From assembly GCA_013373105.1 (NCBI GenBank), contig JABXIJ010000015.1:1-64000 (forward strand): DNA of 64,000 nucleotides, read 5' to 3'. This DNA is from Flavobacteriaceae bacterium (GTDB lineage Bacteria > Bacteroidota > Bacteroidia > Flavobacteriales > Flavobacteriaceae). Below, in pieces: positions 1 to 64,000 of this stretch. The position numbers and the translations under genes were made by a program. Every line of letters begins with the position of its first letter. Within the stretch, counting starts at the first letter, position 1. The notes beneath the pieces are model-generated. The model ran no database searches, was not told the DNA's origin, and saw nothing but the letters and a program-made list of their open reading frames with translations.

Positions 1-35
1 AAGCCCCAATACAGCAATGTATTGGGGCTTTTTTT
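1..35 (+). terminator. Rho-independent terminator of an upstream gene
   Basis: A 13-bp perfect stem (AAGCCCCAATACA / TGTATTGGGGCTT) with a 4-nt GCAA loop is followed by a run of T on the plus strand. It would end transcription of a plus-strand gene to the left of the window. Confidence 0.85.
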
Positions 36-52
36 GGTTAAAAATAGGTGTT

Positions 53-162
53 ATTGCGTCCGTACGCAATTAAAATTGCGTCCTGATGCATTATAACTTG
101 CGTCCTGATGCAACTCATATTGCCTCTTGATGCAGTTAAAACTACCTCTTATACCACCAAAA
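53..162. repeat. 22-nt-period array of imperfect inverted repeats
   Basis: Four copies of a 22-nt unit start at 53, 75, 97 and 119, and a decayed fifth starts at 141. The core is TTGCGTCCTGATGCA. Each unit is a 7-nt arm, a 4-nt spacer, a 7-nt complementary arm and a 4-nt spacer. The right arm of unit 1 (ACGCAAT) can pair perfectly with its own left arm or with the left arm of unit 2 (ATTGCGT), so alternative hairpins are possible. Decay increases toward the DUF2911 gene. The function is unknown. Confidence 0.8.
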
Positions 163-237
163 AAGGACACTTTCATGGCTGAAAATTGCTTTTTTTAGGT
201 AGTTTTTTGGTTTTTTTAATAATTGTATGCGTTTGGG

Positions 238-1161
238 CTACATTGCACCCCATTCTTTTAACGAATTTTCGTTCATTTTTACATAATCTGCATTACCTAC
301 TTTTTTAGCTAATTCTAACGATTGTTTAGCCGCAGCAATGGCAGTTTCTTTTTTACCAGCTTTGGTGTGTATTAACGATTGTTGTCTAAGCATCCAGTAT
401 TTAGGGTCATTTTTACCCATTTCAACAGCTTTGTCAATCCACTCCACTGCTTGGTTAATATCTTTATTTTCAGCTAAGTAATATACAGCAGCATCATAAA
501 ATGCTTTTTCATTTGGGTTGCCTTTCATTACAGTAGCTATTGAAGCCATAACTGTTTTGTCTGTAGGTACTGTAAACGGTACACCAACATACGTGTTTTC
601 CCAAAGAATACCTAAAACTCCAGCACTATTGGTTAATTCGTCAAATACCATCATAAACGATTCTACTGGCATTGGCATTTGCTCAGATTTTGCAGTGGTT
701 TTAGCCACTACTAAAGCGTCATCCCAAGTTTGAGGAGTACCCCAGTTGTCTGTTTTACTATACAGCATTACTTCCCAGCTGTCTTTACCTGGCTTTGTAT
801 AAATAGCATATTTACCAGCAGGAACTGTAGTTTCGCCTAAAGTAATTTCAGTATCAAACTCAATAGTAGTGTTTGCATTAGCACCTGTTCTCCATACTTT
901 GTCAAAAGGTACTAAATTTCCAAAAATGGTTCTGCCTTTCATACCAGGTCTAGAGTAATTTAAGGTAATGTTTGTTAAACCTACCACTTGTTTGATAGTA
1001 GTAGCAGGGCTTGGCTGTGGGGCAGCAATTTTAGCTGGGGCAACTTTTTCTGTTACTTCTTCTTTTTCTACTTCTTTTTTAGTTTCATTTTGTACACATG
1101 CTACTAAAAATAAAGTAAATAAAACGCTTATCCCTAACGGTTTAAATAACTGTGTTTTCAT
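238..1161 (-). CDS. DUF2911 domain lipoprotein with TPR-like C-terminus
   Basis: The protein begins with a lipoprotein signal peptide ending in the lipobox VAC (Cys22), followed by a Lys/Glu-rich linker (about residues 26-42). The DUF2911 domain follows (about 55-200), recognised by the stretch around NITLNYSRPGMKGRTIFG. The C-terminal 90 residues look helical and TPR-like. DUF2911 proteins are common in Bacteroidota and have no established biochemical role. The gene is alone on its strand and divergent from the SDR-like gene. The downstream side runs into the 22-nt repeat array and has no clean terminator. Confidence 0.85.
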   Translation of the reverse strand: MKTQLFKPLGISVLFTLFLVACVQNETKKEVEKEEVTEKVAPAKIAAPQPSPATTIKQVVGLTNITLNYSRPGMKGRTIFGNLVPFDKVWRTGANANTTIEFDTEITLGETTVPAGKYAIYTKPGKDSWEVMLYSKTDNWGTPQTWDDALVVAKTTAKSEQMPMPVESFMMVFDELTNSAGVLGILWENTYVGVPFTVPTDKTVMASIATVMKGNPNEKAFYDAAVYYLAENKDINQAVEWIDKAVEMGKNDPKYWMLRQQSLIHTKAGKKETAIAAAKQSLELAKKVGNADYVKMNENSLKEWGAM

Positions 1162-1243
1162 ATATAATTAGTTTTCTTTTATATTTTAAAATTACAATTT
1201 CAAAATTGGTCGTTTGTTAACAAAAGCATAAAATAAGACCTTG

Positions 1244-1251
1244 TATCTTTG
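1244..1251 (+). promoter_or_regulatory. Bacteroidota -7 box (TATCTTTG) for the SDR-like gene
   Basis: TATCTTTG fits the consensus TAnnTTTG and lies 18 nt before the ATG at 1270. The ORF-track start (TTG at 1249) is inside this box, so it cannot be the translation start if the box is real. Confidence 0.6.
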
Positions 1252-1269
1252 TGTATTATAAACTTTATT

Positions 1270-2031
1270 ATGAAATCTATAAGTATTTTGGGTTGTGGCT
1301 GGCTAGGTAAAGCCTTAGCAGTTGCATTGCTAAACAAAGGTTATTTGGTTAAAGGTTCTACCACTACTATGGCTAAAATAGAGGTATTAAGAAAATTAGG
1401 CATACAGCCTTTTTTAATTGATTTGGCTATAGCTAAAAATATCAACGATTTTTTAAATACCGATGTTTTAATTGTTGCCATTACTCATAAAGAATTAAAC
1501 GATTTTAAAGGCTTAATCGAACGTATAGAAAAGTCATCGGTTAACCGTATAATTTATAGTAGTACTACTTCTGTATACCCTAGCTTAAATAAAGTAACAA
1601 CCGAAGAAGACGAAACTTTAGAAACAATACATTTTAAAATAGAAGAGTTGTTTAGAAATAGTATAAACTTTAAAACTACAGTAGTACGCTTTGCTGGTTT
1701 ATTTGGTGGCGAAAGGCATCCTGCAAATTGGTTTACTAATGGCAGAAAAATTCCACAGCCCAATGGTTTTGTTAATATGATTCATTTAGATGATTGTATT
1801 GGTATTCTAATGCGAATTATCGAAAAAGATTGTTTTGGAGCTCTGTTTAATGCTTGTGCAGATCATCATCCAACTCGAAAAGAGTTTTATACCTATGTTA
1901 AAGAAAGTAATAATTTACCTACCCCTGAGTTTGAAAAAAATGAAGCGTTAGCTTGGAAGATAGTTTCATCTAAAAAAGTACAAAAAGCATTAAATTATAC
2001 CTTTAAGCACAAAAATTTACTAGCCATTTAA
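1270..2031 (+). CDS. SDR-family NAD(P)-binding protein (YeeZ-like epimerase/dehydratase)
   Basis: An N-terminal Rossmann fold begins MKSISILGCGWLGKAL with the dinucleotide-binding pattern GxGxxG at residues 8-13. A later segment YSSTTSVYP matches the active-site strand of extended SDRs. At about 253 residues it resembles the YeeZ-like group, whose substrates are mostly unknown. I set the start at ATG 1270 because the TTG at 1249 lies in a promoter box. The 3' end overlaps the convergent gldG by 4 nt. The specific reaction cannot be assigned. Confidence 0.8.
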   Translation: MKSISILGCGWLGKALAVALLNKGYLVKGSTTTMAKIEVLRKLGIQPFLIDLAIAKNINDFLNTDVLIVAITHKELNDFKGLIERIEKSSVNRIIYSSTTSVYPSLNKVTTEEDETLETIHFKIEELFRNSINFKTTVVRFAGLFGGERHPANWFTNGRKIPQPNGFVNMIHLDDCIGILMRIIEKDCFGALFNACADHHPTRKEFYTYVKESNNLPTPEFEKNEALAWKIVSSKKVQKALNYTFKHKNLLAI

Positions 2032-3680
2032 GGGGTTGCTTTTTGGTATTTTCTTTTTCTAAAAAAGGTATATAATAAACCAAATGCAAACAGCAATACT
2101 AAGGGTAATACAACATTTATAAACTGCCAAAAATTACGTTGTTTATATGCTTTTTGCTTGTCTAGTAAGTTAATTGTAAGGGTTTTGTTTCTAAGTTGAA
2201 TTAGGCCAGAATCGTCTAATAAATAATCTACAGCATTTATTAAAAAGTCTTTATTACCAAAGGTTTGGTTGGTCCATTTATCTCTATTTAAATCAAAAGG
2301 TTTGCCTTTAAGGAGTTGGTTTTTTCCTACATCGCCATCGGCAATTACAATCATTTTATTCTGAGTAGCATCTGCTTTAAATAAGCTAGTTTCAAAAGGC
2401 TTAATTCTGTTTTTGTAAGCCGATTTAAAATTGCCTTCTAGCAGTACCGCCAAAAGTTGGTTACCCGCTTTGTATTGGTCTTCTGTAGGTTCTTCTGCAA
2501 TAGATTGTAATTCTATAAAAGTAGGTGTACCCACCTTTTGGGTTAAGGGCGAACTTACTAATAAAGGTGTTTTTACAATGCTATTTTTTAAAGTGTCTAT
2601 TTGGTTTGCAAACTGAAATCTTATGGGTGCTGTGTTTTTTGTAATGGGATGATTTGGATTACCACCTACCAAAGGATGGTAGTACCAATCTAAGTTTTGA
2701 AATTGTGTTTGGTTACCAACCCTACCTGTAGCCAATGCAATTTTAGCCGCATATAAATCTTTAACCAAACTTGTGTTTATTCGAACACCATACGAAAATA
2801 ACAAGTCTGTTAGGTTTAAATCTCTTGGGTAGGCAAGCATTTTACCAGTAGCTAATAAACTGTCTTGATCTGCTTGTACATTATCTAATAACCACAAAGT
2901 TTTGCCACCATTGGTAATAAATTGATCTAAGGTAAATTTTTCGGCCTCTGTAAACTTTTCGGTAGGCTTAGTAATTATAGCTAAATCTAAATTGAGTACA
3001 TCTTTTAACGTTTGTTGTGGATTGCTAGCTACAGAATCTAATGTGAATTTTGCTAAGTTGTATTTTTTAGCAATTTCACTTAAGTAGCTGTATTGATAAA
3101 TATCGGCTAACTCACCATTGCCATAAAGTACAGCTACACTTTTTTTCTGTTGTTGTGTAATTAAATGGATGCCATTAGAAAAACTATACTCTAAATTTTC
3201 TACAGCTTTTTGCAATTGTTCTTCTTGGCTAGCTACAATACCATCTGGTAACAACGATACCAATTGAGTTTTACTCTCGTAATTAATTTCTGCCCAGGGA
3301 AAAATAATGGCTTCAGATAATTTACCATCTTCTTCAACCGTAAGCTGACTAGGCATCATGCCTTTTTTTATTAAAGCTTCGCGCTCATTATCTGGGTTTT
3401 CGAAATGAATGATTACATTCTTATTCTCGGCACTTAATTCTTCTAAATACTGCTTGGTTTCTAATTGCAAACGTTTAAACTCCGCAGGAAAATCGCCCTC
3501 TAAATACACAGTAATATACAATGGCTTTTCAACCTTGTTTAAAATATTTTTTGTGGTTTTAGATAGGGTATAACGTTGGTCTTGCGTTAAATCGAACCTT
3601 TTGTAAAAAAATTGGTTTACACTATTTAAAACTAGTAACCCAAGTATTACTAAAGCTGTATTTTTTACTTTGTTATTCAT
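2028..3680 (-). CDS. gldG: Gliding motility ABC transporter auxiliary protein GldG
   Basis: The 550-residue protein has one N-terminal membrane segment (about residues 8-27), a large extracytoplasmic region and one C-terminal membrane segment (about 520-542, FINVVLPLVLLFAFGLLYTFF). This is the layout of GldG, a partner of the GldA/GldF ABC transporter implicated in flavobacterial gliding. It overlaps the end of gldF by 8 nt, which implies translational coupling. The ATPase gldA is not in the window. The exact transport substrate of GldAFG is not established. Confidence 0.92.
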   Translation of the reverse strand: MNNKVKNTALVILGLLVLNSVNQFFYKRFDLTQDQRYTLSKTTKNILNKVEKPLYITVYLEGDFPAEFKRLQLETKQYLEELSAENKNVIIHFENPDNEREALIKKGMMPSQLTVEEDGKLSEAIIFPWAEINYESKTQLVSLLPDGIVASQEEQLQKAVENLEYSFSNGIHLITQQQKKSVAVLYGNGELADIYQYSYLSEIAKKYNLAKFTLDSVASNPQQTLKDVLNLDLAIITKPTEKFTEAEKFTLDQFITNGGKTLWLLDNVQADQDSLLATGKMLAYPRDLNLTDLLFSYGVRINTSLVKDLYAAKIALATGRVGNQTQFQNLDWYYHPLVGGNPNHPITKNTAPIRFQFANQIDTLKNSIVKTPLLVSSPLTQKVGTPTFIELQSIAEEPTEDQYKAGNQLLAVLLEGNFKSAYKNRIKPFETSLFKADATQNKMIVIADGDVGKNQLLKGKPFDLNRDKWTNQTFGNKDFLINAVDYLLDDSGLIQLRNKTLTINLLDKQKAYKQRNFWQFINVVLPLVLLFAFGLLYTFFRKRKYQKATP

Positions 3681-4389
3681 GGGCTAATCTTGCTTTAGTA
3701 ATGAATAAAAAGAAAAAAGTAACACTTATAAAATATATAATATCTCTGGTATCTATAACTCCTCTAGAAATGCTTTTAAAATGCTCGTTAATTCCTAGTT
3801 TTTGTAGGGTTATACTACCATTCATAAGTGCTGCAAGGGCGTCGAAACCATAGTATAAAATAAAAATAATAAAAACGCTACCTATAAAAGCTACAATTTG
3901 ATTTTTAGATAGGGTAGAGGTAAAAAGCCCAACAGCAGTATACGTAGTTGCTAAAAAAACTAAGCCGATATAAGAACCTATGGTAGAACCAAAATCTATA
4001 TTCCCAACAGGGTTGCCCAATTGATAAACTGTAAAAACATATACCAAAGTTGGTACTATAGCAATGGCAACGAGTAACAACGAAGCCCAAAACTTACCCA
4101 ATACAATTTGCCAATGGGTAATGGGTTTGGTTTTTAACAACTCTATGGTACCAGCGTTGTATTCGTCTGCAAAACTTTTCATAGTAATAGCAGGAATTAA
4201 AAAAAGAAAAACCCAAGGCGACAGGTAAAAAAAGGCATTTACATCTGCAAAACCTGCATTTAAGATGTTAAAATCATCATTAAAAATAAATAAGGACAAA
4301 CCATTTAATAGCAAGAAAATACCAATAACCAAATAGGCTATTAGACTTGCAAAAAACGAATTAATTTCTTTTTTAATTATCGACAGCAT
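3673..4389 (-). CDS. gldF: Gliding motility ABC transporter permease GldF
   Basis: This is an ABC-2 type permease with about six membrane helices. I place the start at the ATG at 4389 (MLSIIKKEINSFFASL), because GldF proteins begin with a short cytoplasmic segment of the form KKEINSFF. The 15 extra residues in the ORF track would overlap the upstream gene. The segment FADEYNAGTIELLKTKPITHWQIVLGK is typical of the family. It pairs with gldG downstream. Confidence 0.92.
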   Translation of the reverse strand: MLSIIKKEINSFFASLIAYLVIGIFLLLNGLSLFIFNDDFNILNAGFADVNAFFYLSPWVFLFLIPAITMKSFADEYNAGTIELLKTKPITHWQIVLGKFWASLLLVAIAIVPTLVYVFTVYQLGNPVGNIDFGSTIGSYIGLVFLATTYTAVGLFTSTLSKNQIVAFIGSVFIIFILYYGFDALAALMNGSITLQKLGINEHFKSISRGVIDTRDIIYFISVTFFFLFITKARLAHE

Positions 4390-4405
4390 AACTACTTTAA
4401 AAGTT

Positions 4406-4702
4406 TTAAGGTAAGCTAACTTTTTTATCGACACTCCAAGCCAAGGGCTTGTCGTTAAAATAGGTTTTGGTTTGTGCCCAAGTAGCTTTAAACAACGCAG
4501 AGTTTCGATAATTTTCTAAATCGTCTTCTGAGTTCCAGTACGAGTAGGTAAAAAAGATTTCTGGATTGTTTTTATCTTGATAGAGTTCTAATAATTCACA
4601 ACCTTTATTGGCTCTAATTAATGCTTTCTTTTCATCGAACATTTTTAGGAATGCTGGAATGTGTTTGGTGTGAAAACTCATTTTTACGATACGTACAAAC
4701 AT
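4406..4702 (-). CDS. Small antibiotic-biosynthesis-monooxygenase-like (ABM) protein
   Basis: This 98-residue ferredoxin-like alpha/beta protein begins MFVRIVKMSFHTKHIPAFLKMF and contains FFTYSYWNSEDDLENYRNSALFKATW, a pattern typical of the ABM/quinol-monooxygenase-like superfamily. Members act as small cofactor-free oxygenases or as unassigned stress proteins. The start lies 3 nt after the stop of the upstream SAM adenosyltransferase, and gldF follows 16 nt downstream, so it is the middle gene of one operon. Any link to gliding is unproven. Confidence 0.75.
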   Translation of the reverse strand: MFVRIVKMSFHTKHIPAFLKMFDEKKALIRANKGCELLELYQDKNNPEIFFTYSYWNSEDDLENYRNSALFKATWAQTKTYFNDKPLAWSVDKKVSLP

Positions 4703-4705
4703 AAT

Positions 4706-5566
4706 TTAATTTAGTATTGTATAATTTGGTGAAGCTTCTTTATAAAAATCGATAGTAACTACATCTCTATATTCTAAACCTAATAAAGACGAAGCACCAC
4801 CAACTGTTTTTAAGTTGCTTCTATAAATGGCAATTTCTAAATAACCAGCAGAATTAAATAAGGCCAATTTTTCGCCATGAAACTGTTTGCTTTCTTTACT
4901 ACTTGTGCCTTCGATTTCGTTGTATCTATTGTATATTTTTTGAAACGTGTAACGAGAAGCTTTTAGGGTATACTCACTTCCTTTACCTACTTCTTGAAAC
5001 ATTTTCTGAGTAATGTTGGTAATAACATTACCATAATTGTCTATGTACAATACTCCGCCTATAATTTGATTTTGCTCCAAATTTACTTTAGGCTGAATTT
5101 CTACTAACTTTTTATAATCGAATATTTCTTTACCAATAACAGTTAAATTACCCCCTCTAGCAATAAAACAGGCAACTTGTACAAATACATCTAACACAGG
5201 AAAACTGCTTTCTATTCTATCGTGTATGTTTATTTCTACAATTTTAGTAGGTTGTACTTCAGAGGCTATCATAGAAATTAACCCATTATCTGGGCATACA
5301 AAATAATGGCCATCTAATTCTAGCGCAATGTGTTTATTGGTTTCGCTAAGTTCAGAATCTACACCCACAATATGAATAGAACCTTTAGGAAAACTCTTGT
5401 ACGAGTTTTTTAAAATGTAGGCGGTTTCTGTAATGTTAAACGGAGAAATTTGATGCGTAATGTCTATAATCTTAGCATCATTCAATTCTGTATAAATAGC
5501 ACCTTTTACTGCGCCCACAAAATGATCTTTAGTGCCAAAATCTGTAGTTAAGGTAATAAATGCCAT
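4706..5566 (-). CDS. S-adenosyl-L-methionine hydroxide adenosyltransferase family protein
   Basis: The N-terminus ITLTTDFGTKDHFVGAVKGAIY and the later GGVLYIDNYGNVITNI are hallmarks of this family (formerly DUF62), which splits SAM to adenosine and methionine using a water-derived hydroxide. The length of 286 residues is normal. It is the first gene of the minus-strand operon running into the ABM protein and gldF-gldG, and it is divergent from phoH. The physiological purpose of the reaction in flavobacteria is unclear. Confidence 0.9.
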   Translation of the reverse strand: MAFITLTTDFGTKDHFVGAVKGAIYTELNDAKIIDITHQISPFNITETAYILKNSYKSFPKGSIHIVGVDSELSETNKHIALELDGHYFVCPDNGLISMIASEVQPTKIVEINIHDRIESSFPVLDVFVQVACFIARGGNLTVIGKEIFDYKKLVEIQPKVNLEQNQIIGGVLYIDNYGNVITNITQKMFQEVGKGSEYTLKASRYTFQKIYNRYNEIEGTSSKESKQFHGEKLALFNSAGYLEIAIYRSNLKTVGGASSLLGLEYRDVVTIDFYKEASPNYTILN

Positions 5567-5616
5567 TACTGCTTATGCTGTTAATTAATTGTGTAAAAGT
5601 TGTTAACTATTTTAAG

Positions 5617-5624
5617 CAAATCTA
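5617..5624 (-). promoter_or_regulatory. -7 box (TAGATTTG) upstream of the SAM adenosyltransferase operon
   Basis: On the minus strand TAGATTTG matches TAnnTTTG and lies about 50 nt before the ATG at 5566. It is in the 130-nt gap shared with phoH. Confidence 0.5.
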
Positions 5625-5696
5625 ATCAATTTAGAAGTTTTAATTACTATTTTTAATTAAATAATTCTGAGTCAATCAATCCTAAAAATTAAACAT

Positions 5697-6650
5697 TTGA
5701 ACGAACGCATTATAGAGTTAACGGAAATAAACCCAAAAGATTTTTTTGGTACTCAAAATAGTACAATAGCACAATTAAAAACGTACTTTCCGAAAATTAA
5801 AATTGTAGCAAGAGGGTCTAAGCTTAAAATTTATGGTGAGGCCGAAATTTTAGACGAATTTGAAATTCGTTTCGAACGATTAATCAAGTATTTTAATCGA
5901 TATAATAAGTTAGACGAAAACAGTATCGAGCGTATATTAACTTCTACAGGTAAAGAAGAAAAAAATGATGCTTCTAAAAATACCAAAGATGTTTTAGTAC
6001 ACGGTGTTAATGGTAAATTAATTCAAGCACAAACAGAAAACCAGCGTAAAATGGTTACACTAATGGCAAAGAACGATATGCTTTTTGCTGTTGGTCCTGC
6101 TGGTACTGGTAAAACCTATACTGCTGTAGCTTTAGCGGTTAAAGCATTAAAAGAGAAAGAGGTTAAAAGAATTATTCTTACAAGGCCTGCTGTAGAGTCT
6201 GGAGAAAATTTAGGATTTCTTCCAGGAGATTTAAAAGAAAAATTAGACCCTTATATGCAACCTTTATACGATGCATTACGAGACATGATTCCTCATGAAA
6301 AGCTACAATCGCATTTAGAAAAAGGAGTCATTCAAATTGCACCTTTAGCGTTTATGAGAGGTAGAACATTAGACAATGCCTTTGTAATTTTAGATGAAGC
6401 ACAAAACACTACACATAACCAAATGAAAATGTTTTTAACCAGAATGGGTATGCATGCAAAATTTATTATTACCGGCGATCCTGGTCAGATAGATTTGCCT
6501 CGTAAGCAAGTTTCTGGTTTAAAAGAATCGCTTTTGGCTCTTAAAGATATTACAGGAATTGCCCAGGTGTATTTAGACGATAAAGACGTGGTAAGACATC
6601 GATTGGTAAAGAAAATTATAACGGCTTATAAAAGCATAGAAACTGAATAA
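5697..6650 (+). CDS. PhoH-like ATPase
   Basis: The Walker A motif GPAGTGKT lies at about residues 133-140 and a Walker B-like VILDEAQN lies later, both characteristic of the PhoH family of predicted RNA-associated ATPases. The N-terminal extension (NERIIELTEINPKDFFGT) is typical of Bacteroidota PhoH. The start is a TTG codon; no in-frame ATG precedes the conserved N-terminus. It stands between the divergent SAM adenosyltransferase and purC. The cellular role of the family is not settled. Confidence 0.9.
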   Translation: MNERIIELTEINPKDFFGTQNSTIAQLKTYFPKIKIVARGSKLKIYGEAEILDEFEIRFERLIKYFNRYNKLDENSIERILTSTGKEEKNDASKNTKDVLVHGVNGKLIQAQTENQRKMVTLMAKNDMLFAVGPAGTGKTYTAVALAVKALKEKEVKRIILTRPAVESGENLGFLPGDLKEKLDPYMQPLYDALRDMIPHEKLQSHLEKGVIQIAPLAFMRGRTLDNAFVILDEAQNTTHNQMKMFLTRMGMHAKFIITGDPGQIDLPRKQVSGLKESLLALKDITGIAQVYLDDKDVVRHRLVKKIITAYKSIETE

Positions 6651-6758
6651 TTTTTACAAATTATTTTTCTGATACTTGAATAGGTATGGTGCTTTTTTAA
6701 AGTTATAATTTCCATCAAATTTTTATATTTTAAGAAAATAAATCATTAAAATTAAACT

Positions 6759-6766
6759 TACTTTTG
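6759..6766 (+). promoter_or_regulatory. -7 box (TACTTTTG) for purC
   Basis: TACTTTTG matches TAnnTTTG and ends 15 nt before the ATG at 6782. The ORF-track TTG start at 6764 is inside the box. Confidence 0.65.
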
Positions 6767-6781
6767 TGCAAAATACTTTTT

Positions 6782-7729
6782 ATGAATACTATTAATGAAA
6801 CCAATTTTAATTTTCCAAATCAAAAGTCTGTTTACAAAGGAAAAGTAAGAGAAGTTTACAATATTAATGACGAACTTTTAGTAATGATAGCCTCAGATAG
6901 ACTTTCTGCATTTGATGTTATTTTACCTAGACAAATTCCATTTAAAGGACAGATACTAAATCAGATTGCTACTAAAATGATGAAAGATACAGAAGATTTA
7001 GTGCCAAACTGGTTAATTGCGAATCCAGATGAAAATGTAGCTGTTGGTCATTTATGTACTCCTTTTAAGGTAGAAATGGTTATTCGTGGGTATTTATCTG
7101 GGCATGCAGCTCGAGAATACAAAGCTGGTAAAAGAACCTTATGTGGTGTAGCAATGCCAGAAGGTTTACAAGAAAACGATAAATTTCCAGAACCAATAAT
7201 AACACCATCAACAAAAGCCGATAATGGCGAACATGATGAAGATATTTCTAGAGAAGACATTCTTGCAAAAGGTATTGTGGCAAAAGAAGATTACCTAGTT
7301 TTAGAAGATTATACTCGAAAACTCTTTAAAAGAGGTACAGAAATAGCTGCTAAAAGAGGGTTGATTTTAGTAGATACTAAATATGAATTTGGTAAAACTA
7401 AAGATGGTAAAATTGTTTTAATTGACGAAATTCATACACCAGATTCTTCACGTTACTTTTATGCAGATGGTTACGAAGAAAGACAACAAAAAGGCGAAAA
7501 GCAAAAACAATTATCTAAAGAATTTGTTCGTCAATGGTTAATAGAAAATGGTTTTCAAGGAAAAGAAGGGCAACAAATACCTGAAATGACAGACGATAAA
7601 ATTCTTGAAATATCGAACAGGTATATTGAGTTATTTGAACAAATTACAGGAGATACTTTTGTAAAAGCACAAACAGATAATGTTTTAGAAAGAATTGAGC
7701 AAAATGTGAAAGCTTTTCTAGCTCAATGA
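6782..7729 (+). CDS. purC: Phosphoribosylaminoimidazole-succinocarboxamide synthase
   Basis: This enzyme joins CAIR and aspartate with ATP to make SAICAR in purine synthesis. The segments [28 protein letters not shown] and HTPDSSRYF are SAICAR synthetase signatures. At about 315 residues it belongs to the longer form of the enzyme rather than the roughly 240-residue form of E. coli. I begin it at ATG 6782 because the upstream TTG lies in the -7 box. Two genes of unknown function overlap downstream, suggesting co-translation. Confidence 0.95.
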
Positions 7730-8208
7730 AAACAGCAAGCATAAAACAGTTAAAAGATGAACTCAATTTTAAGACGCAAAGCGAATTAAAAGAATTGTGT
7801 TTGCATTTAGCTCGTTTTAAAAAAGAAAACAAAGAACTACTTACCTATTTGTTATTTGAAGCACATGATGAGGAAGCGTACATTATGGGTATTAAGCAAC
7901 AAATAACATTAGAGTTTTCAGAAATTAATACCAAGAGTTTTTTTTACATTAGAAAAAGTGTTCGTAAAATATTGTCTCAAACAAAAAAATACATACGCTA
8001 TTCTAAGAAAAAGGAAACAGAAACAGAACTGTTGTTGCATTTTTGCAAATCGTTACAAGAATTTCATCCGAATTTTAAGAGAAGTCAACGATTACAAAAT
8101 GTTTTTGATGCACAAATTAGAATGATTAAAAAGGCTATAGACAAACTTCATGTAGATTTGCAATACGATTATAAAATTGAATTAGACGAATTGTTAGGTA
8201 ATGGCTAA
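7726..8208 (+). CDS. Conserved hypothetical protein coupled to purC
   Basis: The function is not recognised. The 160-residue product is rich in Lys, Glu and Leu and looks entirely helical, with no signal peptide or membrane segment. Its ATG overlaps the purC stop by 4 nt (ATGA), so it is very probably co-translated with purC. It also overlaps the next gene by 8 nt. Its first half ([35 protein letters not shown]) could form a helical hairpin or short coiled coil. A nucleic-acid or ribosome-associated role is possible from its charge, but nothing shows it. Confidence 0.75.
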
Positions 8209-8566
8209 AAGACCTGTTTTAAAAAATATTATTTTAAAGGATACCTTAGTTACTGAAAACTTTCAGAACGCTACTATTCGCGCAATAATTAAAATGCAAC
8301 ACCAAACGCTAATAACTTTATTGAAAGATAATTTAACACGAAAAAAAATTAACGTTTCAGAACTTTCTTCAGATAAATTAGTTGGGGTAATAAAAACCAC
8401 ACTTAAAAAAGATAATACTTTTAAAAAGATTTTACATGGAGTTATAATAGGGCAATTCTCAGATTCAGAATTAAATGTATACATAGAAAATTCTTCGGAA
8501 TACAATAGAAGAATACTTCAAATTATTACGCAAAGATATTCAGATTCAGTTACAGAAATTATGTAA
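8201..8566 (+). CDS. Small basic hypothetical protein, third gene of the purC operon
   Basis: The function is not recognised. The 121-residue soluble protein starts inside the end of the preceding gene (8-nt overlap), again suggesting translational coupling. It is mostly helical by eye, lysine-rich in the first half, and has no export signal. A hairpin follows 6 nt after the stop, so the purC operon probably ends here. Confidence 0.65.
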   Translation: MAKRPVLKNIILKDTLVTENFQNATIRAIIKMQHQTLITLLKDNLTRKKINVSELSSDKLVGVIKTTLKKDNTFKKILHGVIIGQFSDSELNVYIENSSEYNRRILQIITQRYSDSVTEIM

Positions 8567-8572
8567 AAATAA

Positions 8573-8597
8573 AAACCGCTACAAAATGTAGCGGTTT
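8573..8597 (+). terminator. Hairpin ending the purC operon
   Basis: An 11-bp perfect stem (AAACCGCTACA / TGTAGCGGTTT) has a 3-nt AAA loop. The T tract after it is short, so termination strength is uncertain. The rest of the gap to 8785 holds only small inverted repeats (8630-8674). Confidence 0.65.
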
Positions 8598-8629
8598 CAA
8601 TCAATCAACCAAAAAACTTCTTTTATAAC

Positions 8630-8674
8630 TTCGCAGGAAATGCGAATACTTTGAGAAGTATTTACTTTAATACT
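8630..8674. repeat. Cluster of small inverted repeats in a convergent intergenic gap
   Basis: TTCGCA-GGAAA-TGCGAA (8630-8646) is followed by AATACTT-TGAG-AAGTATT (8645-8662). AGTATT within the latter can also pair with AATACT at 8669-8674. The gap lies between converging genes. No T tract follows, so a classic terminator is not evident. Confidence 0.45.
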
Positions 8675-8785
8675 ACTTAACTTTAATAATACATCAAAGA
8701 TAAAACTTAATTGTTTAATAAAATGTTAAAAAGAGTAAACATTTATAAAGTCTTATTATTATATTATAATAGTTACTTATAGTTT

Positions 8786-9349
8786 TTATTGTGGCATTAC
8801 TACTGTATCAATAGCATGAATAACTCCATTAGATGCTTCTACATCAGTCAGTATAATTGTAGATTTACCGCCTTTAGCATCAGTTAAAATAACTTTTCCA
8901 CTATCAATAGTAGCTGTTAAATTGTTTCCTTGTACAGTTTTTATTACAAACTTGCCATTATTGTCTTTTATTGCTTGTATAACCTCTTTAGCTTTAAACT
9001 TACCAGCTACAACGTGGTATGTTAAAATAGCCGACAATGTCTTTAAGTTTTCTTTTTTCAATAATGTGCTAACAGTCCCTTCTGGTAGTTTGTCAAAAGC
9101 ATCGTTTGTAGGTGCAAATACTGTAAAAAGACCCTTGCTGTTAAGTACGTCTACTAAACCAGCTGCTTTAACTGCGGCTACTAAAGTTGTAAAGTTTTTG
9201 TTTGCAGCAGCTACACCAACAATTGTTTCTATTGTCTTTATTTCTTTAGTTTCTTTTTTCTTTTTTATTGGATCTTTTTCAGTAGCAAAGCTTGTTCCAA
9301 CAATAGCTAATGTAAAAAATGCTGAGGTAATAATTTTTTTAAGTTTCAT
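8786..9349 (-). CDS. Secreted fasciclin (FAS1) domain protein
   Basis: A Sec signal peptide (MKLKKIITSAFFTLAIVGTSFA) is followed by a short Lys-rich linker and a single FAS1 domain (about residues 40-187), shown by LVAAVKAAGLVDVLNSKGLFTVFAPTNDAF, LSAILTYHVVAGK and the C-terminal DVEASNGVIHAIDTVVMP. FAS1 domains mediate adhesion or matrix interactions. I use ATG 9349 because the ORF-track ATG at 9370 lies 2 nt after the -7 box TAACTTTG. It converges with the purC operon. Confidence 0.9.
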   Translation of the reverse strand: MKLKKIITSAFFTLAIVGTSFATEKDPIKKKKETKEIKTIETIVGVAAANKNFTTLVAAVKAAGLVDVLNSKGLFTVFAPTNDAFDKLPEGTVSTLLKKENLKTLSAILTYHVVAGKFKAKEVIQAIKDNNGKFVIKTVQGNNLTATIDSGKVILTDAKGGKSTIILTDVEASNGVIHAIDTVVMPQ

Positions 9350-9372
9350 AATCTTGTGTTTTAAGTTCATAG

Positions 9373-9380
9373 CAAAGTTA
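9373..9380 (-). promoter_or_regulatory. -7 box (TAACTTTG) for the fasciclin gene
   Basis: The minus-strand sequence TAACTTTG matches TAnnTTTG and ends 23 nt before the ATG at 9349. It makes the ATG at 9370 an unlikely start. Confidence 0.6.
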
Positions 9381-9453
9381 ACTTAGATTAAATCATATTA
9401 TGTTTAATTATATGTTAAATAAATTAAACAAAACCTTAAAGTTATGATTTAAG

Positions 9454-10203
9454 TTACATAAGCAGGTATTTCCAAAGAATTCTTAAACTTACAAAAGCAA
9501 TTAAAAGCGCAGTAGCTTTTTTTATTTGCAAGGGAGTAAAGTAGTTTTTACTTAGTGTGTTGCCAATTAACCCTCCTACAAACACTGTAACTAATAATAG
9601 TCCTGTTAAATTCCAATCAATTTCAAAAGAAGGGTTGTTTACTTGTCCAAATAACCCAGCAATAGAGTTAACTAGAATAAATACACTAGAGGTTGCCGCA
9701 ATTTTTTTTGGTGTATCCCATTTACTTAGGTGTAGATAAGGAGCTAAAAAAATGCCTCCACCTATACCAACCATACCCGATATAAAACCAACAAAACCCC
9801 CAATAGCTGAGTTTTTAGAATAGTTAACAGTTGCGCTTTCTTCATCAGATTTAATTTTATTAGATAGCCACATAGTAACCGCAGCAAATAACAGTGTAAT
9901 ACCTAACAGAATAAAAAAGAACTGTTGTGTAATTTTTAAAAACCCGCCAACATAAGATAGAGGAATGCTAAATAAAATAAGAGGGATAATTTTTTTCCAA
10001 TCTATATTTTTCTGTTTATGAAATACATACACATTACTAATTACAACAACTACATTACACAATAAAGCTGTAGCTCTAATTTGAGTAAAGGCTAGGCCTG
10101 TTAATGCTAAAATAGCTAAATAACTTGAGCCACCACCAAAACCAACTGAGGCATATAAAACTGCAACACAAAAAAAAGAAAAGCAGATATAAAAGAGTTC
10201 CAA
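9454..10203 (-). CDS. TauE/SafE family sulfite exporter-like permease
   Basis: The 249-residue integral membrane protein has about seven to eight helices and the two internally repeated half-motifs of the family, GFGGGSSYLAILALTG near the N-terminus and GMVGIGGGIFLAPYL near the middle. TauE/SafE proteins export sulfite, sulfoacetate or related anions; the substrate here is unknown. The start is TTG (MELFYICF). It is divergent from acs. Confidence 0.87.
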   Translation of the reverse strand: MELFYICFSFFCVAVLYASVGFGGGSSYLAILALTGLAFTQIRATALLCNVVVVISNVYVFHKQKNIDWKKIIPLILFSIPLSYVGGFLKITQQFFFILLGITLLFAAVTMWLSNKIKSDEESATVNYSKNSAIGGFVGFISGMVGIGGGIFLAPYLHLSKWDTPKKIAATSSVFILVNSIAGLFGQVNNPSFEIDWNLTGLLLVTVFVGGLIGNTLSKNYFTPLQIKKATALLIAFVSLRILWKYLLM

Positions 10204-10307
10204 TTTAAATTTGTTAATTTAGATACAAATATGGTTATAATTTGTTTATAAAATGAATTGGTTAACCAACTAAACTTTAAAAAGTATCTTACGTTTATTT
10301 ATAAGTT

Positions 10308-12215
10308 ATGAGTAATTATCACATCAAAAATTTTCCAGAATATTATCATGTATATCGAAATTCGGTTAGAAATCCAGCGTTGTTTTGGGAGGAAATAGCA
10401 GAAGAGCATTTTATATGGAAGAAAAAATGGGATAAGGTGTTAAGCTGGGATTTTACCAAACCAGAAGTTAAGTGGTTTGATGGTGCTAAATTGAACATTA
10501 CAGAAAATTGTATAGACAGGCATTTGGCAACTAGAGGTAATAAAACCGCAATTTTATTCGAACCTAATAACCCAAATGAGCCCTCAGAACACATTACCTA
10601 CAACCAACTTTATAAAAGAGTTAACCAATTTGCTAATGTTTTAAAAACACAAGGCATAAAAAAAGGCGATCGTGTATGCATTTACGTACCTATGATACCA
10701 GAATTGGCAATTGCTGTTTTAGCATGTGCAAGAATAGGAGCAATACATTCTGTAGTTTTTGCAGGCTTTTCATCAACAGCTTTAGCAACAAGAATTAACG
10801 ATGCAGATTGTAAAATGGTAATTACTGCAGATGGTTCTTTTAGAGGTGATAAAACCATTGATTTAAAAGGAATTGTAGATGATGCTCTAGAGCATTGTAC
10901 GAGTGTAAAAAAAGTGTTGGTAGCTAAAAGAATCAATTCAAATGTTACCATGAAAGCTGGAAGAGATTTTTGGTTGCAACCATTGTTAGATAAAGCATCA
11001 GATGATTGTGAGGCAGCAGAAATGGATGCAGAAGATCCTTTATTTATTTTATACACTTCAGGCTCAACAGGAATGCCAAAAGGTATGGTACATACTACTG
11101 CTGGCTATATGATTTATACTGCTTATACTTTTAAAAATGCCTTTCAATACAAAGAAAACGATGTGTATTGGTGTACTGCAGATATTGGTTGGATTACAGG
11201 GCATTCGTACATTGTTTATGGTCCTTTAGCTAATGGAGCTACAACAGTTATGTTTGAAGGTGTACCCAGTTATCCAGATTTTGGTCGTTTTTGGCAAATT
11301 GTAGAAAAACACAAAATAACTCAGTTTTATACTGCTCCTACAGCTATTAGAGCTTTAGCCAAACATGGTACAACATTTGTAGACACGTATGATTTATCTT
11401 CATTAAAGGTATTGGGTTCTGTTGGAGAGCCTATAAATGAAGAAGCTTGGCATTGGTATAATGATAGTATTGGTAAAAAGAAAAGTCCGATAGTAGATAC
11501 TTGGTGGCAAACAGAAACAGGAGGTATTATGATTACCCCAATACCTTTTGTAACACCAACAAAACCAACCTATGCAACGTTACCTTTTATTGGTATACAA
11601 CCCGCTCTGCTCGATGAAAATGGAAAAGAAATAGAAGGAAATCAAGTAGAAGGAAAATTGTGTATTAAATATCCTTGGCCAAGTATGGCAAGAACTATTT
11701 GGGGCAACCATAAACGTTATAAAGACACGTATTTCTCGGCTTTTGAAAATATGTATTTTACTGGTGATGGGGCTTTACGTGATGAAGTAGGGTATTATAG
11801 AATTACAGGTAGGGTAGATGATGTTATTATTGTTTCTGGCCATAATTTAGGAACAGCACCAATTGAAGATGCTATTAACGAACATCAGGCTGTGGCAGAA
11901 AGTGCTATAGTGGGTTTCCCTCATGATATTAAAGGTAGTGCGTTATATGGATTCATAACTCTTAAAGATGTGAGTGATTACAGAGACCATGATAATTTAC
12001 GTAAAGAAATTAACCAATTGATTTCTGATAAAATAGGTCCTATTGCGAAATTGGATAAAATTCAATTTACTGCTGGTTTACCAAAAACTCGTTCAGGTAA
12101 GATTATGAGACGTATTTTACGAAAAATAGCTAGTAAAGACACTGCTAATATCGGAGATACCAGTACTTTATTAAACCCAGAATGTGTTCAAGAAATTATG
12201 GATAATAGTTTATAA
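10308..12215 (+). CDS. acs: Acetate-CoA ligase (acetyl-CoA synthetase)
   Basis: This adenylate-forming enzyme activates acetate to acetyl-CoA through acetyl-AMP. The P-loop YTSGSTGMPKG lies at about residues 250-260, DTWWQTETGG in the middle, and the C-terminal hinge and lysine region VSGHNLGTAPIEDA and PKTRSGKIMRRILR near 510-610. The lysine in SGKIMRR is the residue that is acetylated to regulate Acs in other bacteria. The 635-residue length is normal. It is transcribed alone and divergent from the TauE gene. Confidence 0.96.
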   Translation: MSNYHIKNFPEYYHVYRNSVRNPALFWEEIAEEHFIWKKKWDKVLSWDFTKPEVKWFDGAKLNITENCIDRHLATRGNKTAILFEPNNPNEPSEHITYNQLYKRVNQFANVLKTQGIKKGDRVCIYVPMIPELAIAVLACARIGAIHSVVFAGFSSTALATRINDADCKMVITADGSFRGDKTIDLKGIVDDALEHCTSVKKVLVAKRINSNVTMKAGRDFWLQPLLDKASDDCEAAEMDAEDPLFILYTSGSTGMPKGMVHTTAGYMIYTAYTFKNAFQYKENDVYWCTADIGWITGHSYIVYGPLANGATTVMFEGVPSYPDFGRFWQIVEKHKITQFYTAPTAIRALAKHGTTFVDTYDLSSLKVLGSVGEPINEEAWHWYNDSIGKKKSPIVDTWWQTETGGIMITPIPFVTPTKPTYATLPFIGIQPALLDENGKEIEGNQVEGKLCIKYPWPSMARTIWGNHKRYKDTYFSAFENMYFTGDGALRDEVGYYRITGRVDDVIIVSGHNLGTAPIEDAINEHQAVAESAIVGFPHDIKGSALYGFITLKDVSDYRDHDNLRKEINQLISDKIGPIAKLDKIQFTAGLPKTRSGKIMRRILRKIASKDTANIGDTSTLLNPECVQEIMDNSL

Positions 12216-12280
12216 GCTATAGGTGCCATTAATGTTAAGGGATGTAAATATTTATAGATGTCTTAGGTTTTTAACGGCAA

Positions 12281-12829
12281 CTACTTAGATAAACCCAAAG
12301 CGTATATCTTATCGTAAACTGAGCAATAATAGTCATGAAACCTTGGTAACAAAACGTTTTCGAGGTTTTTTGTATTTTTTAATACAGCTAAATCAAATAA
12401 TGCAACTGCTTCAACCTCTTCTTTTTGAATACTTAAATCTTCTAAAGGTTGTTTTAATTCGCAGATAAAAACTTGGTGATGTTCATTGTCTTGTATACCA
12501 TTTGCATGGGAAACTTTATGAACTCTTGTGCCAATCTTAATCAATTCTTTATCAGAAATCGATAATCCTAATTCTTCAAAAACTTCTCTTTTGGCAGCTT
12601 CTATAATGCTTTCACCAGCAGCAATATGGCCTGCAACAGAAATATCCCATAAACCAGGAAACACTTTTTTAGTTTTAGCTCTTTTTTGTAGCATTATTTT
12701 CTCATCTGAAGTAAACAGCCAAATATGTACAGTGGCATGAAACCACCCATGTTTATGAGCTTCAGATTTTAATGCTGTTTTTCCTGTAGGTTTCCCTTCA
12801 GGAGTTAAAATATCGATTAATTCGTCCAT
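12281..12829 (-). CDS. NUDIX hydrolase (IPP-isomerase-like subgroup)
   Basis: A full NUDIX box GHIAAGESIIEAAKREVFEELGL fits Gx5Ex7REUxEExGU. The N-terminal layout (DELIDILTPEGKPTGKTALKSEAHKHGWFHATVHIWLF) resembles the YfcD/isopentenyl-diphosphate isomerase-like group. Without the key isomerase residues verified, I call it only a NUDIX hydrolase. Its ATG sits directly after the T run of the upstream gene's terminator, leaving no space for its own promoter or ribosome binding site; see findings. Confidence 0.88.
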   Translation of the reverse strand: MDELIDILTPEGKPTGKTALKSEAHKHGWFHATVHIWLFTSDEKIMLQKRAKTKKVFPGLWDISVAGHIAAGESIIEAAKREVFEELGLSISDKELIKIGTRVHKVSHANGIQDNEHHQVFICELKQPLEDLSIQKEEVEAVALFDLAVLKNTKNLENVLLPRFHDYYCSVYDKIYALGLSK

Positions 12830-12855
12830 AAAAAAATCCCTCAGTTAAGAGGGAT
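12830..12855 (-). terminator. Terminator between the M42 peptidase and NUDIX genes
   Basis: On the minus strand GTATCCCTC is followed by a 6-nt loop, GAGGGAT and seven T. The T run abuts the ATG of the NUDIX gene. The 7-bp stem is GC-rich enough to act as an attenuator. Confidence 0.7.
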
Positions 12856-12860
12856 ACTAT

Positions 12861-13949
12861 TTAATTAAAATAAGAAAACGTCTCGCCTTCTTTTATATTT
12901 AATAAGGTTTCGTAAATCATTTTAATTACGTTTTCTACATCATCTCTATGAACCATTTCAACAGTAGTATGCATATATCGTAAAGGTAATGATATTAATG
13001 CTGAAGCTACACCACCATTGCTGTAAGCAAATGCATCTGTATCTGTGCCTGTTGCTCTAGAAAGTGCAGAACGTTGAAAAGGAATGTTTTTAGATTCTGC
13101 AGATGCTATTACTAAATCACGTAACTTTTGTTGTACAGCAGGTGCATAGGCTACTACAGGTCCTTTACCTAATTCTAAGTGACCTTCTTTCTTTTGGTCT
13201 ATCATAGGTGTTGTTGTGTCGTGAGTTACATCAGTTACAATAGCTACATTGGGCTTAATAGTTTGTGTAATCATTTCTGCTCCTCGTAAACCAATTTCTT
13301 CTTGAACAGAATTGGTAATGTATAAACCAAAAGGTAATTTTTTACCATTTTCGTGTAAAAGTCTGGCAACTTCTGCTATCATAAAACCACCCATTCTATT
13401 GTCTAATGCTCTACAAACAAACTTATTGCCGTTTAAAACATGAAATTCATCTGGATAGGTAATTACACAGCCAACATGAATTCCTAAAGCTTCTACTTCT
13501 TCTTTAGTAGTACAACCACAATCAATAAAAATGTTATCTGGTTTTGGAGACTCTTCTTTTGATTTGTCTCTTGTGTGTATAGCAGGCCAACCAAAAACAC
13601 CTTTTACAATGCTGTTTTTTGTATGGATATTTACCACTTTACTTGGCGCAATTTGATGGTCTGAGCCACCATTTCTAATCACATAAATCAATCCATTATC
13701 GGTAATGTAATTTACATACCAAGAAATTTCATCTGCATGACCCTCTATAACCACTTTGTATTTTGCATCTGGATTTATAACACCAACTGCAGAGCCATAA
13801 GTGTCTGTTATAAAGGTGTCTACATAAGGTTTTAAATAATCCATCCATATTTTTTGACTACTCCATTCGTAACCAGTTGGTGCAGGATTATTTAAATATT
13901 TTGTTAAGAATTCAATTGATTTTTCGTTTAAAATTGTTTTATCTGCCAT
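12861..13949 (-). CDS. M42 family metallopeptidase (glutamyl-aminopeptidase-like)
   Basis: The co-catalytic zinc-site motifs of M42 (clan MH) are visible in order: EGHADEISWYV, CRALDNRMGG, VQEEIGLRGA, VTDVTHDTTTP and the C-terminal RYMHTTVEMVHRDDV. These enzymes form large tetrahedral cytosolic aminopeptidase complexes that finish peptide breakdown. The 362-residue length is normal and there is no signal peptide. A terminator follows immediately, and the NUDIX gene lies beyond it. Confidence 0.92.
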   Translation of the reverse strand: MADKTILNEKSIEFLTKYLNNPAPTGYEWSSQKIWMDYLKPYVDTFITDTYGSAVGVINPDAKYKVVIEGHADEISWYVNYITDNGLIYVIRNGGSDHQIAPSKVVNIHTKNSIVKGVFGWPAIHTRDKSKEESPKPDNIFIDCGCTTKEEVEALGIHVGCVITYPDEFHVLNGNKFVCRALDNRMGGFMIAEVARLLHENGKKLPFGLYITNSVQEEIGLRGAEMITQTIKPNVAIVTDVTHDTTTPMIDQKKEGHLELGKGPVVAYAPAVQQKLRDLVIASAESKNIPFQRSALSRATGTDTDAFAYSNGGVASALISLPLRYMHTTVEMVHRDDVENVIKMIYETLLNIKEGETFSYFN

Positions 13950-14076
13950 AATATCATTTCTGTTTTTGTAAAAATACTATGATTTTAAAAACCTACTGCA
14001 ATAAAAAGCAGAAAAATAATGTAACAAAAGTTTGTATTTTAGCACTAATAGAGAAAGTAAACTTAAACCAAACTAC

Positions 14077-14964
14077 ATGAAATTAGTAATTAAAAATTTA
14101 ACTAAAACCTATAAAAACGGAGTAAAAGCTATCGATGATTTAAGCATTGAAATTGGTACAGGAATGTTTGGGCTATTGGGTCCAAATGGTGCAGGAAAAT
14201 CATCTTTAATGCGAACCATAGCTACTTTACAAAGTCCAGATTCTGGAGCTATAACTTTTGGTGATATAAATGTGTTAGAAGACAACATGTCTTTACGAAA
14301 AGTGTTGGGGTATTTGCCACAATCTTTTGGTGTTTATCCTAAAATGTCTGCTGAAGATTTGTTAGATTATTTTGCAACATTAAAAGGAATTTCTAGTAAA
14401 TCAGATAGAAAAGCCCTAGTTAAGGAGGTTTTAGAAATTACAAATTTATATGATGTTAGACGCAAGTTTGTAGCAGGTTATTCAGGGGGTATGAAACAGC
14501 GTTTTGGAATTGCACAGTTGCTGTTAAACAATCCTAAATTAATTATTGTAGATGAACCTACAGCAGGTTTAGACCCAGCTGAAAGACATCGCTTTTTAAA
14601 TGTTTTACGCGAAGTAGGTACCAATTGTACTGTTATTTTCTCGACACACATTGTAGAAGATGTAAAGGAATTGTGTAATGAAATGGCGATTTTAAATGGA
14701 GGTAGAATTTTAAAACACACCACACCAGAAGAAGCTACCAAAGAGTTAAAAGGTAGTATTTGGCAAAAAACCATCGATAGAGATGATTTAGAAGCTCATG
14801 AAGCTGAATTTAATATTTTAAGTTCTAATTATAACCAAGATAATACTCTAAACATAAGAGTGCATGCTGCAGAAAAACCCTCAGAAGATTTTAAATCTGT
14901 AAAGCCTCAGTTAGATGACGTTTATTTTATTGCATTAAAGCAAGATGAACCAGCTTTAGTTTAA
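14077..14964 (+). CDS. ABC transporter ATP-binding protein
   Basis: Walker A GPNGAGKSS, the signature YSGGMKQR and Walker B LIIVDEPTAGLDP are in the right order, followed by the H-loop STHIVEDV. A C-terminal regulatory extension of about 80 residues follows. I start at ATG 14077 (MKLVIKNLTKTYKNG); the ORF-track TTG at 14032 adds 15 residues with no family support. It lies 46 nt before the permease/peptidase fusion gene and is almost certainly its motor subunit. Confidence 0.92.
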   Translation: MKLVIKNLTKTYKNGVKAIDDLSIEIGTGMFGLLGPNGAGKSSLMRTIATLQSPDSGAITFGDINVLEDNMSLRKVLGYLPQSFGVYPKMSAEDLLDYFATLKGISSKSDRKALVKEVLEITNLYDVRRKFVAGYSGGMKQRFGIAQLLLNNPKLIIVDEPTAGLDPAERHRFLNVLREVGTNCTVIFSTHIVEDVKELCNEMAILNGGRILKHTTPEEATKELKGSIWQKTIDRDDLEAHEAEFNILSSNYNQDNTLNIRVHAAEKPSEDFKSVKPQLDDVYFIALKQDEPALV

Positions 14965-15010
14965 AGTAAATTCTAAGTAAACTCAAACTAATCATCTAAT
15001 TATTAAAATT

Positions 15011-18000
15011 ATGTTTTCAACGATTTTTAAACAAGAATTAAAATACTGGTTTAACAGACCTGCATTTTATATTTATTTAGCCATATTTTTTCTTTTATCA
15101 TTATTTCTAGCAACTGCAAGTGCTGGTTTTTTCGATTCAATTACGGCAACTACCAGTTCATCAAGAATAGTAAATTCACCAATAGGTGTCACCAATCTTT
15201 TTAATGCATTAACCGTTTTTATTTTCTTTTTATTTCCATCTATAATTGGTGTTTCTATTTATAGAGATTATAAAAGTGAAATGCATACCATCTTGTATTC
15301 TTATCCTTTTACAAAGTCTGAATACCTGTTTGCAAAATTCTTTTCTGGTATTGTTATTGTATCCTTAATTGTCTTTACCATAGCTATTGGTATGATTCTA
15401 GGGTTTCGTGTTCCTGGAACAAACCCAGAGATTGTAGGAGAACTACAATTGGTAACTTACTTTAAAACCTATTTAGTTTTTATATTACCTAATATATTAT
15501 TGTTTGGAGCTATTGTGTTTGCTGTAGTTACTTTTTCAAGAAATATAGCTGCAGGATTTATAACGGTAATTGTGCTATTATTTGTGCAAGGTGTTTTAGA
15601 ATCGTCTTTAACAGACGCAGAACAAAGAGGTTTATTGGCAATTTTAGATCCATTTGGGGCAGGTGCAGTAAATTACTATACAAAATATTGGACACCCTCT
15701 GAACAAAACGAATTGGCTATACCTATTGAAGAAATGATTATTTACAATCGTTTGTTATGGTTAGCTGTTTCTAGTTTGGTGTTTGGCTTTGTATTTAAAT
15801 TCTTTAAATTCAGTCAGAATGCTCTTAGCTTTTCATTTAGAAAAACAAAAGGAGAAAGAACCATAAAGAGTAATTTTAGTGGGATAACTAGAATTACTTT
15901 ACCTGAAGTAAAATACGACTACTCGTTTACTCAAAATCTAAAAACATTATGGCAACTATCTGTAACCGACTTTAAATACATCATTAAAAGTTGGCCATTT
16001 ATATCTATTGTTTTGGTTGGTTTGGTGTTAATGGTTGTAGGTTTATCTGAAATAGGTAATCTTTTTGGAACTCCAACATTACCAGTTACGTGGAAAATGT
16101 TGAATATAGGTGGAGTTTTCTCCTTATCTATAAACATCTGTACTTTTTTATACGCTGGTATGTTAGTGCATAGAGCAAAAATTGCTAGAGTAAATCATTT
16201 AATAGATGCAACTCCAATTCCAAATTGGACCTTACTTTTTTCTAAGTTTTTAGCTTTAATTAAAATGCAACTCGTGTTATTAGCTGTTGTTATGATTTCT
16301 GGTATGGCATTTCAGGTATACAATGGTTACTATAATTTTGAAATCGGTCATTATTTAACAGAATTATTCATATTAACCTTTTTAGGGTATTTTGTTTGGG
16401 CATTATTATCCATATTTATTCAAACATTAATTGGTAATCCATATTTAGGATTGTTTGTTTTGTTGGTAATTTCAGTAGGGATTCCATTCTTATCTTTTGC
16501 AGGTATAGAACAATCTATTTTTAAGTACAATCAAGGACCAGGATTTAGTTATTCAGATATGAATGGCTATGGAATTTTAACTCCATTTCTAATTTATAAA
16601 TTGTATTGGATACTTTGTGGATTATCTTTATTGGTACTTTCAGCATTATTTTGGGTGAGAGGTATACCGTTTTCATTTGGAGAAAGAATTGCTATCGCTA
16701 AATCTAGATTTAAAGGTGCTTATGCCTATAGTTTTATTGTGTTTTTTATCGCATTTATTAGTTTAGGAACATCTATTTATTTAGAAACAGGTACCAAAAA
16801 CAAACGAACTTCTTCCAAAGAATTTGAATTAAGACGAGTAGACTGGGAAAAGAAATATAAAAAATATGAAAACTACAAACAGCCTAGAATTATTTCGGCT
16901 AAAGTAGATATGAATATTTATCCAAAAGAACGTTTGTTTGATGCTATTGGGAAATTTAAAATGGTTAACAAAACTAACGAACCAATAGATAGTGTATTTT
17001 TAAGTCATAATGATTTAAAAAGCACCTTTACTTTTAGCAAGGCAAATCAATTAGTTTCAGAAGATACCATTTTAAATTTTGATATTTATTATTTCGAAAA
17101 TAAGATTATGCCTGGAGATACGCTTGAATTGGCAGTAACTGTAGAGAGTAAAAAGAATACAACCTATGTACAAAAATCGCCAGTAAGAGAAAACGGAACA
17201 TTTATTAATAATTTTACAATGTTTCCTTCATTAGGTTACTCTCCTCAAGGTGAATTAACAGACGATCAAACTCGTAAAAAATATGGGTTACCAGAAAATG
17301 ATTTACGTCCTCATCCATCAGATTCTACTGCGCTTGGCAATACATATATTTCAAAAGATTCAGATTGGATAGATTTTGAGGCTACAGTTTCTACATCTAA
17401 AGATCAAATTGCTATTGCCCCAGGATATTTACAAAAAGAATGGACAGAAGGTGATAGAAGATTTTTCCACTATAAGATGGATAGTAAAATACTAAACTTC
17501 TATGCGTTTAATTCAGCCAGATACGAGGTTAAAAAAGAAATGTACAAAGGCATAAGTTTAGAAATATACTATCATAAACCTCATACGTTTAATTTAGATA
17601 GAATGATAAAGGGTATGAAAGCTTCTTTAGATTATAACTCAGAAAACTATTCTCCTTATCAACATAAACAGGCAAGAATTATTGAGTTTCCAAGAACTTC
17701 AGGAACCTTTGCACAGTCGTTTCCAAACACCATACCTTTTTCAGAAGGTATAGGATTTATAGCAGATGTAGATGATGAAGCAGAAGATGGAGTAGATTAT
17801 CCTTTTTCTGTAACTGTTCATGAAGTTGCTCATCAATGGTGGGCTCATCAAGTTATTGGAGCAGATGTTTTAGGGGCGACTATGTTGTCTGAAAGTATGT
17901 CTGAGTACGTATCTTTAAAAGTATTAGAACATGAGCAAGGCAAAGAAAAAATGAGAACATTTTTAAAGGATGCTTTAGACAGTTATTTGTTGCAAAGAAC

Positions 18001-18664
18001 TTTAGAACGAAAACGTGAAAAACCATTAATGTATAATGATGGGCAAGGCTATATACGTTATCAAAAAGGGTCTTTAGTGTTATATGCGTTAAGCGATTAT
18101 ATTGGAGAGAAAAATATGAATAACGCAATTAAAAAATATACTGAAAAAGTAAAGTTTCAAGAACCTCCTTATACTACAAGTATTGAGTTTGTAAACTATT
18201 TAAGAGAAGCAACACCAGATTCTTTACAGTATGTTATTAAAGATATGTTTGAAACAATTACGTTATATAAAAATAGAGTTTTAGACGCCAAAATAACTCA
18301 AATAGAAAATGGTAAATATAAAGTAGATATTGAGTTTGAAGTTGCAAAATATAGGAATGACGAACAAGGTAAACGTTATTATGGTGAAAAAGTTGGCGAT
18401 ACGTTGAGTTACCAATCTGAAAGTATGAACAAGCCAATATTGTCTGTGCCACTAAAAGACTATATTGATATAGGTGTTTTTACAACCAAAGAAGTAGATG
18501 GTAAAAAACAAGAGGTAGAACTGTATTTGCAAAAACACAAAATAACTGCAATTAATAATAAAATTTCTATTATTGTTGATGAAAAACCTACTGAAGTTGG
18601 TGTTGATCCTTATAATAAATTGATTGATACACAGTCTGAAGACAATAGAAAAAAAGTTGATTAA
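15011..18664 (+). CDS. Fusion of ABC-2 permease and M1-type zinc aminopeptidase
   Basis: Residues 1 to about 590 contain two sets of membrane helices of the ABC-2 permease type, the second starting near residue 330. The remainder is a M1-like (gluzincin) peptidase with HEVAHQWWAH at about residues 937-946 and the third zinc ligand Glu in MLSESMSEY downstream. The exopeptidase GAMEN motif of classical M1 enzymes is not visible; IPFSEGIGF stands in its place. The peptidase probably faces the periplasm, coupled to transport by the preceding ATPase. Such fusions occur in Bacteroidota; the substrate is unknown. Confidence 0.9.
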   Translation: MFSTIFKQELKYWFNRPAFYIYLAIFFLLSLFLATASAGFFDSITATTSSSRIVNSPIGVTNLFNALTVFIFFLFPSIIGVSIYRDYKSEMHTILYSYPFTKSEYLFAKFFSGIVIVSLIVFTIAIGMILGFRVPGTNPEIVGELQLVTYFKTYLVFILPNILLFGAIVFAVVTFSRNIAAGFITVIVLLFVQGVLESSLTDAEQRGLLAILDPFGAGAVNYYTKYWTPSEQNELAIPIEEMIIYNRLLWLAVSSLVFGFVFKFFKFSQNALSFSFRKTKGERTIKSNFSGITRITLPEVKYDYSFTQNLKTLWQLSVTDFKYIIKSWPFISIVLVGLVLMVVGLSEIGNLFGTPTLPVTWKMLNIGGVFSLSINICTFLYAGMLVHRAKIARVNHLIDATPIPNWTLLFSKFLALIKMQLVLLAVVMISGMAFQVYNGYYNFEIGHYLTELFILTFLGYFVWALLSIFIQTLIGNPYLGLFVLLVISVGIPFLSFAGIEQSIFKYNQGPGFSYSDMNGYGILTPFLIYKLYWILCGLSLLVLSALFWVRGIPFSFGERIAIAKSRFKGAYAYSFIVFFIAFISLGTSIYLETGTKNKRTSSKEFELRRVDWEKKYKKYENYKQPRIISAKVDMNIYPKERLFDAIGKFKMVNKTNEPIDSVFLSHNDLKSTFTFSKANQLVSEDTILNFDIYYFENKIMPGDTLELAVTVESKKNTTYVQKSPVRENGTFINNFTMFPSLGYSPQGELTDDQTRKKYGLPENDLRPHPSDSTALGNTYISKDSDWIDFEATVSTSKDQIAIAPGYLQKEWTEGDRRFFHYKMDSKILNFYAFNSARYEVKKEMYKGISLEIYYHKPHTFNLDRMIKGMKASLDYNSENYSPYQHKQARIIEFPRTSGTFAQSFPNTIPFSEGIGFIADVDDEAEDGVDYPFSVTVHEVAHQWWAHQVIGADVLGATMLSESMSEYVSLKVLEHEQGKEKMRTFLKDALDSYLLQRTLERKREKPLMYNDGQGYIRYQKGSLVLYALSDYIGEKNMNNAIKKYTEKVKFQEPPYTTSIEFVNYLREATPDSLQYVIKDMFETITLYKNRVLDAKITQIENGKYKVDIEFEVAKYRNDEQGKRYYGEKVGDTLSYQSESMNKPILSVPLKDYIDIGVFTTKEVDGKKQEVELYLQKHKITAINNKISIIVDEKPTEVGVDPYNKLIDTQSEDNRKKVD

Positions 18665-19766
18665 GAGAACTAACATAAGATTTATAAATACAAAAACTGT
18701 TGCAGCTTTGTTTGCAGCAGTTTTTATATTTTTTGGTTGCAAATCCAATACGCCAATTAGTGTGAGTTTTTTAGATGAGTATATTATTAAAGATTCATTA
18801 CTGTTTAATGACTTTATAGTTGGTGGACTTTCAGGGTTAAATTATGCCAATAACAAACTCTATTTTGTAGTTGATGATGCTAAGAACCCAAGGGTTTTAG
18901 AAGCTAATCTTATACTAAATAACAACAAAATTAAAAGCATAGATTTTACAAAAATAATTACCATTCAAGATTCTACTAACGCTTTTTATAAAAACAATGT
19001 ACTAGATTTAGAAGATATTTTTGTTGACGAAAATACTCAAGAAATGGTTTTAATTAGTGAGGGTTCTATTAATTACAAATATGTACCTAGTGTTTTTAAA
19101 ACAAATTTAGAAGGTAAATTTGCACAACAATTTACAGTACCTAAACACTTTACTAATTTTAACAATATAAAGCATAATGGTGTTTTTGAGGGAGTTTCTA
19201 AAAGTATAGATAATAAAGGTTTTTGGGTAGCAATGGAATCTCCTTTAAAATCAGATGGAGAAGAACCAACGTTTACCAAAACAACATCACCTATTAGAAT
19301 TACCTATTATAGCAATTCTACAAATAGTGCAGAAAAGCAATACACCTATTTGTTAGATAGTGTTACAATGCCTCCAAAAGGAAATGTAAATTTAAATGGA
19401 GTAACAGCTATTTTACAACATAAAAAAGATGCTTTTCTAATATTAGAAAGAGGCTATCAAAGTGGTTATGGGCCTTATGGAAATACAATAAGGTTATATG
19501 AAGCTATTATTTCAAAAAACACAAAAAACACTCTATGGTTACATGACTTAAAAGATGAGCGATATCAACCTCTTAAAAAACGATTGTTGTTAGATTTTAA
19601 CACAATTAAAAGTCAACTTACAGAAGGAATTATAGATAATTTAGAAGGTATATCTTATGGTCCTACTTTAGAAAATGGTAATGCTTCATTATTGCTTATT
19701 GCAGATGATAATTTTCAAGTGTATGGAAAACAACTCAATCAATTAATCCTCCTAGAGATAAAATAA
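18657..19766 (+). CDS. Phytase-like (esterase-like) beta-propeller lipoprotein
   Basis: The N-terminus is a signal peptide with a cysteine at the lipobox position (AVFIFFGCKS). The body matches the phytase-like fold of PF13449: GGLSGLNYANNKLYFVVDDAKNPR at the start, DLEDIFVDENTQEMVLISEG, and EGIIDNLEGISYGP near the end. The start is uncertain: no ATG is available and two TTG codons (18624 and 18657) precede the signal peptide. I use 18657, which overlaps the upstream stop by 8 nt. The substrate is unknown. Confidence 0.8.
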   Translation: MIKRTNIRFINTKTVAALFAAVFIFFGCKSNTPISVSFLDEYIIKDSLLFNDFIVGGLSGLNYANNKLYFVVDDAKNPRVLEANLILNNNKIKSIDFTKIITIQDSTNAFYKNNVLDLEDIFVDENTQEMVLISEGSINYKYVPSVFKTNLEGKFAQQFTVPKHFTNFNNIKHNGVFEGVSKSIDNKGFWVAMESPLKSDGEEPTFTKTTSPIRITYYSNSTNSAEKQYTYLLDSVTMPPKGNVNLNGVTAILQHKKDAFLILERGYQSGYGPYGNTIRLYEAIISKNTKNTLWLHDLKDERYQPLKKRLLLDFNTIKSQLTEGIIDNLEGISYGPTLENGNASLLLIADDNFQVYGKQLNQLILLEIK

Positions 19767-19819
19767 ATATACATTTACCAAGTTATCAATGTACACCTTA
19801 GTAAAGAATTGATTTTATT

Positions 19820-20320
19820 TTGAAAAAAATTTTTGTAAACAAACGCTATAAAAAACTACTTCAAGAAGCTGAAGCTAATAGACAGGTTAATATCGATAAA
19901 ATAAAAACAATTGGTATTATTTCTACAGATGAAATATCTAAGTGTATAAATATTAAAGAAGAAACAGATATAATCTTTGATTTTACATCATCTAAAATTA
20001 TTAGTTTTAAAGATCAAATAAAAAAAGGTGAGTCAAGTACGCTGCATTTTTCCGATAAAAGTTTTGGTTGGAAAGGGCAAGTAAAAGACCCCAACTTAAA
20101 AAGCTTTTTAGACAAACCTTTCGATTTATTAATTGGCTATTTTAATAAACCAAACTTATATACAGAATTAGCAGTTTTGCACTCTAAAGCAAAGTTTAAA
20201 ACAGGTATTTCTAAAGTTAACCAAAATTTATACGAACTAGAAATTAATGAAATTCCAAAAAACACAGAACGCTTTTTAGTTGAGTTAAAAAAATACCTTC
20301 AAATTCTTAATAAACTATAA
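19820..20320 (+). CDS. DUF6913-type conserved protein
   Basis: This 166-residue soluble protein begins KKIFVNKRYKKLLQEAEANRQV and includes FDLLIGYFNKPNLYTELAVLHSKAKFKTGIS, which I recognise as a Bacteroidota family usually found just upstream of dapA (DUF6913). The start is TTG. No catalytic motif is visible. Conserved linkage to dapA and bamD hints at a housekeeping or envelope role, but nothing specific can be concluded. Confidence 0.75.
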   Translation: MKKIFVNKRYKKLLQEAEANRQVNIDKIKTIGIISTDEISKCINIKEETDIIFDFTSSKIISFKDQIKKGESSTLHFSDKSFGWKGQVKDPNLKSFLDKPFDLLIGYFNKPNLYTELAVLHSKAKFKTGISKVNQNLYELEINEIPKNTERFLVELKKYLQILNKL

Positions 20321-20426
20321 AATTTAACTTCTACATCAAATTTGTTTATTCTTTAGCATCCTATTAAAACCTTACTTTTCTTAAGGTATATTGTTGTAAT
20401 TTTACAGTCTAAAAATTTTAAATATA

Positions 20427-21302
20427 ATGCAAAAGTTTGTTGGAATGGGAGTTGCTTTAGTTACTCCTTTTAAAGAAGATTTATCTGTAGATTTTAATGC
20501 TTTAGAAAAGTTAGTGAGTTTTAACATCGAAAACGGAACTAATTATTTAGTAATTAATGGTACAACAGGTGAAAGTGCTACCATTACTAGTGAAGAAAAG
20601 TTACAAATTATAGATTGTATTGTAAATGTTAACAAAGGTAGAGTACCTTTAGTTTTAGGTGTTGGTGGTAATAATACCGCAAATGTTGTTGCAGAACTTA
20701 AAACACTAGATTTGTCTACTATAGATGGTATTTTATCTGTAGCACCTTATTATAGTAAACCAACTCAAGAAGGGTTTTACCAACATTATAAGGCTGTAGC
20801 AGAAGCAACCACAAAACCTATTATTCTATATAATGTTCCTGGTAGAACTGCTAAAAATATGGAAGTTAGCACCATATTACGTTTAGCAAACGACTTCGAT
20901 AACATTGTTGCTGTTAAAGAGGCAGCAGGTATACAACAACAATATTACAATTTACTAAAAGATAAGCCAGAAGATTTTTTAATTATTTCTGGTGACGATG
21001 ATTTAGCTTTAGGAGTAACCTTGGCAGGTGGTTCTGGAGTAATTTCTGTAATTGGTCAAGCATATCCAGCAGAATTCTCTCAAATGATTGCTCTTGGTTT
21101 AGAAGGAAAAAATACAGAAGCTTATAAACTTCATTTTAAATTAGCTGAGATTGTAGATTTAATATTTGCAGAAAATAATCCTGCAGGAATAAAAGCAGTT
21201 TTACAAGCATTAAATATATGTGAGCATCATGTACGTTTACCTTTAGTACCAGCAACAGATGCGTTACAAGCTAACATAAAAACATTTGTAACTAATTTTT
21301 AA
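20427..21302 (+). CDS. dapA: 4-hydroxy-tetrahydrodipicolinate synthase
   Basis: The enzyme condenses pyruvate with aspartate semialdehyde in lysine and diaminopimelate synthesis. TGESAT (residues about 45-50), the tyrosine motif [10 protein letters not shown] and the Schiff-base lysine in AVKEAAG are all present, and the length of 291 is normal. A strong terminator follows. The later pathway gene dapD is also in this window (59121), so two steps of the DAP route are encoded nearby but not together. Confidence 0.96.
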
Positions 21303-21325
21303 ATTAGAATTAACACACTTTTAAT

Positions 21326-21355
21326 AGGATACAATTAAAATTGTGTCCTTTTTTT
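21326..21355 (+). terminator. Terminator after dapA
   Basis: AGGATACAATT pairs with AATTGTGTCCT (one G-U pair) and is followed by an eight-T run. Confidence 0.85.
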
Positions 21356-21415
21356 ATGCAATATCGTAAAGTGTTAGCACTAAAAAAACAGTTTTAATAA
21401 TCCATATTTTATTAC

Positions 21416-21423
21416 TAATTTTG
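21416..21423 (+). promoter_or_regulatory. -7 box (TAATTTTG) for the bamD operon
   Basis: TAATTTTG matches TAnnTTTG and ends only 4 nt before the bamD ATG. If used, the transcript would be leaderless or nearly so. Confidence 0.55.
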
Positions 21424-21427
21424 CAGG

Positions 21428-22294
21428 ATGCAAAAATTTAAAAATTTAGCGTATTTACTTGTCTTCAGTATTTTGTTATTTTCTTGTGGAGAATATCATA
21501 AAGTGCTGAACAAAGGTAGTGTTGAGGATCAATACAAAATGGCTGTAAAAATGTATGAAGCCCAAAAGTATGGTAAAGCTTTACGTTTATTCGAAAAGAT
21601 AACACCTGCTTATAGAGGTAAACCACAAATGGAAAGAATTCAGTTTATGGTTGCTCAATCTAATTTTAACGAAAAGAGTTACAGTCTTGCAGGATATTAT
21701 TTTGATAGATTTACTAATAATTATCCAAAAAGTTCTAAAAGAGAAGAAGCTGCATTTTTATCAGCTTACAGCTATAAATTAGCTTCACCACCATTTAGTA
21801 AAGACCCTACAGATACTAATAAAGCATTAGAGTCTTTTCAGATGTTTATTAATAATTATCCTAATTCTAGTAGAATTGAAGAAGCTAATAAGCATTACAA
21901 AGAATTACGATATAAATTACAAAAAAAATATTTCGAAATTGCTAAAGTTTATTACACTACAGCAGATTACGATTTAAGAAATTATAAAGCCTCTATTCAA
22001 GCTTTCGATAATCTATTAAGCGATTATTTAGGTTCTGAATTTAAAGAAGAAGCTTTATATTATAGATTTAAAGCAGCACATGATTTTGTCTTAAAAAGTA
22101 CAGACAGAAGAAAACCTGAACGTATTAAAGATGCAATTGATGCTTACAATAAATTAAAAAGAAATTATCCTAAAAGTGAATATATGGAAGAGTGCAATGA
22201 AATGCAAGCCACTTTACTTAAGGAACAAAAGAGAATTGATCAATTAGAAATTAAAAATAAAGAATTAGTAAATAAAGCTGATTCTAAAGATTAA
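21428..22294 (+). CDS. bamD: Outer membrane protein assembly factor BamD
   Basis: A lipoprotein signal peptide ends in the lipobox LFSC (about Cys20), followed by TPR-like helical repeats (YKMAVKMYEAQKYGKALRLFEKI, YYFDRFTNNYPKSSKREEAAF, AFDNLLSDYLGSEFKEEALYYRF). BamD is the essential periplasmic lipoprotein of the BAM complex that inserts beta-barrel proteins. It leads a tight operon with rpoZ, coaBC and the DUF4835 gene, an arrangement conserved in flavobacteria. Confidence 0.93.
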   Translation: MQKFKNLAYLLVFSILLFSCGEYHKVLNKGSVEDQYKMAVKMYEAQKYGKALRLFEKITPAYRGKPQMERIQFMVAQSNFNEKSYSLAGYYFDRFTNNYPKSSKREEAAFLSAYSYKLASPPFSKDPTDTNKALESFQMFINNYPNSSRIEEANKHYKELRYKLQKKYFEIAKVYYTTADYDLRNYKASIQAFDNLLSDYLGSEFKEEALYYRFKAAHDFVLKSTDRRKPERIKDAIDAYNKLKRNYPKSEYMEECNEMQATLLKEQKRIDQLEIKNKELVNKADSKD

Positions 22295-22299
22295 CAATT

Positions 22300-22620
22300 A
22301 TGGATTATAAAGATACTAACGCAGCAGTTACTACAGTAACTTATGATAAAAATGAGATAGAAGCACCTACAGAAAATATCTATGCAGCTATTTCAATTAT
22401 TGCTAAAAGAGCTACTCAAATTAATTCTGATTTAAAAAAGGAATTAGTAGATAAGTTAGATGAGTTTGCTACTTATAACGATAGCTTAGAAGAAGTATTT
22501 GAAAACAAAGAACAAATAGAAGTTTCTAAGTTTTACGAGCGTTTACCAAAGCCAACTGCCATTGCTGTTGAAGAATGGTTAAACGATAAAATATACCACA
22601 GAAATCCAGAAACTGAGTAG
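22300..22620 (+). CDS. rpoZ: DNA-directed RNA polymerase omega subunit
   Basis: The 106-residue protein contains ENIYAAISIIAKRATQINSDLKKEL, the omega-family core that clamps the beta-prime subunit, in the elongated Bacteroidota version. It starts 5 nt after bamD and its stop codon directly abuts the coaBC ATG, so it is part of the same transcript. In Bacteroidota the gene usually sits beside coaBC, as here. Confidence 0.9.
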   Translation: MDYKDTNAAVTTVTYDKNEIEAPTENIYAAISIIAKRATQINSDLKKELVDKLDEFATYNDSLEEVFENKEQIEVSKFYERLPKPTAIAVEEWLNDKIYHRNPETE

Positions 22621-23832
22621 ATGTCAGTTTTAAGCGGTAAAAAAATTCTATTAGGCATTACAGCTGGAATTGCCGCTTACAAGTCAGCTAACTTAGTTCG
22701 TTTATTTATAAAATTAGGCGCAGAAGTCAAAGTAATTATGACTCCTGCGTCTAAAGATTTTATAACACCTCTTACACTTTCTACACTATCAAAAAACCCA
22801 GTTCATTCTACTTTTTACGAAAAAGAAGAAGAAAATGAATTGTGGAATAATCATGTAGAATTAGGCCTTTGGGCAGACTATTTGGTTATTGCGCCAACAA
22901 CTGCAAATACATTATCTAAAATGGCAAATGGTGTTTGCGATAATTTATTAATAGCTACATATTTATCTGCAAAATGTCCTGTTTACTTTGCGCCTGCAAT
23001 GGATTTAGACATGTACAAACATCAGTCTACTAAAGATAATCTAACAAAACTGCAAGAAATGGGTAATGTTATGATTCCTGCCACTTCTGGAGAACTTGCA
23101 AGTGGTTTAGTAGGTGAGGGGAGAATGGCAGAACCAGAAGATATTATAAATTTCATAGAAAATGATATCTTAAATAAACTACCCTTAAAGGGAAAAAAAA
23201 TACTTATTACAGCAGGCCCAACTTACGAAGCTATAGATCCTGTTCGTTTTATAGGAAATCATTCTTCTGGTAAAATGGGTTTTTCAATAGCTAAAAGTGC
23301 TGCAAACCTAGGTGCAGAAGTCTATTTGATTTCAGGTCCATCACATGAACAAGTGAATCATTCGTTAATTCATAGAGTTGATGTTGTTTCTGCAGACGAA
23401 ATGTATGAAGCATGCCATAACTATTTTAATACGGTAGATGTAGCTATACTTTCTGCAGCAGTTGCAGATTATAAACCAAAAAATGTTGCTGATCAAAAAA
23501 TAAAAAAGGCTACTAACTCGTTAACAATAGCATTAGCACCAACAAAAGATATTTTAGCTTCTTTAGGAAAAATAAAGAAACATCAAATTTTAGTAGGCTT
23601 TGCTTTAGAAACTCAGAATGAGATAAATAATGCAAAAGCTAAAATTGAAAAGAAGAATTTAGACTTTATTGTTCTAAACTCATTAAGAGATAAAGGTGCT
23701 GGTTTTGCAACTGATACAAATAAAATTACTATTATTGATAAAAATTTCGAGAGTAAATCTTTTAATTTAAAGACCAAAGCAGAGGTTGCAAATGATATAT
23801 TAAGTGAAATTTTGTCATTAATTCATGCGTAA
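22621..23832 (+). CDS. coaBC: Bifunctional phosphopantothenoylcysteine decarboxylase/synthase
   Basis: The N-terminal flavoprotein decarboxylase half (CoaC, residues 1 to about 180) has ITAGIAAYKSANLVR, the histidine in NHVELGLWADYLVIAPTTANTLSKMANG and the substrate-clamp region ATSGELASGLVGEGRM. The C-terminal synthase half (CoaB) has ITAGPTYEAIDPVRFIGNHSSGKMG and LSAAVADYKPKNVADQKIKK. The enzyme makes 4'-phosphopantetheine from phosphopantothenate and cysteine on the way to CoA. The length of 403 is normal. It overlaps the following gene by 8 nt. Confidence 0.96.
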   Translation: MSVLSGKKILLGITAGIAAYKSANLVRLFIKLGAEVKVIMTPASKDFITPLTLSTLSKNPVHSTFYEKEEENELWNNHVELGLWADYLVIAPTTANTLSKMANGVCDNLLIATYLSAKCPVYFAPAMDLDMYKHQSTKDNLTKLQEMGNVMIPATSGELASGLVGEGRMAEPEDIINFIENDILNKLPLKGKKILITAGPTYEAIDPVRFIGNHSSGKMGFSIAKSAANLGAEVYLISGPSHEQVNHSLIHRVDVVSADEMYEACHNYFNTVDVAILSAAVADYKPKNVADQKIKKATNSLTIALAPTKDILASLGKIKKHQILVGFALETQNEINNAKAKIEKKNLDFIVLNSLRDKGAGFATDTNKITIIDKNFESKSFNLKTKAEVANDILSEILSLIHA

Positions 23833-24715
23833 ATTAAGTATTCTTTTTGTTTTATTTTTCTCACTTCAAGCGCTCACTGCTCAAGAATTAAACTGTTTAG
23901 TTACTGTAAATTATCAACAGGTTCAAGGTTCACAAATACAAATATTCAAAACCTTAGAAACCCAGTTAAAAGAATTTATCAATCAAACAAAATGGACAAA
24001 TAGAGTTTTAAAGCCAGAAGAAAGAATAGACTGTGCTTTAAACCTTATAATAACGTCTAGAAACGATAATGCTTTTGAAGCTACTTTGCAGGTACAATCT
24101 ACTAGACCAGTTTATGGAACAACCTATACCACTCCTGTTTTAAATATAAAAGACAATGAATTTTCGTTTACCTATAACGAATTTGAACCACTTATATACA
24201 ACAGAAATGCATTTGATAGTAATTTAGTGTCTACCATTGTTTTTTATGCCTATACTATTATTGGTGTAGATGCAGATACCTTTTCTCAATTTGGTGGTCA
24301 GAATGAACTCAAAGAAGCAGAGAACGTAATGTTACAAGCACAACAGAGTGGAATAGCTTCTTGGCAAAATTCAGTAGGTAAACAAAATAGATTTTTGTTG
24401 ATAGATAATTTATTGTCTGATAAACTCTCTGCATACAGAAAAGCAATGTATGAATATCATATAAAAGGATTAGATAACTTTGTAACTAACAAAGAATTTG
24501 CAAAACAAACCATAGAAGATACAGTTTTATCTATGGAAACACTATTTAACAAAACAGTTGGTAATTACTTAATCCGATTGTTTTTTGATGCAAAATCTGA
24601 TGAAATTGTAAGAATTTATTCAGATGGCCCAAGAACTAGAAATGTGTCTAGATTGTCTAGCACATTACAAAAAATAAACCCTACCAACAATGCTAAGTGG
24701 AGGAATATAGAATAA
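23825..24715 (+). CDS. DUF4835 family secreted protein
   Basis: The protein has a cleavable signal peptide (MRKLSILFVLFFSLQALTAQ) and the DUF4835 body (ELNCLVTVNYQQVQGS, TPVLNIKDNEFSFTYNEFEPLIYN, VFYAYTIIGVDADTFSQFGG). The family is Bacteroidota-specific and of unknown function, conserved beside coaBC and recN. The ATG overlaps the end of coaBC by 8 nt. It probably resides in the periplasm; a link to envelope or type IX secretion biology is often suspected but is not visible here. Confidence 0.87.
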   Translation: MRKLSILFVLFFSLQALTAQELNCLVTVNYQQVQGSQIQIFKTLETQLKEFINQTKWTNRVLKPEERIDCALNLIITSRNDNAFEATLQVQSTRPVYGTTYTTPVLNIKDNEFSFTYNEFEPLIYNRNAFDSNLVSTIVFYAYTIIGVDADTFSQFGGQNELKEAENVMLQAQQSGIASWQNSVGKQNRFLLIDNLLSDKLSAYRKAMYEYHIKGLDNFVTNKEFAKQTIEDTVLSMETLFNKTVGNYLIRLFFDAKSDEIVRIYSDGPRTRNVSRLSSTLQKINPTNNAKWRNIE

Positions 24716-24834
24716 AAAACCTTATTCTTTTTATAAACGTATTACTTCTACTTTTTTTTAAAAGATTATCTTCTAAAATTACATTGTAGTATCAACAAAT
24801 AATTACTAATTTTAAACTTATAAAAACTACGAAT

Positions 24835-26487
24835 TTGCTGACCAATTTATTTGTTTCAAATTATGCATTAATAGATGAACTCTCTATAGATTTTTCATCT
24901 GGCCTATCTATAATAACAGGTGAAACAGGAGCAGGAAAATCAATTTTATTGGGTGCTTTAGGACTTGTTTTAGGGAATAGAGCAGATTTATCAACCCTAA
25001 AAGACACCTCTAAAAAATGTGTAGTAGAAGCTAAATTAGCCATCGCCAATTATAATTTAAGAGACTTTTTTGAGGAAGTAGATTTAGATTATGATGACAA
25101 TACTATAATCCGTAGAGAAATTTCACCTTCTGGAAAATCTAGAGCTTTTGTAAACGATACACCTGTAACATTAACCGTTTTAAACGATTTACGTTTAAAT
25201 TTAATAGATGTACATTCTCAGCATCAAACATTAAAACTTTCAGATACTAATTTTCAATTTTCTGTAATTGATGCCTTAGCCAAAAACGCATCTAAAATTG
25301 AGTCTTATAAACGAGGTTTAAAAACATTACAAGCCTTAGAAAAAGAATTGGATGTACTCACAGAAAAACAACGTGAAGCGAATCAACAATATGATTACAA
25401 CTTACATTTATTCAATGAATTAAGTGAAGCAAATTTAGAAGTTGATGAACAAGAAGAACTAGAAGAAAAGCTCGAGAAACTCAATAATATAGAAGATATA
25501 AAACTCAATTTATCTGAAGTAGTTGAAGTTTCTATAAATGATGAAGTTGGGGTACAAAACTTATTGAATACTTTAGAGCATAGATTATCTAAAATAGCAA
25601 CATTCTCTAAAGCTTATGAAGAATTATATAGCAGAATAAACTCATTAAAAATTGAGTTTGATGATATAGTTACTGAATTAGAAAGTGAATTTGAAAACTT
25701 AGAATACGATCCAAATGAGTTAGAAGTGTTGAATAATCGATTACAGTTATTGTACAATCTTCAGAAGAAGCACTACGTAAACTCTAATGTAGAATTATTA
25801 ACTATTTTAGAAGAGTTATCTCAAAAAATTGAAGTTGTAGAAAATTCAGAACAAGAAATAACAGCAAAAGAGAATGAAATTAAAGTGGTTAAAGAATCTC
25901 TTAATGCATTAGCTCTAAAAATTTCAAAATCGAGACAATTAGCCATTCCTCAATTACAATTACAGTTAGAAAACTTACTATCAGATTTAGGAATGCAAAA
26001 CTCTAAATTCTCTATTGCAACAACCTTAACTGATAATTTTTATTCAAATGGAAAAGACAAATTGTCTTTCTTATTCTCTGCCAATAAAGGTGGTTCTTAT
26101 GGAGAACTAAAAAAAGTGGCATCAGGTGGTGAATTATCGAGAATAATGTTAGCTGTAAAAAAGATTTTAGCAGAAAACACCAATTTACCAACTATTATTT
26201 TCGATGAAATTGATATTGGAGTTTCTGGTGAAATTTCTAATAAAATGGCTTCTATAATGCATCAAATGAGTAATTATATGCAGGTAATTACCATTACACA
26301 TTTACCTCAAATAGCAGCAAAAGGACATTCGCATTACAAAGTTTACAAGCAAGATATAGAAGGTGTTACCTCTACAAATCTTAAGCAATTAACTGCTGAA
26401 GAAAGAATTGTAGAAATTGCAGAAATGCTAAGTGGTAAAGATATTTCTGAAACAGCCTTAACACACGCAAAACAATTATTAAATTAA
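24835..26487 (+). CDS. recN: DNA repair protein RecN
   Basis: This is an SMC-like ATPase of double-strand break repair. Walker A GETGAGKS lies near residue 30, a long central coiled coil spans about 160-370, and the signature ASGGELSRIMLAVK and Walker B IIFDEIDIGVSGE are in the C-terminal third. The length of 550 is normal. The start is TTG (24835), the first codon compatible with the conserved LTNLFVSNYALIDEL. It ends just before the fabI promoter. Confidence 0.94.
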   Translation: MLTNLFVSNYALIDELSIDFSSGLSIITGETGAGKSILLGALGLVLGNRADLSTLKDTSKKCVVEAKLAIANYNLRDFFEEVDLDYDDNTIIRREISPSGKSRAFVNDTPVTLTVLNDLRLNLIDVHSQHQTLKLSDTNFQFSVIDALAKNASKIESYKRGLKTLQALEKELDVLTEKQREANQQYDYNLHLFNELSEANLEVDEQEELEEKLEKLNNIEDIKLNLSEVVEVSINDEVGVQNLLNTLEHRLSKIATFSKAYEELYSRINSLKIEFDDIVTELESEFENLEYDPNELEVLNNRLQLLYNLQKKHYVNSNVELLTILEELSQKIEVVENSEQEITAKENEIKVVKESLNALALKISKSRQLAIPQLQLQLENLLSDLGMQNSKFSIATTLTDNFYSNGKDKLSFLFSANKGGSYGELKKVASGGELSRIMLAVKKILAENTNLPTIIFDEIDIGVSGEISNKMASIMHQMSNYMQVITITHLPQIAAKGHSHYKVYKQDIEGVTSTNLKQLTAEERIVEIAEMLSGKDISETALTHAKQLLN

Positions 26488-26490
26488 ATT

Positions 26491-26498
26491 TATATTTG
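26491..26498 (+). promoter_or_regulatory. -7 box (TATATTTG) for fabI
   Basis: TATATTTG matches TAnnTTTG and ends 44 nt before the fabI ATG, directly after the recN stop. Confidence 0.6.
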
Positions 26499-26542
26499 CA
26501 GTAGCAACAATCAATATAACGAACGACAAACAACGAAATACT

Positions 26543-27358
26543 ATGTATAATTTATTAAAAGGAAAAAAAGGAATCATTTTTGGTGCATTAAACGAGCACT
26601 CAATAGCTTGGAAAGTAGCAGAAAGAGCTCATGAAGAAGGCGCTGAGTTTGTATTAACAAATGCACCAATTGCCATGAGAATGGGAGAATTAGATGGTTT
26701 AGCAGAAAAAACAGGATCTCAAATTATTGCTGCAGATGCAACTTCAATGGAAGACTTAGAAAACCTAGTAGAGAAATCTATGGAGATTTTAGGAGGCAAA
26801 TTAGATTTTGTTTTACACTCAATTGGTATGTCTGTTAATGTTAGAAAGGGTAGACCTTATACAGACCCTAAATACGATTTTACTACCAAAGGTTGGGATG
26901 TTTCTGCAGTTTCTTTTCATAAAACTATGAATGTTTTATACAATAAACAAGCCATGAATGAATGGGGAAGTATTGTAGCCTTAACTTATATGGCTGCTCA
27001 ACGTGTTTTTCCAGATTATAATGATATGGCAGATAACAAAGCATATTTAGAAAGTATTGCACGTAGTTTTGGGTATTTCTTTGGAAGAGACCATAAAGTT
27101 CGTGTAAATACAGTTTCGCAATCACCAACACCAACTACTGCAGGTAGTGGTGTTAAAGGTTTTGATGGATTCTTAGCCTATGCAGATCAAATGAGTCCTT
27201 TAGGAAATGCAACTGCATTAGAGTGTGCAGATTATACCATTTCTCTATTCTCAGATTTAACCAAAAAGGTTACACTTCAAAACTTATTTCATGATGGTGG
27301 TTTCTCTAACATGGGTGTTAGTGATGCTGTTATGGATAAATTTGTAGATGAAGAATAA
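26543..27358 (+). CDS. fabI: Enoyl-[acyl-carrier-protein] reductase
   Basis: The protein reduces enoyl-ACP with NADH in the last step of fatty acid elongation. The cofactor site includes IIFGALNEHSIAWKVAE at the N-terminus, and the catalytic Tyr and Lys are in the order Yx6K in YNDMADNK (about residue 160). LDFVLHSIGM is the typical central strand. The length of 271 is normal for FabI. A strong terminator follows. Confidence 0.95.
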   Translation: MYNLLKGKKGIIFGALNEHSIAWKVAERAHEEGAEFVLTNAPIAMRMGELDGLAEKTGSQIIAADATSMEDLENLVEKSMEILGGKLDFVLHSIGMSVNVRKGRPYTDPKYDFTTKGWDVSAVSFHKTMNVLYNKQAMNEWGSIVALTYMAAQRVFPDYNDMADNKAYLESIARSFGYFFGRDHKVRVNTVSQSPTPTTAGSGVKGFDGFLAYADQMSPLGNATALECADYTISLFSDLTKKVTLQNLFHDGGFSNMGVSDAVMDKFVDEE

Positions 27359-27379
27359 AGGATTAATTACAATTTACTA

Positions 27380-27411
27380 AAAGTTGAAAGGGGAACCTTT
27401 CAACTTTTTTT
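27380..27411 (+). terminator. Terminator after fabI
   Basis: A 12-bp perfect stem (AAAGTTGAAAGG / CCTTTCAACTTT) with a GGAA loop continues into a seven-T run. Confidence 0.9.
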
Positions 27412-27446
27412 ATTTCTTATTTTTGATATTTGAAACCTTTTAAACT

Positions 27447-28403
27447 TTGCAGCTAAACTTTTCTATAATTATTCCTGTTTACAATCGTCCTCAAGAAATT
27501 GATGAGTTATTAGCTAGTTTAGTTTCTCAAGATTTTGAAGATAATTTTGAAGTGATTATAGTTGAAGATGGTTCTAATGTAACTGCTGAATCAATTGTAA
27601 AAAAGTATACAACACAACTTGAAGTACATTACTTTTTTAAAGAAAATAGTGGAGCAGGAGCTAGTAGAAATTTTGGAATGCAAAAGGCTTCTGGTAACTA
27701 TTTTATTATTTTAGATTCTGATGTTGTACTGCCAAAAAATTACTTAAACATTGTAAAAACACAATTAGAAAATAAGTATACAGATGCTTTTGGTGGACCA
27801 GATGCAGCTCACGAAAACTTTACCCCATTACAAAAAGCCATAAACTATGCTATGACCTCTTTTTTAACAACAGGTGGTATTAGAGGTAAAAAAAATGGTA
27901 TTGGAAAGTTTCAGTTACGCAGCTTTAATTTAGGAATGTCTAAAACAGCATTTGAAGCTACAGAAGGTTTTTCGAGTATGAAAACTGGTGAAGATATAGA
28001 TTTAACTTTTAGACTTTGGGAAAAAGGATTTAAAACACAGTTAATAGCTGAAGCTTTTGTATATCATAAACGAAGAACTTCTCTAAAACAGTTTTTTAAG
28101 CAAACCTTTTCTTTTGGAATTGCTAGACCTATTTTAAATCGAAAATATCCAGAGAGTAGAAAGCTTACCTTTTGGTTTCCAAGTTTATTTATTTTAGGAT
28201 TTGATTTAAGCTTATTGCTTCTTTTGTTTGGTTTTTATGAATTGTTCTTTCTGTTTATAACTTACTTATTTATCCTATTTTTAGATGCTACCTTAAAAAA
28301 TAAAAGCTTTTATGTAGGTTTTTTAAGTATACTTACCTCCTTTACACAATTTTTAGGTTATGGTTTAGGATTTTTAGAATCGCTGTTTTTTAAAAAAAAC
28401 TAA
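27447..28403 (+). CDS. GT-A fold glycosyltransferase family 2 with C-terminal membrane helices
   Basis: The N-terminal 230 residues are a GT2 domain: FSIIIPVYNRPQEIDELL, FEVIIVEDGSN, the DxD-like LDSDVVLP and GFSSMKTGEDIDLTFRLWEKG. Two to three hydrophobic helices follow (about 245-310), so it is anchored in the inner membrane. It probably adds a sugar to a lipid-linked or surface glycan. The TTG at 27447 is the only plausible start; a near-consensus promoter-like TTTG overlaps it. The 3' end overlaps the convergent beta-mannosidase by 4 nt. Confidence 0.85.
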   Translation: MQLNFSIIIPVYNRPQEIDELLASLVSQDFEDNFEVIIVEDGSNVTAESIVKKYTTQLEVHYFFKENSGAGASRNFGMQKASGNYFIILDSDVVLPKNYLNIVKTQLENKYTDAFGGPDAAHENFTPLQKAINYAMTSFLTTGGIRGKKNGIGKFQLRSFNLGMSKTAFEATEGFSSMKTGEDIDLTFRLWEKGFKTQLIAEAFVYHKRRTSLKQFFKQTFSFGIARPILNRKYPESRKLTFWFPSLFILGFDLSLLLLLFGFYELFFLFITYLFILFLDATLKNKSFYVGFLSILTSFTQFLGYGLGFLESLFFKKN

Positions 28404-30844
28404 TAAATTGAATTCAGTGTTTTAATCTGTAAATCAGTTAATGTGTTAGCATCACTTTTATAAAAAATTGTTTTGCTTTCGTTTGGCAGTAAATCAAAAA
28501 AGTTTTCGGAAAAATGGCCTTTAGTTTTTGTATATAAAAAAACATCTTTTTGTAAGACATTACTTTTTAGTGATATAATAAAACCATTGTTGGTTTTAGA
28601 AATTTGTTGATTGATGGTACCCTTTGGTAGTTTTAAATTTTTAGGCTTTTCAAAAAAGTAATTCGATTCTGCTTTCCCAAAAACACTAACCAATACACAA
28701 CTAGTTTTATCAATAGTAGTATTAGGAATGTTATATACTTGTTTACTAGAATTTGGTTCAATGCTTAACACCTTTGTACTCGACCAGATTTCTTTACCGT
28801 AAAAATCAATTATTTTTAATGTTAAGGTGTCTTGTATGCTATTAAAATTATCATTTACAATATAAACACCATATTTTTGTTGTTTCTCTTCTATAGAAAT
28901 TAATGTGTTTTTATAGGCATTTTTAACTTTATAATGTAACGCTTTCCAATTTCCAAAATAATCTAAAGAAGACCAAGAAATTGCTGGCCAACAATCGTTC
29001 AATTGCCAATATAAAGTTCCCATATTGTAGGGTTTTGTTCTTCTTTGGGCTTCAATTCCCATAACAATTCCTTTCGCTTGTAATAACTGACTTACATACA
29101 CATAATCTTCATTCTTAGTTGGTATTTTATAGTCACGTTTCATGTATTCGTTTATGAGTTGAAAACCTCTAGCATGTTTTTGGTGTGATTTTATGGCGTC
29201 TGTTTGCAGATCTATACTATCTTTTTGATTGATGTAATTAATCACTTCAAAACTTGGAAATGCCTGAAAACCAAACTCACTCATAAATCTAGGAACATTA
29301 TTTTGTAAATGCTCAAAAGGATAGGCATCATGCCAAATCCACCAATCATGTGCATCGCCTTCGGTTTTGTATTTTTTATTTCCACGACCAAATTTTGGAG
29401 ATGTTTTCCAATAAGAAGTTTGAGAATATTTTTTTACAACATTGGGTAAAATGCTATCAAAAACAGCAAGGTAATCGTTCCAAATGTCTTGTTTTTCTTT
29501 TTTAGTTCTGTTCGCTTGCCAGCCCCAACGTTTCCAACCTTCTGAGTTTTCGTTATTTCCACACCATAAAGCTATGGATGCATGATTTCGTAATCGTTTA
29601 ACCTGCTGTTCTGCTTCAATTTTAATATTGTTTAAAAATGCATTTTCTCCAGGATACATGGCACAAGCAAACATAAAATCTTGCCAAACTAGAATTCCTT
29701 TTTCATCACACAAATTATAGAAAATATCATTTTCATAAATTCCACCTCCCCAAACACGCAACATATTCATGTTGGCATCAACAGCATCATTTACGATTTT
29801 TTCATAATGTGCATTGGTTACCTTATTCTGAAAGCTATTTTGCGGAATATAGTTGGCACCTTTCATGTAAACAGATTTACCATTTAGTTGAAAGTAAAAC
29901 GACTCCCCAATACTATCTTTTTTTGTAATTAAGTTGATGGTTCTAATTCCATATTTAGTAGAAATACTATCTACTATTTGTTTGTCTTTTTTTACAACAA
30001 CTTTAATATCATACAAATAGGGCTCTCCTAAGTTGTGAGTCCACCATAATTTTGGATTCGAAATTTGAATAGGAATAATTGCATTTTTACTTTCGGAATA
30101 CCATTTAGAATTAACAAATACTTCATAGCTCAGTGCTTCATCTGTTATTTTATCTGCATTTATTGTAAGTTCTAATTCAGCCTTAGTTTCAGTGATTTTA
30201 CTATTTTTTATGTAAACATTGTTAATTTTAAAATCGTTCCAAGCTTTAATAAAAACATCTTTCCAAATTCCTGATGTGTTAAGTTTTGGACCCCAATCCC
30301 AACCATACTGAAATTGCGCTTTTCTAGTATAAACACGTTTTCCTTCTGGAAGTTGGTATGGATTTTTAGTTTCTTTATTCGTTTCAATAGCATCTGTATT
30401 TCTAAAAACGATTCTCAATTCATTTTCATTTTTAACAAACTTTTTAATATTAAATGTCCACTTTCTAAATGCATTATCTGTTTTACCTAAAAGTGAATCA
30501 TTTAAAAATATTGTAGTATAAGTATCTAAACCTTCGAACTCTAATGCAATATTTTTTTTGGCTAATACTTTTTTAGATAGTTTAAAATTGGTTTTGTAAA
30601 TCCAGTCTTTTTTAGAAACCCACTGCACACTATCTTCATTGGTTTTTATAAATGGATCTTTAATGATTTGATTAGAAATTAAGTCTGAGTATATGTTTCC
30701 TGGAACTTTTGCTTGCTGCCAGTTAAGCGTATCTTGTCCTTTAAACTCCCAATTATCATGGAGTTTTATTGCTATAGGAATGTCATTTTTATGTTGACAG
30801 TTCCACAACAAAAACAAAAAAGCGAAAAGATAAAGATTACGCAC
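28400..30844 (-). CDS. Glycoside hydrolase family 2 beta-mannosidase (lipoprotein)
   Basis: The protein has a lipoprotein-type signal (LFLLWNCQHK), an N-terminal sugar-binding/jelly-roll domain (HDNWEFKGQDTLNWQQAKVPGNIYSDL), then the TIM barrel with the acid/base motif WCGNNENSEGW and the nucleophile motif FMSEFGFQAFPS. The 814-residue length and the GNIYSDL start match beta-mannosidases, which cleave the Man-beta-1,4-GlcNAc core of N-glycans. It is the third gene of the GH20-cutC-GH2 operon and overlaps cutC by 8 nt. The specificity within GH2 is inferred from resemblance. Confidence 0.88.
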   Translation of the reverse strand: MRNLYLFAFLFLLWNCQHKNDIPIAIKLHDNWEFKGQDTLNWQQAKVPGNIYSDLISNQIIKDPFIKTNEDSVQWVSKKDWIYKTNFKLSKKVLAKKNIALEFEGLDTYTTIFLNDSLLGKTDNAFRKWTFNIKKFVKNENELRIVFRNTDAIETNKETKNPYQLPEGKRVYTRKAQFQYGWDWGPKLNTSGIWKDVFIKAWNDFKINNVYIKNSKITETKAELELTINADKITDEALSYEVFVNSKWYSESKNAIIPIQISNPKLWWTHNLGEPYLYDIKVVVKKDKQIVDSISTKYGIRTINLITKKDSIGESFYFQLNGKSVYMKGANYIPQNSFQNKVTNAHYEKIVNDAVDANMNMLRVWGGGIYENDIFYNLCDEKGILVWQDFMFACAMYPGENAFLNNIKIEAEQQVKRLRNHASIALWCGNNENSEGWKRWGWQANRTKKEKQDIWNDYLAVFDSILPNVVKKYSQTSYWKTSPKFGRGNKKYKTEGDAHDWWIWHDAYPFEHLQNNVPRFMSEFGFQAFPSFEVINYINQKDSIDLQTDAIKSHQKHARGFQLINEYMKRDYKIPTKNEDYVYVSQLLQAKGIVMGIEAQRRTKPYNMGTLYWQLNDCWPAISWSSLDYFGNWKALHYKVKNAYKNTLISIEEKQQKYGVYIVNDNFNSIQDTLTLKIIDFYGKEIWSSTKVLSIEPNSSKQVYNIPNTTIDKTSCVLVSVFGKAESNYFFEKPKNLKLPKGTINQQISKTNNGFIISLKSNVLQKDVFLYTKTKGHFSENFFDLLPNESKTIFYKSDANTLTDLQIKTLNSIY

Positions 30845-31538
30845 TTTTAATGATTTTAAGAAGTTGTTTTATAGTCTCACAATCAGAGATTGTTTGCATG
30901 GTTTTATCAAAGTAAACAGATGAAGATTTAATAACTTTTGAGGCTGAGGTATGAACTTCTGAAAATCCTGCTTTTTTAAACGCTAGAATATTGTCTGTAT
31001 TTATTCCACTTCCTGGAAGAATACCAATTTTACCATTTGCTATATTGTTTAGACTTTTTAGAGTTTCTATACCATCAATCGCTTTATTTTTTAATCCAGA
31101 AGTTAATACCCTATCAATGCCTAAGTCAATTAACTGTAAAAGTGTTTCTTCAGGGTTCTGTACACAATCAAAGGCTCTATGAAAAGTAAGGGATAGGGGT
31201 TTTGAAAGCTCAACTAATTCCTTTGTTCTTTCAATATCTAAGGTATTATTTTTATTTAAAATTCCTGAAACAATTCCTTTAAAACCTAATTTTTTACATA
31301 AGGTAATATCGCTTTTCATTTGTTGAAACTCATTATCTGTATAGCAAAAATTACCACTTCTAGGTCTAATTAAAACATGCACAGGAATGGTAATTTCTTT
31401 TGAAATTTGATGTAACAAACCATAAGAAGGTGTTAGTCCACCAACAGATAATGCTGAACATAATTCAATTCTGTCAGCATTTGCTTTTTGAGCATTTATA
31501 GCAGATTGATAGGAATTTGCACAGATTTCTAAAAGCAT
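30837..31538 (-). CDS. cutC: CutC family TIM-barrel protein
   Basis: MLLEICANSYQSAINAQKANADRIELCSALSVGGLTPSYGLL, LTFHRAFD, DRVLTSG and LPGSGIN are CutC signatures. The family was named for copper homeostasis, but the evidence for direct copper handling is weak. I use ATG 31538, one base after the GH20 stop, rather than the TTG at 31547. It is sandwiched between GH20 and GH2 genes with an 8-nt overlap to the latter. No signal peptide is present, so it is cytosolic unlike its neighbours. Confidence 0.9.
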   Translation of the reverse strand: MLLEICANSYQSAINAQKANADRIELCSALSVGGLTPSYGLLHQISKEITIPVHVLIRPRSGNFCYTDNEFQQMKSDITLCKKLGFKGIVSGILNKNNTLDIERTKELVELSKPLSLTFHRAFDCVQNPEETLLQLIDLGIDRVLTSGLKNKAIDGIETLKSLNNIANGKIGILPGSGINTDNILAFKKAGFSEVHTSASKVIKSSSVYFDKTMQTISDCETIKQLLKIIKSA

Positions 31539-31539
31539 A

Positions 31540-33792
31540 TTATTCAATAATTATTTCATCTATAAACGTCCAAGCCTTATAACCAGCACCCTGTCTGCCT
31601 TCAGGAATTTTACCATAATTAGGAATGGTAATTTTTAATGAATTGACCTTTTCCTCATCGAACTTTTGAGAAAAGTTAACCAACAGCTCACCATAATTTT
31701 CAATATTAAAATTCATGCTTTTTTCATCATTAAATTGAATTGCAATTTTTTGAGGAGCATAAATCCATTGTCCATTTCCATTATGGAACCTAGTGTTAAT
31801 TTTTTGTATTGAAATTGGTTTTTCAAATTGTATGGTTATTTCTACATCATCACCAGAAAAACCCAACCATTCTACATCTCCATAACGTTTATTATTGCCA
31901 GAAATTCCATTAATTAAAGCTTGCTTTCCACCAGCATTGTAGCTCTTATGAGGTGTTACATTTAATGATATATTGGCGCCAACTGCTTTGTGTATGGTAA
32001 TGGATTCCGTAAACATTCTTCCAAGTTTTTGTTGATTTTCATCAAAAACTGCGGCATTTATTGTCGCTGAATTTGTTATTTCAATAGGAGATTTGTATTC
32101 AATATTCATATTTTCATCTGTTAAAGAGTAAAATATTGTATTGTTGGTTGTAGTGGTTAATTCATAAAAAAGTTTACCATTTTTATTGATTAATTTACCT
32201 TTAATATAATAGATATGATTGGCATAATTAACTTCTTTTTCATCTAAATATTTGTTGAAATAAACGAGTCTTTCTACAAAGTCTTTATAATTTTTTTGCG
32301 TTTTCTTAGTCCACACAACTTCACTTAAAGCAGCTGCTCTAGGTAAAATCATATATTCAATTTGTTCAGGAGTTGTTATGTATTCTGTCCAAACATTTCC
32401 CTGAGCGCCTAATACATATTTACTTTCTTCATTGTTTAATTCAGAAGGAATAGGCTCAAAATTGTACACTTTTTCAAGTGGTAAATAACCCCCAATTGCT
32501 AGAGGTTCATTTTCATCATCAGATTGATAATGATCAAAATAACAATGAGAACCTGGAGTTAAAATTACATCATGATGTTCTTTAGCAGCTTCAACAGCTC
32601 CATTTGTACCACGCCAAGACATCACTGTAGCATTTGGTGCTAAACCACCTTCTAAAATTTCATCCCAACCAATTATTTGTTTGCCTTTAGAATTGATGTA
32701 TTTTTCCATTCTTGTGATGAAATAACTCTGTAACTCATGCTCGTCTTTTAGGCCTTCCTTTTTTATGAGTTGTTGACAATGAGTACAATTTTTCCATCTG
32801 GTTTTTGGGGCTTCATCTCCACCGATATGAATGTATTTACCAGGGAATAAGTTTACCACTTCATCTATAACATTTTCTAGGAACGTAAAAGTGATTTCTT
32901 TAGGGCAGTATATATCTTCGAAAACGCCCCATTTTGTAGCTACCTCAATTTGATTTCCTGTACAACCCAATTCTGGATAAGCAGCAATGGCAGCTTGAGA
33001 ATGGCCAGGCATTTCTATTTCTGGGATTACAGTAATTTGTCGATCTGAAGCATAAGCAACAATTTCTTTAATATCTTCTTGAGTGTAAAATCCACCATAT
33101 TTTTTACCATCAAATTTGTGAGGTTGATCTGAATAATGACCAATTAAAGTTTCGTTTCTAAATGCAGCTATTTCTTGAAGTTTTGGATATTGTTTAATTT
33201 CAATTCGCCAACCTTGATCTTCTGTTAAATGCCAATGAAACGTATTCATTTTTAACATTGCCATCAAGTCTAAGTACTTTTTTATAAAATCAACAGAGAA
33301 AAAATGACGTGCTACATCTAAATGCATACCTCTATAGCTAAACCTAGGAGCATCATTTACAGATATACAATTTATAGCTATGGCTGATTTATTTGTTGCA
33401 TATGGCATTAATTGTAACAAAGATTGTATCGCATAAAAAGCACCTTTTTGTGTTTTAGATTTTATGAGGATTTTATCTTCATTAATGGTTAAATTGTATG
33501 CCTCGTCGTTTTGAAGAGAAGTGTCTAATTGAAACTGAATATCTGCTTCATCACTTGTATTAATTTCAATATCAAATTTTTCAGAAACGTAATTTTTAAA
33601 GTAGTTGACAATTGGTTCCAATTTTTTTACTGCAGAAATTGTTGTGCTTTTACTTAATATAAAAGTTCCTTCACCAAGTACAACTTTATTTGGTTTAGGA
33701 ATTATATTAGCTGGTACTGGTTTGCTAACTTCTGTACAATTATTAAAACAGAATAGAATTACTAAAAGTATGCTATAAATTTGACCTTTCAT
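31540..33792 (-). CDS. GH20 beta-N-acetylhexosaminidase (lipoprotein)
   Basis: A signal peptide ends near a lipobox-like FNNC. An N-terminal GH20b-type domain (PKPNKVVLGEGTFILSK) precedes the catalytic barrel, which contains YRGMHLDVARHFFSVDFIKKYLD and the catalytic Asp-Glu pair in HIGGDEAPKTRW. The C-terminal 130 residues look like a discoidin-type carbohydrate-binding domain (AGGKQALINGISG). The protein should remove terminal beta-linked GlcNAc. It leads the GH20-cutC-GH2 operon and is divergent from GH92 across a 39-nt gap. Confidence 0.93.
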   Translation of the reverse strand: MKGQIYSILLVILFCFNNCTEVSKPVPANIIPKPNKVVLGEGTFILSKSTTISAVKKLEPIVNYFKNYVSEKFDIEINTSDEADIQFQLDTSLQNDEAYNLTINEDKILIKSKTQKGAFYAIQSLLQLMPYATNKSAIAINCISVNDAPRFSYRGMHLDVARHFFSVDFIKKYLDLMAMLKMNTFHWHLTEDQGWRIEIKQYPKLQEIAAFRNETLIGHYSDQPHKFDGKKYGGFYTQEDIKEIVAYASDRQITVIPEIEMPGHSQAAIAAYPELGCTGNQIEVATKWGVFEDIYCPKEITFTFLENVIDEVVNLFPGKYIHIGGDEAPKTRWKNCTHCQQLIKKEGLKDEHELQSYFITRMEKYINSKGKQIIGWDEILEGGLAPNATVMSWRGTNGAVEAAKEHHDVILTPGSHCYFDHYQSDDENEPLAIGGYLPLEKVYNFEPIPSELNNEESKYVLGAQGNVWTEYITTPEQIEYMILPRAAALSEVVWTKKTQKNYKDFVERLVYFNKYLDEKEVNYANHIYYIKGKLINKNGKLFYELTTTTNNTIFYSLTDENMNIEYKSPIEITNSATINAAVFDENQQKLGRMFTESITIHKAVGANISLNVTPHKSYNAGGKQALINGISGNNKRYGDVEWLGFSGDDVEITIQFEKPISIQKINTRFHNGNGQWIYAPQKIAIQFNDEKSMNFNIENYGELLVNFSQKFDEEKVNSLKITIPNYGKIPEGRQGAGYKAWTFIDEIIIE

Positions 33793-33831
33793 TTTTTGTA
33801 TCTTGTGAGCATAAATGTAAGATGTATTTTA

Positions 33832-36744
33832 ATGAAATATAAATTTTTATATGGTTTTATTGCCATATTCATGTTTCTTTCCTGTCAACCAAAAACAGAA
33901 GTTTCTCCAGCAATAAAAGATAAATCCTTAGTTTCTTATGTAAATCCATTTATAGGAACAGGTGGCCATGGACACACATACCCTGGAGCAACTATGCCTT
34001 TTGGGATGATGCAGTTGAGTCCAGATACGCGTCTTGAAGGTTGGGATGGTTGTTCTGGTTATCATTACTCTGATGATGAAATTTTTGGTTTTTCACATAC
34101 ACATTTAAGTGGTACAGGTGTATCTGATTATGGAGATATTTTGTTAATGCCAACCAATAAACCCATTTTTAATAATGGTGCAGATGGAAAAGAAGGTTAC
34201 AAATCTAAATTTTCTCATGACAACGAAATTGCAGAACCTGGTTATTATAAAGTGCATTTAGATGATACCAATATTGATGTAGAGTTGACTGTTTCTAAAC
34301 GAAGTGGAATAAATAAATATCAATTTTCGAATGCGAAAGAAGCTTTTGTAGTATTAGATTTAGCACATAGAGATAAAGTTCTAGATCATAAAATAGAACA
34401 AATGTCTCCAAAAATTATTCAAGGTTACAGACATTCTGAAGCTTGGGCTACCAATCAAAAATTGTTTTATTATATCGAATTTTCTCATGAGTTTACTGTA
34501 AAATACCCCAGTAGTAAAAATCCTCAAAAAGCAATTTTGAGTGTTAAAAACCTTAAAGATGAACCTGTAATTGTTAAAATTGGAATCTCTGCTGTTGATG
34601 TTGAAGGTGCTAAGCAAAACTTGGAAGCTGAAATTGGAAACAAAACCTTTGAAATAGTTAAAAATGAGGCACAACAAACTTGGGAAAAGCAGTTAGAAAA
34701 AGTTGTAGTTGAATCTGAAAATACAGATTATAAAACTAATTTTTATACCTCTATGTATCATGCAATGATTGCCCCAAATTTATATCAAGATGTAGATGGC
34801 AGATACAGAGGAATGGATTTAGAAATTCATAAAACGAATGATTTTGACTATTATACTGTATTCTCACTTTGGGACACTTACAGAGCTGCTCATCCACTAT
34901 ACACAATTATTGAACAGGATAGAACCAATGATTTTATCAATACATTTTTAGCTAAATATGATGAAGGTGGCATTATGCCTATTTGGGATTTAGCAGCTTG
35001 TTATACAGGTTGTATGATTGGTTATCATGCTGTTTCTGTAATAGCTGATGCTTATTTAAAAGGAATTCAAAATTACGATACAGAAAAGGCTTTACAAGCC
35101 ATGATACATTCAGCCACAAGAGATAAACTAGGGTTGGAAAGCTATAAGAAATTCGGATTTATTCCTGTGGAAACTGAAAGTGAATCTGTTTCTAAAACCC
35201 TAGAATATGCTTATGATGATTGGACGATAGCTCAAATGGCAAAAGCGATGGGTAAAAATGAAATTTATAAAACCTTTTCAGTAAGAGCACAGTACTATAA
35301 AAACATTTTTGATCCAGAAACACAGTTTATGAGAGGCCGTTTTAGAAATACTTGGTTTGCACCTTTTGATCCTTATGAAGTAAATTTCAATTACACAGAA
35401 GCCAACTCTTGGCAGTATAGTTTTTATGTACCACAAGACATTTCTGGTTTTATGAAATTGTTAGGAGGCAAGAATGCTTTAGAAAAACATCTAGATAAAC
35501 TTTTTGCTGCAAAACAAGAAACTTCAGGACGAAATCAAGCCGATATTACTGGTTTAATAGGGCAATATGCACATGGTAATGAACCCAGTCATCACATGGC
35601 TTATTTGTACAATTTTGTGAATAAACCCCATAAAACACAAGAAAAAGTACATCAAATACTTACTGAATTGTATACCAACTCACCAGATGGAATTTCTGGT
35701 AATGAAGATTGTGGACAAATGAGTGCTTGGTTTGTATTTTCTTCTTTAGGGTTTTACCCTGTTACACCTGCAAGCAACCAATATATTATTGGGTCACCAT
35801 TATTTAACAAAGCCACTATTAACTTAGAAAATGGTAAACAATTTACAGTATCTGCAAACAATTTAAGTGATAAACATATCTATATAGATAGTGCTTATTT
35901 AAATGGTAAAAAGTTAAACAGAACCTTTCTTAATCACAATGAAATTATTAATGGAGGAGAACTGATTTTTAACATGACAGATAAACCCTCAATTTGGGGT
36001 TCTGAAGAAGGTTTTGAGCCAATTACTGATATTAAAGAGCATCAAATTATACCTGCGCCTTTTATTGCAAAAGGTGAAATTGCCTTTAAAGAAAAAACAC
36101 TTGTAGCATTAAAATCTGTAGTTAGTGCATCTGAAATTTATTATTCTTTAGGAGGTGATTTTAAAAAGTATGAAGAAGCATTTGAGATTTCAGATAAAGC
36201 TACTTTACAAGTGTATGCACAAAATGGAAATCAAAAAAGTGCGGTAATTACCACAGAATTTTATAAGATAGACCCTAATATTAAAATTGTTTTAGCATCA
36301 AAATATGCCAATCAATATAATGCTGGAGGAAACAATGCTTTGATTGATGGAATTACAGGTACAGAAGATTTTAGAACAGGAACTTGGCAAGGCTATTGGA
36401 ATGAAGATGTAATTGCTACAGTAGATTTGGGTAAACAAAAAGAAATTTCTTCAGTAGTTGTTAATTTTTTAAGAGATCAACGTAGTTGGATTTTCTTACC
36501 TACTGAGGTTGCAATTTACCATTCAAAAGATGGGAAATCATTTAAAAAATTAAAAGATTGGAAGGCTCCAAAACCATTCAATACAGATGAAGTTAAAATT
36601 GTTCCCATAGAAATTCAAAAAAAGTTAAACACTAGATTTATTAAAGTCGTTGCCAAAAAACTAGGTAAACTTCCAGAATGGCATTTAGGATATCCTCATG
36701 ATGGAAGATCTTGGATTTTTGTAGACGAAATTCAAATAAAATAA
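33832..36744 (+). CDS. GH92 family alpha-mannosidase (lipoprotein)
   Basis: I begin at ATG 33832, giving a clear lipoprotein signal (FIAIFMFLSCQPK). GH92 landmarks appear in order: YVNPFIGTGGHGHTYPGATMPFGMMQLSPDTR, FSLWDTYRAAHPL, YDDWTIAQMAKAMG, the acid region GNEPSHHMAYLYNF and GNEDCGQMSAWFVFSSLGFYPV. A C-terminal F5/8-type domain (AGGNNALIDGITG) resembles the one on the neighbouring GH20. GH92 enzymes are calcium-dependent inverting exo-alpha-mannosidases acting mainly on high-mannose N-glycans. The linkage specificity cannot be read from sequence. Confidence 0.94.
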   Translation: MKYKFLYGFIAIFMFLSCQPKTEVSPAIKDKSLVSYVNPFIGTGGHGHTYPGATMPFGMMQLSPDTRLEGWDGCSGYHYSDDEIFGFSHTHLSGTGVSDYGDILLMPTNKPIFNNGADGKEGYKSKFSHDNEIAEPGYYKVHLDDTNIDVELTVSKRSGINKYQFSNAKEAFVVLDLAHRDKVLDHKIEQMSPKIIQGYRHSEAWATNQKLFYYIEFSHEFTVKYPSSKNPQKAILSVKNLKDEPVIVKIGISAVDVEGAKQNLEAEIGNKTFEIVKNEAQQTWEKQLEKVVVESENTDYKTNFYTSMYHAMIAPNLYQDVDGRYRGMDLEIHKTNDFDYYTVFSLWDTYRAAHPLYTIIEQDRTNDFINTFLAKYDEGGIMPIWDLAACYTGCMIGYHAVSVIADAYLKGIQNYDTEKALQAMIHSATRDKLGLESYKKFGFIPVETESESVSKTLEYAYDDWTIAQMAKAMGKNEIYKTFSVRAQYYKNIFDPETQFMRGRFRNTWFAPFDPYEVNFNYTEANSWQYSFYVPQDISGFMKLLGGKNALEKHLDKLFAAKQETSGRNQADITGLIGQYAHGNEPSHHMAYLYNFVNKPHKTQEKVHQILTELYTNSPDGISGNEDCGQMSAWFVFSSLGFYPVTPASNQYIIGSPLFNKATINLENGKQFTVSANNLSDKHIYIDSAYLNGKKLNRTFLNHNEIINGGELIFNMTDKPSIWGSEEGFEPITDIKEHQIIPAPFIAKGEIAFKEKTLVALKSVVSASEIYYSLGGDFKKYEEAFEISDKATLQVYAQNGNQKSAVITTEFYKIDPNIKIVLASKYANQYNAGGNNALIDGITGTEDFRTGTWQGYWNEDVIATVDLGKQKEISSVVVNFLRDQRSWIFLPTEVAIYHSKDGKSFKKLKDWKAPKPFNTDEVKIVPIEIQKKLNTRFIKVVAKKLGKLPEWHLGYPHDGRSWIFVDEIQIK

Positions 36745-36750
36745 CAACAC

Positions 36751-37746
36751 ATGAAACGTAGAAACTTTATAAAAAAAGCATCAGTAACAAGTTTAGGATT
36801 AGTAGCAACATCAACTTTAATAAGTTGTGATACTAATAAAGAAAAAGCAACAGTATTACCAACAAAAAAACCAGTTAGACCTTTGGTAATTGCCACTTGG
36901 AATACGCCTTTAGCTGTTGAAACTGCAGCAAAAGTTTTAGAAAATGGCGGTTCAGCTTTAGATGCTGTTGAACAAGGTTGTAGAATAGAGGAAGCTAACG
37001 AAAAAGGGCAATCTGTAGGAAAAGGAGGTTTACCAGATAGAGATGGAAATGTTACATTAGATGCTTGTATTATGAACGACAAAGGTGATTATGGGGCAGT
37101 TTTAGCAGTAAAAGATATTAAGCACGTAATTTCTGTTGCTAGAAAGGTTATGGAAGAAACTCCTCATGTAATGTTAGCAGGTGATGGAGCTAAACAATTT
37201 GCTATTTCACAAGGATTTGAACCTGAAAATCTATTAACAGAAGCTTCTAAAAAGGCTTGGGAAAAATGGAAGGTGAAATCTGAATATAAGCCGATAATCA
37301 ATATCGAAAATCATGATACTATTGGTATGCTAGCTGTTGATAAAGATGGCAATATTTCAGGAGCTTGTACCACTAGTGGTTTAGCCTATAAAATGGCTGG
37401 TAGAGTAGGAGACTCACCAATTATTGGTGGAGGTCTTTTTGTAGATAATGAAGTAGGAGGAGCTACTGCAACTGGTTTAGGAGAAGAGGTGTTAAAAACA
37501 GTAGGTAGTTTTTTAATAGTAGAATTAATGCGTCAAGGAAAATCGCCACAAGAAGCCTGTGAAGAAGCAATTGCTAGAATTGTAAAGAAACCTGGGAAAG
37601 ATTTTAAAAATTTCCAAGTAGCCTATATTGCTGTTAATAAACAAGGTGAAACTGGTGCATATTCTATTCATGAGCATTTTAGTTATAACCTATTTAAAGA
37701 AGGTGAAAACAAAAACATAAAATCAGATTTTTATAATAAATCATAA
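36751..37746 (+). CDS. N4-(beta-N-acetylglucosaminyl)-L-asparaginase (glycosylasparaginase)
   Basis: A twin-arginine-like signal (KRRNFIKKAS) runs into a lipobox-like TLISC, so export of the folded protein as a lipoprotein is likely. The Ntn-hydrolase precursor has NTPLAVETAAKVLENGGSALDAVEQGCR and the self-cleavage site in NHDTIGMLAVD, where the Thr becomes the N-terminal nucleophile of the beta subunit. GGGLFVDNEVGGATATGLGEE follows. This family cleaves the GlcNAc-Asn bond. It starts 6 nt after GH92, so it belongs to the same operon. Confidence 0.93.
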   Translation: MKRRNFIKKASVTSLGLVATSTLISCDTNKEKATVLPTKKPVRPLVIATWNTPLAVETAAKVLENGGSALDAVEQGCRIEEANEKGQSVGKGGLPDRDGNVTLDACIMNDKGDYGAVLAVKDIKHVISVARKVMEETPHVMLAGDGAKQFAISQGFEPENLLTEASKKAWEKWKVKSEYKPIINIENHDTIGMLAVDKDGNISGACTTSGLAYKMAGRVGDSPIIGGGLFVDNEVGGATATGLGEEVLKTVGSFLIVELMRQGKSPQEACEEAIARIVKKPGKDFKNFQVAYIAVNKQGETGAYSIHEHFSYNLFKEGENKNIKSDFYNKS

Positions 37747-37749
37747 ACT

Positions 37750-39057
37750 ATGAGTATTACTAGTAGTAAGTACACCAAAGCTTTTATTTTTTTAACTACC
37801 CTGTTTTTTTTATGGGGATTTATTACAGTACTTGTAGATTCTTTAATACCTAGAATACGTGAGTTATTTACACTAACGTATTTTCAAGCTGGTTTGGTTC
37901 AGTTTGCTTTTTTTGGAGCGTATTTGGTATTGTCTATTCCATCTGGATTTGTACTTTCTAAAATTGGATATAAAAAAGGAATTGTAGTTGGTTTATTGAC
38001 TATGGCAATTGGTTGTTTGTTGTTTTATTCAGCAGCATCTTACAGAAGTTTTTCAGTTTTTTTAGTCGCTTATTTTGTTTTAGCAGGAGGTATTACAATT
38101 TTGCAAGTTGCTGCAAATCCCTATGTGGCTGTTTTAGGTGAAGAACAAAAAGCCTCAAGTCGTTTAAATCTTGCACAAGCGTTTAATTCTTTAGGTACAG
38201 CTATAGCTCCAGCTTTTGGAGCCTTATTTTTATTGAGTGATTCAATAAAATCTTCCTTAGAAATAAATGCATTATCTGAGACAGCCAAAGAAGCTTACTA
38301 TTTTAAAGAAGCTGCTGCTGTACAAACTCCGTTTTTAGCCTTAGCTTTTTTTGTTTTTTTCTTAGCTATTGTATTCAGTTTTGTAAAATTACCTATCATT
38401 TTAAATGAAGCACCAAAACATGGTTACGCTCAGTTGTTACAAAAAAAGTCTTTAGTTATGGGGGCAATTGGAATTTTTATTTATGTAGGAGCAGAGGTTG
38501 CTATTGGTAGTTATTTAGTAAATTATTTAGATAGTTTAAATTTAGCTACTGTTATTAGACAGAGCGATTTTTTATCTTCAATAGTAAAGTTTGTGCTTGG
38601 AGATGAATTAACTTCTATTGATAATTATGGTATTCTGGGTGCCTTTGTAACTTTATATTGGAGTGGTGCAATGATAGGTAGATTTATAGGAGCATATCTT
38701 ACACAAAAAATTAAACCATCTAAAGTTTTAATGCAGTTTGCAATAGGTGCAATAATGCTTGTAATTATCTCATTAAATTCAACTGGTTTATTATCGATGT
38801 TTACAATTTTAGCAGTAGGTTTATTTAATTCAATAATGTTCCCTACCATTTTTACATTGAGTCTTGAAGGTTTAGAAGAGTTAAAACCTCAAGCATCTGG
38901 ATTGCTATGTACGATGATTGTTGGAGGAGCAATTATTCCACCAATGTTTGGTTACTTAACAGATGTTTTTGGATTTCAAATGGCCCTAACTTTAATAGTG
39001 CTATGCTATTTTTATATATTTAATTTTGGTAGAATTAAAACAAAATTGAATACTTAG
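37750..39057 (+). CDS. Sugar MFS transporter (FHS family, NagP/GluP-like)
   Basis: The 435-residue protein has twelve predicted membrane helices. FLWGFITVLVDSLIPRIRELF, SIPSGFVLSKIGYKKGI and SRLNLAQAFNSLGTAIAP are typical of the fucose/glucose-galactose/N-acetylglucosamine (FHS) permeases. It starts 3 nt after the glycosylasparaginase, so it probably imports the sugars released by this locus (GlcNAc and/or mannose). The exact substrate is an inference from context. It converges with the decarboxylase gene 3 nt away. Confidence 0.9.
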   Translation: MSITSSKYTKAFIFLTTLFFLWGFITVLVDSLIPRIRELFTLTYFQAGLVQFAFFGAYLVLSIPSGFVLSKIGYKKGIVVGLLTMAIGCLLFYSAASYRSFSVFLVAYFVLAGGITILQVAANPYVAVLGEEQKASSRLNLAQAFNSLGTAIAPAFGALFLLSDSIKSSLEINALSETAKEAYYFKEAAAVQTPFLALAFFVFFLAIVFSFVKLPIILNEAPKHGYAQLLQKKSLVMGAIGIFIYVGAEVAIGSYLVNYLDSLNLATVIRQSDFLSSIVKFVLGDELTSIDNYGILGAFVTLYWSGAMIGRFIGAYLTQKIKPSKVLMQFAIGAIMLVIISLNSTGLLSMFTILAVGLFNSIMFPTIFTLSLEGLEELKPQASGLLCTMIVGGAIIPPMFGYLTDVFGFQMALTLIVLCYFYIFNFGRIKTKLNT

Positions 39058-39060
39058 TAA

Positions 39061-40497
39061 CTATTTTTCTTTTATTAGCTCTTTACCAATTTTTTCACAA
39101 GCATTAATGGTTTGTTTGATATCTGCAAAAGAAGTTCTAGGATTAATAAGACACATTCGTAATACTACTTGTTTTTGTAAAACTGTGGTTACTAACATGG
39201 CTTCTTTGGTATTGATGATTTCTTCAGAAATTTTTTGATTTAATTCGTCTAATTTCTTTTCACTAAAGTTATATTCAATTGGATTGAATCTAAAATTTAT
39301 TATGCCTAAGGTTGCTGGTGAAACAATTTCCCAATATTTACTTTTTCTTAGTGAATCTTCAGTTTTTTCTGCAATACTTAAAGAATAATCAATGGCTTTT
39401 CTAAACGATTCTAAACCAAAAGTTTTAATAGACATGTATAGTTTTAAAGCCCTAAATCTTCTTGTTAACTGAATACCATGATCGTAAAAGTTAATCTCAG
39501 AAGTATTGCCTTCAATATCTCTTAAATACTCTGGTTTTTCTGTAAAAGTTTTACTTAGCCATTTATGATTTCGTACTAATAAACAGCCCATTTCATAAGG
39601 CTGAAAAAACCATTTATGAGGATCTACAGTTATAGAATCTGCTTTTTGAATTCCATTTAGTAGTTTACTTCCATTTTTGGCTAAAATTACAGCACCACCA
39701 TAAGCAGCATCTATATGAAACCATAGTTTTTCTTCTTTACAAATCTTAGCTATTTCATTTAATGGATCTACAGTTCCTGTATTAGTTGCTCCTGCAGTTC
39801 CAATAATACAAAAGGGTTTTAAACCTGCTAACCTGTCTTTAGCAATTGCGTTTTTAAGTTTGTTAATAGATACACGAAATTCAAGATCAGTAGGAATAAT
39901 TCGTACTTGCTCCTTTTTAAAACCAATGGTTCTTATTGCTTTTATATTTGATGAGTGTGTTTGATCAGATAAATAAATAACTGCTTTCGAAAAATCATCT
40001 CCACATTTTTGTCTTCTAGCAGTAACTAAAGCTGTTAAATTAGCCATAGAACCACCACTAGTAAAAATTCCACCACCTTTTTTGGTAGGTAATTTAAATA
40101 AGTTTAACAACCAATTTATGGTAACTATTTCAAGTTCTGCAGCAGCAGGTGCATTTACCCATCCACCAGAAAAAACATTAAACCCTGTTGCTAAAGTATC
40201 TGCTAGTACACTAACATAGTTACTTGGCCCTGGAACAAATGAATAATTTTTTGGATGCGATAAAATATCAGTCTTATCTAATACTTCATTTAAAACTTTA
40301 TCTAAAACTTTAGTACCATCTTCACCTTTTTCTGGAGCTTGCTCTAAAAAAAGTTTATCCATTTCTTCTCTACTAGCATTGTAAACAGGACTTTTTTGGT
40401 TTTGAGTTTCAAAATGATCTACTATAGCATCTATAACTTTATAGCCATAAGTTTTCATTTCCTCTTTAGTTAATGATAAAGTTGGATTGGCTTTCAT
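39061..40497 (-). CDS. PLP-dependent group II (aromatic-L-amino-acid-type) decarboxylase
   Basis: The PLP lysine lies in SITVDPHKWFFQPYEMGCLLV, with the aspartate motif HIDAAYGGAVIL and FTSGGSMANLTALVTAR before it, all typical of group II decarboxylases. At 478 residues the length fits this group. Substrates in the group include DOPA, tryptophan, tyrosine, 2,4-diaminobutyrate and others, and cannot be chosen from sequence here. It is monocistronic. An inverted repeat lies 37-63 nt upstream of its start. Confidence 0.88.
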   Translation of the reverse strand: MKANPTLSLTKEEMKTYGYKVIDAIVDHFETQNQKSPVYNASREEMDKLFLEQAPEKGEDGTKVLDKVLNEVLDKTDILSHPKNYSFVPGPSNYVSVLADTLATGFNVFSGGWVNAPAAAELEIVTINWLLNLFKLPTKKGGGIFTSGGSMANLTALVTARRQKCGDDFSKAVIYLSDQTHSSNIKAIRTIGFKKEQVRIIPTDLEFRVSINKLKNAIAKDRLAGLKPFCIIGTAGATNTGTVDPLNEIAKICKEEKLWFHIDAAYGGAVILAKNGSKLLNGIQKADSITVDPHKWFFQPYEMGCLLVRNHKWLSKTFTEKPEYLRDIEGNTSEINFYDHGIQLTRRFRALKLYMSIKTFGLESFRKAIDYSLSIAEKTEDSLRKSKYWEIVSPATLGIINFRFNPIEYNFSEKKLDELNQKISEEIINTKEAMLVTTVLQKQVVLRMCLINPRTSFADIKQTINACEKIGKELIKEK

Positions 40498-40533
40498 AAA
40501 TATAAATTTTCGATAAAATTAAATGATATTTTT

Positions 40534-40560
40534 AAGATGATGCATGATTTTCATCATCTT
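40534..40560 (-). promoter_or_regulatory. Inverted repeat upstream of the PLP decarboxylase
   Basis: AAGATGATG and CATCATCTT form a perfect 9-bp inverted repeat with a 9-nt loop, 37-63 nt before the decarboxylase ATG. It could be an operator or a second terminator hairpin after yidC. It has no T run in the yidC direction. Confidence 0.45.
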
Positions 40561-40592
40561 AAAAAAAGCCTTTACAATTCTGTAAAGGCTTT
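40561..40592 (-). terminator. Terminator after yidC
   Basis: On the minus strand AAAGCCTTTACA pairs with TGTAAAGGCTTT (loop GAAT) and continues into seven T, just after the yidC stop. Confidence 0.88.
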
Positions 40593-40597
40593 AGAAA

Positions 40598-42478
40598 TTA
40601 TTTTTTCTTTTGTTGTCTAGCTTGTTGCTCTTGAGCTTGTTTCATTGCAGCATCTATTCGTTGTCTAAACTTGCTCACCTTTTTTGGTTTCTTTTTGTTT
40701 TCCTCTATCTGTGCATGAATTTTATCTTCATCTATTACATAATTCTTAATTACAAACATGATAGAAATAGTAAGTAAGTTAGAAACAAAATAATACAAAC
40801 TTAATGAACTTGCATAGTTGTTAAAGAAAAACAACATCATTATAGGAGAGAAGTAAATCATATACTTCATCATTTTACTCATATCTGGCATACCTTCTTG
40901 AGGTGGTGCTTGCATGTTCATTTGCTGACTCTGATTCATTTTCATGTAAAAGAAAATAGCAATTGATGCTAAAATTGGGAATAAACTTACATGGTTTCCA
41001 TAAAAAGGAATTTCGAATGGCAACATGAAAATAGTATCATAAGAAGATAAATCTTCTGCCCATAAAAAGCTTTCTTGACGTAATGAAATATTTGTTGGGA
41101 AAAACTTAAATAATGCAAAGAATACTGGCATTTGTAACAATGCAGGTACACAACCAGACATCATATTAACTCCTGCTTTTCGTTGTACAGCCATAATTTC
41201 TTGCTGACGTTTCATTGCGTTTTCTTTACCAGGATATTTTTCGTTAACTGCTTGTAATTCTGGACGAATTACTTTCATTTTAGCACTTGATAAATACGAT
41301 TTGTAAACTAATGGAGACATAATTATTCTAACTACTATAGTCATTAAAATGATAATTAAACCATAGTTAGATAAAAAGCCTTTTAATAAATTAAATACAG
41401 GATAAAATATAGTTCTGTTTAAGAATCCAAAAATTCCCCAACCTAAGTCAGCAGTTTCATCTAAATCTGTGCCTTTGTATGTTTTTAATAAATTATAATC
41501 ACTTGGTCCATAAAACCACTTCATGTTATAATTTAATTCGCCACCTGTTAATGCTAGAGGTGTTTTTAACTCATACCTTTTAGTGAAAACAGTATCTAAT
41601 TTTTCATCTTTTACTAAATCTGTAGAGGTAACAGTAGCGTTAGTAAAAGGTGTATCTGATAATAAATTACTAGTGAAAAAATGTTGTTTATAAGCTACCC
41701 AGTCTAAATCGTTAACAACTTCTGTGTTTCCAGCATTTAAATAATCTACTTCATCATTTGCTTTATAGTAGTAATAAGAATACATGGTATTCTCTGTTTT
41801 CATACTTTTTTCATGTCTATAACCATCTAAAGACCAATTTAAATTAATTGGATTAGAAGAATTAAAAACTGAGCTTAAACCTTGAGAACGAATAGAGAAA
41901 TCTACCATATATTCATTAGGTTTCATTTCATATCTGTACTCTAAAAACTGAGTTTCTGAAACTTTAAGCTTAAGCGATAATACTTGATTCTCACCATTCT
42001 TAGAAAATGTAGGTATAAAGAATAAATCTTTAGTATTTAAAATTCTATTATCTGTTGTTTCAAAATTGATGTTAAAAGATGCATTATTATCTTTTATCAT
42101 GTATAAAGGAAGCGAATCGTAAGTTTTATAGTTTTTAATTAATGCTTCTTTTATTTGTCCACCTTTATTATCTATAGTAAGTTTTACTAATTCATTTTCT
42201 ATAGTAATGTTACCCTCATTTCCGTTTAAAGCACTGTAAGCAAAAGCTCCAAATTTATTTTGTAAAGCAACATTTTGCAAAGAATCGTTTTCAACAGTTT
42301 CAACTATATTTGGTTCAACAGTTTCTTTTTTTGTTGTTGTAGTTGAATCTTTAACTTGTGTTGTTTGAGTTTGTTCTGGTTCTACTTCTGGTTGATTAGT
42401 GTTTAGGTACCAAAGCATAATACCTCCTAGAAGTAACATTCCTATAAAGGAATTATAATCGAATTTTTTTTGTTCCAT
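40598..42478 (-). CDS. yidC: Membrane protein insertase YidC
   Basis: This Oxa1/YidC/Alb3 insertase has an N-terminal membrane anchor (SFIGMLLLGGIMLWYL), a Thr/Glu-rich linker, a large periplasmic beta domain (about 60-350) and a C-terminal insertase core of about five helices (GLIIILMTIVVRIIMSPLVYKSYLSSAKMK, MMSGCVPALLQMPVFFALF). A basic tail (KKKPKKVSKFRQRIDAAMKQAQEQQARQQKKK) can contact ribosomes. The 626-residue length is normal. A structured leader precedes it. Confidence 0.96.
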   Translation of the reverse strand: MEQKKFDYNSFIGMLLLGGIMLWYLNTNQPEVEPEQTQTTQVKDSTTTTKKETVEPNIVETVENDSLQNVALQNKFGAFAYSALNGNEGNITIENELVKLTIDNKGGQIKEALIKNYKTYDSLPLYMIKDNNASFNINFETTDNRILNTKDLFFIPTFSKNGENQVLSLKLKVSETQFLEYRYEMKPNEYMVDFSIRSQGLSSVFNSSNPINLNWSLDGYRHEKSMKTENTMYSYYYYKANDEVDYLNAGNTEVVNDLDWVAYKQHFFTSNLLSDTPFTNATVTSTDLVKDEKLDTVFTKRYELKTPLALTGGELNYNMKWFYGPSDYNLLKTYKGTDLDETADLGWGIFGFLNRTIFYPVFNLLKGFLSNYGLIIILMTIVVRIIMSPLVYKSYLSSAKMKVIRPELQAVNEKYPGKENAMKRQQEIMAVQRKAGVNMMSGCVPALLQMPVFFALFKFFPTNISLRQESFLWAEDLSSYDTIFMLPFEIPFYGNHVSLFPILASIAIFFYMKMNQSQQMNMQAPPQEGMPDMSKMMKYMIYFSPIMMLFFFNNYASSLSLYYFVSNLLTISIMFVIKNYVIDEDKIHAQIEENKKKPKKVSKFRQRIDAAMKQAQEQQARQQKKK

Positions 42479-42485
42479 AAGTTTA

Positions 42486-42524
42486 ATAATGTCAGATTGT
42501 CACTAAATAAAGTGACATCACTTT
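42486..42524 (-). promoter_or_regulatory. yidC leader with two mutually exclusive hairpins
   Basis: TGTCACT (42498-42504) can pair with AGTGACA (42511-42517), or AAAGTGA (42509-42515) can pair with TCACTTT (42518-42524); the two share bases 42511-42515. The segment lies between the -7 box and the ATG, so it would be in the mRNA. It also contains ATAATGTCAGATTGTCA (42486-42502), close to a sequence before lon. Confidence 0.5.
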
Positions 42525-42536
42525 ATAAAAACGCGA

Positions 42537-42544
42537 CAAATGTA
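42537..42544 (-). promoter_or_regulatory. -7 box (TACATTTG) for yidC
   Basis: The minus-strand TACATTTG matches TAnnTTTG, giving a leader of roughly 50-55 nt before the yidC ATG. Confidence 0.6.
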
Positions 42545-42549
42545 GTTAA

Positions 42550-42580
42550 AAAGCAGATTTTTTATAGTGTAAACTGCTTT
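42550..42580 (-). terminator. Weak hairpin after pyrG
   Basis: AAAGCAG and CTGCTTT form a 7-bp stem with a 17-nt loop, followed by a short T run on the minus strand. The long loop makes this a doubtful terminator. Confidence 0.35.
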
Positions 42581-42621
42581 AAAATTTCTACATGATAATA
42601 GTTCAAATAGTGTTCCTTAAT

Positions 42622-44265
<1,644 letters not shown>

Positions 44266-44318
44266 CTACAACTTGTACTACAAATAAAAAACGTACTATT
44301 TTTAACTATGCTTAAAGA

Positions 44319-45422
44319 TTAGTAACTCCTTTTAAGTATCATTTTAGGAGCCTTTTTTTCTACTCTTTTTTTAAAAAGTTTTATAATAATGAGAAATAGT
44401 CTTTTAAACCTCGCTATTCTTAAAGTAAGTCTACTAAATTTTAAAAGTTTGTAAAATTCCTTTTTTAAGTCTTTTTCATAGGATTTTAAAAAGCTAGCAG
44501 AATAGTTATTTTGCTGGATGCATTGCTCAATTTTTTTAGCACATATAATTCCAGACATCATACCAGTTCCTACACCTTCTTTATAAAATGCATTTGCTAA
44601 ACCTGCAGCATCACCAACTAACATAAAGTTATCTCCAAACACGTTTTCATCACCAAAATGAAAAGGTATAGACCAACCACGCCACTTACTAACTCTAGTA
44701 GATTCTTTAAATTTATGTGAAACTTCTGGGTGGTTATTTAAAATGTCTTCTAACTCTTCTATAAGATTAATATTGTTTTTCTGTAAGTGATGAGTTGTAG
44801 CAACTAAACTAACATTAACTTGACCATCTGCTAAAGGAAATATATAAAAAAACAATAGTACTCCTTTATATACTAATCTTATTTCTGCTGTTCTATCTTT
44901 AGGTAAATGTTTAACATCTTTAAAATATGCAGTAATAAATGTAGAATTCTTTTTTGGATTTATTATTTTGTTTGCAAGTTGCTTGGCAACTAAAGAGTTT
45001 ACACCATCAGCACCAATAACTAATTTACTTAAGATTTTTTCACCATTCTTTAATTTAATGTAAATGCCTTCTTTATGTTTTTCAATTTTTCTTGCAGGAT
45101 TTCCAAAAAACTGATTTGCATATGTTTTAGATAAGTTTTCAACTAAGAAATTATCAAAGTCAATTCTTTTGGCATAAGAGATAACTTGAGGTCTTTCTTT
45201 TTCTGTTTCAATAAAGTTAATAGCTGTATCATTAGAAATATTTAATTTAATATTTCTACTATGCAGTATTTTTGGGTGCTTCAAAAAGTTATTATAAAGA
45301 TTTTCGTCAAGTTCCTTTAATGCTTTATAGGCATAAAGAATTAAGCCATCACCACAGGTTTTATCTCTTGGAAAGGTAGCTTTATCTATTATATAATGTG
45401 GAATTTTTAGTTTAGCCAACAT
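44319..45422 (-). CDS. Geranylgeranyl-reductase-like FAD oxidoreductase, N-terminus broken
   Basis: The ORF carries most of a FAD-dependent oxidoreductase of the geranylgeranyl reductase family: DKTCGDGLILYAYKAL, KLVIGADGVNSLVAKQLA and the second FAD motif FMLVGDAAGLANAFYKEGVGTGM. It lacks the N-terminal GxGxxG strand of the Rossmann fold. Upstream DNA encodes that motif in two frames (45423-45478), so the start at 45422 is an artefact of a frameshift. The copy is probably a pseudogene, unless the frameshift is a sequencing or assembly error. Family members reduce polyprenyl chains or related lipids. Confidence 0.75.
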   Translation of the reverse strand: MLAKLKIPHYIIDKATFPRDKTCGDGLILYAYKALKELDENLYNNFLKHPKILHSRNIKLNISNDTAINFIETEKERPQVISYAKRIDFDNFLVENLSKTYANQFFGNPARKIEKHKEGIYIKLKNGEKILSKLVIGADGVNSLVAKQLANKIINPKKNSTFITAYFKDVKHLPKDRTAEIRLVYKGVLLFFYIFPLADGQVNVSLVATTHHLQKNNINLIEELEDILNNHPEVSHKFKESTRVSKWRGWSIPFHFGDENVFGDNFMLVGDAAGLANAFYKEGVGTGMMSGIICAKKIEQCIQQNNYSASFLKSYEKDLKKEFYKLLKFSRLTLRIARFKRLFLIIIKLFKKRVEKKAPKMILKRSY

Positions 45423-45478
45423 TAAAGAGGTTGCAGCACCTGCAGGCCCACTACTATAATACAGACATTTGTTTTAAT
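45423..45478 (-). pseudogene. Frameshifted N-terminal remnant of the FAD oxidoreductase
   Basis: One minus-strand frame reads I-K-T-N-V-C-I-I, then the sequence ATAGTAGTGGGCC switches to the frame reading S-G-P-A-G-A-A-T-S-L-M that joins the downstream ORF. Restoring a single G (ATAGGTAGT) would give NVCIIGSGPAGAATSLML, a normal FAD-binding N-terminus. No in-frame ATG precedes it; an ATT sits where the start is expected (45476-45478). Confidence 0.7.
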
Positions 45479-45557
45479 TATAAATAAAAATAAAAATGCT
45501 TCTCAAAATTGAGCTTTTTTTTGGATTAAAAAAAATATTAAAAAAATAAAATATATG

Positions 45558-45588
45558 TTTGCCATATATAAAAACAGTTGTATATTTG
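45558..45588 (+). promoter_or_regulatory. Complete Bacteroidota promoter for rpmH (TTTG-N19-TATATTTG)
   Basis: The -33 element TTTG (45558-45561) and the -7 box TATATTTG (45581-45588) are separated by exactly 19 nt. This is the best two-part promoter in the window. The leader to the rpmH ATG is about 50 nt. Confidence 0.8.
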
Positions 45589-45647
45589 CCCACGCTTTAA
45601 AAGGGGTAAATTTTAAAGAAATATTAAGATTTTTAAGATAAACAGAG

Positions 45648-45809
45648 ATGAGTAAGAGAACATATCAACCATCAAAAAGAAAGAGAAGAAACAAACATGG
45701 TTTCAGAGAAAGAATGGCTTCTGCTAATGGTAGAAAAGTCTTAGCACGTAGAAGAGCTAAAGGAAGAAAGAAATTATCTGTTTCATCTGAATCTAGACCA
45801 AAAAGATAA
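45648..45809 (+). CDS. rpmH: 50S ribosomal protein L34
   Basis: This 53-residue, very basic protein is below the ORF-track cutoff. It reads [21 protein letters not shown] at the start, then [24 protein letters not shown], the diagnostic L34 sequence. It lies on its own transcript between a strong promoter and a strong terminator. In many bacteria rpmH neighbours rnpA and dnaA; here it is beside carB instead. Confidence 0.97.
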
Positions 45810-45832
45810 TGAATTAACAATTGTTAATATAT

Positions 45833-45865
45833 AAGGTGTTACTATTAATAGTAACACCTTTTTTT
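45833..45865 (+). terminator. Terminator after rpmH
   Basis: A perfect palindrome AAGGTGTTACTATT / AATAGTAACACCTT runs into seven T. Confidence 0.92.
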
Positions 45866-45881
45866 ATACCTATACACTAAC

Positions 45882-45889
45882 TATTTTTG
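45882..45889 (+). promoter_or_regulatory. -7 box (TATTTTTG) for carB
   Basis: TATTTTTG matches TAnnTTTG and lies 25 nt before the carB ATG, after the rpmH terminator. Confidence 0.55.
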
Positions 45890-45914
45890 TAAACTAATAA
45901 ATAACTACCTAAAC

Positions 45915-48767
45915 ATGCCAAAAAGAGAAGACCTAAAATCCATTTTAATCATTGGTTCAGGACCTATCATTATTGGTCAGGCTTGTGAATTTGATTATTC
46001 TGGATCTCAATCTTTACGTTCTTTAAGAGAAGATGGTATAGAAACTATCTTAATTAATTCTAACCCAGCAACAATTATGACAGACCCTTCTATGGCTGAT
46101 CATGTGTATTTGCTGCCATTAACTACAAAATCTATCATAAAGATATTAAAAGAACATCCACAGATAGATGCTGTATTACCAACAATGGGAGGTCAAACTG
46201 CATTAAACTTATGTATAGAGGCTGATGAAAAAGGCATTTGGGAAGATTTTGGTGTGAAACAAATAGGAGTTGACATTAACGCAATTAATGTAACTGAAGA
46301 TAGAGAGCAGTTTAGAGAGCTAATGGGAAAAATTGGTGTACCAATGGCTCCACAAGCTACAGCAACTTCGTTCTTAAAAGGTAAAGAAATTGCTCAAGAA
46401 TTTGGATTTCCTTTAGTTATAAGATCATCTTATACATTAGGTGGAGCAGGAGCGTCCATTGTTTACAAAGCAGAAGATTTTGATGAGTTATTAAGAAGAG
46501 GTTTAGAAGCATCACCTATTCATGAGGTAATGATAGATAAAGCCATGATGGGTTGGAAAGAGTATGAATTAGAGTTACTTAGAGATAAAAACGACAACGT
46601 TGTTATTATCTGTTCTATAGAAAATATGGATCCAATGGGAATTCATACAGGTGATTCTATTACGGTTGCTCCAGCAATGACGCTTTCAGATAAGACTTAT
46701 CAAAAAATGCGTGATATGGCAATTCATATGATGCGTTCTATTGGAGATTTTGAAGGAGGTTGTAATGTTCAATTTGCTGTGTCACCAGATGAAAAAGAAG
46801 AGATTATAGCTATTGAAATTAATCCACGTGTTTCTCGTTCATCAGCTTTAGCTAGTAAAGCTACAGGTTATCCAATTGCAAAAGTGGCTACAAAATTAGC
46901 TATAGGATATACTTTAGATGAATTAGAAAACCAAATTACAAAATCTACATCTGCTTTATTTGAACCAACATTAGACTATGTAATAGTAAAAATTCCACGT
47001 TGGAATTTCGATAAATTTGAAGGTTCAGATAGAACTTTAGGTTTACAAATGAAAGCAGTTGGTGAAGTAATGGGTATTGGTCGATCTTTCCAAGAAGCAT
47101 TACACAAGGCAACACAGTCTTTAGAAATTAAAAGAAATGGTTTAGGTGCAGATGGAAAAGGTTATAAAAATTATAACCAAATTATAGATAAGTTAACCAA
47201 TGCTAGTTGGGATCGTGTTTTTGCAATTTACGATGCTATTGCAATGGGAATTCCTTTATCGAAGATATATGATATCACAAAAATTGACATGTGGTATTTA
47301 AAACAGTATGAAGAGTTATTCCAATTAGAAAAAGAAATTTCTAAATATACAATAGATACAATAGACAGAGATTTATTACTAGAAGCTAAACAAAAAGGTT
47401 ATGGTGATAGACAAATAGCTCATATGTTAGAATGTCTAGAAAGTCAAGTTTACAAGAAAAGAGATGAACTTAACATACAAAGAGTTTATAAACTAGTAGA
47501 TACTTGTGCAGCAGAATTTACTGCTAAAACGCCATATTATTACTCAACTTTTGAAAGTGGAATTGTAACAAAAGAAGGTGAATCTATTGTAGCTAACGAA
47601 AGTGCAGTTTCAGATAAGAAAAAAGTAATTGTATTAGGATCAGGTCCAAACAGAATTGGTCAAGGAATTGAATTCGATTACTGTTGTGTTCACGGAGTTT
47701 ATGCAGCTAAAGAATGTGGTTACGAAACTATAATGATTAATTGTAACCCAGAAACTGTTTCTACAGATTTTGATACTGCAGACAAATTATACTTTGAGCC
47801 TGTTTTCTGGGAACATATTTATGACATTATTCGACATGAAAAACCAGAAGGAGTTATAGTTCAGTTAGGTGGTCAAACTGCTTTAAAACTAGCTGAGAAA
47901 TTAACCAAATATGGTATTAAAATTTTAGGAACTTCTTTTGAATCGCTAGATTTAGCTGAAGATAGAGGAAGTTTCTCTACTTTATTAAAAGCAAATAATA
48001 TTCCATACCCAGAATTTGGAGTAGCTGAAACAGCAGATGAAGCATTGGCTTTAGCAGATGAATTAGATTTTCCAATATTAGTAAGACCCTCTTATGTATT
48101 GGGTGGTCAAGGAATGAAAATTGTCATCAATAAAGAAGAGTTGGTAGAACATGTGGTTGATTTACTTCGTAAAATTCCAAATAACAAACTGTTATTAGAC
48201 CATTATTTAGATGGAGCAATTGAAGCTGAAGCAGATGCAATTTGTGATGGTGAAAATGTTTATATTATTGGAATTATGGAGCATATAGAGCCTTGTGGAA
48301 TTCACTCTGGTGATTCTAATGCTACATTACCAGCCTTTAATTTAGGTGATTTAGTAATGCAGCAAATTATAGATCATACACATACCATTGCTAAAGCATT
48401 AAATACTGTTGGTTTAATTAATATTCAGTTTGCTATAAAAGATGATACTGTTTATATAATTGAGGCAAATCCAAGAGCTTCTAGAACAGTGCCCTTTATA
48501 GCAAAAGCATACAAAGAGCCTTATGTAAATTATGCGACTAAAGTAATGCTAGGTCATAATAAAGTTACCGATTTTGATTTTAAACCACATTTAGATGGTT
48601 ATGCAATTAAACAACCGGTTTTCTCATTCAATAAATTTCCAAATGTAGATAAAGGTTTAGGACCTGAGATGAAGTCTACAGGTGAAAGTATTTTATTTAT
48701 AGATAGTTTAAAAGATGATGATTTTTACGACTTATATGCTCGTAGAAAAATGTACTTAAGTAAATAA
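45915..48767 (+). CDS. carB: Carbamoyl-phosphate synthase large subunit
   Basis: The 950-residue protein has two homologous ATP-grasp halves: VLIIGSGPIIIGQACEFDYSG-type and VLGSGPNRIGQGIEFDYCCVHG nucleotide motifs open each half, followed by SSYTLGGAGASIV and PSYVLGGQGMKIV. It makes carbamoyl phosphate for pyrimidines and arginine. At 950 residues it is about 120 shorter than E. coli CarB, and the C-terminal allosteric (MGS-like) domain looks reduced or absent. The partner carA is not in the window. Confidence 0.95.
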   Translation: MPKREDLKSILIIGSGPIIIGQACEFDYSGSQSLRSLREDGIETILINSNPATIMTDPSMADHVYLLPLTTKSIIKILKEHPQIDAVLPTMGGQTALNLCIEADEKGIWEDFGVKQIGVDINAINVTEDREQFRELMGKIGVPMAPQATATSFLKGKEIAQEFGFPLVIRSSYTLGGAGASIVYKAEDFDELLRRGLEASPIHEVMIDKAMMGWKEYELELLRDKNDNVVIICSIENMDPMGIHTGDSITVAPAMTLSDKTYQKMRDMAIHMMRSIGDFEGGCNVQFAVSPDEKEEIIAIEINPRVSRSSALASKATGYPIAKVATKLAIGYTLDELENQITKSTSALFEPTLDYVIVKIPRWNFDKFEGSDRTLGLQMKAVGEVMGIGRSFQEALHKATQSLEIKRNGLGADGKGYKNYNQIIDKLTNASWDRVFAIYDAIAMGIPLSKIYDITKIDMWYLKQYEELFQLEKEISKYTIDTIDRDLLLEAKQKGYGDRQIAHMLECLESQVYKKRDELNIQRVYKLVDTCAAEFTAKTPYYYSTFESGIVTKEGESIVANESAVSDKKKVIVLGSGPNRIGQGIEFDYCCVHGVYAAKECGYETIMINCNPETVSTDFDTADKLYFEPVFWEHIYDIIRHEKPEGVIVQLGGQTALKLAEKLTKYGIKILGTSFESLDLAEDRGSFSTLLKANNIPYPEFGVAETADEALALADELDFPILVRPSYVLGGQGMKIVINKEELVEHVVDLLRKIPNNKLLLDHYLDGAIEAEADAICDGENVYIIGIMEHIEPCGIHSGDSNATLPAFNLGDLVMQQIIDHTHTIAKALNTVGLINIQFAIKDDTVYIIEANPRASRTVPFIAKAYKEPYVNYATKVMLGHNKVTDFDFKPHLDGYAIKQPVFSFNKFPNVDKGLGPEMKSTGESILFIDSLKDDDFYDLYARRKMYLSK

Positions 48768-48776
48768 AGTTTAAAA

Positions 48777-48806
48777 AAAGCATCCAAATTTGGATGCTTT
48801 TTTTTT
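48777..48806. terminator. Bidirectional terminator after carB
   Basis: The perfect palindrome AAAGCATCCAAATTTGGATGCTTT has a T run on the plus strand and an A run on the other side, so it can serve carB and the convergent small gene at 48814. Confidence 0.9.
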
Positions 48807-48813
48807 AATACCA

Positions 48814-49017
48814 TTAAAAAATTAGTTTTAATATTTTTTTCAATATAATCAATAAATAATCTAAAAAAGGAAAAAGAGAAAGAAAGAAAACTATAATTAC
48901 AAACCCTTCAAAAAGAGTATCAAACTCATCCATCTCAAGTAAAAATTTACCTGAATAAAATAAGATTGCTCCACTTAAAGCAAAAATAATTATTTGTTGA
49001 AATATTTTCCCTTTCAT
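48814..49017 (-). CDS. Small two-helix membrane protein, unknown
   Basis: The function is not recognised. The 67-residue product has two hydrophobic helices (IIIFALSGAILFYSGKFLL and FEGFVIIVFFLSLFPFLDYLLIIL) separated by an acidic loop (EMDEFDTLFEG). A near-consensus -7 box (TAACTTTA) and an A-rich leader precede the ATG, and the carB terminator serves as its end. It is probably a real small membrane protein. Confidence 0.6.
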   Translation of the reverse strand: MKGKIFQQIIIFALSGAILFYSGKFLLEMDEFDTLFEGFVIIVFFLSLFPFLDYLLIILKKILKLIF

Positions 49018-49067
49018 TTTTAAGGTTTTGATTTTCTTTTAGTTATTAAAGTTACGTAAAATTTATT

Positions 49068-49625
49068 TTATTGTAATTCTATTTGAGAATTAGAGTTTTT
49101 AAATAAGTGTATATAATCGTCTATTTTAAAATCTTTACTATTAAATCTCGAAGTCCTTTTTTCACCATCTTTTTGTCTAACAATACTTCTTGCAAAACGC
49201 CTAATTTCTTTTTTAGAAGTTAAAATTAAACCTGGTACTGCAGTGCTTTTACCATCATCACCAATTGCAACCATTGTAAAATACGACGAGTTACAATGCT
49301 TAATTTCTCCTGTTCTAATTTTCTCAGATTCTACTCTTAAACCCACAACCATAGAAGTACTTCCTGTGTAATTTATTGAAGCTTTTAGGTTTACTAAATC
49401 ACCTACTTCAATTGGGTTTAAAAAATCTACTTTGTTAACTGAAGCTGTTACACAATAATGGCCAGAATGTTTAGAAGCGCATGCAAAAGCAATTTGATCC
49501 ATTAAATTTAAAATATGACCACCATGAATTTTTCCGCTAAAATTAGAGTGTGAAGGCAGCATTAACTCAGTTATAGCAACTTGAGATTCGCTTACTTTTT
49601 TGAATGTTTTATGTAAAGAATCCAT
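49068..49625 (-). CDS. Hotdog-fold acyl-CoA thioesterase
   Basis: The segment NFSGKIHGGHILNLMDQIAFACASKHSG is the hallmark of the YciA/cytosolic acyl-CoA thioester hydrolase group, with the VDFLNPIEVGDLVNLKASINYTGSTSMVVGLRVESE strand following. At 185 residues it has one hotdog domain plus a short C-terminal tail of basic and helical residues. It should hydrolyse acyl-CoA in the cytosol; the chain length preference is unknown. It is divergent from the GlmU-like gene. Confidence 0.9.
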   Translation of the reverse strand: MDSLHKTFKKVSESQVAITELMLPSHSNFSGKIHGGHILNLMDQIAFACASKHSGHYCVTASVNKVDFLNPIEVGDLVNLKASINYTGSTSMVVGLRVESEKIRTGEIKHCNSSYFTMVAIGDDGKSTAVPGLILTSKKEIRRFARSIVRQKDGEKRTSRFNSKDFKIDDYIHLFKNSNSQIELQ

Positions 49626-49682
49626 TTTATAAAATTACAATTATATTCTTCAATCAATTTAGTTTTTTGTTTTTAAATCAGT

Positions 49683-49690
49683 TAAATTTG
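49683..49690 (+). promoter_or_regulatory. -7 box (TAAATTTG) for the GlmU-like gene
   Basis: TAAATTTG matches TAnnTTTG and ends 20 nt before the ATG at 49711. Confidence 0.55.
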
Positions 49691-49710
49691 TTTGGCTAAA
49701 AAAAAAAACA

Positions 49711-50886
49711 ATGAATTATATTTTATTTGATGGCGATGTAAGAAATGCTTTACTTCCTTTTACATACACAAAACCAGTTGCAGATTTAAGAATTGGTATT
49801 TTAACTATTAGAGAAAAGTGGGAGAAACATTTAGGCTTAACTACTACAACTATTACAGAGGAGTATTTAGAAGAGAAATACCCAATGGTTGAAATGGAAG
49901 AAAACATTATGCTAAATGCCTCTTTTTGTCCAAATGAAGGTTTAGTTGAAATGGTTAAAAACCTTAATGAAAACGAAGCTATTTTTAAAGGCGAAGATGT
50001 AATTGCTTTTTATTCAACAAACACTCAAGAGGAAGTAAATTTCGAAGATTACAAACAAATAGAATTTGAAGGTGATTTAATACAAGTTAAAAATACTTGG
50101 GATATATTCTCAAAGAATCATTTAGCTGTACAAGAAGATTTTAGTTTGATTACAAAGGATAGAAAATCGCAACCTATTCCTGCAGGTGTACAAACTATTA
50201 ACCCAAGTAATATTTTTATTGAAGAAGGAGCAAAGCTGTCTTATTGTATTTTAAATGCTTCTTCTGGACCAATTTACATTGGTAAAAATGCAGAGATTAT
50301 GGAGGGTTCAGTAGTAAGAGGAGCTTTTGCAATGTGTGATAATGCAGTTTTAAAACTAAGTGCTAAAATTTATGGCGCTACAACTTTAGGGCCTCATTGT
50401 AAGGTTGGAGGTGAAGTAAATAACTCTGTTTTAATGGGGTATTCTAGTAAAGCACATGATGGTTTCTTAGGTAATTCTGTTTTAGGTGAATGGTGTAATT
50501 TAGGAGCAGATACTAACAATTCTAATCTAAAAAATAATTATGCAGAAGTAAAATTATGGGATTATAATACCAGTAGATTTGCTAGAACAGGGTTACAATT
50601 TTGTGGTTTAATGATGGGAGATCATTCAAAATGTGGTATAAACACTATGTTTAATACAGGTACAGTTGTTGGTGTTTCTGCCAATATTTTTGGTAGTGGA
50701 TTTCCTAGAAATTTTGTTCCATCTTTTAGTTGGGGAGGTGCTTCTGGTTTTACAGAATACAAAACCAATAAAGTGTTTGAAGTTGCAAAAGTTGTTATGA
50801 GTCGTAGAAACATTGATTTTGATGCGATAGAACAACGAATTTTAGAGCATGTTTTTGAAATAACAAAACAGTATAGAAATTTCTAA
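49711..50886 (+). CDS. GlmU family protein (putative sugar nucleotidyltransferase with LbetaH domain)
   Basis: The C-terminal half (about 175-350) is a left-handed beta-helix of hexapeptide repeats (IYIGKNAEIMEGSVVRGAFAMCDNAVLKLSAKIYGATTLGP) as in GlmU acetyltransferase. The N-terminal half (MNYILFDGDVRNALLPFTYTKPVADLRIGILTIREKWE) belongs to a Bacteroidota GlmU-like family and lacks the GxGxRM nucleotide loop of normal uridyltransferases. It may be a degenerate or altered nucleotidyltransferase. It stands alone between its own promoter and terminator. Confidence 0.85.
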   Translation: MNYILFDGDVRNALLPFTYTKPVADLRIGILTIREKWEKHLGLTTTTITEEYLEEKYPMVEMEENIMLNASFCPNEGLVEMVKNLNENEAIFKGEDVIAFYSTNTQEEVNFEDYKQIEFEGDLIQVKNTWDIFSKNHLAVQEDFSLITKDRKSQPIPAGVQTINPSNIFIEEGAKLSYCILNASSGPIYIGKNAEIMEGSVVRGAFAMCDNAVLKLSAKIYGATTLGPHCKVGGEVNNSVLMGYSSKAHDGFLGNSVLGEWCNLGADTNNSNLKNNYAEVKLWDYNTSRFARTGLQFCGLMMGDHSKCGINTMFNTGTVVGVSANIFGSGFPRNFVPSFSWGGASGFTEYKTNKVFEVAKVVMSRRNIDFDAIEQRILEHVFEITKQYRNF

Positions 50887-50887
50887 T

Positions 50888-50918
50888 AAAAAAAGCCTTG
50901 AATTTTCAAGGCTTTTTT
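50888..50918. terminator. Bidirectional terminator after the GlmU-like gene
   Basis: GCCTTGAA-TT-TTCAAGGC is flanked by A and T runs on both sides, serving the plus-strand gene and the convergent GIN-domain operon. Confidence 0.9.
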
Positions 50919-50936
50919 ATTGGAGTTAAGAGATTA

Positions 50937-51662
50937 TTAATTTCTATTTTTTACACTACCAGAACCAATAGACTTTGTATCTATTTTAGGTGGATTACCT
51001 TTATAATACACACTACCAGAACCAGCTACTGTAGCTTTAATTTCATCTTTAACACTAATTCTTACATCACCAGAACCAGCAATATTGGCTTTTACTATAT
51101 TTACCTGTAAATCGTAGGCTTTAATTGTACCAGAGCCAGCTATTGAAGAAGTTATTTTATCTGCTTTACCACGTAATTCTATATTTCCAGAACCACCAAT
51201 AGCACTGCTTATATTATTGGCATCTAAATCAAGCTCAATATTTCCAGAGCCACCTAAGTTAACAGAGAAGTTATCAGATTTTAAAACCATATTAGATTTA
51301 ATATTTCCAGAACCACCTAATGAAACTTCATCAATTTCACTAACAGGAATAGTAACTGTAAATTTTCTTGTAGTTCTTATGTTTACACCTTTTTCAACTT
51401 TAATTTCTAAGCTACCTTTTTTAACTTCGGTTGTAATGTATTTCATTAAGTTTTCTTCACCTTCTAAAATTATTTTTCCTTCTTTACCTTTAACTAAAAC
51501 AACATCGAAAAAGCCACCAACTCTTACACCATCATAATCGTCTGTGTTTCTAGTTTCTGTTTTAAGATTTCCATTTCCATTAATTCTTTTATTATTCCAC
51601 CAACTTTGTGCATTTACAGCAATTGATAATGTTAAGATTAACGAGTTTATAATTATTTTCAT
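50937..51662 (-). CDS. Secreted head-GIN (DUF2807) domain protein
   Basis: A signal peptide (MKIIINSLILTLSIAVNAQ) is followed by a DUF2807/GIN domain built of repeated beta turns with the motif GSGNIE or GSGxI (GGSGNIKSN, GGSGNIELD, GGSGNIELR, AGSGTIKAY, AGSGDVRIS, AGSGSVYYK). The family forms right-handed beta-helix folds in secreted Bacteroidota proteins. It is the last gene of the sigma/anti-sigma operon, 16 nt after the DUF4097 gene. Its function is unknown. Confidence 0.9.
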   Translation of the reverse strand: MKIIINSLILTLSIAVNAQSWWNNKRINGNGNLKTETRNTDDYDGVRVGGFFDVVLVKGKEGKIILEGEENLMKYITTEVKKGSLEIKVEKGVNIRTTRKFTVTIPVSEIDEVSLGGSGNIKSNMVLKSDNFSVNLGGSGNIELDLDANNISSAIGGSGNIELRGKADKITSSIAGSGTIKAYDLQVNIVKANIAGSGDVRISVKDEIKATVAGSGSVYYKGNPPKIDTKSIGSGSVKNRN

Positions 51663-51678
51663 GATTGATTTTTTAAAA

Positions 51679-52779
51679 TTAATTTTCTTTTATAGACACA
51701 CTACCATATTGCGAATCTATCTTTATTTTTGAATTTGAGTTTCCAGTTCCAAATTTTCCTTCGTAGTATTTTTTTGTGTTTTTACTAATTTGCTTAGAGA
51801 AATCCATTTTATCTTTATCACCTCTTAAGCTTGCATACTGTACTCTTAAGCTTGCGTACTGTAAATCTATTTCAAAGTTGAAAGTAGTACCAGAAGCTAC
51901 ATCTATTCGTATTCCCGTATATTGTGCATCTATATCTATAAAATCAAACCCTTTAGTTAAGTTTTTAATAGATAAAGAACCATAGTCAGAATCAATTTTT
52001 AACGTCTTATTAATGGTTCCAAAACGCATTTCTGTATAATCTGTGTTTCCTTTTATTTCATCTGCTTCATCAATAGTAATAGAGCCATAATCTGTATTAA
52101 AATCTACAGTTTTCGCTTTTTCAATTGTTAAGGTTGAATAATCTGAATTGATATTTAAATCTTTTGATTCTTCTATAGTAATTTTTGAATAATCTGTGTT
52201 TATTGATCCACTATTTATATAACCAATTGTTGAATTGCTACAATAATCTAAATTAACTGAGTTGCTTTCTGCATTTAACTCTCCTATTGAAATTTTACCA
52301 TAATCGCAGTTAATATTTGCAGTACCTTTTAAATTATTTAACATAATACTACCATAGTCGTTGCTTAAATCTGCATCATTGGTAATTGGCATTTTTACGA
52401 TATAATTTATTTTGTAATTAGTTTTATTGTTGTTTTTCCAGAAAGTCCAACTTTTACGAGATTTTTCTATAGTTGTCTTAGCAGAAACGAAACTAGATGA
52501 GTTTTCAAACTCTACATCTATATTATCTAACCAATTTTGAACATCATCTAAATCATCTCCTTTTACAATAATGTTAACTTCAATTTCCACTCTATTTTCA
52601 TTCCAAGTAGTTACTTTAACATCTCCATATTTATTACTAATACTAACCTTAGCGTCTTTATTTACTTTGAATTCCTTTTTAATTGTTCTACTTTTTTCAT
52701 GTTTTTTCTTAACAACATTTGCATTACCTACAAATGGTATAAGGAGTAATGCAATAACTATTTTAAATAAAGGTTTCAT
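51679..52779 (-). CDS. DUF4097-like beta-repeat secreted protein
   Basis: A signal peptide (MKPLFKIVIALLLIPFVGNA) precedes a ladder of short beta repeats of the form DYGSIxI or DYSTLTI (SNDYGSIMLNN, NSDYSTLTIEKAK, NTDYGSITIDEAD, DSDYGSLSIKN), ending in a tandem QYASLRV-QYASLRG. It resembles adhesin-like DUF4097/DUF2807 beta-helices. Its start overlaps the putative anti-sigma gene by 17 nt. It is probably exported to the periplasm or surface; the role is unknown. Confidence 0.82.
   Translation of the reverse strand: MKPLFKIVIALLLIPFVGNANVVKKKHEKSRTIKKEFKVNKDAKVSISNKYGDVKVTTWNENRVEIEVNIIVKGDDLDDVQNWLDNIDVEFENSSSFVSAKTTIEKSRKSWTFWKNNNKTNYKINYIVKMPITNDADLSNDYGSIMLNNLKGTANINCDYGKISIGELNAESNSVNLDYCSNSTIGYINSGSINTDYSKITIEESKDLNINSDYSTLTIEKAKTVDFNTDYGSITIDEADEIKGNTDYTEMRFGTINKTLKIDSDYGSLSIKNLTKGFDFIDIDAQYTGIRIDVASGTTFNFEIDLQYASLRVQYASLRGDKDKMDFSKQISKNTKKYYEGKFGTGNSNSKIKIDSQYGSVSIKEN
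51815..51855. repeat. Tandem duplication of 21 nt in the DUF4097 gene
   Basis: CTTAAGCTTGCATACTGTA and CTTAAGCTTGCGTACTGTA sit 21 nt apart and differ at one base. They encode the adjacent QYASLRV and QYASLRG units, so the repeat count appears to grow by in-frame duplication. Confidence 0.75.
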
Positions 52780-53287
52780 TATCTATAATTTTTGGATTTT
52801 TAATTTGTTCTATTTGTTGTAATACATTTTCTAAAATTTGTAAACGTTGCTGATAGTTTTTAATCATAGCATTTATAATTTTAGCTTGATTTCTGTTTTT
52901 ATTAAGTTCTTCAACAAACAATGCGTAACTTTCTTCTAGTTCTTCTAGTTCATTTAAAGCACTTTCTATAACAGTTTCGGTATTTAAACTTCTGTTTTTT
53001 TCTATGGTTTTTAACTCTTGATTTATTGTTCTAATAAAATAATTTTGCACTTCTTCCATTTTTGGAGAAACATCTGCCAAATCAAAGGTTTTAGGTTGTT
53101 GTAAACTACCCAAATAAAATCCTATTAATAAAACAATTGAAGCAGCTACAGATAACCATTTCCAAGAATATTTTTTTTCATTAGAACTACGATTGAGTTT
53201 TCGTTCAAAACGTTCTAAATGACCAGCTTGTGGTTCTTGTAAATCGAAATTATTGTCTGAAAAAAAAGTATTTAATTTATCTTCCAT
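52763..53287 (-). CDS. Putative anti-sigma factor (single-pass membrane protein)
   Basis: The 174-residue protein has a cytosolic N-terminal segment (about 1-42), one membrane helix (about 44-60, WLSVAASIVLLIGFYLG) and a periplasmic, coiled-coil-prone C-terminal part. It overlaps the sigma factor gene by 11 nt and the next gene by 17 nt. No classical ZAS zinc motif is seen, so the anti-sigma call rests on topology and position and not on a recognised domain. Confidence 0.7.
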   Translation of the reverse strand: MEDKLNTFFSDNNFDLQEPQAGHLERFERKLNRSSNEKKYSWKWLSVAASIVLLIGFYLGSLQQPKTFDLADVSPKMEEVQNYFIRTINQELKTIEKNRSLNTETVIESALNELEELEESYALFVEELNKNRNQAKIINAMIKNYQQRLQILENVLQQIEQIKNPKIIDNETFI

Positions 53288-53846
53288 ACGCTTGTGTATT
53301 TATACTATTTGCAAGTATTACTTGTTTTAATTTTTTCTTAGCTCTAGAAACAGTTGTTCTCACATTTTCATTTGTATAATTTAATATCAAACCAATTTCT
53401 TCATAATCATAACCTTCAATTAAATTTAAGGTTAATACCAGCCTATAATTTTCTTTTAAACTTTGTAAATAATTAAGTACGCTTTTAGGATTTATTCCTT
53501 GGTAATTTAACGCTACATCATCATCTTCTTCTTTAGAGGAAACTACTTCAAGCTTAACTTCATCATACCTATTTATTTTTTTTAATTGTGTTAAACTTTT
53601 ATTGATTACTATTCTTTTTAACCATGTACCAAAAGTTACTTCTCCTTTAAAAGAATCAATTTTTGTAAACGCTGTTAAAAAAGCTTCTTGCATTATATCT
53701 TCTGCTTCATAACTATCTTTTAAAATACGTATTGCACTATTATACATAGCTTTATAATAAGCTTTATACAACTGTAACTGAGCATTTTTATCAGATTTTT
53801 TACAGCGTTCTACAAGGTTAGTTATATGTTGTTGGTTAGCTTCCAA
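53277..53846 (-). CDS. ECF-type RNA polymerase sigma factor
   Basis: Region 2 is seen in YKAMYNSAIRILKDSYEAEDIMQEAFLTAFTKI and region 4 in EGYDYEEIGLILNYTNENVRTTVSRAKKKLKQ, with no region 1.1 or 3, so it is a group IV sigma-70 factor of 189 residues. The start is TTG; a -7 box ends only 5 nt upstream, so the mRNA may be leaderless. It leads the operon with the putative anti-sigma, DUF4097 and GIN genes, which are its likely targets. Confidence 0.9.
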   Translation of the reverse strand: MEANQQHITNLVERCKKSDKNAQLQLYKAYYKAMYNSAIRILKDSYEAEDIMQEAFLTAFTKIDSFKGEVTFGTWLKRIVINKSLTQLKKINRYDEVKLEVVSSKEEDDDVALNYQGINPKSVLNYLQSLKENYRLVLTLNLIEGYDYEEIGLILNYTNENVRTTVSRAKKKLKQVILANSINTQAYGR

Positions 53847-53851
53847 TGAAA

Positions 53852-53859
53852 CAAATCTA
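53852..53859 (-). promoter_or_regulatory. -7 box (TAGATTTG) before the ECF sigma operon
   Basis: The minus-strand TAGATTTG matches TAnnTTTG but ends only 5 nt before the TTG start, and no clear -33 element precedes it. Either the mRNA is leaderless or the box is fortuitous. Confidence 0.4.
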
Positions 53860-54052
53860 TACTAAAGACAACTGGATTTTTTATTTGTTACAGTTTTTAA
53901 TTTTATAAATGTAAATATTTTTATTTGCCTATTTTTATTTGGCATAAGAATTGACATTTATTATCTAGTATACATCAGGGTATATTGTAAATTACTGATA
54001 TTTAGATTTTTAAAAAGTAGAAAATGATGTTATGATTCTTGAAATACAAAAC

Positions 54053-54069
54053 ATAATGTCAGAATGACA
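54053..54069 (+). promoter_or_regulatory. TGTCA-GAA-TGACA dyad before lon
   Basis: ATAATGTCAGAATGACA lies 12 nt before the lon ATG and contains the inverted repeat TGTCA/TGACA with a 3-nt spacer. A sequence identical at 15 of 17 positions occurs in the yidC leader (42486-42502). A role in stress regulation of lon is an inference. The rest of the 235-nt gap upstream of lon shows no gene. Confidence 0.5.
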
Positions 54070-54081
54070 GAGATATAGCAT

Positions 54082-56535
54082 ATGAGCAGAAGAAAGTTTG
54101 TTAAATTAGACAGTTTGTCTTTTCAGAATGTAATTAATGAAGATTCTGAGTTAATTCCTTTAATGACACCAGAAGATGAAGAAATCATCAATAAAGAAAG
54201 TGTTCCTAAAGTGTTACCTATATTGCCTTTACGTAATACAGTTTTATTTCCTGGTGTTGTAATTCCAATTACAGCAGGTAGAGACAAATCTATACAACTT
54301 ATAAAAGAAGCCAATAAAGGTGATAAAATTATTGGTGTTGTAGCACAAAGAAATGAAGAAAAAGAAGAGCCAACGCTACAAGATATTTACACTACAGGAG
54401 TTGTAGCTCAAATTCTAAGAGTGTTAAAAATGCCAGATGGTAATACAACAGTTATCATTCAAGGTAAAAAACGCTTTGAAATTGATACAATAATTCAAGA
54501 AAAACCATATTTAAAAGCGACTGTTAAAGAAGCTTTAGAAGATAAAATTATTGGCGATGAAAAAGAATTTGAGGCCATAATAGATTCTATCAAAGAACAA
54601 GCATTAGAGGTTATTAAAGAAAACCCTATGTTACCTTCTGAAGCATCTTTTGCCATAAAAAATATTCACTCAAATGCGTTTTTGGTAAACTTTATTGCTG
54701 CTAATATGGATTTAAGTGTAATGCAAAAACAAGTTATTTTAGAAAAAGATAACTTAAAAGAACGTGCACTACTTACACTTAAAAACTTAAACAAAGAATT
54801 ACAAAAACTAAAACTTAGAAACGATATTCAATCTAAAACTAGAGAAGATCTAGATCAACAACAACGAGAATACTATTTACACCAACAATTAAAAACTATT
54901 CAAGAAGAATTAGGTGGCGCTTCAAACGATCAAGAATTGGAAGAAATGCGTAAGCAAGCCAAAACCAAAAAATGGTCTAAAGAAGTTGGTGAAACTTTTG
55001 AAAAGGAGTTGAATAGACTTAAAAGAATGAATCCTCAAGCAGCTGAATATGGTGTACAAAGAAGTTATCTAGAATTATTGTTAGAATTACCTTGGGGAAT
55101 TTATACAGAAGATAAATTCGATTTAAAAAATGCTCAAAAAGTATTAGATAGAGATCATTTTGGATTAGAAAAAGTTAAAGAGCGTATTATAGAATATTTA
55201 GCAGTTTTAAAGCTAAAGGGCGATATGAAATCGCCAATAATATGTTTATATGGTCCTCCAGGAGTTGGTAAAACATCTTTAGGAAAGTCTATTGCAGAAT
55301 CTTTAGGACGTAAGTATGTTAGAATGTCTTTGGGAGGTTTGAGAGATGAAGCTGAGATTAGAGGACATAGAAAAACATATATTGGAGCAATGCCAGGTCG
55401 TTTAATTCAGAATTTAAAAAAGGCTGGAACTTCAAACCCTGTTTATGTTTTAGATGAGATTGATAAGTTAGGTAATAGTCATCAAGGAGATCCTTCTTCA
55501 GCAATGTTAGAAGTTTTAGACCCAGAACAAAATACAGCTTTCTACGATAATTATTTAGAAGTTGGTTACGACTTATCTAAAGTACTTTTTATAGCTACTG
55601 CTAATAATTTAGGACAAATTCCATGGGCTTTGCGTGATAGAATGGAAATAATAAATGTTACAGGTTACACAATTGAAGAAAAAGTTGAAATTGCTAAAAA
55701 ACACTTGTTACCTAAACAATTAAAAGAGCATGGTTTAACATCTAAAGATATTAAGCTAGGTAAAAAACAAATTGAATTTGTAGTAGAAGGATATACACGT
55801 GAATCTGGAGTTCGTGGTTTAGAAAAGCAAATAGCGAAAGTAGTTCGTTTTGCTGCTAAATCTATTGCTTTGGAAGAAGAATATGATATAAATTTATCAA
55901 TAGAAAAAGTAGAAGAAATATTAGGAACACCTAGAAATAAAGACAAATACGAGAGTAATAATGTTGCTGGAGTAGTTACTGGTTTAGCTTGGACTAGAGT
56001 AGGAGGTGATATTCTTTTTATAGAATCAATATTATCTAAAGGAAAAGGAAACTTATCTATTACTGGTAATTTAGGTAATGTAATGAAAGAGTCTGCTACT
56101 ATTGCAATGAAATATATAAAGTCTAATGCAGAAACTTTTGGCATTAATTCAGATATTTTAGATAAATACGATGTTCATATTCATGTTCCAGAAGGAGCAA
56201 CTCCAAAAGATGGTCCTAGTGCAGGTATAACCATGTTAACTTCTTTAGTATCCTCTTATACTCAACGTAGGGTAAAAAGTAAATTAGCTATGACTGGTGA
56301 AATTACTTTACGTGGAAAAGTCTTACCTGTTGGTGGAATTAAAGAAAAAATTTTAGCTGCAAAGAGAGCTAATATTAGAGAGATTATTTTATGTGAGGAT
56401 AACAGAAAAGACGTTTTAGAAATCAAAGAGAGTTATTTAAAAGGGCTAACATTTCATTATGTTTCTGATATGAAACAAGTTATAGAAATAGCGCTTACCA
56501 AACAAAAGGTAAAAAATGCTAAAAAATTAATATAA
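54082..56535 (+). CDS. lon: Lon protease (endopeptidase La)
   Basis: This ATP-dependent protease degrades misfolded and regulatory proteins. The N-terminal substrate-binding domain starts [19 protein letters not shown], Walker A is [13 protein letters not shown] (about residue 393), and the catalytic Ser is in [11 protein letters not shown] with the Lys in the following [23 protein letters not shown] region. The 817-residue length is normal. A dyad that could be an operator lies just upstream, and a strong terminator follows. Confidence 0.97.
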
Positions 56536-56565
56536 AAAAAGCCTCCAAAGTTGGAGGCTTTTTTT
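56534..56565. terminator. Bidirectional terminator between lon and a short minus-strand ORF
   Basis: GCCTCCAA-AG-TTGGAGGC is flanked by seven A and seven T, so it acts in both directions. The stop codon of the short minus-strand ORF overlaps its T run. Confidence 0.92.
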
Positions 56566-56620
56566 ATTTAGTCATTACAATAGCAAACATAAAAAGTAAA
56601 ACTTTAGAAGCTCTTTTCAT
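56564..56620 (-). CDS. Candidate 18-residue hydrophobic peptide
   Basis: MKRASKVLLFMFAIVMTK is a complete short ORF with a basic start and hydrophobic core, preceded by AATCAATCAATT and, further up, a near-consensus -7 box (TACCTTTA). The stop lies directly against a strong terminator, which would make a tidy tiny transcription unit. It looks like a bare signal peptide: either a real micropeptide or the start of a lost gene. Confidence 0.35.
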   Translation of the reverse strand: MKRASKVLLFMFAIVMTK

Positions 56621-56698
56621 AATTGATTGATTTTAATTTGACTCTTAAAGGTATAAAAAGTTAATAAACAATTTATATTTAATAAGAAATTAAATTTT

Positions 56699-57478
56699 TT
56701 ATGAAAAGTGTTTCTTGGCTTCGTTCCAATAGACATCCATTTCATCTAAAGACATATCATGTAGAGTTCTACCTTTTGCTTTAGCTGCTTGTTCGAGATA
56801 TTTAAAACGATTAATGAATTTCTTATTAGTTTTTTCTAGTGCATTTTCTGGATTTACACCAATAAAACGTGCATAGTTAATCATAGAAAATAACACATCT
56901 CCAAATTCTTTTTCTATGTTTTCTGTGTTACCTTTTTCAATTTCAGTATTTAGTTCTGCAAGTTCTTCTTGTACTTTTTCCCAAACTTGTTCAGGTTTTT
57001 CCCAATCAAAACCAACACCAGAAACTTTATCTTGTATTCTATTGGCTTTTACAACTGCAGGTAAACTTTTAGGAACACCCTCTAAAACCGATTTTTTGCC
57101 TTCTTTTAATTTTAGCTGCTCCCAATTTCTTTTTACATCCTCTTCATTGTTAACTTTAACATCTCCATAAATATGAGGGTGTCTTTCAATTAGTTTGTCA
57201 GAAATTGAATTAGCAACATCTGCAATATCAAAATCGTTTGTTTCACTACCAATTTTTGCATAAAAAATGATGTGCAAGAGAACATCACCCAATTCATTTT
57301 TTATTTCTGAGAGATCTTTGTCTAGAATAGCATCTGCTAATTCATAGGTTTCTTCTATGGTTAGATGGCGCAGACTTTCAAAGGTTTGTTTTTTATCCCA
57401 TGGACATTTAACTCGTAAATCATCCATGATGTCTAGTAACCTGTTTAATGCAGAAAGTTGCTCTTTTCTAGAATTCAA
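56699..57478 (-). CDS. mazG: Nucleoside triphosphate pyrophosphohydrolase MazG
   Basis: Two MazG folds are present: the first carries LTIEETYELADAILDKDLSEIKNELGDVLLHIIFYAKI with the EExxE and ExxD metal ligands, and the second carries EELAELNTEIEKGNTENIEKEFGDVLFSMINYAR. CPWDKKQTFESLRHL is the family N-terminus. It hydrolyses NTPs to NMP and PPi and can lower ppGpp signalling in other bacteria. The start is TTG. It is the last gene of the def-DUF5606-mazG run. Confidence 0.94.
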   Translation of the reverse strand: MNSRKEQLSALNRLLDIMDDLRVKCPWDKKQTFESLRHLTIEETYELADAILDKDLSEIKNELGDVLLHIIFYAKIGSETNDFDIADVANSISDKLIERHPHIYGDVKVNNEEDVKRNWEQLKLKEGKKSVLEGVPKSLPAVVKANRIQDKVSGVGFDWEKPEQVWEKVQEELAELNTEIEKGNTENIEKEFGDVLFSMINYARFIGVNPENALEKTNKKFINRFKYLEQAAKAKGRTLHDMSLDEMDVYWNEAKKHFS

Positions 57479-57491
57479 AGTCTATTAATTT

Positions 57492-57911
57492 TTATTCAGC
57501 ATCTGTTACTTCAGCTGATTCTTCAACTTTAGAAAAGTCGAAACCAGCATCAATTAAAATGTTAAACCACTGAATTACTTTTTTTATGTTTGAAGTGTAT
57601 ACTCTTTCATCATCATAATTTGGTAATACTTCTGCAAAAAAACTTTGCAGTTTATTACCACTCTCTTTATGAGAAATTGCTTTTTTACCTTCAGTTTTAG
57701 TATTAATTGCTTTAAAAACTTCGAGAAGTGGAATATCTTCTTCATAAGTATAAATTGCAATGTTTTCAAGTAAACTAACATTTTGTGTTGCGCTAATAGC
57801 AATTCTTTTTTGGTCTAATAAAGACTCAACAATTATTGCATTTTTAGACTGTGAAATAACTTGAAATAATCCTGGCTTTCCAGAAACTGATATAATTTTA
57901 CTAAACTCCAT
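57492..57911 (-). CDS. DUF5606 domain protein
   Basis: This small acidic protein begins MEFSKIISVSGKPGLFQVISQSKNAIIVESL, the recognisable start of the Bacteroidota DUF5606 family. It continues to FFAEVLPNYDDERVYTSNIKKVIQWFNILIDAGF. I use ATG 57911 and not the TTG two codons upstream. The family is conserved between def and mazG; no function is known. The gaps to both neighbours are 14 nt or less, so it is co-transcribed with them. Confidence 0.85.
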   Translation of the reverse strand: MEFSKIISVSGKPGLFQVISQSKNAIIVESLLDQKRIAISATQNVSLLENIAIYTYEEDIPLLEVFKAINTKTEGKKAISHKESGNKLQSFFAEVLPNYDDERVYTSNIKKVIQWFNILIDAGFDFSKVEESAEVTDAE

Positions 57912-57925
57912 ATTCAATTAGTAGG

Positions 57926-58516
57926 TTATCTTGATTTTTTTAAATTAGGAAAACGCATTCTGTAATCTGCTCTAATTTTTCCTTTTGAAATATTTTCTAA
58001 TTTTTTCTTTAACAAACGTTTTTTTAAAGAAGGTAATTTATCTGTAAATAAAATGCCTTCAATATGATCATATTCGTGCTGAAAAACTCTAGCAGCTAAA
58101 CCATCTAAAGTTTCTGTGTGCGTATTAAAGTCTTCATCTTGATAAGTGAAAGTAACTTTGGATTGTCTATACACATCATGTCTAACATCTGGTATACTTA
58201 AGCAGCCTTCATTAAAAGCCCATTCATCACCTTCTTCTTCTAAAATTTGAGCATTTATAAAAACTTTATTAAAATTTTTTAAAGTCTCTTTCTCATCGTC
58301 ACTTAATTCATCATCTTCTGCAAATGGTGAGGCATCAATTACAAACAAACGAATTGCTTTACCAATTTGTGGAGCAGCTAAACCAACACCAGCAGCATTG
58401 TACATGGTTTCTTTCATGTTAGCAATAAGCTCTTTTAAGTTTGGATAATCTGCATTAATTTCTTTTGCTACTTCTCTTAAAACAGGATCACCATAAGCAA
58501 CTATAGGTAAAATCAT
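57926..58516 (-). CDS. def: Peptide deformylase
   Basis: The enzyme removes the formyl group from nascent N-terminal methionine. All three catalytic motifs are intact: GVGLAAPQIG, EGCLSIP and QHEYDHIEG, which supply the Cys and two His metal ligands and the catalytic Glu. The 196-residue length is normal. An acidic insert (DDELSDDEKETLK) lies between the first and second motifs. Confidence 0.96.
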   Translation of the reverse strand: MILPIVAYGDPVLREVAKEINADYPNLKELIANMKETMYNAAGVGLAAPQIGKAIRLFVIDASPFAEDDELSDDEKETLKNFNKVFINAQILEEEGDEWAFNEGCLSIPDVRHDVYRQSKVTFTYQDEDFNTHTETLDGLAARVFQHEYDHIEGILFTDKLPSLKKRLLKKKLENISKGKIRADYRMRFPNLKKSR

Positions 58517-58534
58517 TTCTTAAAATTTAGTTGG

Positions 58535-58542
58535 CAAAAATA
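58535..58542 (-). promoter_or_regulatory. -7 box (TATTTTTG) for the def operon
   Basis: The minus-strand TATTTTTG matches TAnnTTTG and lies 18 nt before the def ATG. Confidence 0.6.
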
Positions 58543-58588
58543 CAACTTAGATTAACTAATTACGAATTTTTGATTTAGTAATTTTTCT

Positions 58589-58999
58589 TTATTTACTATA
58601 CAAATACGATTGTAGAATAATAGTTGCACTTATTTCATCAACTAAGGCCTTATCTCTTCTTTGCTTTTTTTTAAGTCCACCATCTATCATTGTCTGAAAC
58701 GCCATTTTAGAGGTAAAACGTTCATCAACTCTTTCTAAAGGAATTGAAGGGAAGTTTGATTTTAATTTTTTAAGAAAAGGTTTTATTAAATGCTCACTTT
58801 CACTATCAGTATTATTTAATTGTTTTGGTTTACCAATTATAAATAACTCTACATTTTCTTTAGTAGTGTACTCTTTTAGAAAATGAATTACATCTTCTGT
58901 AGCTACAGTTGTTAATCCAGATGCAATTATTTGTAATTCATCTGTTATTGCTATACCAGTTCTTTTTTTACCAAAATCTAATGCTAAAATTCTTCCCAA
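58589..58999 (-). CDS. ruvX: Putative Holliday junction resolvase RuvX (YqgF)
   Basis: The RNase H-like fold begins GRILALDFGKKRTGIAITD with the first catalytic Asp, and LFIGKPKQLNN-type and VDERFTSKMA segments follow. The 136-residue length is normal. The family acts on 16S rRNA 5' maturation in E. coli and possibly on DNA junctions. The start is TTG, 17 nt after a -7 box. It is divergent from dapD. Confidence 0.92.
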   Translation of the reverse strand: MGRILALDFGKKRTGIAITDELQIIASGLTTVATEDVIHFLKEYTTKENVELFIIGKPKQLNNTDSESEHLIKPFLKKLKSNFPSIPLERVDERFTSKMAFQTMIDGGLKKKQRRDKALVDEISATIILQSYLYSK

Positions 59000-59016
59000 T
59001 TTGTTTAAAATTTTTT

Positions 59017-59024
59017 CAAAAATA
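59017..59024 (-). promoter_or_regulatory. -7 box (TATTTTTG) for ruvX
   Basis: The minus-strand TATTTTTG matches TAnnTTTG and lies 17 nt before the TTG start, which supports that start. Confidence 0.55.
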
Positions 59025-59093
59025 CGAAATTTAACAAGCTATCTTAATCTGTTTAAAAAACGTATATTCGTTTAAAATTTTTAATGATAGATT

Positions 59094-59101
59094 TATATTT
59101 G
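59094..59101 (+). promoter_or_regulatory. -7 box (TATATTTG) for dapD
   Basis: TATATTTG matches TAnnTTTG and lies 19 nt before the dapD ATG. Confidence 0.6.
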
Positions 59102-59120
59102 CATCATTAAAATTCAAACC

Positions 59121-59936
59121 ATGGAAAACATAAAAAATATTATTGAATCTGCTTGGGAAAATCGTTCTTTATTACAAGAACAAACTACAATAGATACTAT
59201 TAGAAATGTAATAGATTTATTAGATAAAGGTGAGTTAAGAGTAGCTGAACCAACTGCTAACGGATGGCAAGTAAATGAATGGGTTAAAAAAGCTGTTGTA
59301 TTATATTTCCCAATTCAGAAAATGGAAACTTTAGAGGCTGGTATTTTTGAATATCATGACAAAATTCCTTTAAAGAAAAATTATGCAGAAAGAGGTATAC
59401 GAGTAGTGCCTAACGCAGTTACAAGACATGGTGCATACATTTCTCCTGGCACTATTTTAATGCCAAGTTATGTAAATATTGGCGCATATGTAGATGAAGG
59501 AACTATGGTAGATACTTGGGCAACTGTAGGTTCTTGTGCACAAATAGGTAAAAATGTTCATTTATCTGGAGGTGTAGGAATTGGTGGTGTTTTAGAACCT
59601 TTACAAGCTGCTCCTGTAATTATTGAAGATGGTGCTTTTATTGGCTCAAGATGTATAGTTGTTGAAGGTGTAAGAGTTGAAAAAGAAGCTGTTTTAGGAG
59701 CTAATGTAGTATTAACTATGAGCACTAAAATTATTGATGTTACTGGTGATGAACCAGTTGAAATGAAAGGTGTTGTGCCAGAAAGATCTGTTGTTATTCC
59801 TGGTAGTTATACAAAGAAATTTGCTGCAGGTGAATACAATGTACCTTGTGCATTAATTATTGGAAAAAGAAAAGAAAGTACCAACAAAAAAACTTCATTA
59901 AACGATGCATTACGTGAATATGATGTAGCTGTTTAA
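59121..59936 (+). CDS. dapD: 2,3,4,5-tetrahydropyridine-2,6-dicarboxylate N-succinyltransferase
   Basis: The left-handed beta-helix of hexapeptide repeats (YISPGTILMPSYVNIGAYVDEGTMVDTWATVGSCAQIGKNVHLSGGVGIGGVLEP) is diagnostic. The protein succinylates tetrahydrodipicolinate in lysine/DAP synthesis, so the organism uses the succinylase branch. The 271-residue length is normal. A glycosyltransferase gene starts 9 nt downstream, probably by read-through. Confidence 0.96.
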   Translation: MENIKNIIESAWENRSLLQEQTTIDTIRNVIDLLDKGELRVAEPTANGWQVNEWVKKAVVLYFPIQKMETLEAGIFEYHDKIPLKKNYAERGIRVVPNAVTRHGAYISPGTILMPSYVNIGAYVDEGTMVDTWATVGSCAQIGKNVHLSGGVGIGGVLEPLQAAPVIIEDGAFIGSRCIVVEGVRVEKEAVLGANVVLTMSTKIIDVTGDEPVEMKGVVPERSVVIPGSYTKKFAAGEYNVPCALIIGKRKESTNKKTSLNDALREYDVAV

Positions 59937-59945
59937 TAAAATTTA

Positions 59946-60698
59946 ATGAAAAAAATATCAGCAATAATTCCTACTTTAAATGAGGAAATACATATTGAAG
60001 CCGCAATAAAATCTGTAAATTTTGCAGATGAAATAATTGTAATTGATTCATACAGTACAGATAAAACATTAGAAATTGCTGAAAACTATAATGTAAAAAT
60101 CATCAAACGAAAGTTTGATGATTTTTCTTCTCAAAAAAACTATGCAATAGAACAAGCAACTCATCCTTGGATCTATATTTTAGATGCAGATGAGAGAGTA
60201 ACTCCTAGTGTACAAGAAGAAATTTTAGAGGCTGTTAAAAATCCAAAAAACAAAGTTGGTTTTTATGTTAGAAGAAGCTTCTATTTTGCTGGAAAAAACA
60301 TTCATTATGGTGGCTGTCAAAGAGATAGAGTAGTGCGTTTGTTTTTAAAAGAACAATGTAGATATAAAGGTGTTGTTCACGAAACCATAGAAGCTAATGG
60401 AGAATTAGGTTTTTTTAAGAATAAAATTGAACATTATTCTTATAAAGGTTTTGATCATTATATTTCCAAAATGAATCATTATGGTGAATTAAGAGCCAAA
60501 GAGTATTATAAGAAGAAAAAAAAAATAAATTATCTTTTTCATATCATTATTAAACCTTTAGCAAGATTTTTTATTCACTTTATTTTTAGACTTGGGTTTT
60601 TAGATGGCTTTCAGGGTTTTTTATTTGCTAGATGTCAAGCCTATGGAGTCTATGTTAGGTATGTTAAACTATGGCTTTTAAGTAAAAAGGTTAGTTAA
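59946..60698 (+). CDS. Glycosyltransferase family 2 (WaaE/KdtX-like)
   Basis: ISAIIPTLNEEIHIEAAIKSVNFADEIIVIDSYSTDKT and the DxD-containing YILDADERVTP identify a GT2 enzyme of the LPS core type (beta-1,4-glucosyltransferase-like). The C-terminal third has hydrophobic, basic stretches for membrane association. It probably adds a core sugar to lipid A-linked oligosaccharide. It follows dapD by 9 nt and overlaps the convergent GT25 gene by 8 nt. Confidence 0.88.
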   Translation: MKKISAIIPTLNEEIHIEAAIKSVNFADEIIVIDSYSTDKTLEIAENYNVKIIKRKFDDFSSQKNYAIEQATHPWIYILDADERVTPSVQEEILEAVKNPKNKVGFYVRRSFYFAGKNIHYGGCQRDRVVRLFLKEQCRYKGVVHETIEANGELGFFKNKIEHYSYKGFDHYISKMNHYGELRAKEYYKKKKKINYLFHIIIKPLARFFIHFIFRLGFLDGFQGFLFARCQAYGVYVRYVKLWLLSKKVS

Positions 60699-61452
60699 TT
60701 CTTCTATTTAAAGATTTATAAAAGAAATAATTTCTAACACATCTATATAACTTGTAGGTAAATAGGGTTATAAGTTGCCAAAAAGGTCTAATAATTTCTC
60801 TAATAACTTTTTTCCAAACAATTAAATTGTTTTGTTGAATTGTACTGCCTCCCATCTCTCTGTCTATACTTCTTACATATTGTATTTTAGTGTTAAATAA
60901 AGGTACTTTATGTTTGTAAACATCTTGCTTCATTACATCTATTGGAGCATAGTAATCACTTAAGTTTTCCGATAATTTTTGAGCAGCTTTTTTACCAATA
61001 ATTTGACCTATCATTAATACAGGAGGCATTAAATACTTAACAAGTAAGTTGTTTTTTTCAAGTGTATAAAAACCTTTTTTACCAGAAATATCTAAAAAAT
61101 CTTCTGTAGTTATTAGTTCTAAAAGCCTTGGTAAATTTGCTATAAAGTTATTTTGAATTAATGCATCATCTTCTAAAACAATCGAAAAATCTTCTGGTTG
61201 ATTAGCTAGAAATTTCCAAAGTTTAAAATGTGTTAAACAAATACCTATTTCACCATCATTAGGAAAAGGAAAATGAGCTAATATATTATGTTTTTTCTTT
61301 TCTTTTTTAATGAACTTTCTATCCAATTCTTTACCATAAACTGCAGAAATTCTAGTAATTGGAATGTTCAATTCTTTGAATTGATTTTCCATAAAATCTC
61401 TTCTATCTTTACTTTTATCTAAGTTTATGTAGTAAAATTTATAAGTACTCAT
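60691..61452 (-). CDS. Glycosyltransferase family 25 (LPS biosynthesis)
   Basis: The N-terminus YKFYYINLDKSKDRRDFMENQFKEL and the mid-segment GEIGICLTHFKLWKFLANQ, followed by FSIVLEDDALI, match GT25 enzymes (LPS beta-galactosyltransferase-like). The 253-residue length fits. It overlaps the fucosyltransferase gene by 4 nt (ATGA-type), so the two are co-translated. The acceptor is unknown. Confidence 0.88.
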   Translation of the reverse strand: MSTYKFYYINLDKSKDRRDFMENQFKELNIPITRISAVYGKELDRKFIKKEKKKHNILAHFPFPNDGEIGICLTHFKLWKFLANQPEDFSIVLEDDALIQNNFIANLPRLLELITTEDFLDISGKKGFYTLEKNNLLVKYLMPPVLMIGQIIGKKAAQKLSENLSDYYAPIDVMKQDVYKHKVPLFNTKIQYVRSIDREMGGSTIQQNNLIVWKKVIREIIRPFWQLITLFTYKLYRCVRNYFFYKSLNRRIN

Positions 61453-62252
61453 ATTTGCATCCAGTTTTCACAAGCTACTTCATTCTCTTTTTCTACAAAC
61501 CATTTTTTAGGTGCAATAACGGTTTTATGTTCATTTTTATTCAACCAAGCTCCCCACCAAGAAAAGCTACTATTAGCAGTTATGTTATGTTTACATAAAC
61601 TCATTAAATAAAGATCTTCATGTGGAATAGATTTTACATCAACAAAAACAGCTTTTTCAACTTTTAAATTTTCTTGTGTCCAAGAAATATCATCTGAAAA
61701 AATAAAAAAAGTAATTTCTGAATATTTTTTGTTGATGATTTTTATAGCTCTATCGTAATAATCTAAATCACAGGTTCCATGAACTTTATTAGCTTTTTCA
61801 TCAGAAATATAATCTCCTCTTCTAATATGTAAAGAACAAGTGTTTTTTAAAGCTAAAATTTGTTGTTCTATTTTCTTAGTTTTAGAAGAAAGTTTTTGTT
61901 TAATAACAAATTCACTTAACAGAGTTTCTCTAATTTCTTTAAAATATTTTTCAGTTTGAAAATATCCTTTTACATATTCATTCCCTTTTAAAGATTTAAA
62001 GTCTTTGTTAAAAAGTAAACTTTTTTCTTTTTTAGCAGGTTTTACACCAATTTTTCCTAAAAAAATAGTGAAGGAATTAGCAGAAGTTGATTCAATTTTA
62101 TACTTATCTAATTGATAACCACCATGTAACTTGTATTTTTTGAACTTAGAAATATCTAATTGAACATTATACCCATTTAATGATAAGGCTCTAGCATAAG
62201 CATACTGAAACATCTGATTTCCAAGTCCGCCAAGTATTCTTACAATAATCAT
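61449..62252 (-). CDS. Alpha-1,2-fucosyltransferase-like protein (GT11)
   Basis: MIIVRILGGLGNQMFQYAYARAL is the GT11 N-terminal motif, CSLHIRRGDYISDE carries the conserved HxRRGDY nucleotide-sugar site, and ITANSSFSWWGAWLN is the third conserved block. GT11 enzymes transfer fucose from GDP-fucose to galactose in an alpha-1,2 linkage. At 267 residues it is close to bacterial members. It probably decorates the surface glycan built with the neighbouring GT25. Confidence 0.92.
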   Translation of the reverse strand: MIIVRILGGLGNQMFQYAYARALSLNGYNVQLDISKFKKYKLHGGYQLDKYKIESTSANSFTIFLGKIGVKPAKKEKSLLFNKDFKSLKGNEYVKGYFQTEKYFKEIRETLLSEFVIKQKLSSKTKKIEQQILALKNTCSLHIRRGDYISDEKANKVHGTCDLDYYDRAIKIINKKYSEITFFIFSDDISWTQENLKVEKAVFVDVKSIPHEDLYLMSLCKHNITANSSFSWWGAWLNKNEHKTVIAPKKWFVEKENEVACENWMQI

Positions 62253-62290
62253 TAATTGTTATTATTTGTAGAAATAATCATCTACTAAAG

Positions 62291-62298
62291 CAAAAGTA
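62291..62298 (-). promoter_or_regulatory. -7 box (TACTTTTG) for the GT11-GT25 operon
   Basis: The minus-strand TACTTTTG matches TAnnTTTG and lies 38 nt before the GT11 ATG. Confidence 0.5.
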
Positions 62299-62353
62299 CA
62301 AATGTTAAAGGATTTTCTTTTATCAATTTGATGATTAAAATAATAGAAAACAA

Positions 62354-62361
62354 TAAATTTG
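62354..62361 (+). promoter_or_regulatory. -7 box (TAAATTTG) for cca
   Basis: TAAATTTG matches TAnnTTTG and lies 17 nt before the cca ATG. A TTTG at 62327-62330 is a possible -33 element, though the 23-nt spacing is longer than usual. Confidence 0.55.
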
Positions 62362-62378
62362 CCACACTTTAAGCAAAT

Positions 62379-63791
62379 ATGAAGTTTACAGAAGCAATAT
62401 CATCAGAAATTTTTAAAATTATTTCAAAAGCAGCAAGCGAATTAAATCAAGATGTTTATGTTATTGGAGGTTATGTGCGTGACTTTATTCTTAATAGAGG
62501 AGATGCAAAAGATATAGACATTGTTTCAGTTGGAAGTGGTATAGATTTAGCAAAAAAAGTATCTGAATTGCTATCTCATAAACCTAAAGTACAAGTTTTT
62601 AAAACGTATGGAACTGCAATGTTACGTTTTAATGATTTGGAAATTGAATTTGTTGGTGCTAGAAAAGAATCGTATTCTAAAGAAAGTAGAAATCCAGAAG
62701 TTAGTCAAGGGAGTTTAGAAGATGATCAAAACAGGCGTGATTTTACGATAAATGCTCTTGCTTTAAGTTTAAATGAAAATTCATTTGGTGAATTGTTAGA
62801 TCCATTTAATGGAGTAGAGGATTTAGACAATATGGTAATTAAAACACCTTTAAACCCAGATATTACGTATTCTGATGATCCTTTACGAATGTTAAGAGCA
62901 ATACGTTTTGCCACTCAACTAGATTTCACTATTGAAGAAAAATCGTTTCAAGCAATTTCAAAAAATGCTAAAAGATTATCTATAATTACAAACGAAAGAA
63001 TTGTTGATGAGCTTCATAAAATAATTGCTTCAGATAAACCATCTAAAGGATTTATTCTTTTAGAAAAAACAGGTTTACTAGTTCAAATTCTTCCAGAATT
63101 AATTGCTTTAAAAGGAGTTGATGAAGTTGAAGGACAAAAGCACAAAGATAATTTTTATCATACATTGGAAGTAGTAGATAATATAGCTAAAGCCACCAAT
63201 GATGTATGGTTAAGATGGGCAGCTTTATTACATGATATTGGAAAAGCACCAACTAAAAAATTTAATAAGAAAGTTGGTTGGACTTTTCATTCTCATGAAT
63301 TTGTTGGTTCTAAAATGATTTATAAAATCTTTAAAAGATTAAAAATGCCATTAAATAATAAAATGAAATTTGTTCAAAAAGTTGTTTTATTAAGTTCTAG
63401 ACCAATAGTACTTTCTACAGAAGTTACAGACTCAGCAGTAAGACGTTTAATTTTTGATGCAGGAGAAGATATTAATGCTTTAATGACATTGTGTGAAGCA
63501 GATATTACTACAAAGAATCCTAAAAAGTTTAAAAAATATCATAAGAACTTTGAGTTAGTGCGTGAGAAGATTAAAGAAGTAGAAGAACGAGATAGAATTC
63601 GAAATTTTCAACCACCAATATCTGGTGAACTTATTATGAAAACTTTTAATCTAGAGCCTTGTAGAGAAATAGGTCAAATTAAAGAAGCTATTAAAGAAGC
63701 TATTTTAGAAGGAGAAATTTCGAATAATTATGTTGAGTCTTACAATTTTATGCTAAAAAAAGGAAAAGAGTTAGGTTTAAAATTAGCTTAA
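62379..63791 (+). CDS. cca: CCA tRNA nucleotidyltransferase with HD domain
   Basis: The class II nucleotidyltransferase head has [27 protein letters not shown] (catalytic DxD) and [13 protein letters not shown], followed by the RNA-binding [24 protein letters not shown] segment. A C-terminal HD phosphohydrolase-type domain has [13 protein letters not shown] at about residue 285. The protein adds or repairs the 3' CCA of tRNA. The 470-residue length is normal. Its 3' end overlaps the convergent ABC transporter gene by 9 nt. Confidence 0.94.
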
Positions 63792-64000
63792 ACTTTGCAT
63801 GTTTACTAGTTTGTAATACTCTCCTTTTTTATTTAGTAATTCATCATGTTTACCTTGCTCAACAATCTTTCCCTTTTTCATTACAACAATTTTATTAGCT
63901 CTTTGTATTGTAGATAATCTATGAGCAATTACCAAAGAAGTTCTATTTTGCATCATTTTTTCTAAAGCTTTTTGAACTAATTGTTCAGATTCAGTATCAA
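63783..64000 (-). CDS. ABC exporter ATP-binding protein, C-terminal end (partial)
   Basis: The minus strand encodes 71 residues running off the right edge: [16 protein letters not shown], then [22 protein letters not shown] (H-loop histidine) and [23 protein letters not shown]. This is the end of the nucleotide-binding domain of an MsbA/LmrA-type exporter, where the permease and ATPase are usually fused. The substrate cannot be known from this end. The stop is within the 3' end of cca. Confidence 0.93.

What the first reader, a model, noticed from the sequence alone, without database searches (positions are those of the whole stretch)
28400..39057. Compact divergent island that could dismantle N-linked glycans
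Seen: GH20, cutC and GH2 beta-mannosidase run one way, and GH92 alpha-mannosidase, glycosylasparaginase and an FHS sugar permease run the other way from a 39-nt gap. Spacings are 1-6 nt or overlaps throughout. Known: GH92 trims alpha-mannose, GH2 beta-mannosidase cuts Man-beta-GlcNAc, GH20 cuts GlcNAc-beta-GlcNAc, and glycosylasparaginase cuts GlcNAc-Asn. Together they mirror the lysosomal route for high-mannose N-glycans. Inference: all four hydrolases have signal peptides with a lipobox-like cysteine and the permease imports the freed sugars. What is missing is notable: no SusC/SusD, no endoglycosidase and no regulator, so it would work on small glyco-asparagine or glycopeptide fragments and not on intact glycoprotein.
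Basis: partly seen in the sequence, partly recalled or inferred. Interest (0 to 1): 0.72.

Follow-up and report, generated by a model that had tools for sequence, protein, structure and literature searches.

The report
Flavobacterial N-glycan-core island, with CutC partner
A six-gene island in a Polaribacter-like marine bacterium very likely strips the sugar core of eukaryotic glycoproteins down to single sugars and aspartate, and its supposed 'copper' gene cutC proves to be the constant genetic partner of the last enzyme across the phylum, a lead to the function of a protein that humans also have.

Summary
The six genes are real and correctly identified. GH2 matches BtMan2A beta-mannosidase, GH20 matches the chitobiose-cleaving BT0459, and the asparaginase keeps the catalytic and Trp residues of Elizabethkingia glycosylasparaginase (AGA). 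The same island recurs across the genus, and the same gene set recurs, reshuffled, in other families, so N-glycan-core dismantling is well supported. Corrections: the GH92 lacks the His-Glu motif of alpha-1,2-mannosidases and is the only GH92 in the genome, so 'high-mannose' is doubtful. AGA is a Tat substrate whose lipobox Cys is not conserved. No GH18, GH85, GH125, NagA or NagB was found in the genome, so the fate of GlcNAc is open. In 297 Bacteroidota genomes, 85 of 93 with cutC also have AGA, and in 45 the two lie within 11.1 kb, mostly adjacent, across 26 genera and 11 families. Published tags place cutC beside an asparaginase at the Xanthomonas N-glycan cluster, where it was read as copper resistance. 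I propose that CutC, whose model resembles sugar-phosphate TIM-barrel enzymes, processes a product of GlcNAc-Asn breakdown; this is inferred and untested. The island is a new variant of a known kind; the CutC link is the interesting part.

The parts
28400..30844 (-). GH2 exo-beta-mannosidase, signal peptide with conserved Cys (GTG start); cleaves Man-beta-1,4-GlcNAc (inferred)
   Evidence: Best PDB hits are BtMan2A chains, E 7e-197, over residues 20-796, with both catalytic Glu aligned (Glu432, Glu523); mannosidase Ig domains; Cys in 8/8 orthologues
30837..31538 (-). CutC, cytoplasmic TIM barrel, no signal peptide; proposed to act on an AGA product (inferred)
   Evidence: Pfam CutC 9e-73; model pLDDT 93.9, TM about 0.94 to Shigella and human CutC, then sugar-phosphate aldolase/isomerase folds; linked to AGA across Bacteroidota
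31540..33792 (-). GH20 beta-N-acetylhexosaminidase, signal peptide with conserved Cys; cleaves GlcNAc-beta-1,4-GlcNAc (inferred)
   Evidence: Full-length match to 6q63 (BT0459), E 1e-186; catalytic Asp326-Glu327 in HIGGDE; Cys in 18/18 orthologues
33793..33831 (.). 39-nt divergent intergenic gap; no convincing promoter found inside it
33832..36744 (+). GH92 exo-alpha-mannosidase with C-terminal F5/8-type domain; alpha-1,3 or mixed linkage more likely than alpha-1,2
   Evidence: Pfam GH92N + GH92 + F5_F8_type_C; best PDB hits 6f8z (BT3130), 7zgm (plant N-glycan alpha-1,3-mannosidase), 6f91 (BT3965); lacks the His584-Glu585 motif of BT3990; only GH92 in the genome
36751..37746 (+). Glycosylasparaginase (AGA), Ntn hydrolase with twin-arginine signal; GlcNAc-Asn to Asp plus GlcNAc(-NH2)
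   Evidence: 3ljq/1p4k E 7e-110; Trp50, Thr190, Thr208, Arg218 and Asp221 retained; isoaspartyl peptidases score far lower
37750..39057 (+). FHS-family MFS sugar permease, GluP-like
   Evidence: TIGR01272 gluP 264.7 bits over cut-off 202.55; below the cut-offs for fucP and NagP; FucP structure 3o7q E 5e-64

Best explanation
The island encodes an exo-acting pathway that takes the N-glycan core apart from its non-reducing end. GH92 removes alpha-mannose, GH2 removes the beta-mannose, GH20 splits chitobiose, and AGA cuts GlcNAc-Asn into aspartate and GlcNAc (first as its 1-amine). The GHs are lipoproteins and AGA is Tat-exported, so this happens in the periplasm or at the cell surface on glyco-asparagine or short glycopeptides. 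The FHS permease imports a freed hexose. CutC, cytoplasmic, is part of the same pathway and not a copper gene; most likely it processes an imported product of the AGA step. Shown: gene identities, catalytic residues, recurrence of the gene set, and the AGA-CutC linkage. Inferred: substrates, order of action, compartments, co-regulation, and everything about CutC chemistry. The confidence given is for the N-glycan-core pathway; that CutC takes part in it I put at about 0.55.
For: Family and PDB matches with catalytic residues; BT0459 cleaves N-glycan chitobiose; the island recurs across the genus; in other families of the order the same genes form differently ordered clusters, with a ROK sugar kinase and TonB receptors in L061 (CutC-GH2-AGA-GH20-ROK-GH92). 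All 19 cutC genomes among 59 relatives have AGA, and 16/16 with both on one contig have them within 13.1 kb. In 297 Bacteroidota, 85/93 cutC genomes have AGA and 45 have the two within 11.1 kb, where chance would give under one. The gene pair persists in otherwise unrelated neighbourhoods. In Xanthomonas, cutC XAC3091 and an asparaginase XAC3092 lie by the nix N-glycan cluster.
Against: A single GH92 without the alpha-1,2 motif, and no GH125, cannot be expected to demannosylate Man9 completely. NagA and NagB were not found, so the use of GlcNAc is unexplained. AGA of Elizabethkingia also hydrolyses free Asn, so an asparagine-scavenging role is possible. No expression data exist; the two operons may not be co-induced. 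CutC has no signal peptide while AGA is exported, so CutC could only act after import. About half of cutC genomes have cutC away from AGA, many in draft assemblies.
Confidence: 0.72

Rival explanations
1. The hydrolases serve N-glycan degradation, but CutC is an unrelated passenger (copper or general function) whose neighbourhood with AGA reflects ancestral gene order only.
For: In the Maribacter/Muricauda-type clade the AGA-CutC pair sits in a conserved housekeeping region, consistent with vertical inheritance; cutC occurs without a nearby AGA in many genomes, and E. coli has cutC.
Against: The pair occurs in several orientations (28 divergent-adjacent, 23 AGA>CutC, some CutC>AGA) and in unrelated neighbourhoods in 26 genera and 11 families; all 19 cutC genomes near the window have AGA; a similar pairing is reported in a gammaproteobacterium.
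Confidence: 0.3
2. The island degrades alpha-mannan or gluco/galactomannan and chitooligosaccharides rather than N-glycans; AGA acts as an asparaginase for nitrogen.
For: GH92, GH2 and GH20 each have non-N-glycan substrates; EmAGA also accepts Asn; BT3130 of the nearest GH92 clade acts on yeast mannan.
Against: No endo-mannanase or chitinase lies in the island, and no GH18 in the genome; BT0459 and BtMan2A homologues with AGA are the set that fits an N-glycan core; the AGA-type Trp50 is retained.
Confidence: 0.12
3. A complete lysosome-like high-mannose (Man9GlcNAc2-Asn) pathway.
For: All bond types of the core are covered by the four hydrolase families.
Against: The only GH92 lacks the alpha-1,2 motif; no GH125; relatives carry two or three GH92 genes in the island, this genome only one; GH38 not tested.
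Confidence: 0.2

Closest known systems
Xanthomonas nix N-glycan cluster (nixD-L) with nearby asparaginase XAC3092 and cutC XAC3091 (PMC5700972, PMC6718126)
   Same: Exo-hydrolases for the N-glycan core, beta-mannosidase, asparaginase and cutC in one region
   Different: Xanthomonas has a TonB receptor, fucosidase, beta-galactosidase and a nag catabolic cluster; this island has none inside it, and no NagA or NagB was found in the genome
B. thetaiotaomicron N-glycan enzymes (GH20s BT0456, BT0459, BT0460; BtMan2A) (PMC10154615, PMC9522356)
   Same: GH2 and GH20 are closest, among solved structures, to BtMan2A and BT0459
   Different: The Bacteroides systems use endoglycosidases and SusC/D uptake; here neither lies in the island and GH18/GH85 were not found in the genome; no glycosylasparaginase is described for those loci in the papers read
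Elizabethkingia meningoseptica glycosylasparaginase (3ljq, 1p4k)
   Same: Same family, catalytic Thr, Trp and binding residues
   Different: Window AGA has a Tat signal followed by a lipobox-like Cys; in the related loci L063/L064 (AGA 91-92% identical to Elizabethkingia) cutC and GH2 lie close by but without this island's order
Lacticaseibacillus casei 6'FN-Asn pathway with AsnA2 (PMC6960285)
   Same: Catabolism of GlcNAc-Asn by a glycosylasparaginase
   Different: Cytoplasmic, fucosylated substrate, 28% identity to the flavobacterial enzyme, no GH92/GH2/GH20 described

Membership tests
Glycosylasparaginase (EC 3.5.1.26) | Ntn fold with autoproteolytic Asp-Thr site and catalytic Thr | tested here: met
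   HD-T190 aligned to D151-T152 of EmAGA; invariant in 12 orthologues
Glycosylasparaginase (EC 3.5.1.26) | Substrate-site Trp11, Arg180, Asp183 of EmAGA | tested here: met
   Trp50, Arg218, Asp221, all invariant in A1
Glycosylasparaginase (EC 3.5.1.26) | Activity on GlcNAc-Asn | not testable with these tools
   Needs enzyme assay
GH2 exo-beta-mannosidase | BtMan2A-type domains and both catalytic Glu | tested here: met
   E 7e-197 over 777 residues, Glu432 and Glu523 aligned
GH20 beta-hexosaminidase | Catalytic Asp-Glu pair and GH20 domains | tested here: met
   HIGGDE, Pfam 8.5e-128, full-length match to BT0459
GH92 alpha-1,2-mannosidase subgroup | His-Glu motif (584-585 in BT3990) in the 580-loop | tested here: not met
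   BT3990 has ..VIHEI..; the window aligns ..GRNQA.. with a gap
GH92 exo-alpha-mannosidase | GH92 N- and catalytic domains with general acid Glu and base Asp | tested here: met
Sus-type polysaccharide utilization locus | Adjacent SusC/SusD pair | tested here: not met
   None in the island; SusC hits are on other contigs
Bacterial N-glycan utilization cluster | Co-located enzymes covering the core linkages | tested here: met
   GH92, GH2, GH20 and AGA in two divergent operons, conserved in relatives
Bacterial N-glycan utilization cluster | Endoglycosidase or PNGase for release from protein | tested here: inconclusive
   GH18 and GH85 not found in the genome; PNGase F C-domain search had no positive control; other PNGase types not searched
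Bacterial N-glycan utilization cluster | Growth on or induction by N-glycan substrates | not testable with these tools
   Needs culture and transcription data
CutC (PF03932) | CutC sequence family and TIM-barrel fold | tested here: met
CutC (PF03932) | Role in copper homeostasis | not tested
   Copper binding not assayed; in E. coli the cutC region also encodes the sRNA MicL, so deletion effects are confounded (PMC8216713)

The most novel reading that the evidence does not exclude
CutC, annotated widely, in humans too, as a copper-homeostasis protein, is in fact an enzyme of glycoprotein catabolism that handles an AGA product (for example 1-amino-GlcNAc or a phosphorylated derivative), perhaps as part of a GlcNAc route that does not need NagA and NagB.
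Probability: 0.4. Interest if true: 0.8.

Novelty: new variant of a known kind. Interest (0 to 1): 0.55.

Why it matters
N-glycans are a large, little-studied carbon and nitrogen source in the sea. This island suggests a marine flavobacterium can finish their breakdown, down to aspartate, without an endoglycosidase or Sus uptake system in the locus. More broadly, the tight AGA-CutC linkage offers a direct, testable clue to the biochemical role of CutC, a protein found from bacteria to humans whose copper annotation is doubtful.

Tried and rejected
PNGase F C-domain search rang in no control genome, so its zero is not evidence. Promoter scans: sigma-70-like sites no more than chance; one TAnnTTTG (-7-like) at 33776-33783 on + without a TTG at the right spacing; no promoter claim made. 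Considered and dropped: GH2 as galactosidase or glucuronidase (NCBIfam scores far below cut-offs; BtMan2A match); AGA as isoaspartyl peptidase (bits 129 vs 370). The Fisher test for AGA-CutC co-occurrence ignores phylogeny; I rely on adjacency in unrelated neighbourhoods instead. The 79 loci include loci picked for CutC and for closeness, so they show arrangements, not rates; rates come. Four genomes counted as cutC without AGA at E<=1e-50 (G147, G170, G181, G205) do hold AGA in the fetched cutC stretch. Papers on Xanthomonas nix (Dupoiron 2015) and B. theta complex N-glycans (Briliute 2019) are not held. Not run for lack of searches: GH38, NagB-II, other PNGases, ROK kinase, PMI in the own genome; NagB across relatives.

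Full report
Observation. The six ORFs exist at the stated coordinates. With better starts, CutC is 30837-31538 and GH92 is 33832-36744, so the divergent gap is 33793-33831, exactly 39 nt. The spacings are an 8-nt overlap (GH2/cutC), 1 nt (cutC/GH20), 6 nt (GH92/AGA) and 3 nt (AGA/permease). Pfam, NCBIfam and PDB searches give GH2 (BtMan2A type), CutC, GH20, GH92 with a C-terminal F5/8 domain, glycosylasparaginase, and a GluP-like FHS permease.

Enzyme tests. GH2 aligns to BtMan2A over 777 residues (E 7e-197) with both catalytic Glu. GH20 aligns full length to 6q63, which is BT0459. BT0459 is reported to cleave N-glycan chitobiose (PMC9522356) and antennary GlcNAc (PMC10154615). AGA matches the Elizabethkingia enzyme at 370 bits against 129 for isoaspartyl peptidases, and keeps residues that mutagenesis found essential there, including Trp11 and Thr152 (window Trp50 and Thr190). 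GH92 is closest to BT3130, the plant-N-glycan alpha-1,3-mannosidase 7zgm and BT3965. The BT3130/BT3965 clade is described as alpha-1,3 or mixed except BT3965, which is alpha-1,4 (PMC5930347; 7zgm). The alpha-1,2 His584-Glu585 motif of BT3990 falls on VIHEI in the alignment and is missing in the window protein. It is the only GH92 in the genome, while several relatives carry two or three in the island.

Location. The signal-sequence Cys is conserved in orthologues of GH2 (8/8), GH20 (18/18) and GH92 (42/44), supporting lipoproteins. AGA has a conserved twin-arginine motif but a Cys in only 71/105. SignalP could not be run.

Context. The genome is 2.37 Mb, 99.9% complete. No GH18, GH85, GH125 or NagB was found, with controls ringing. 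For NagA the best hit is 31 bits against a cut-off of 225.65. SusC/SusD exist elsewhere; the loci examined held alpha-glucan and sulfatase genes. The island therefore looks exo-only and dependent on small glycopeptides or glyco-asparagine. How GlcNAc is used is unexplained; GH38, NagB-II and sugar kinases were not searched.

Recurrence. AGA occurs in 28 of 59 related genomes. Between GT2 and YidC the same GH2-CutC-GH20 / GH92-AGA-FHS order is found again and again; some genomes lack single genes or have a second GH92. In other families of the order the genes cluster in other orders. In L061 the run is two TonB receptors, CutC, GH2, AGA, GH20, a ROK sugar kinase and GH92. This recurrence in different orders is the main evidence that the genes form one pathway. 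The closest named genomes in the AGA search are Polaribacter (up to 86% identity), hence 'Polaribacter-like'.

CutC. Among the 59 relatives, cutC is in 19 genomes and all 19 have AGA. In all 16 with both on one contig they are within 13.1 kb. Among 60 named loci of at least 18 kb around AGA, cutC is the commonest of the tested neighbours (34), ahead of GH92 (28) and FHS (27). In 297 Bacteroidota genomes, cutC is in 93, AGA in 141, both in 85 (Fisher p about 1e-26, phylogeny ignored). In 45 the two are within 11.1 kb, in 26 genera and 11 families; from genome sizes I would expect fewer than one by chance. Four of the eight apparent exceptions do hold AGA in the fetched cutC stretch. The pair occurs divergent, AGA-first and CutC-first, in otherwise unrelated neighbourhoods. 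AGAs of 91-92% identity to the Elizabethkingia enzyme also lie next to cutC (L063, L064). Published locus tags put cutC XAC3091 and asparaginase XAC3092 at the Xanthomonas nix cluster; the authors listed cutC under copper (PMC6718126; PMC5700972). I found no paper in the held library that links CutC to glycosylasparaginase functionally.

What CutC may do. The model (pLDDT 93.9) matches Shigella and human CutC at TM about 0.94. The next folds are MfnB with PRPP, KDPG aldolase, HisA/PriA and ribulose-phosphate epimerase, which are sugar-phosphate TIM barrels. From general biochemistry (my own knowledge), AGA first releases 1-amino-GlcNAc, a glycosylamine that persists longer at alkaline pH such as that of seawater, and HisA-type barrels act on glycosylamines; this makes a glycosylamine or its phosphate a candidate substrate. 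That is inference only. In E. coli the cutC region also produces MicL sRNA, so its deletion phenotypes are confounded.

Verdict. The island is a variant of known bacterial N-glycan clusters. The AGA-CutC module is the more interesting result and is directly testable.

Noticed in passing
window 36121-36738 (GH92 C-terminal part): Residues about 765-970 of the GH92 match the C-terminal region of the GH20 BT0459 structure 6q63 (E 8e-19), so GH92 and the GH20 relative share a homologous C-terminal module.
   Followed up: no
whole genome G000: No NagB (PF01182) and no NagA (TIGR00221) although the island should release two GlcNAc per glycan; most of the genus also lacks NagA over 200 bits.
   Followed up: partly
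L075, L054, L078: The island appears to decay in steps: split GH20 and cutC in L075, a short GH92 remnant beside AGA in L054, AGA alone in L078.
   Followed up: no
L083, L090, L094, L096, L121: A different FHS-like permease (about 30% identity to the window one) sits beside AGA in several genomes, suggesting transporter replacement at the same site.
   Followed up: no
L049: AGA and the permease lie in this genome without GH92 in the 20-kb stretch, and cutC is about 13 kb away on the same contig.
   Followed up: no
window 27447-28403 (+): A family-2 glycosyltransferase ends 4 nt inside the GH2 gene (convergent overlap); it flanks the island in many relatives but is probably not part of it.
   Followed up: no
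window 39061-40497 (-): A PLP-dependent decarboxylase ends 3 nt past the permease stop, convergent with the island.
   Followed up: no
L155, L157, L166, L167, L191: In one genus cutC keeps a fixed place beside KASIII and an ABC gene; in L191 an AGA gene sits directly next to cutC there, so AGA was gained or lost at a fixed cutC site.
   Followed up: partly
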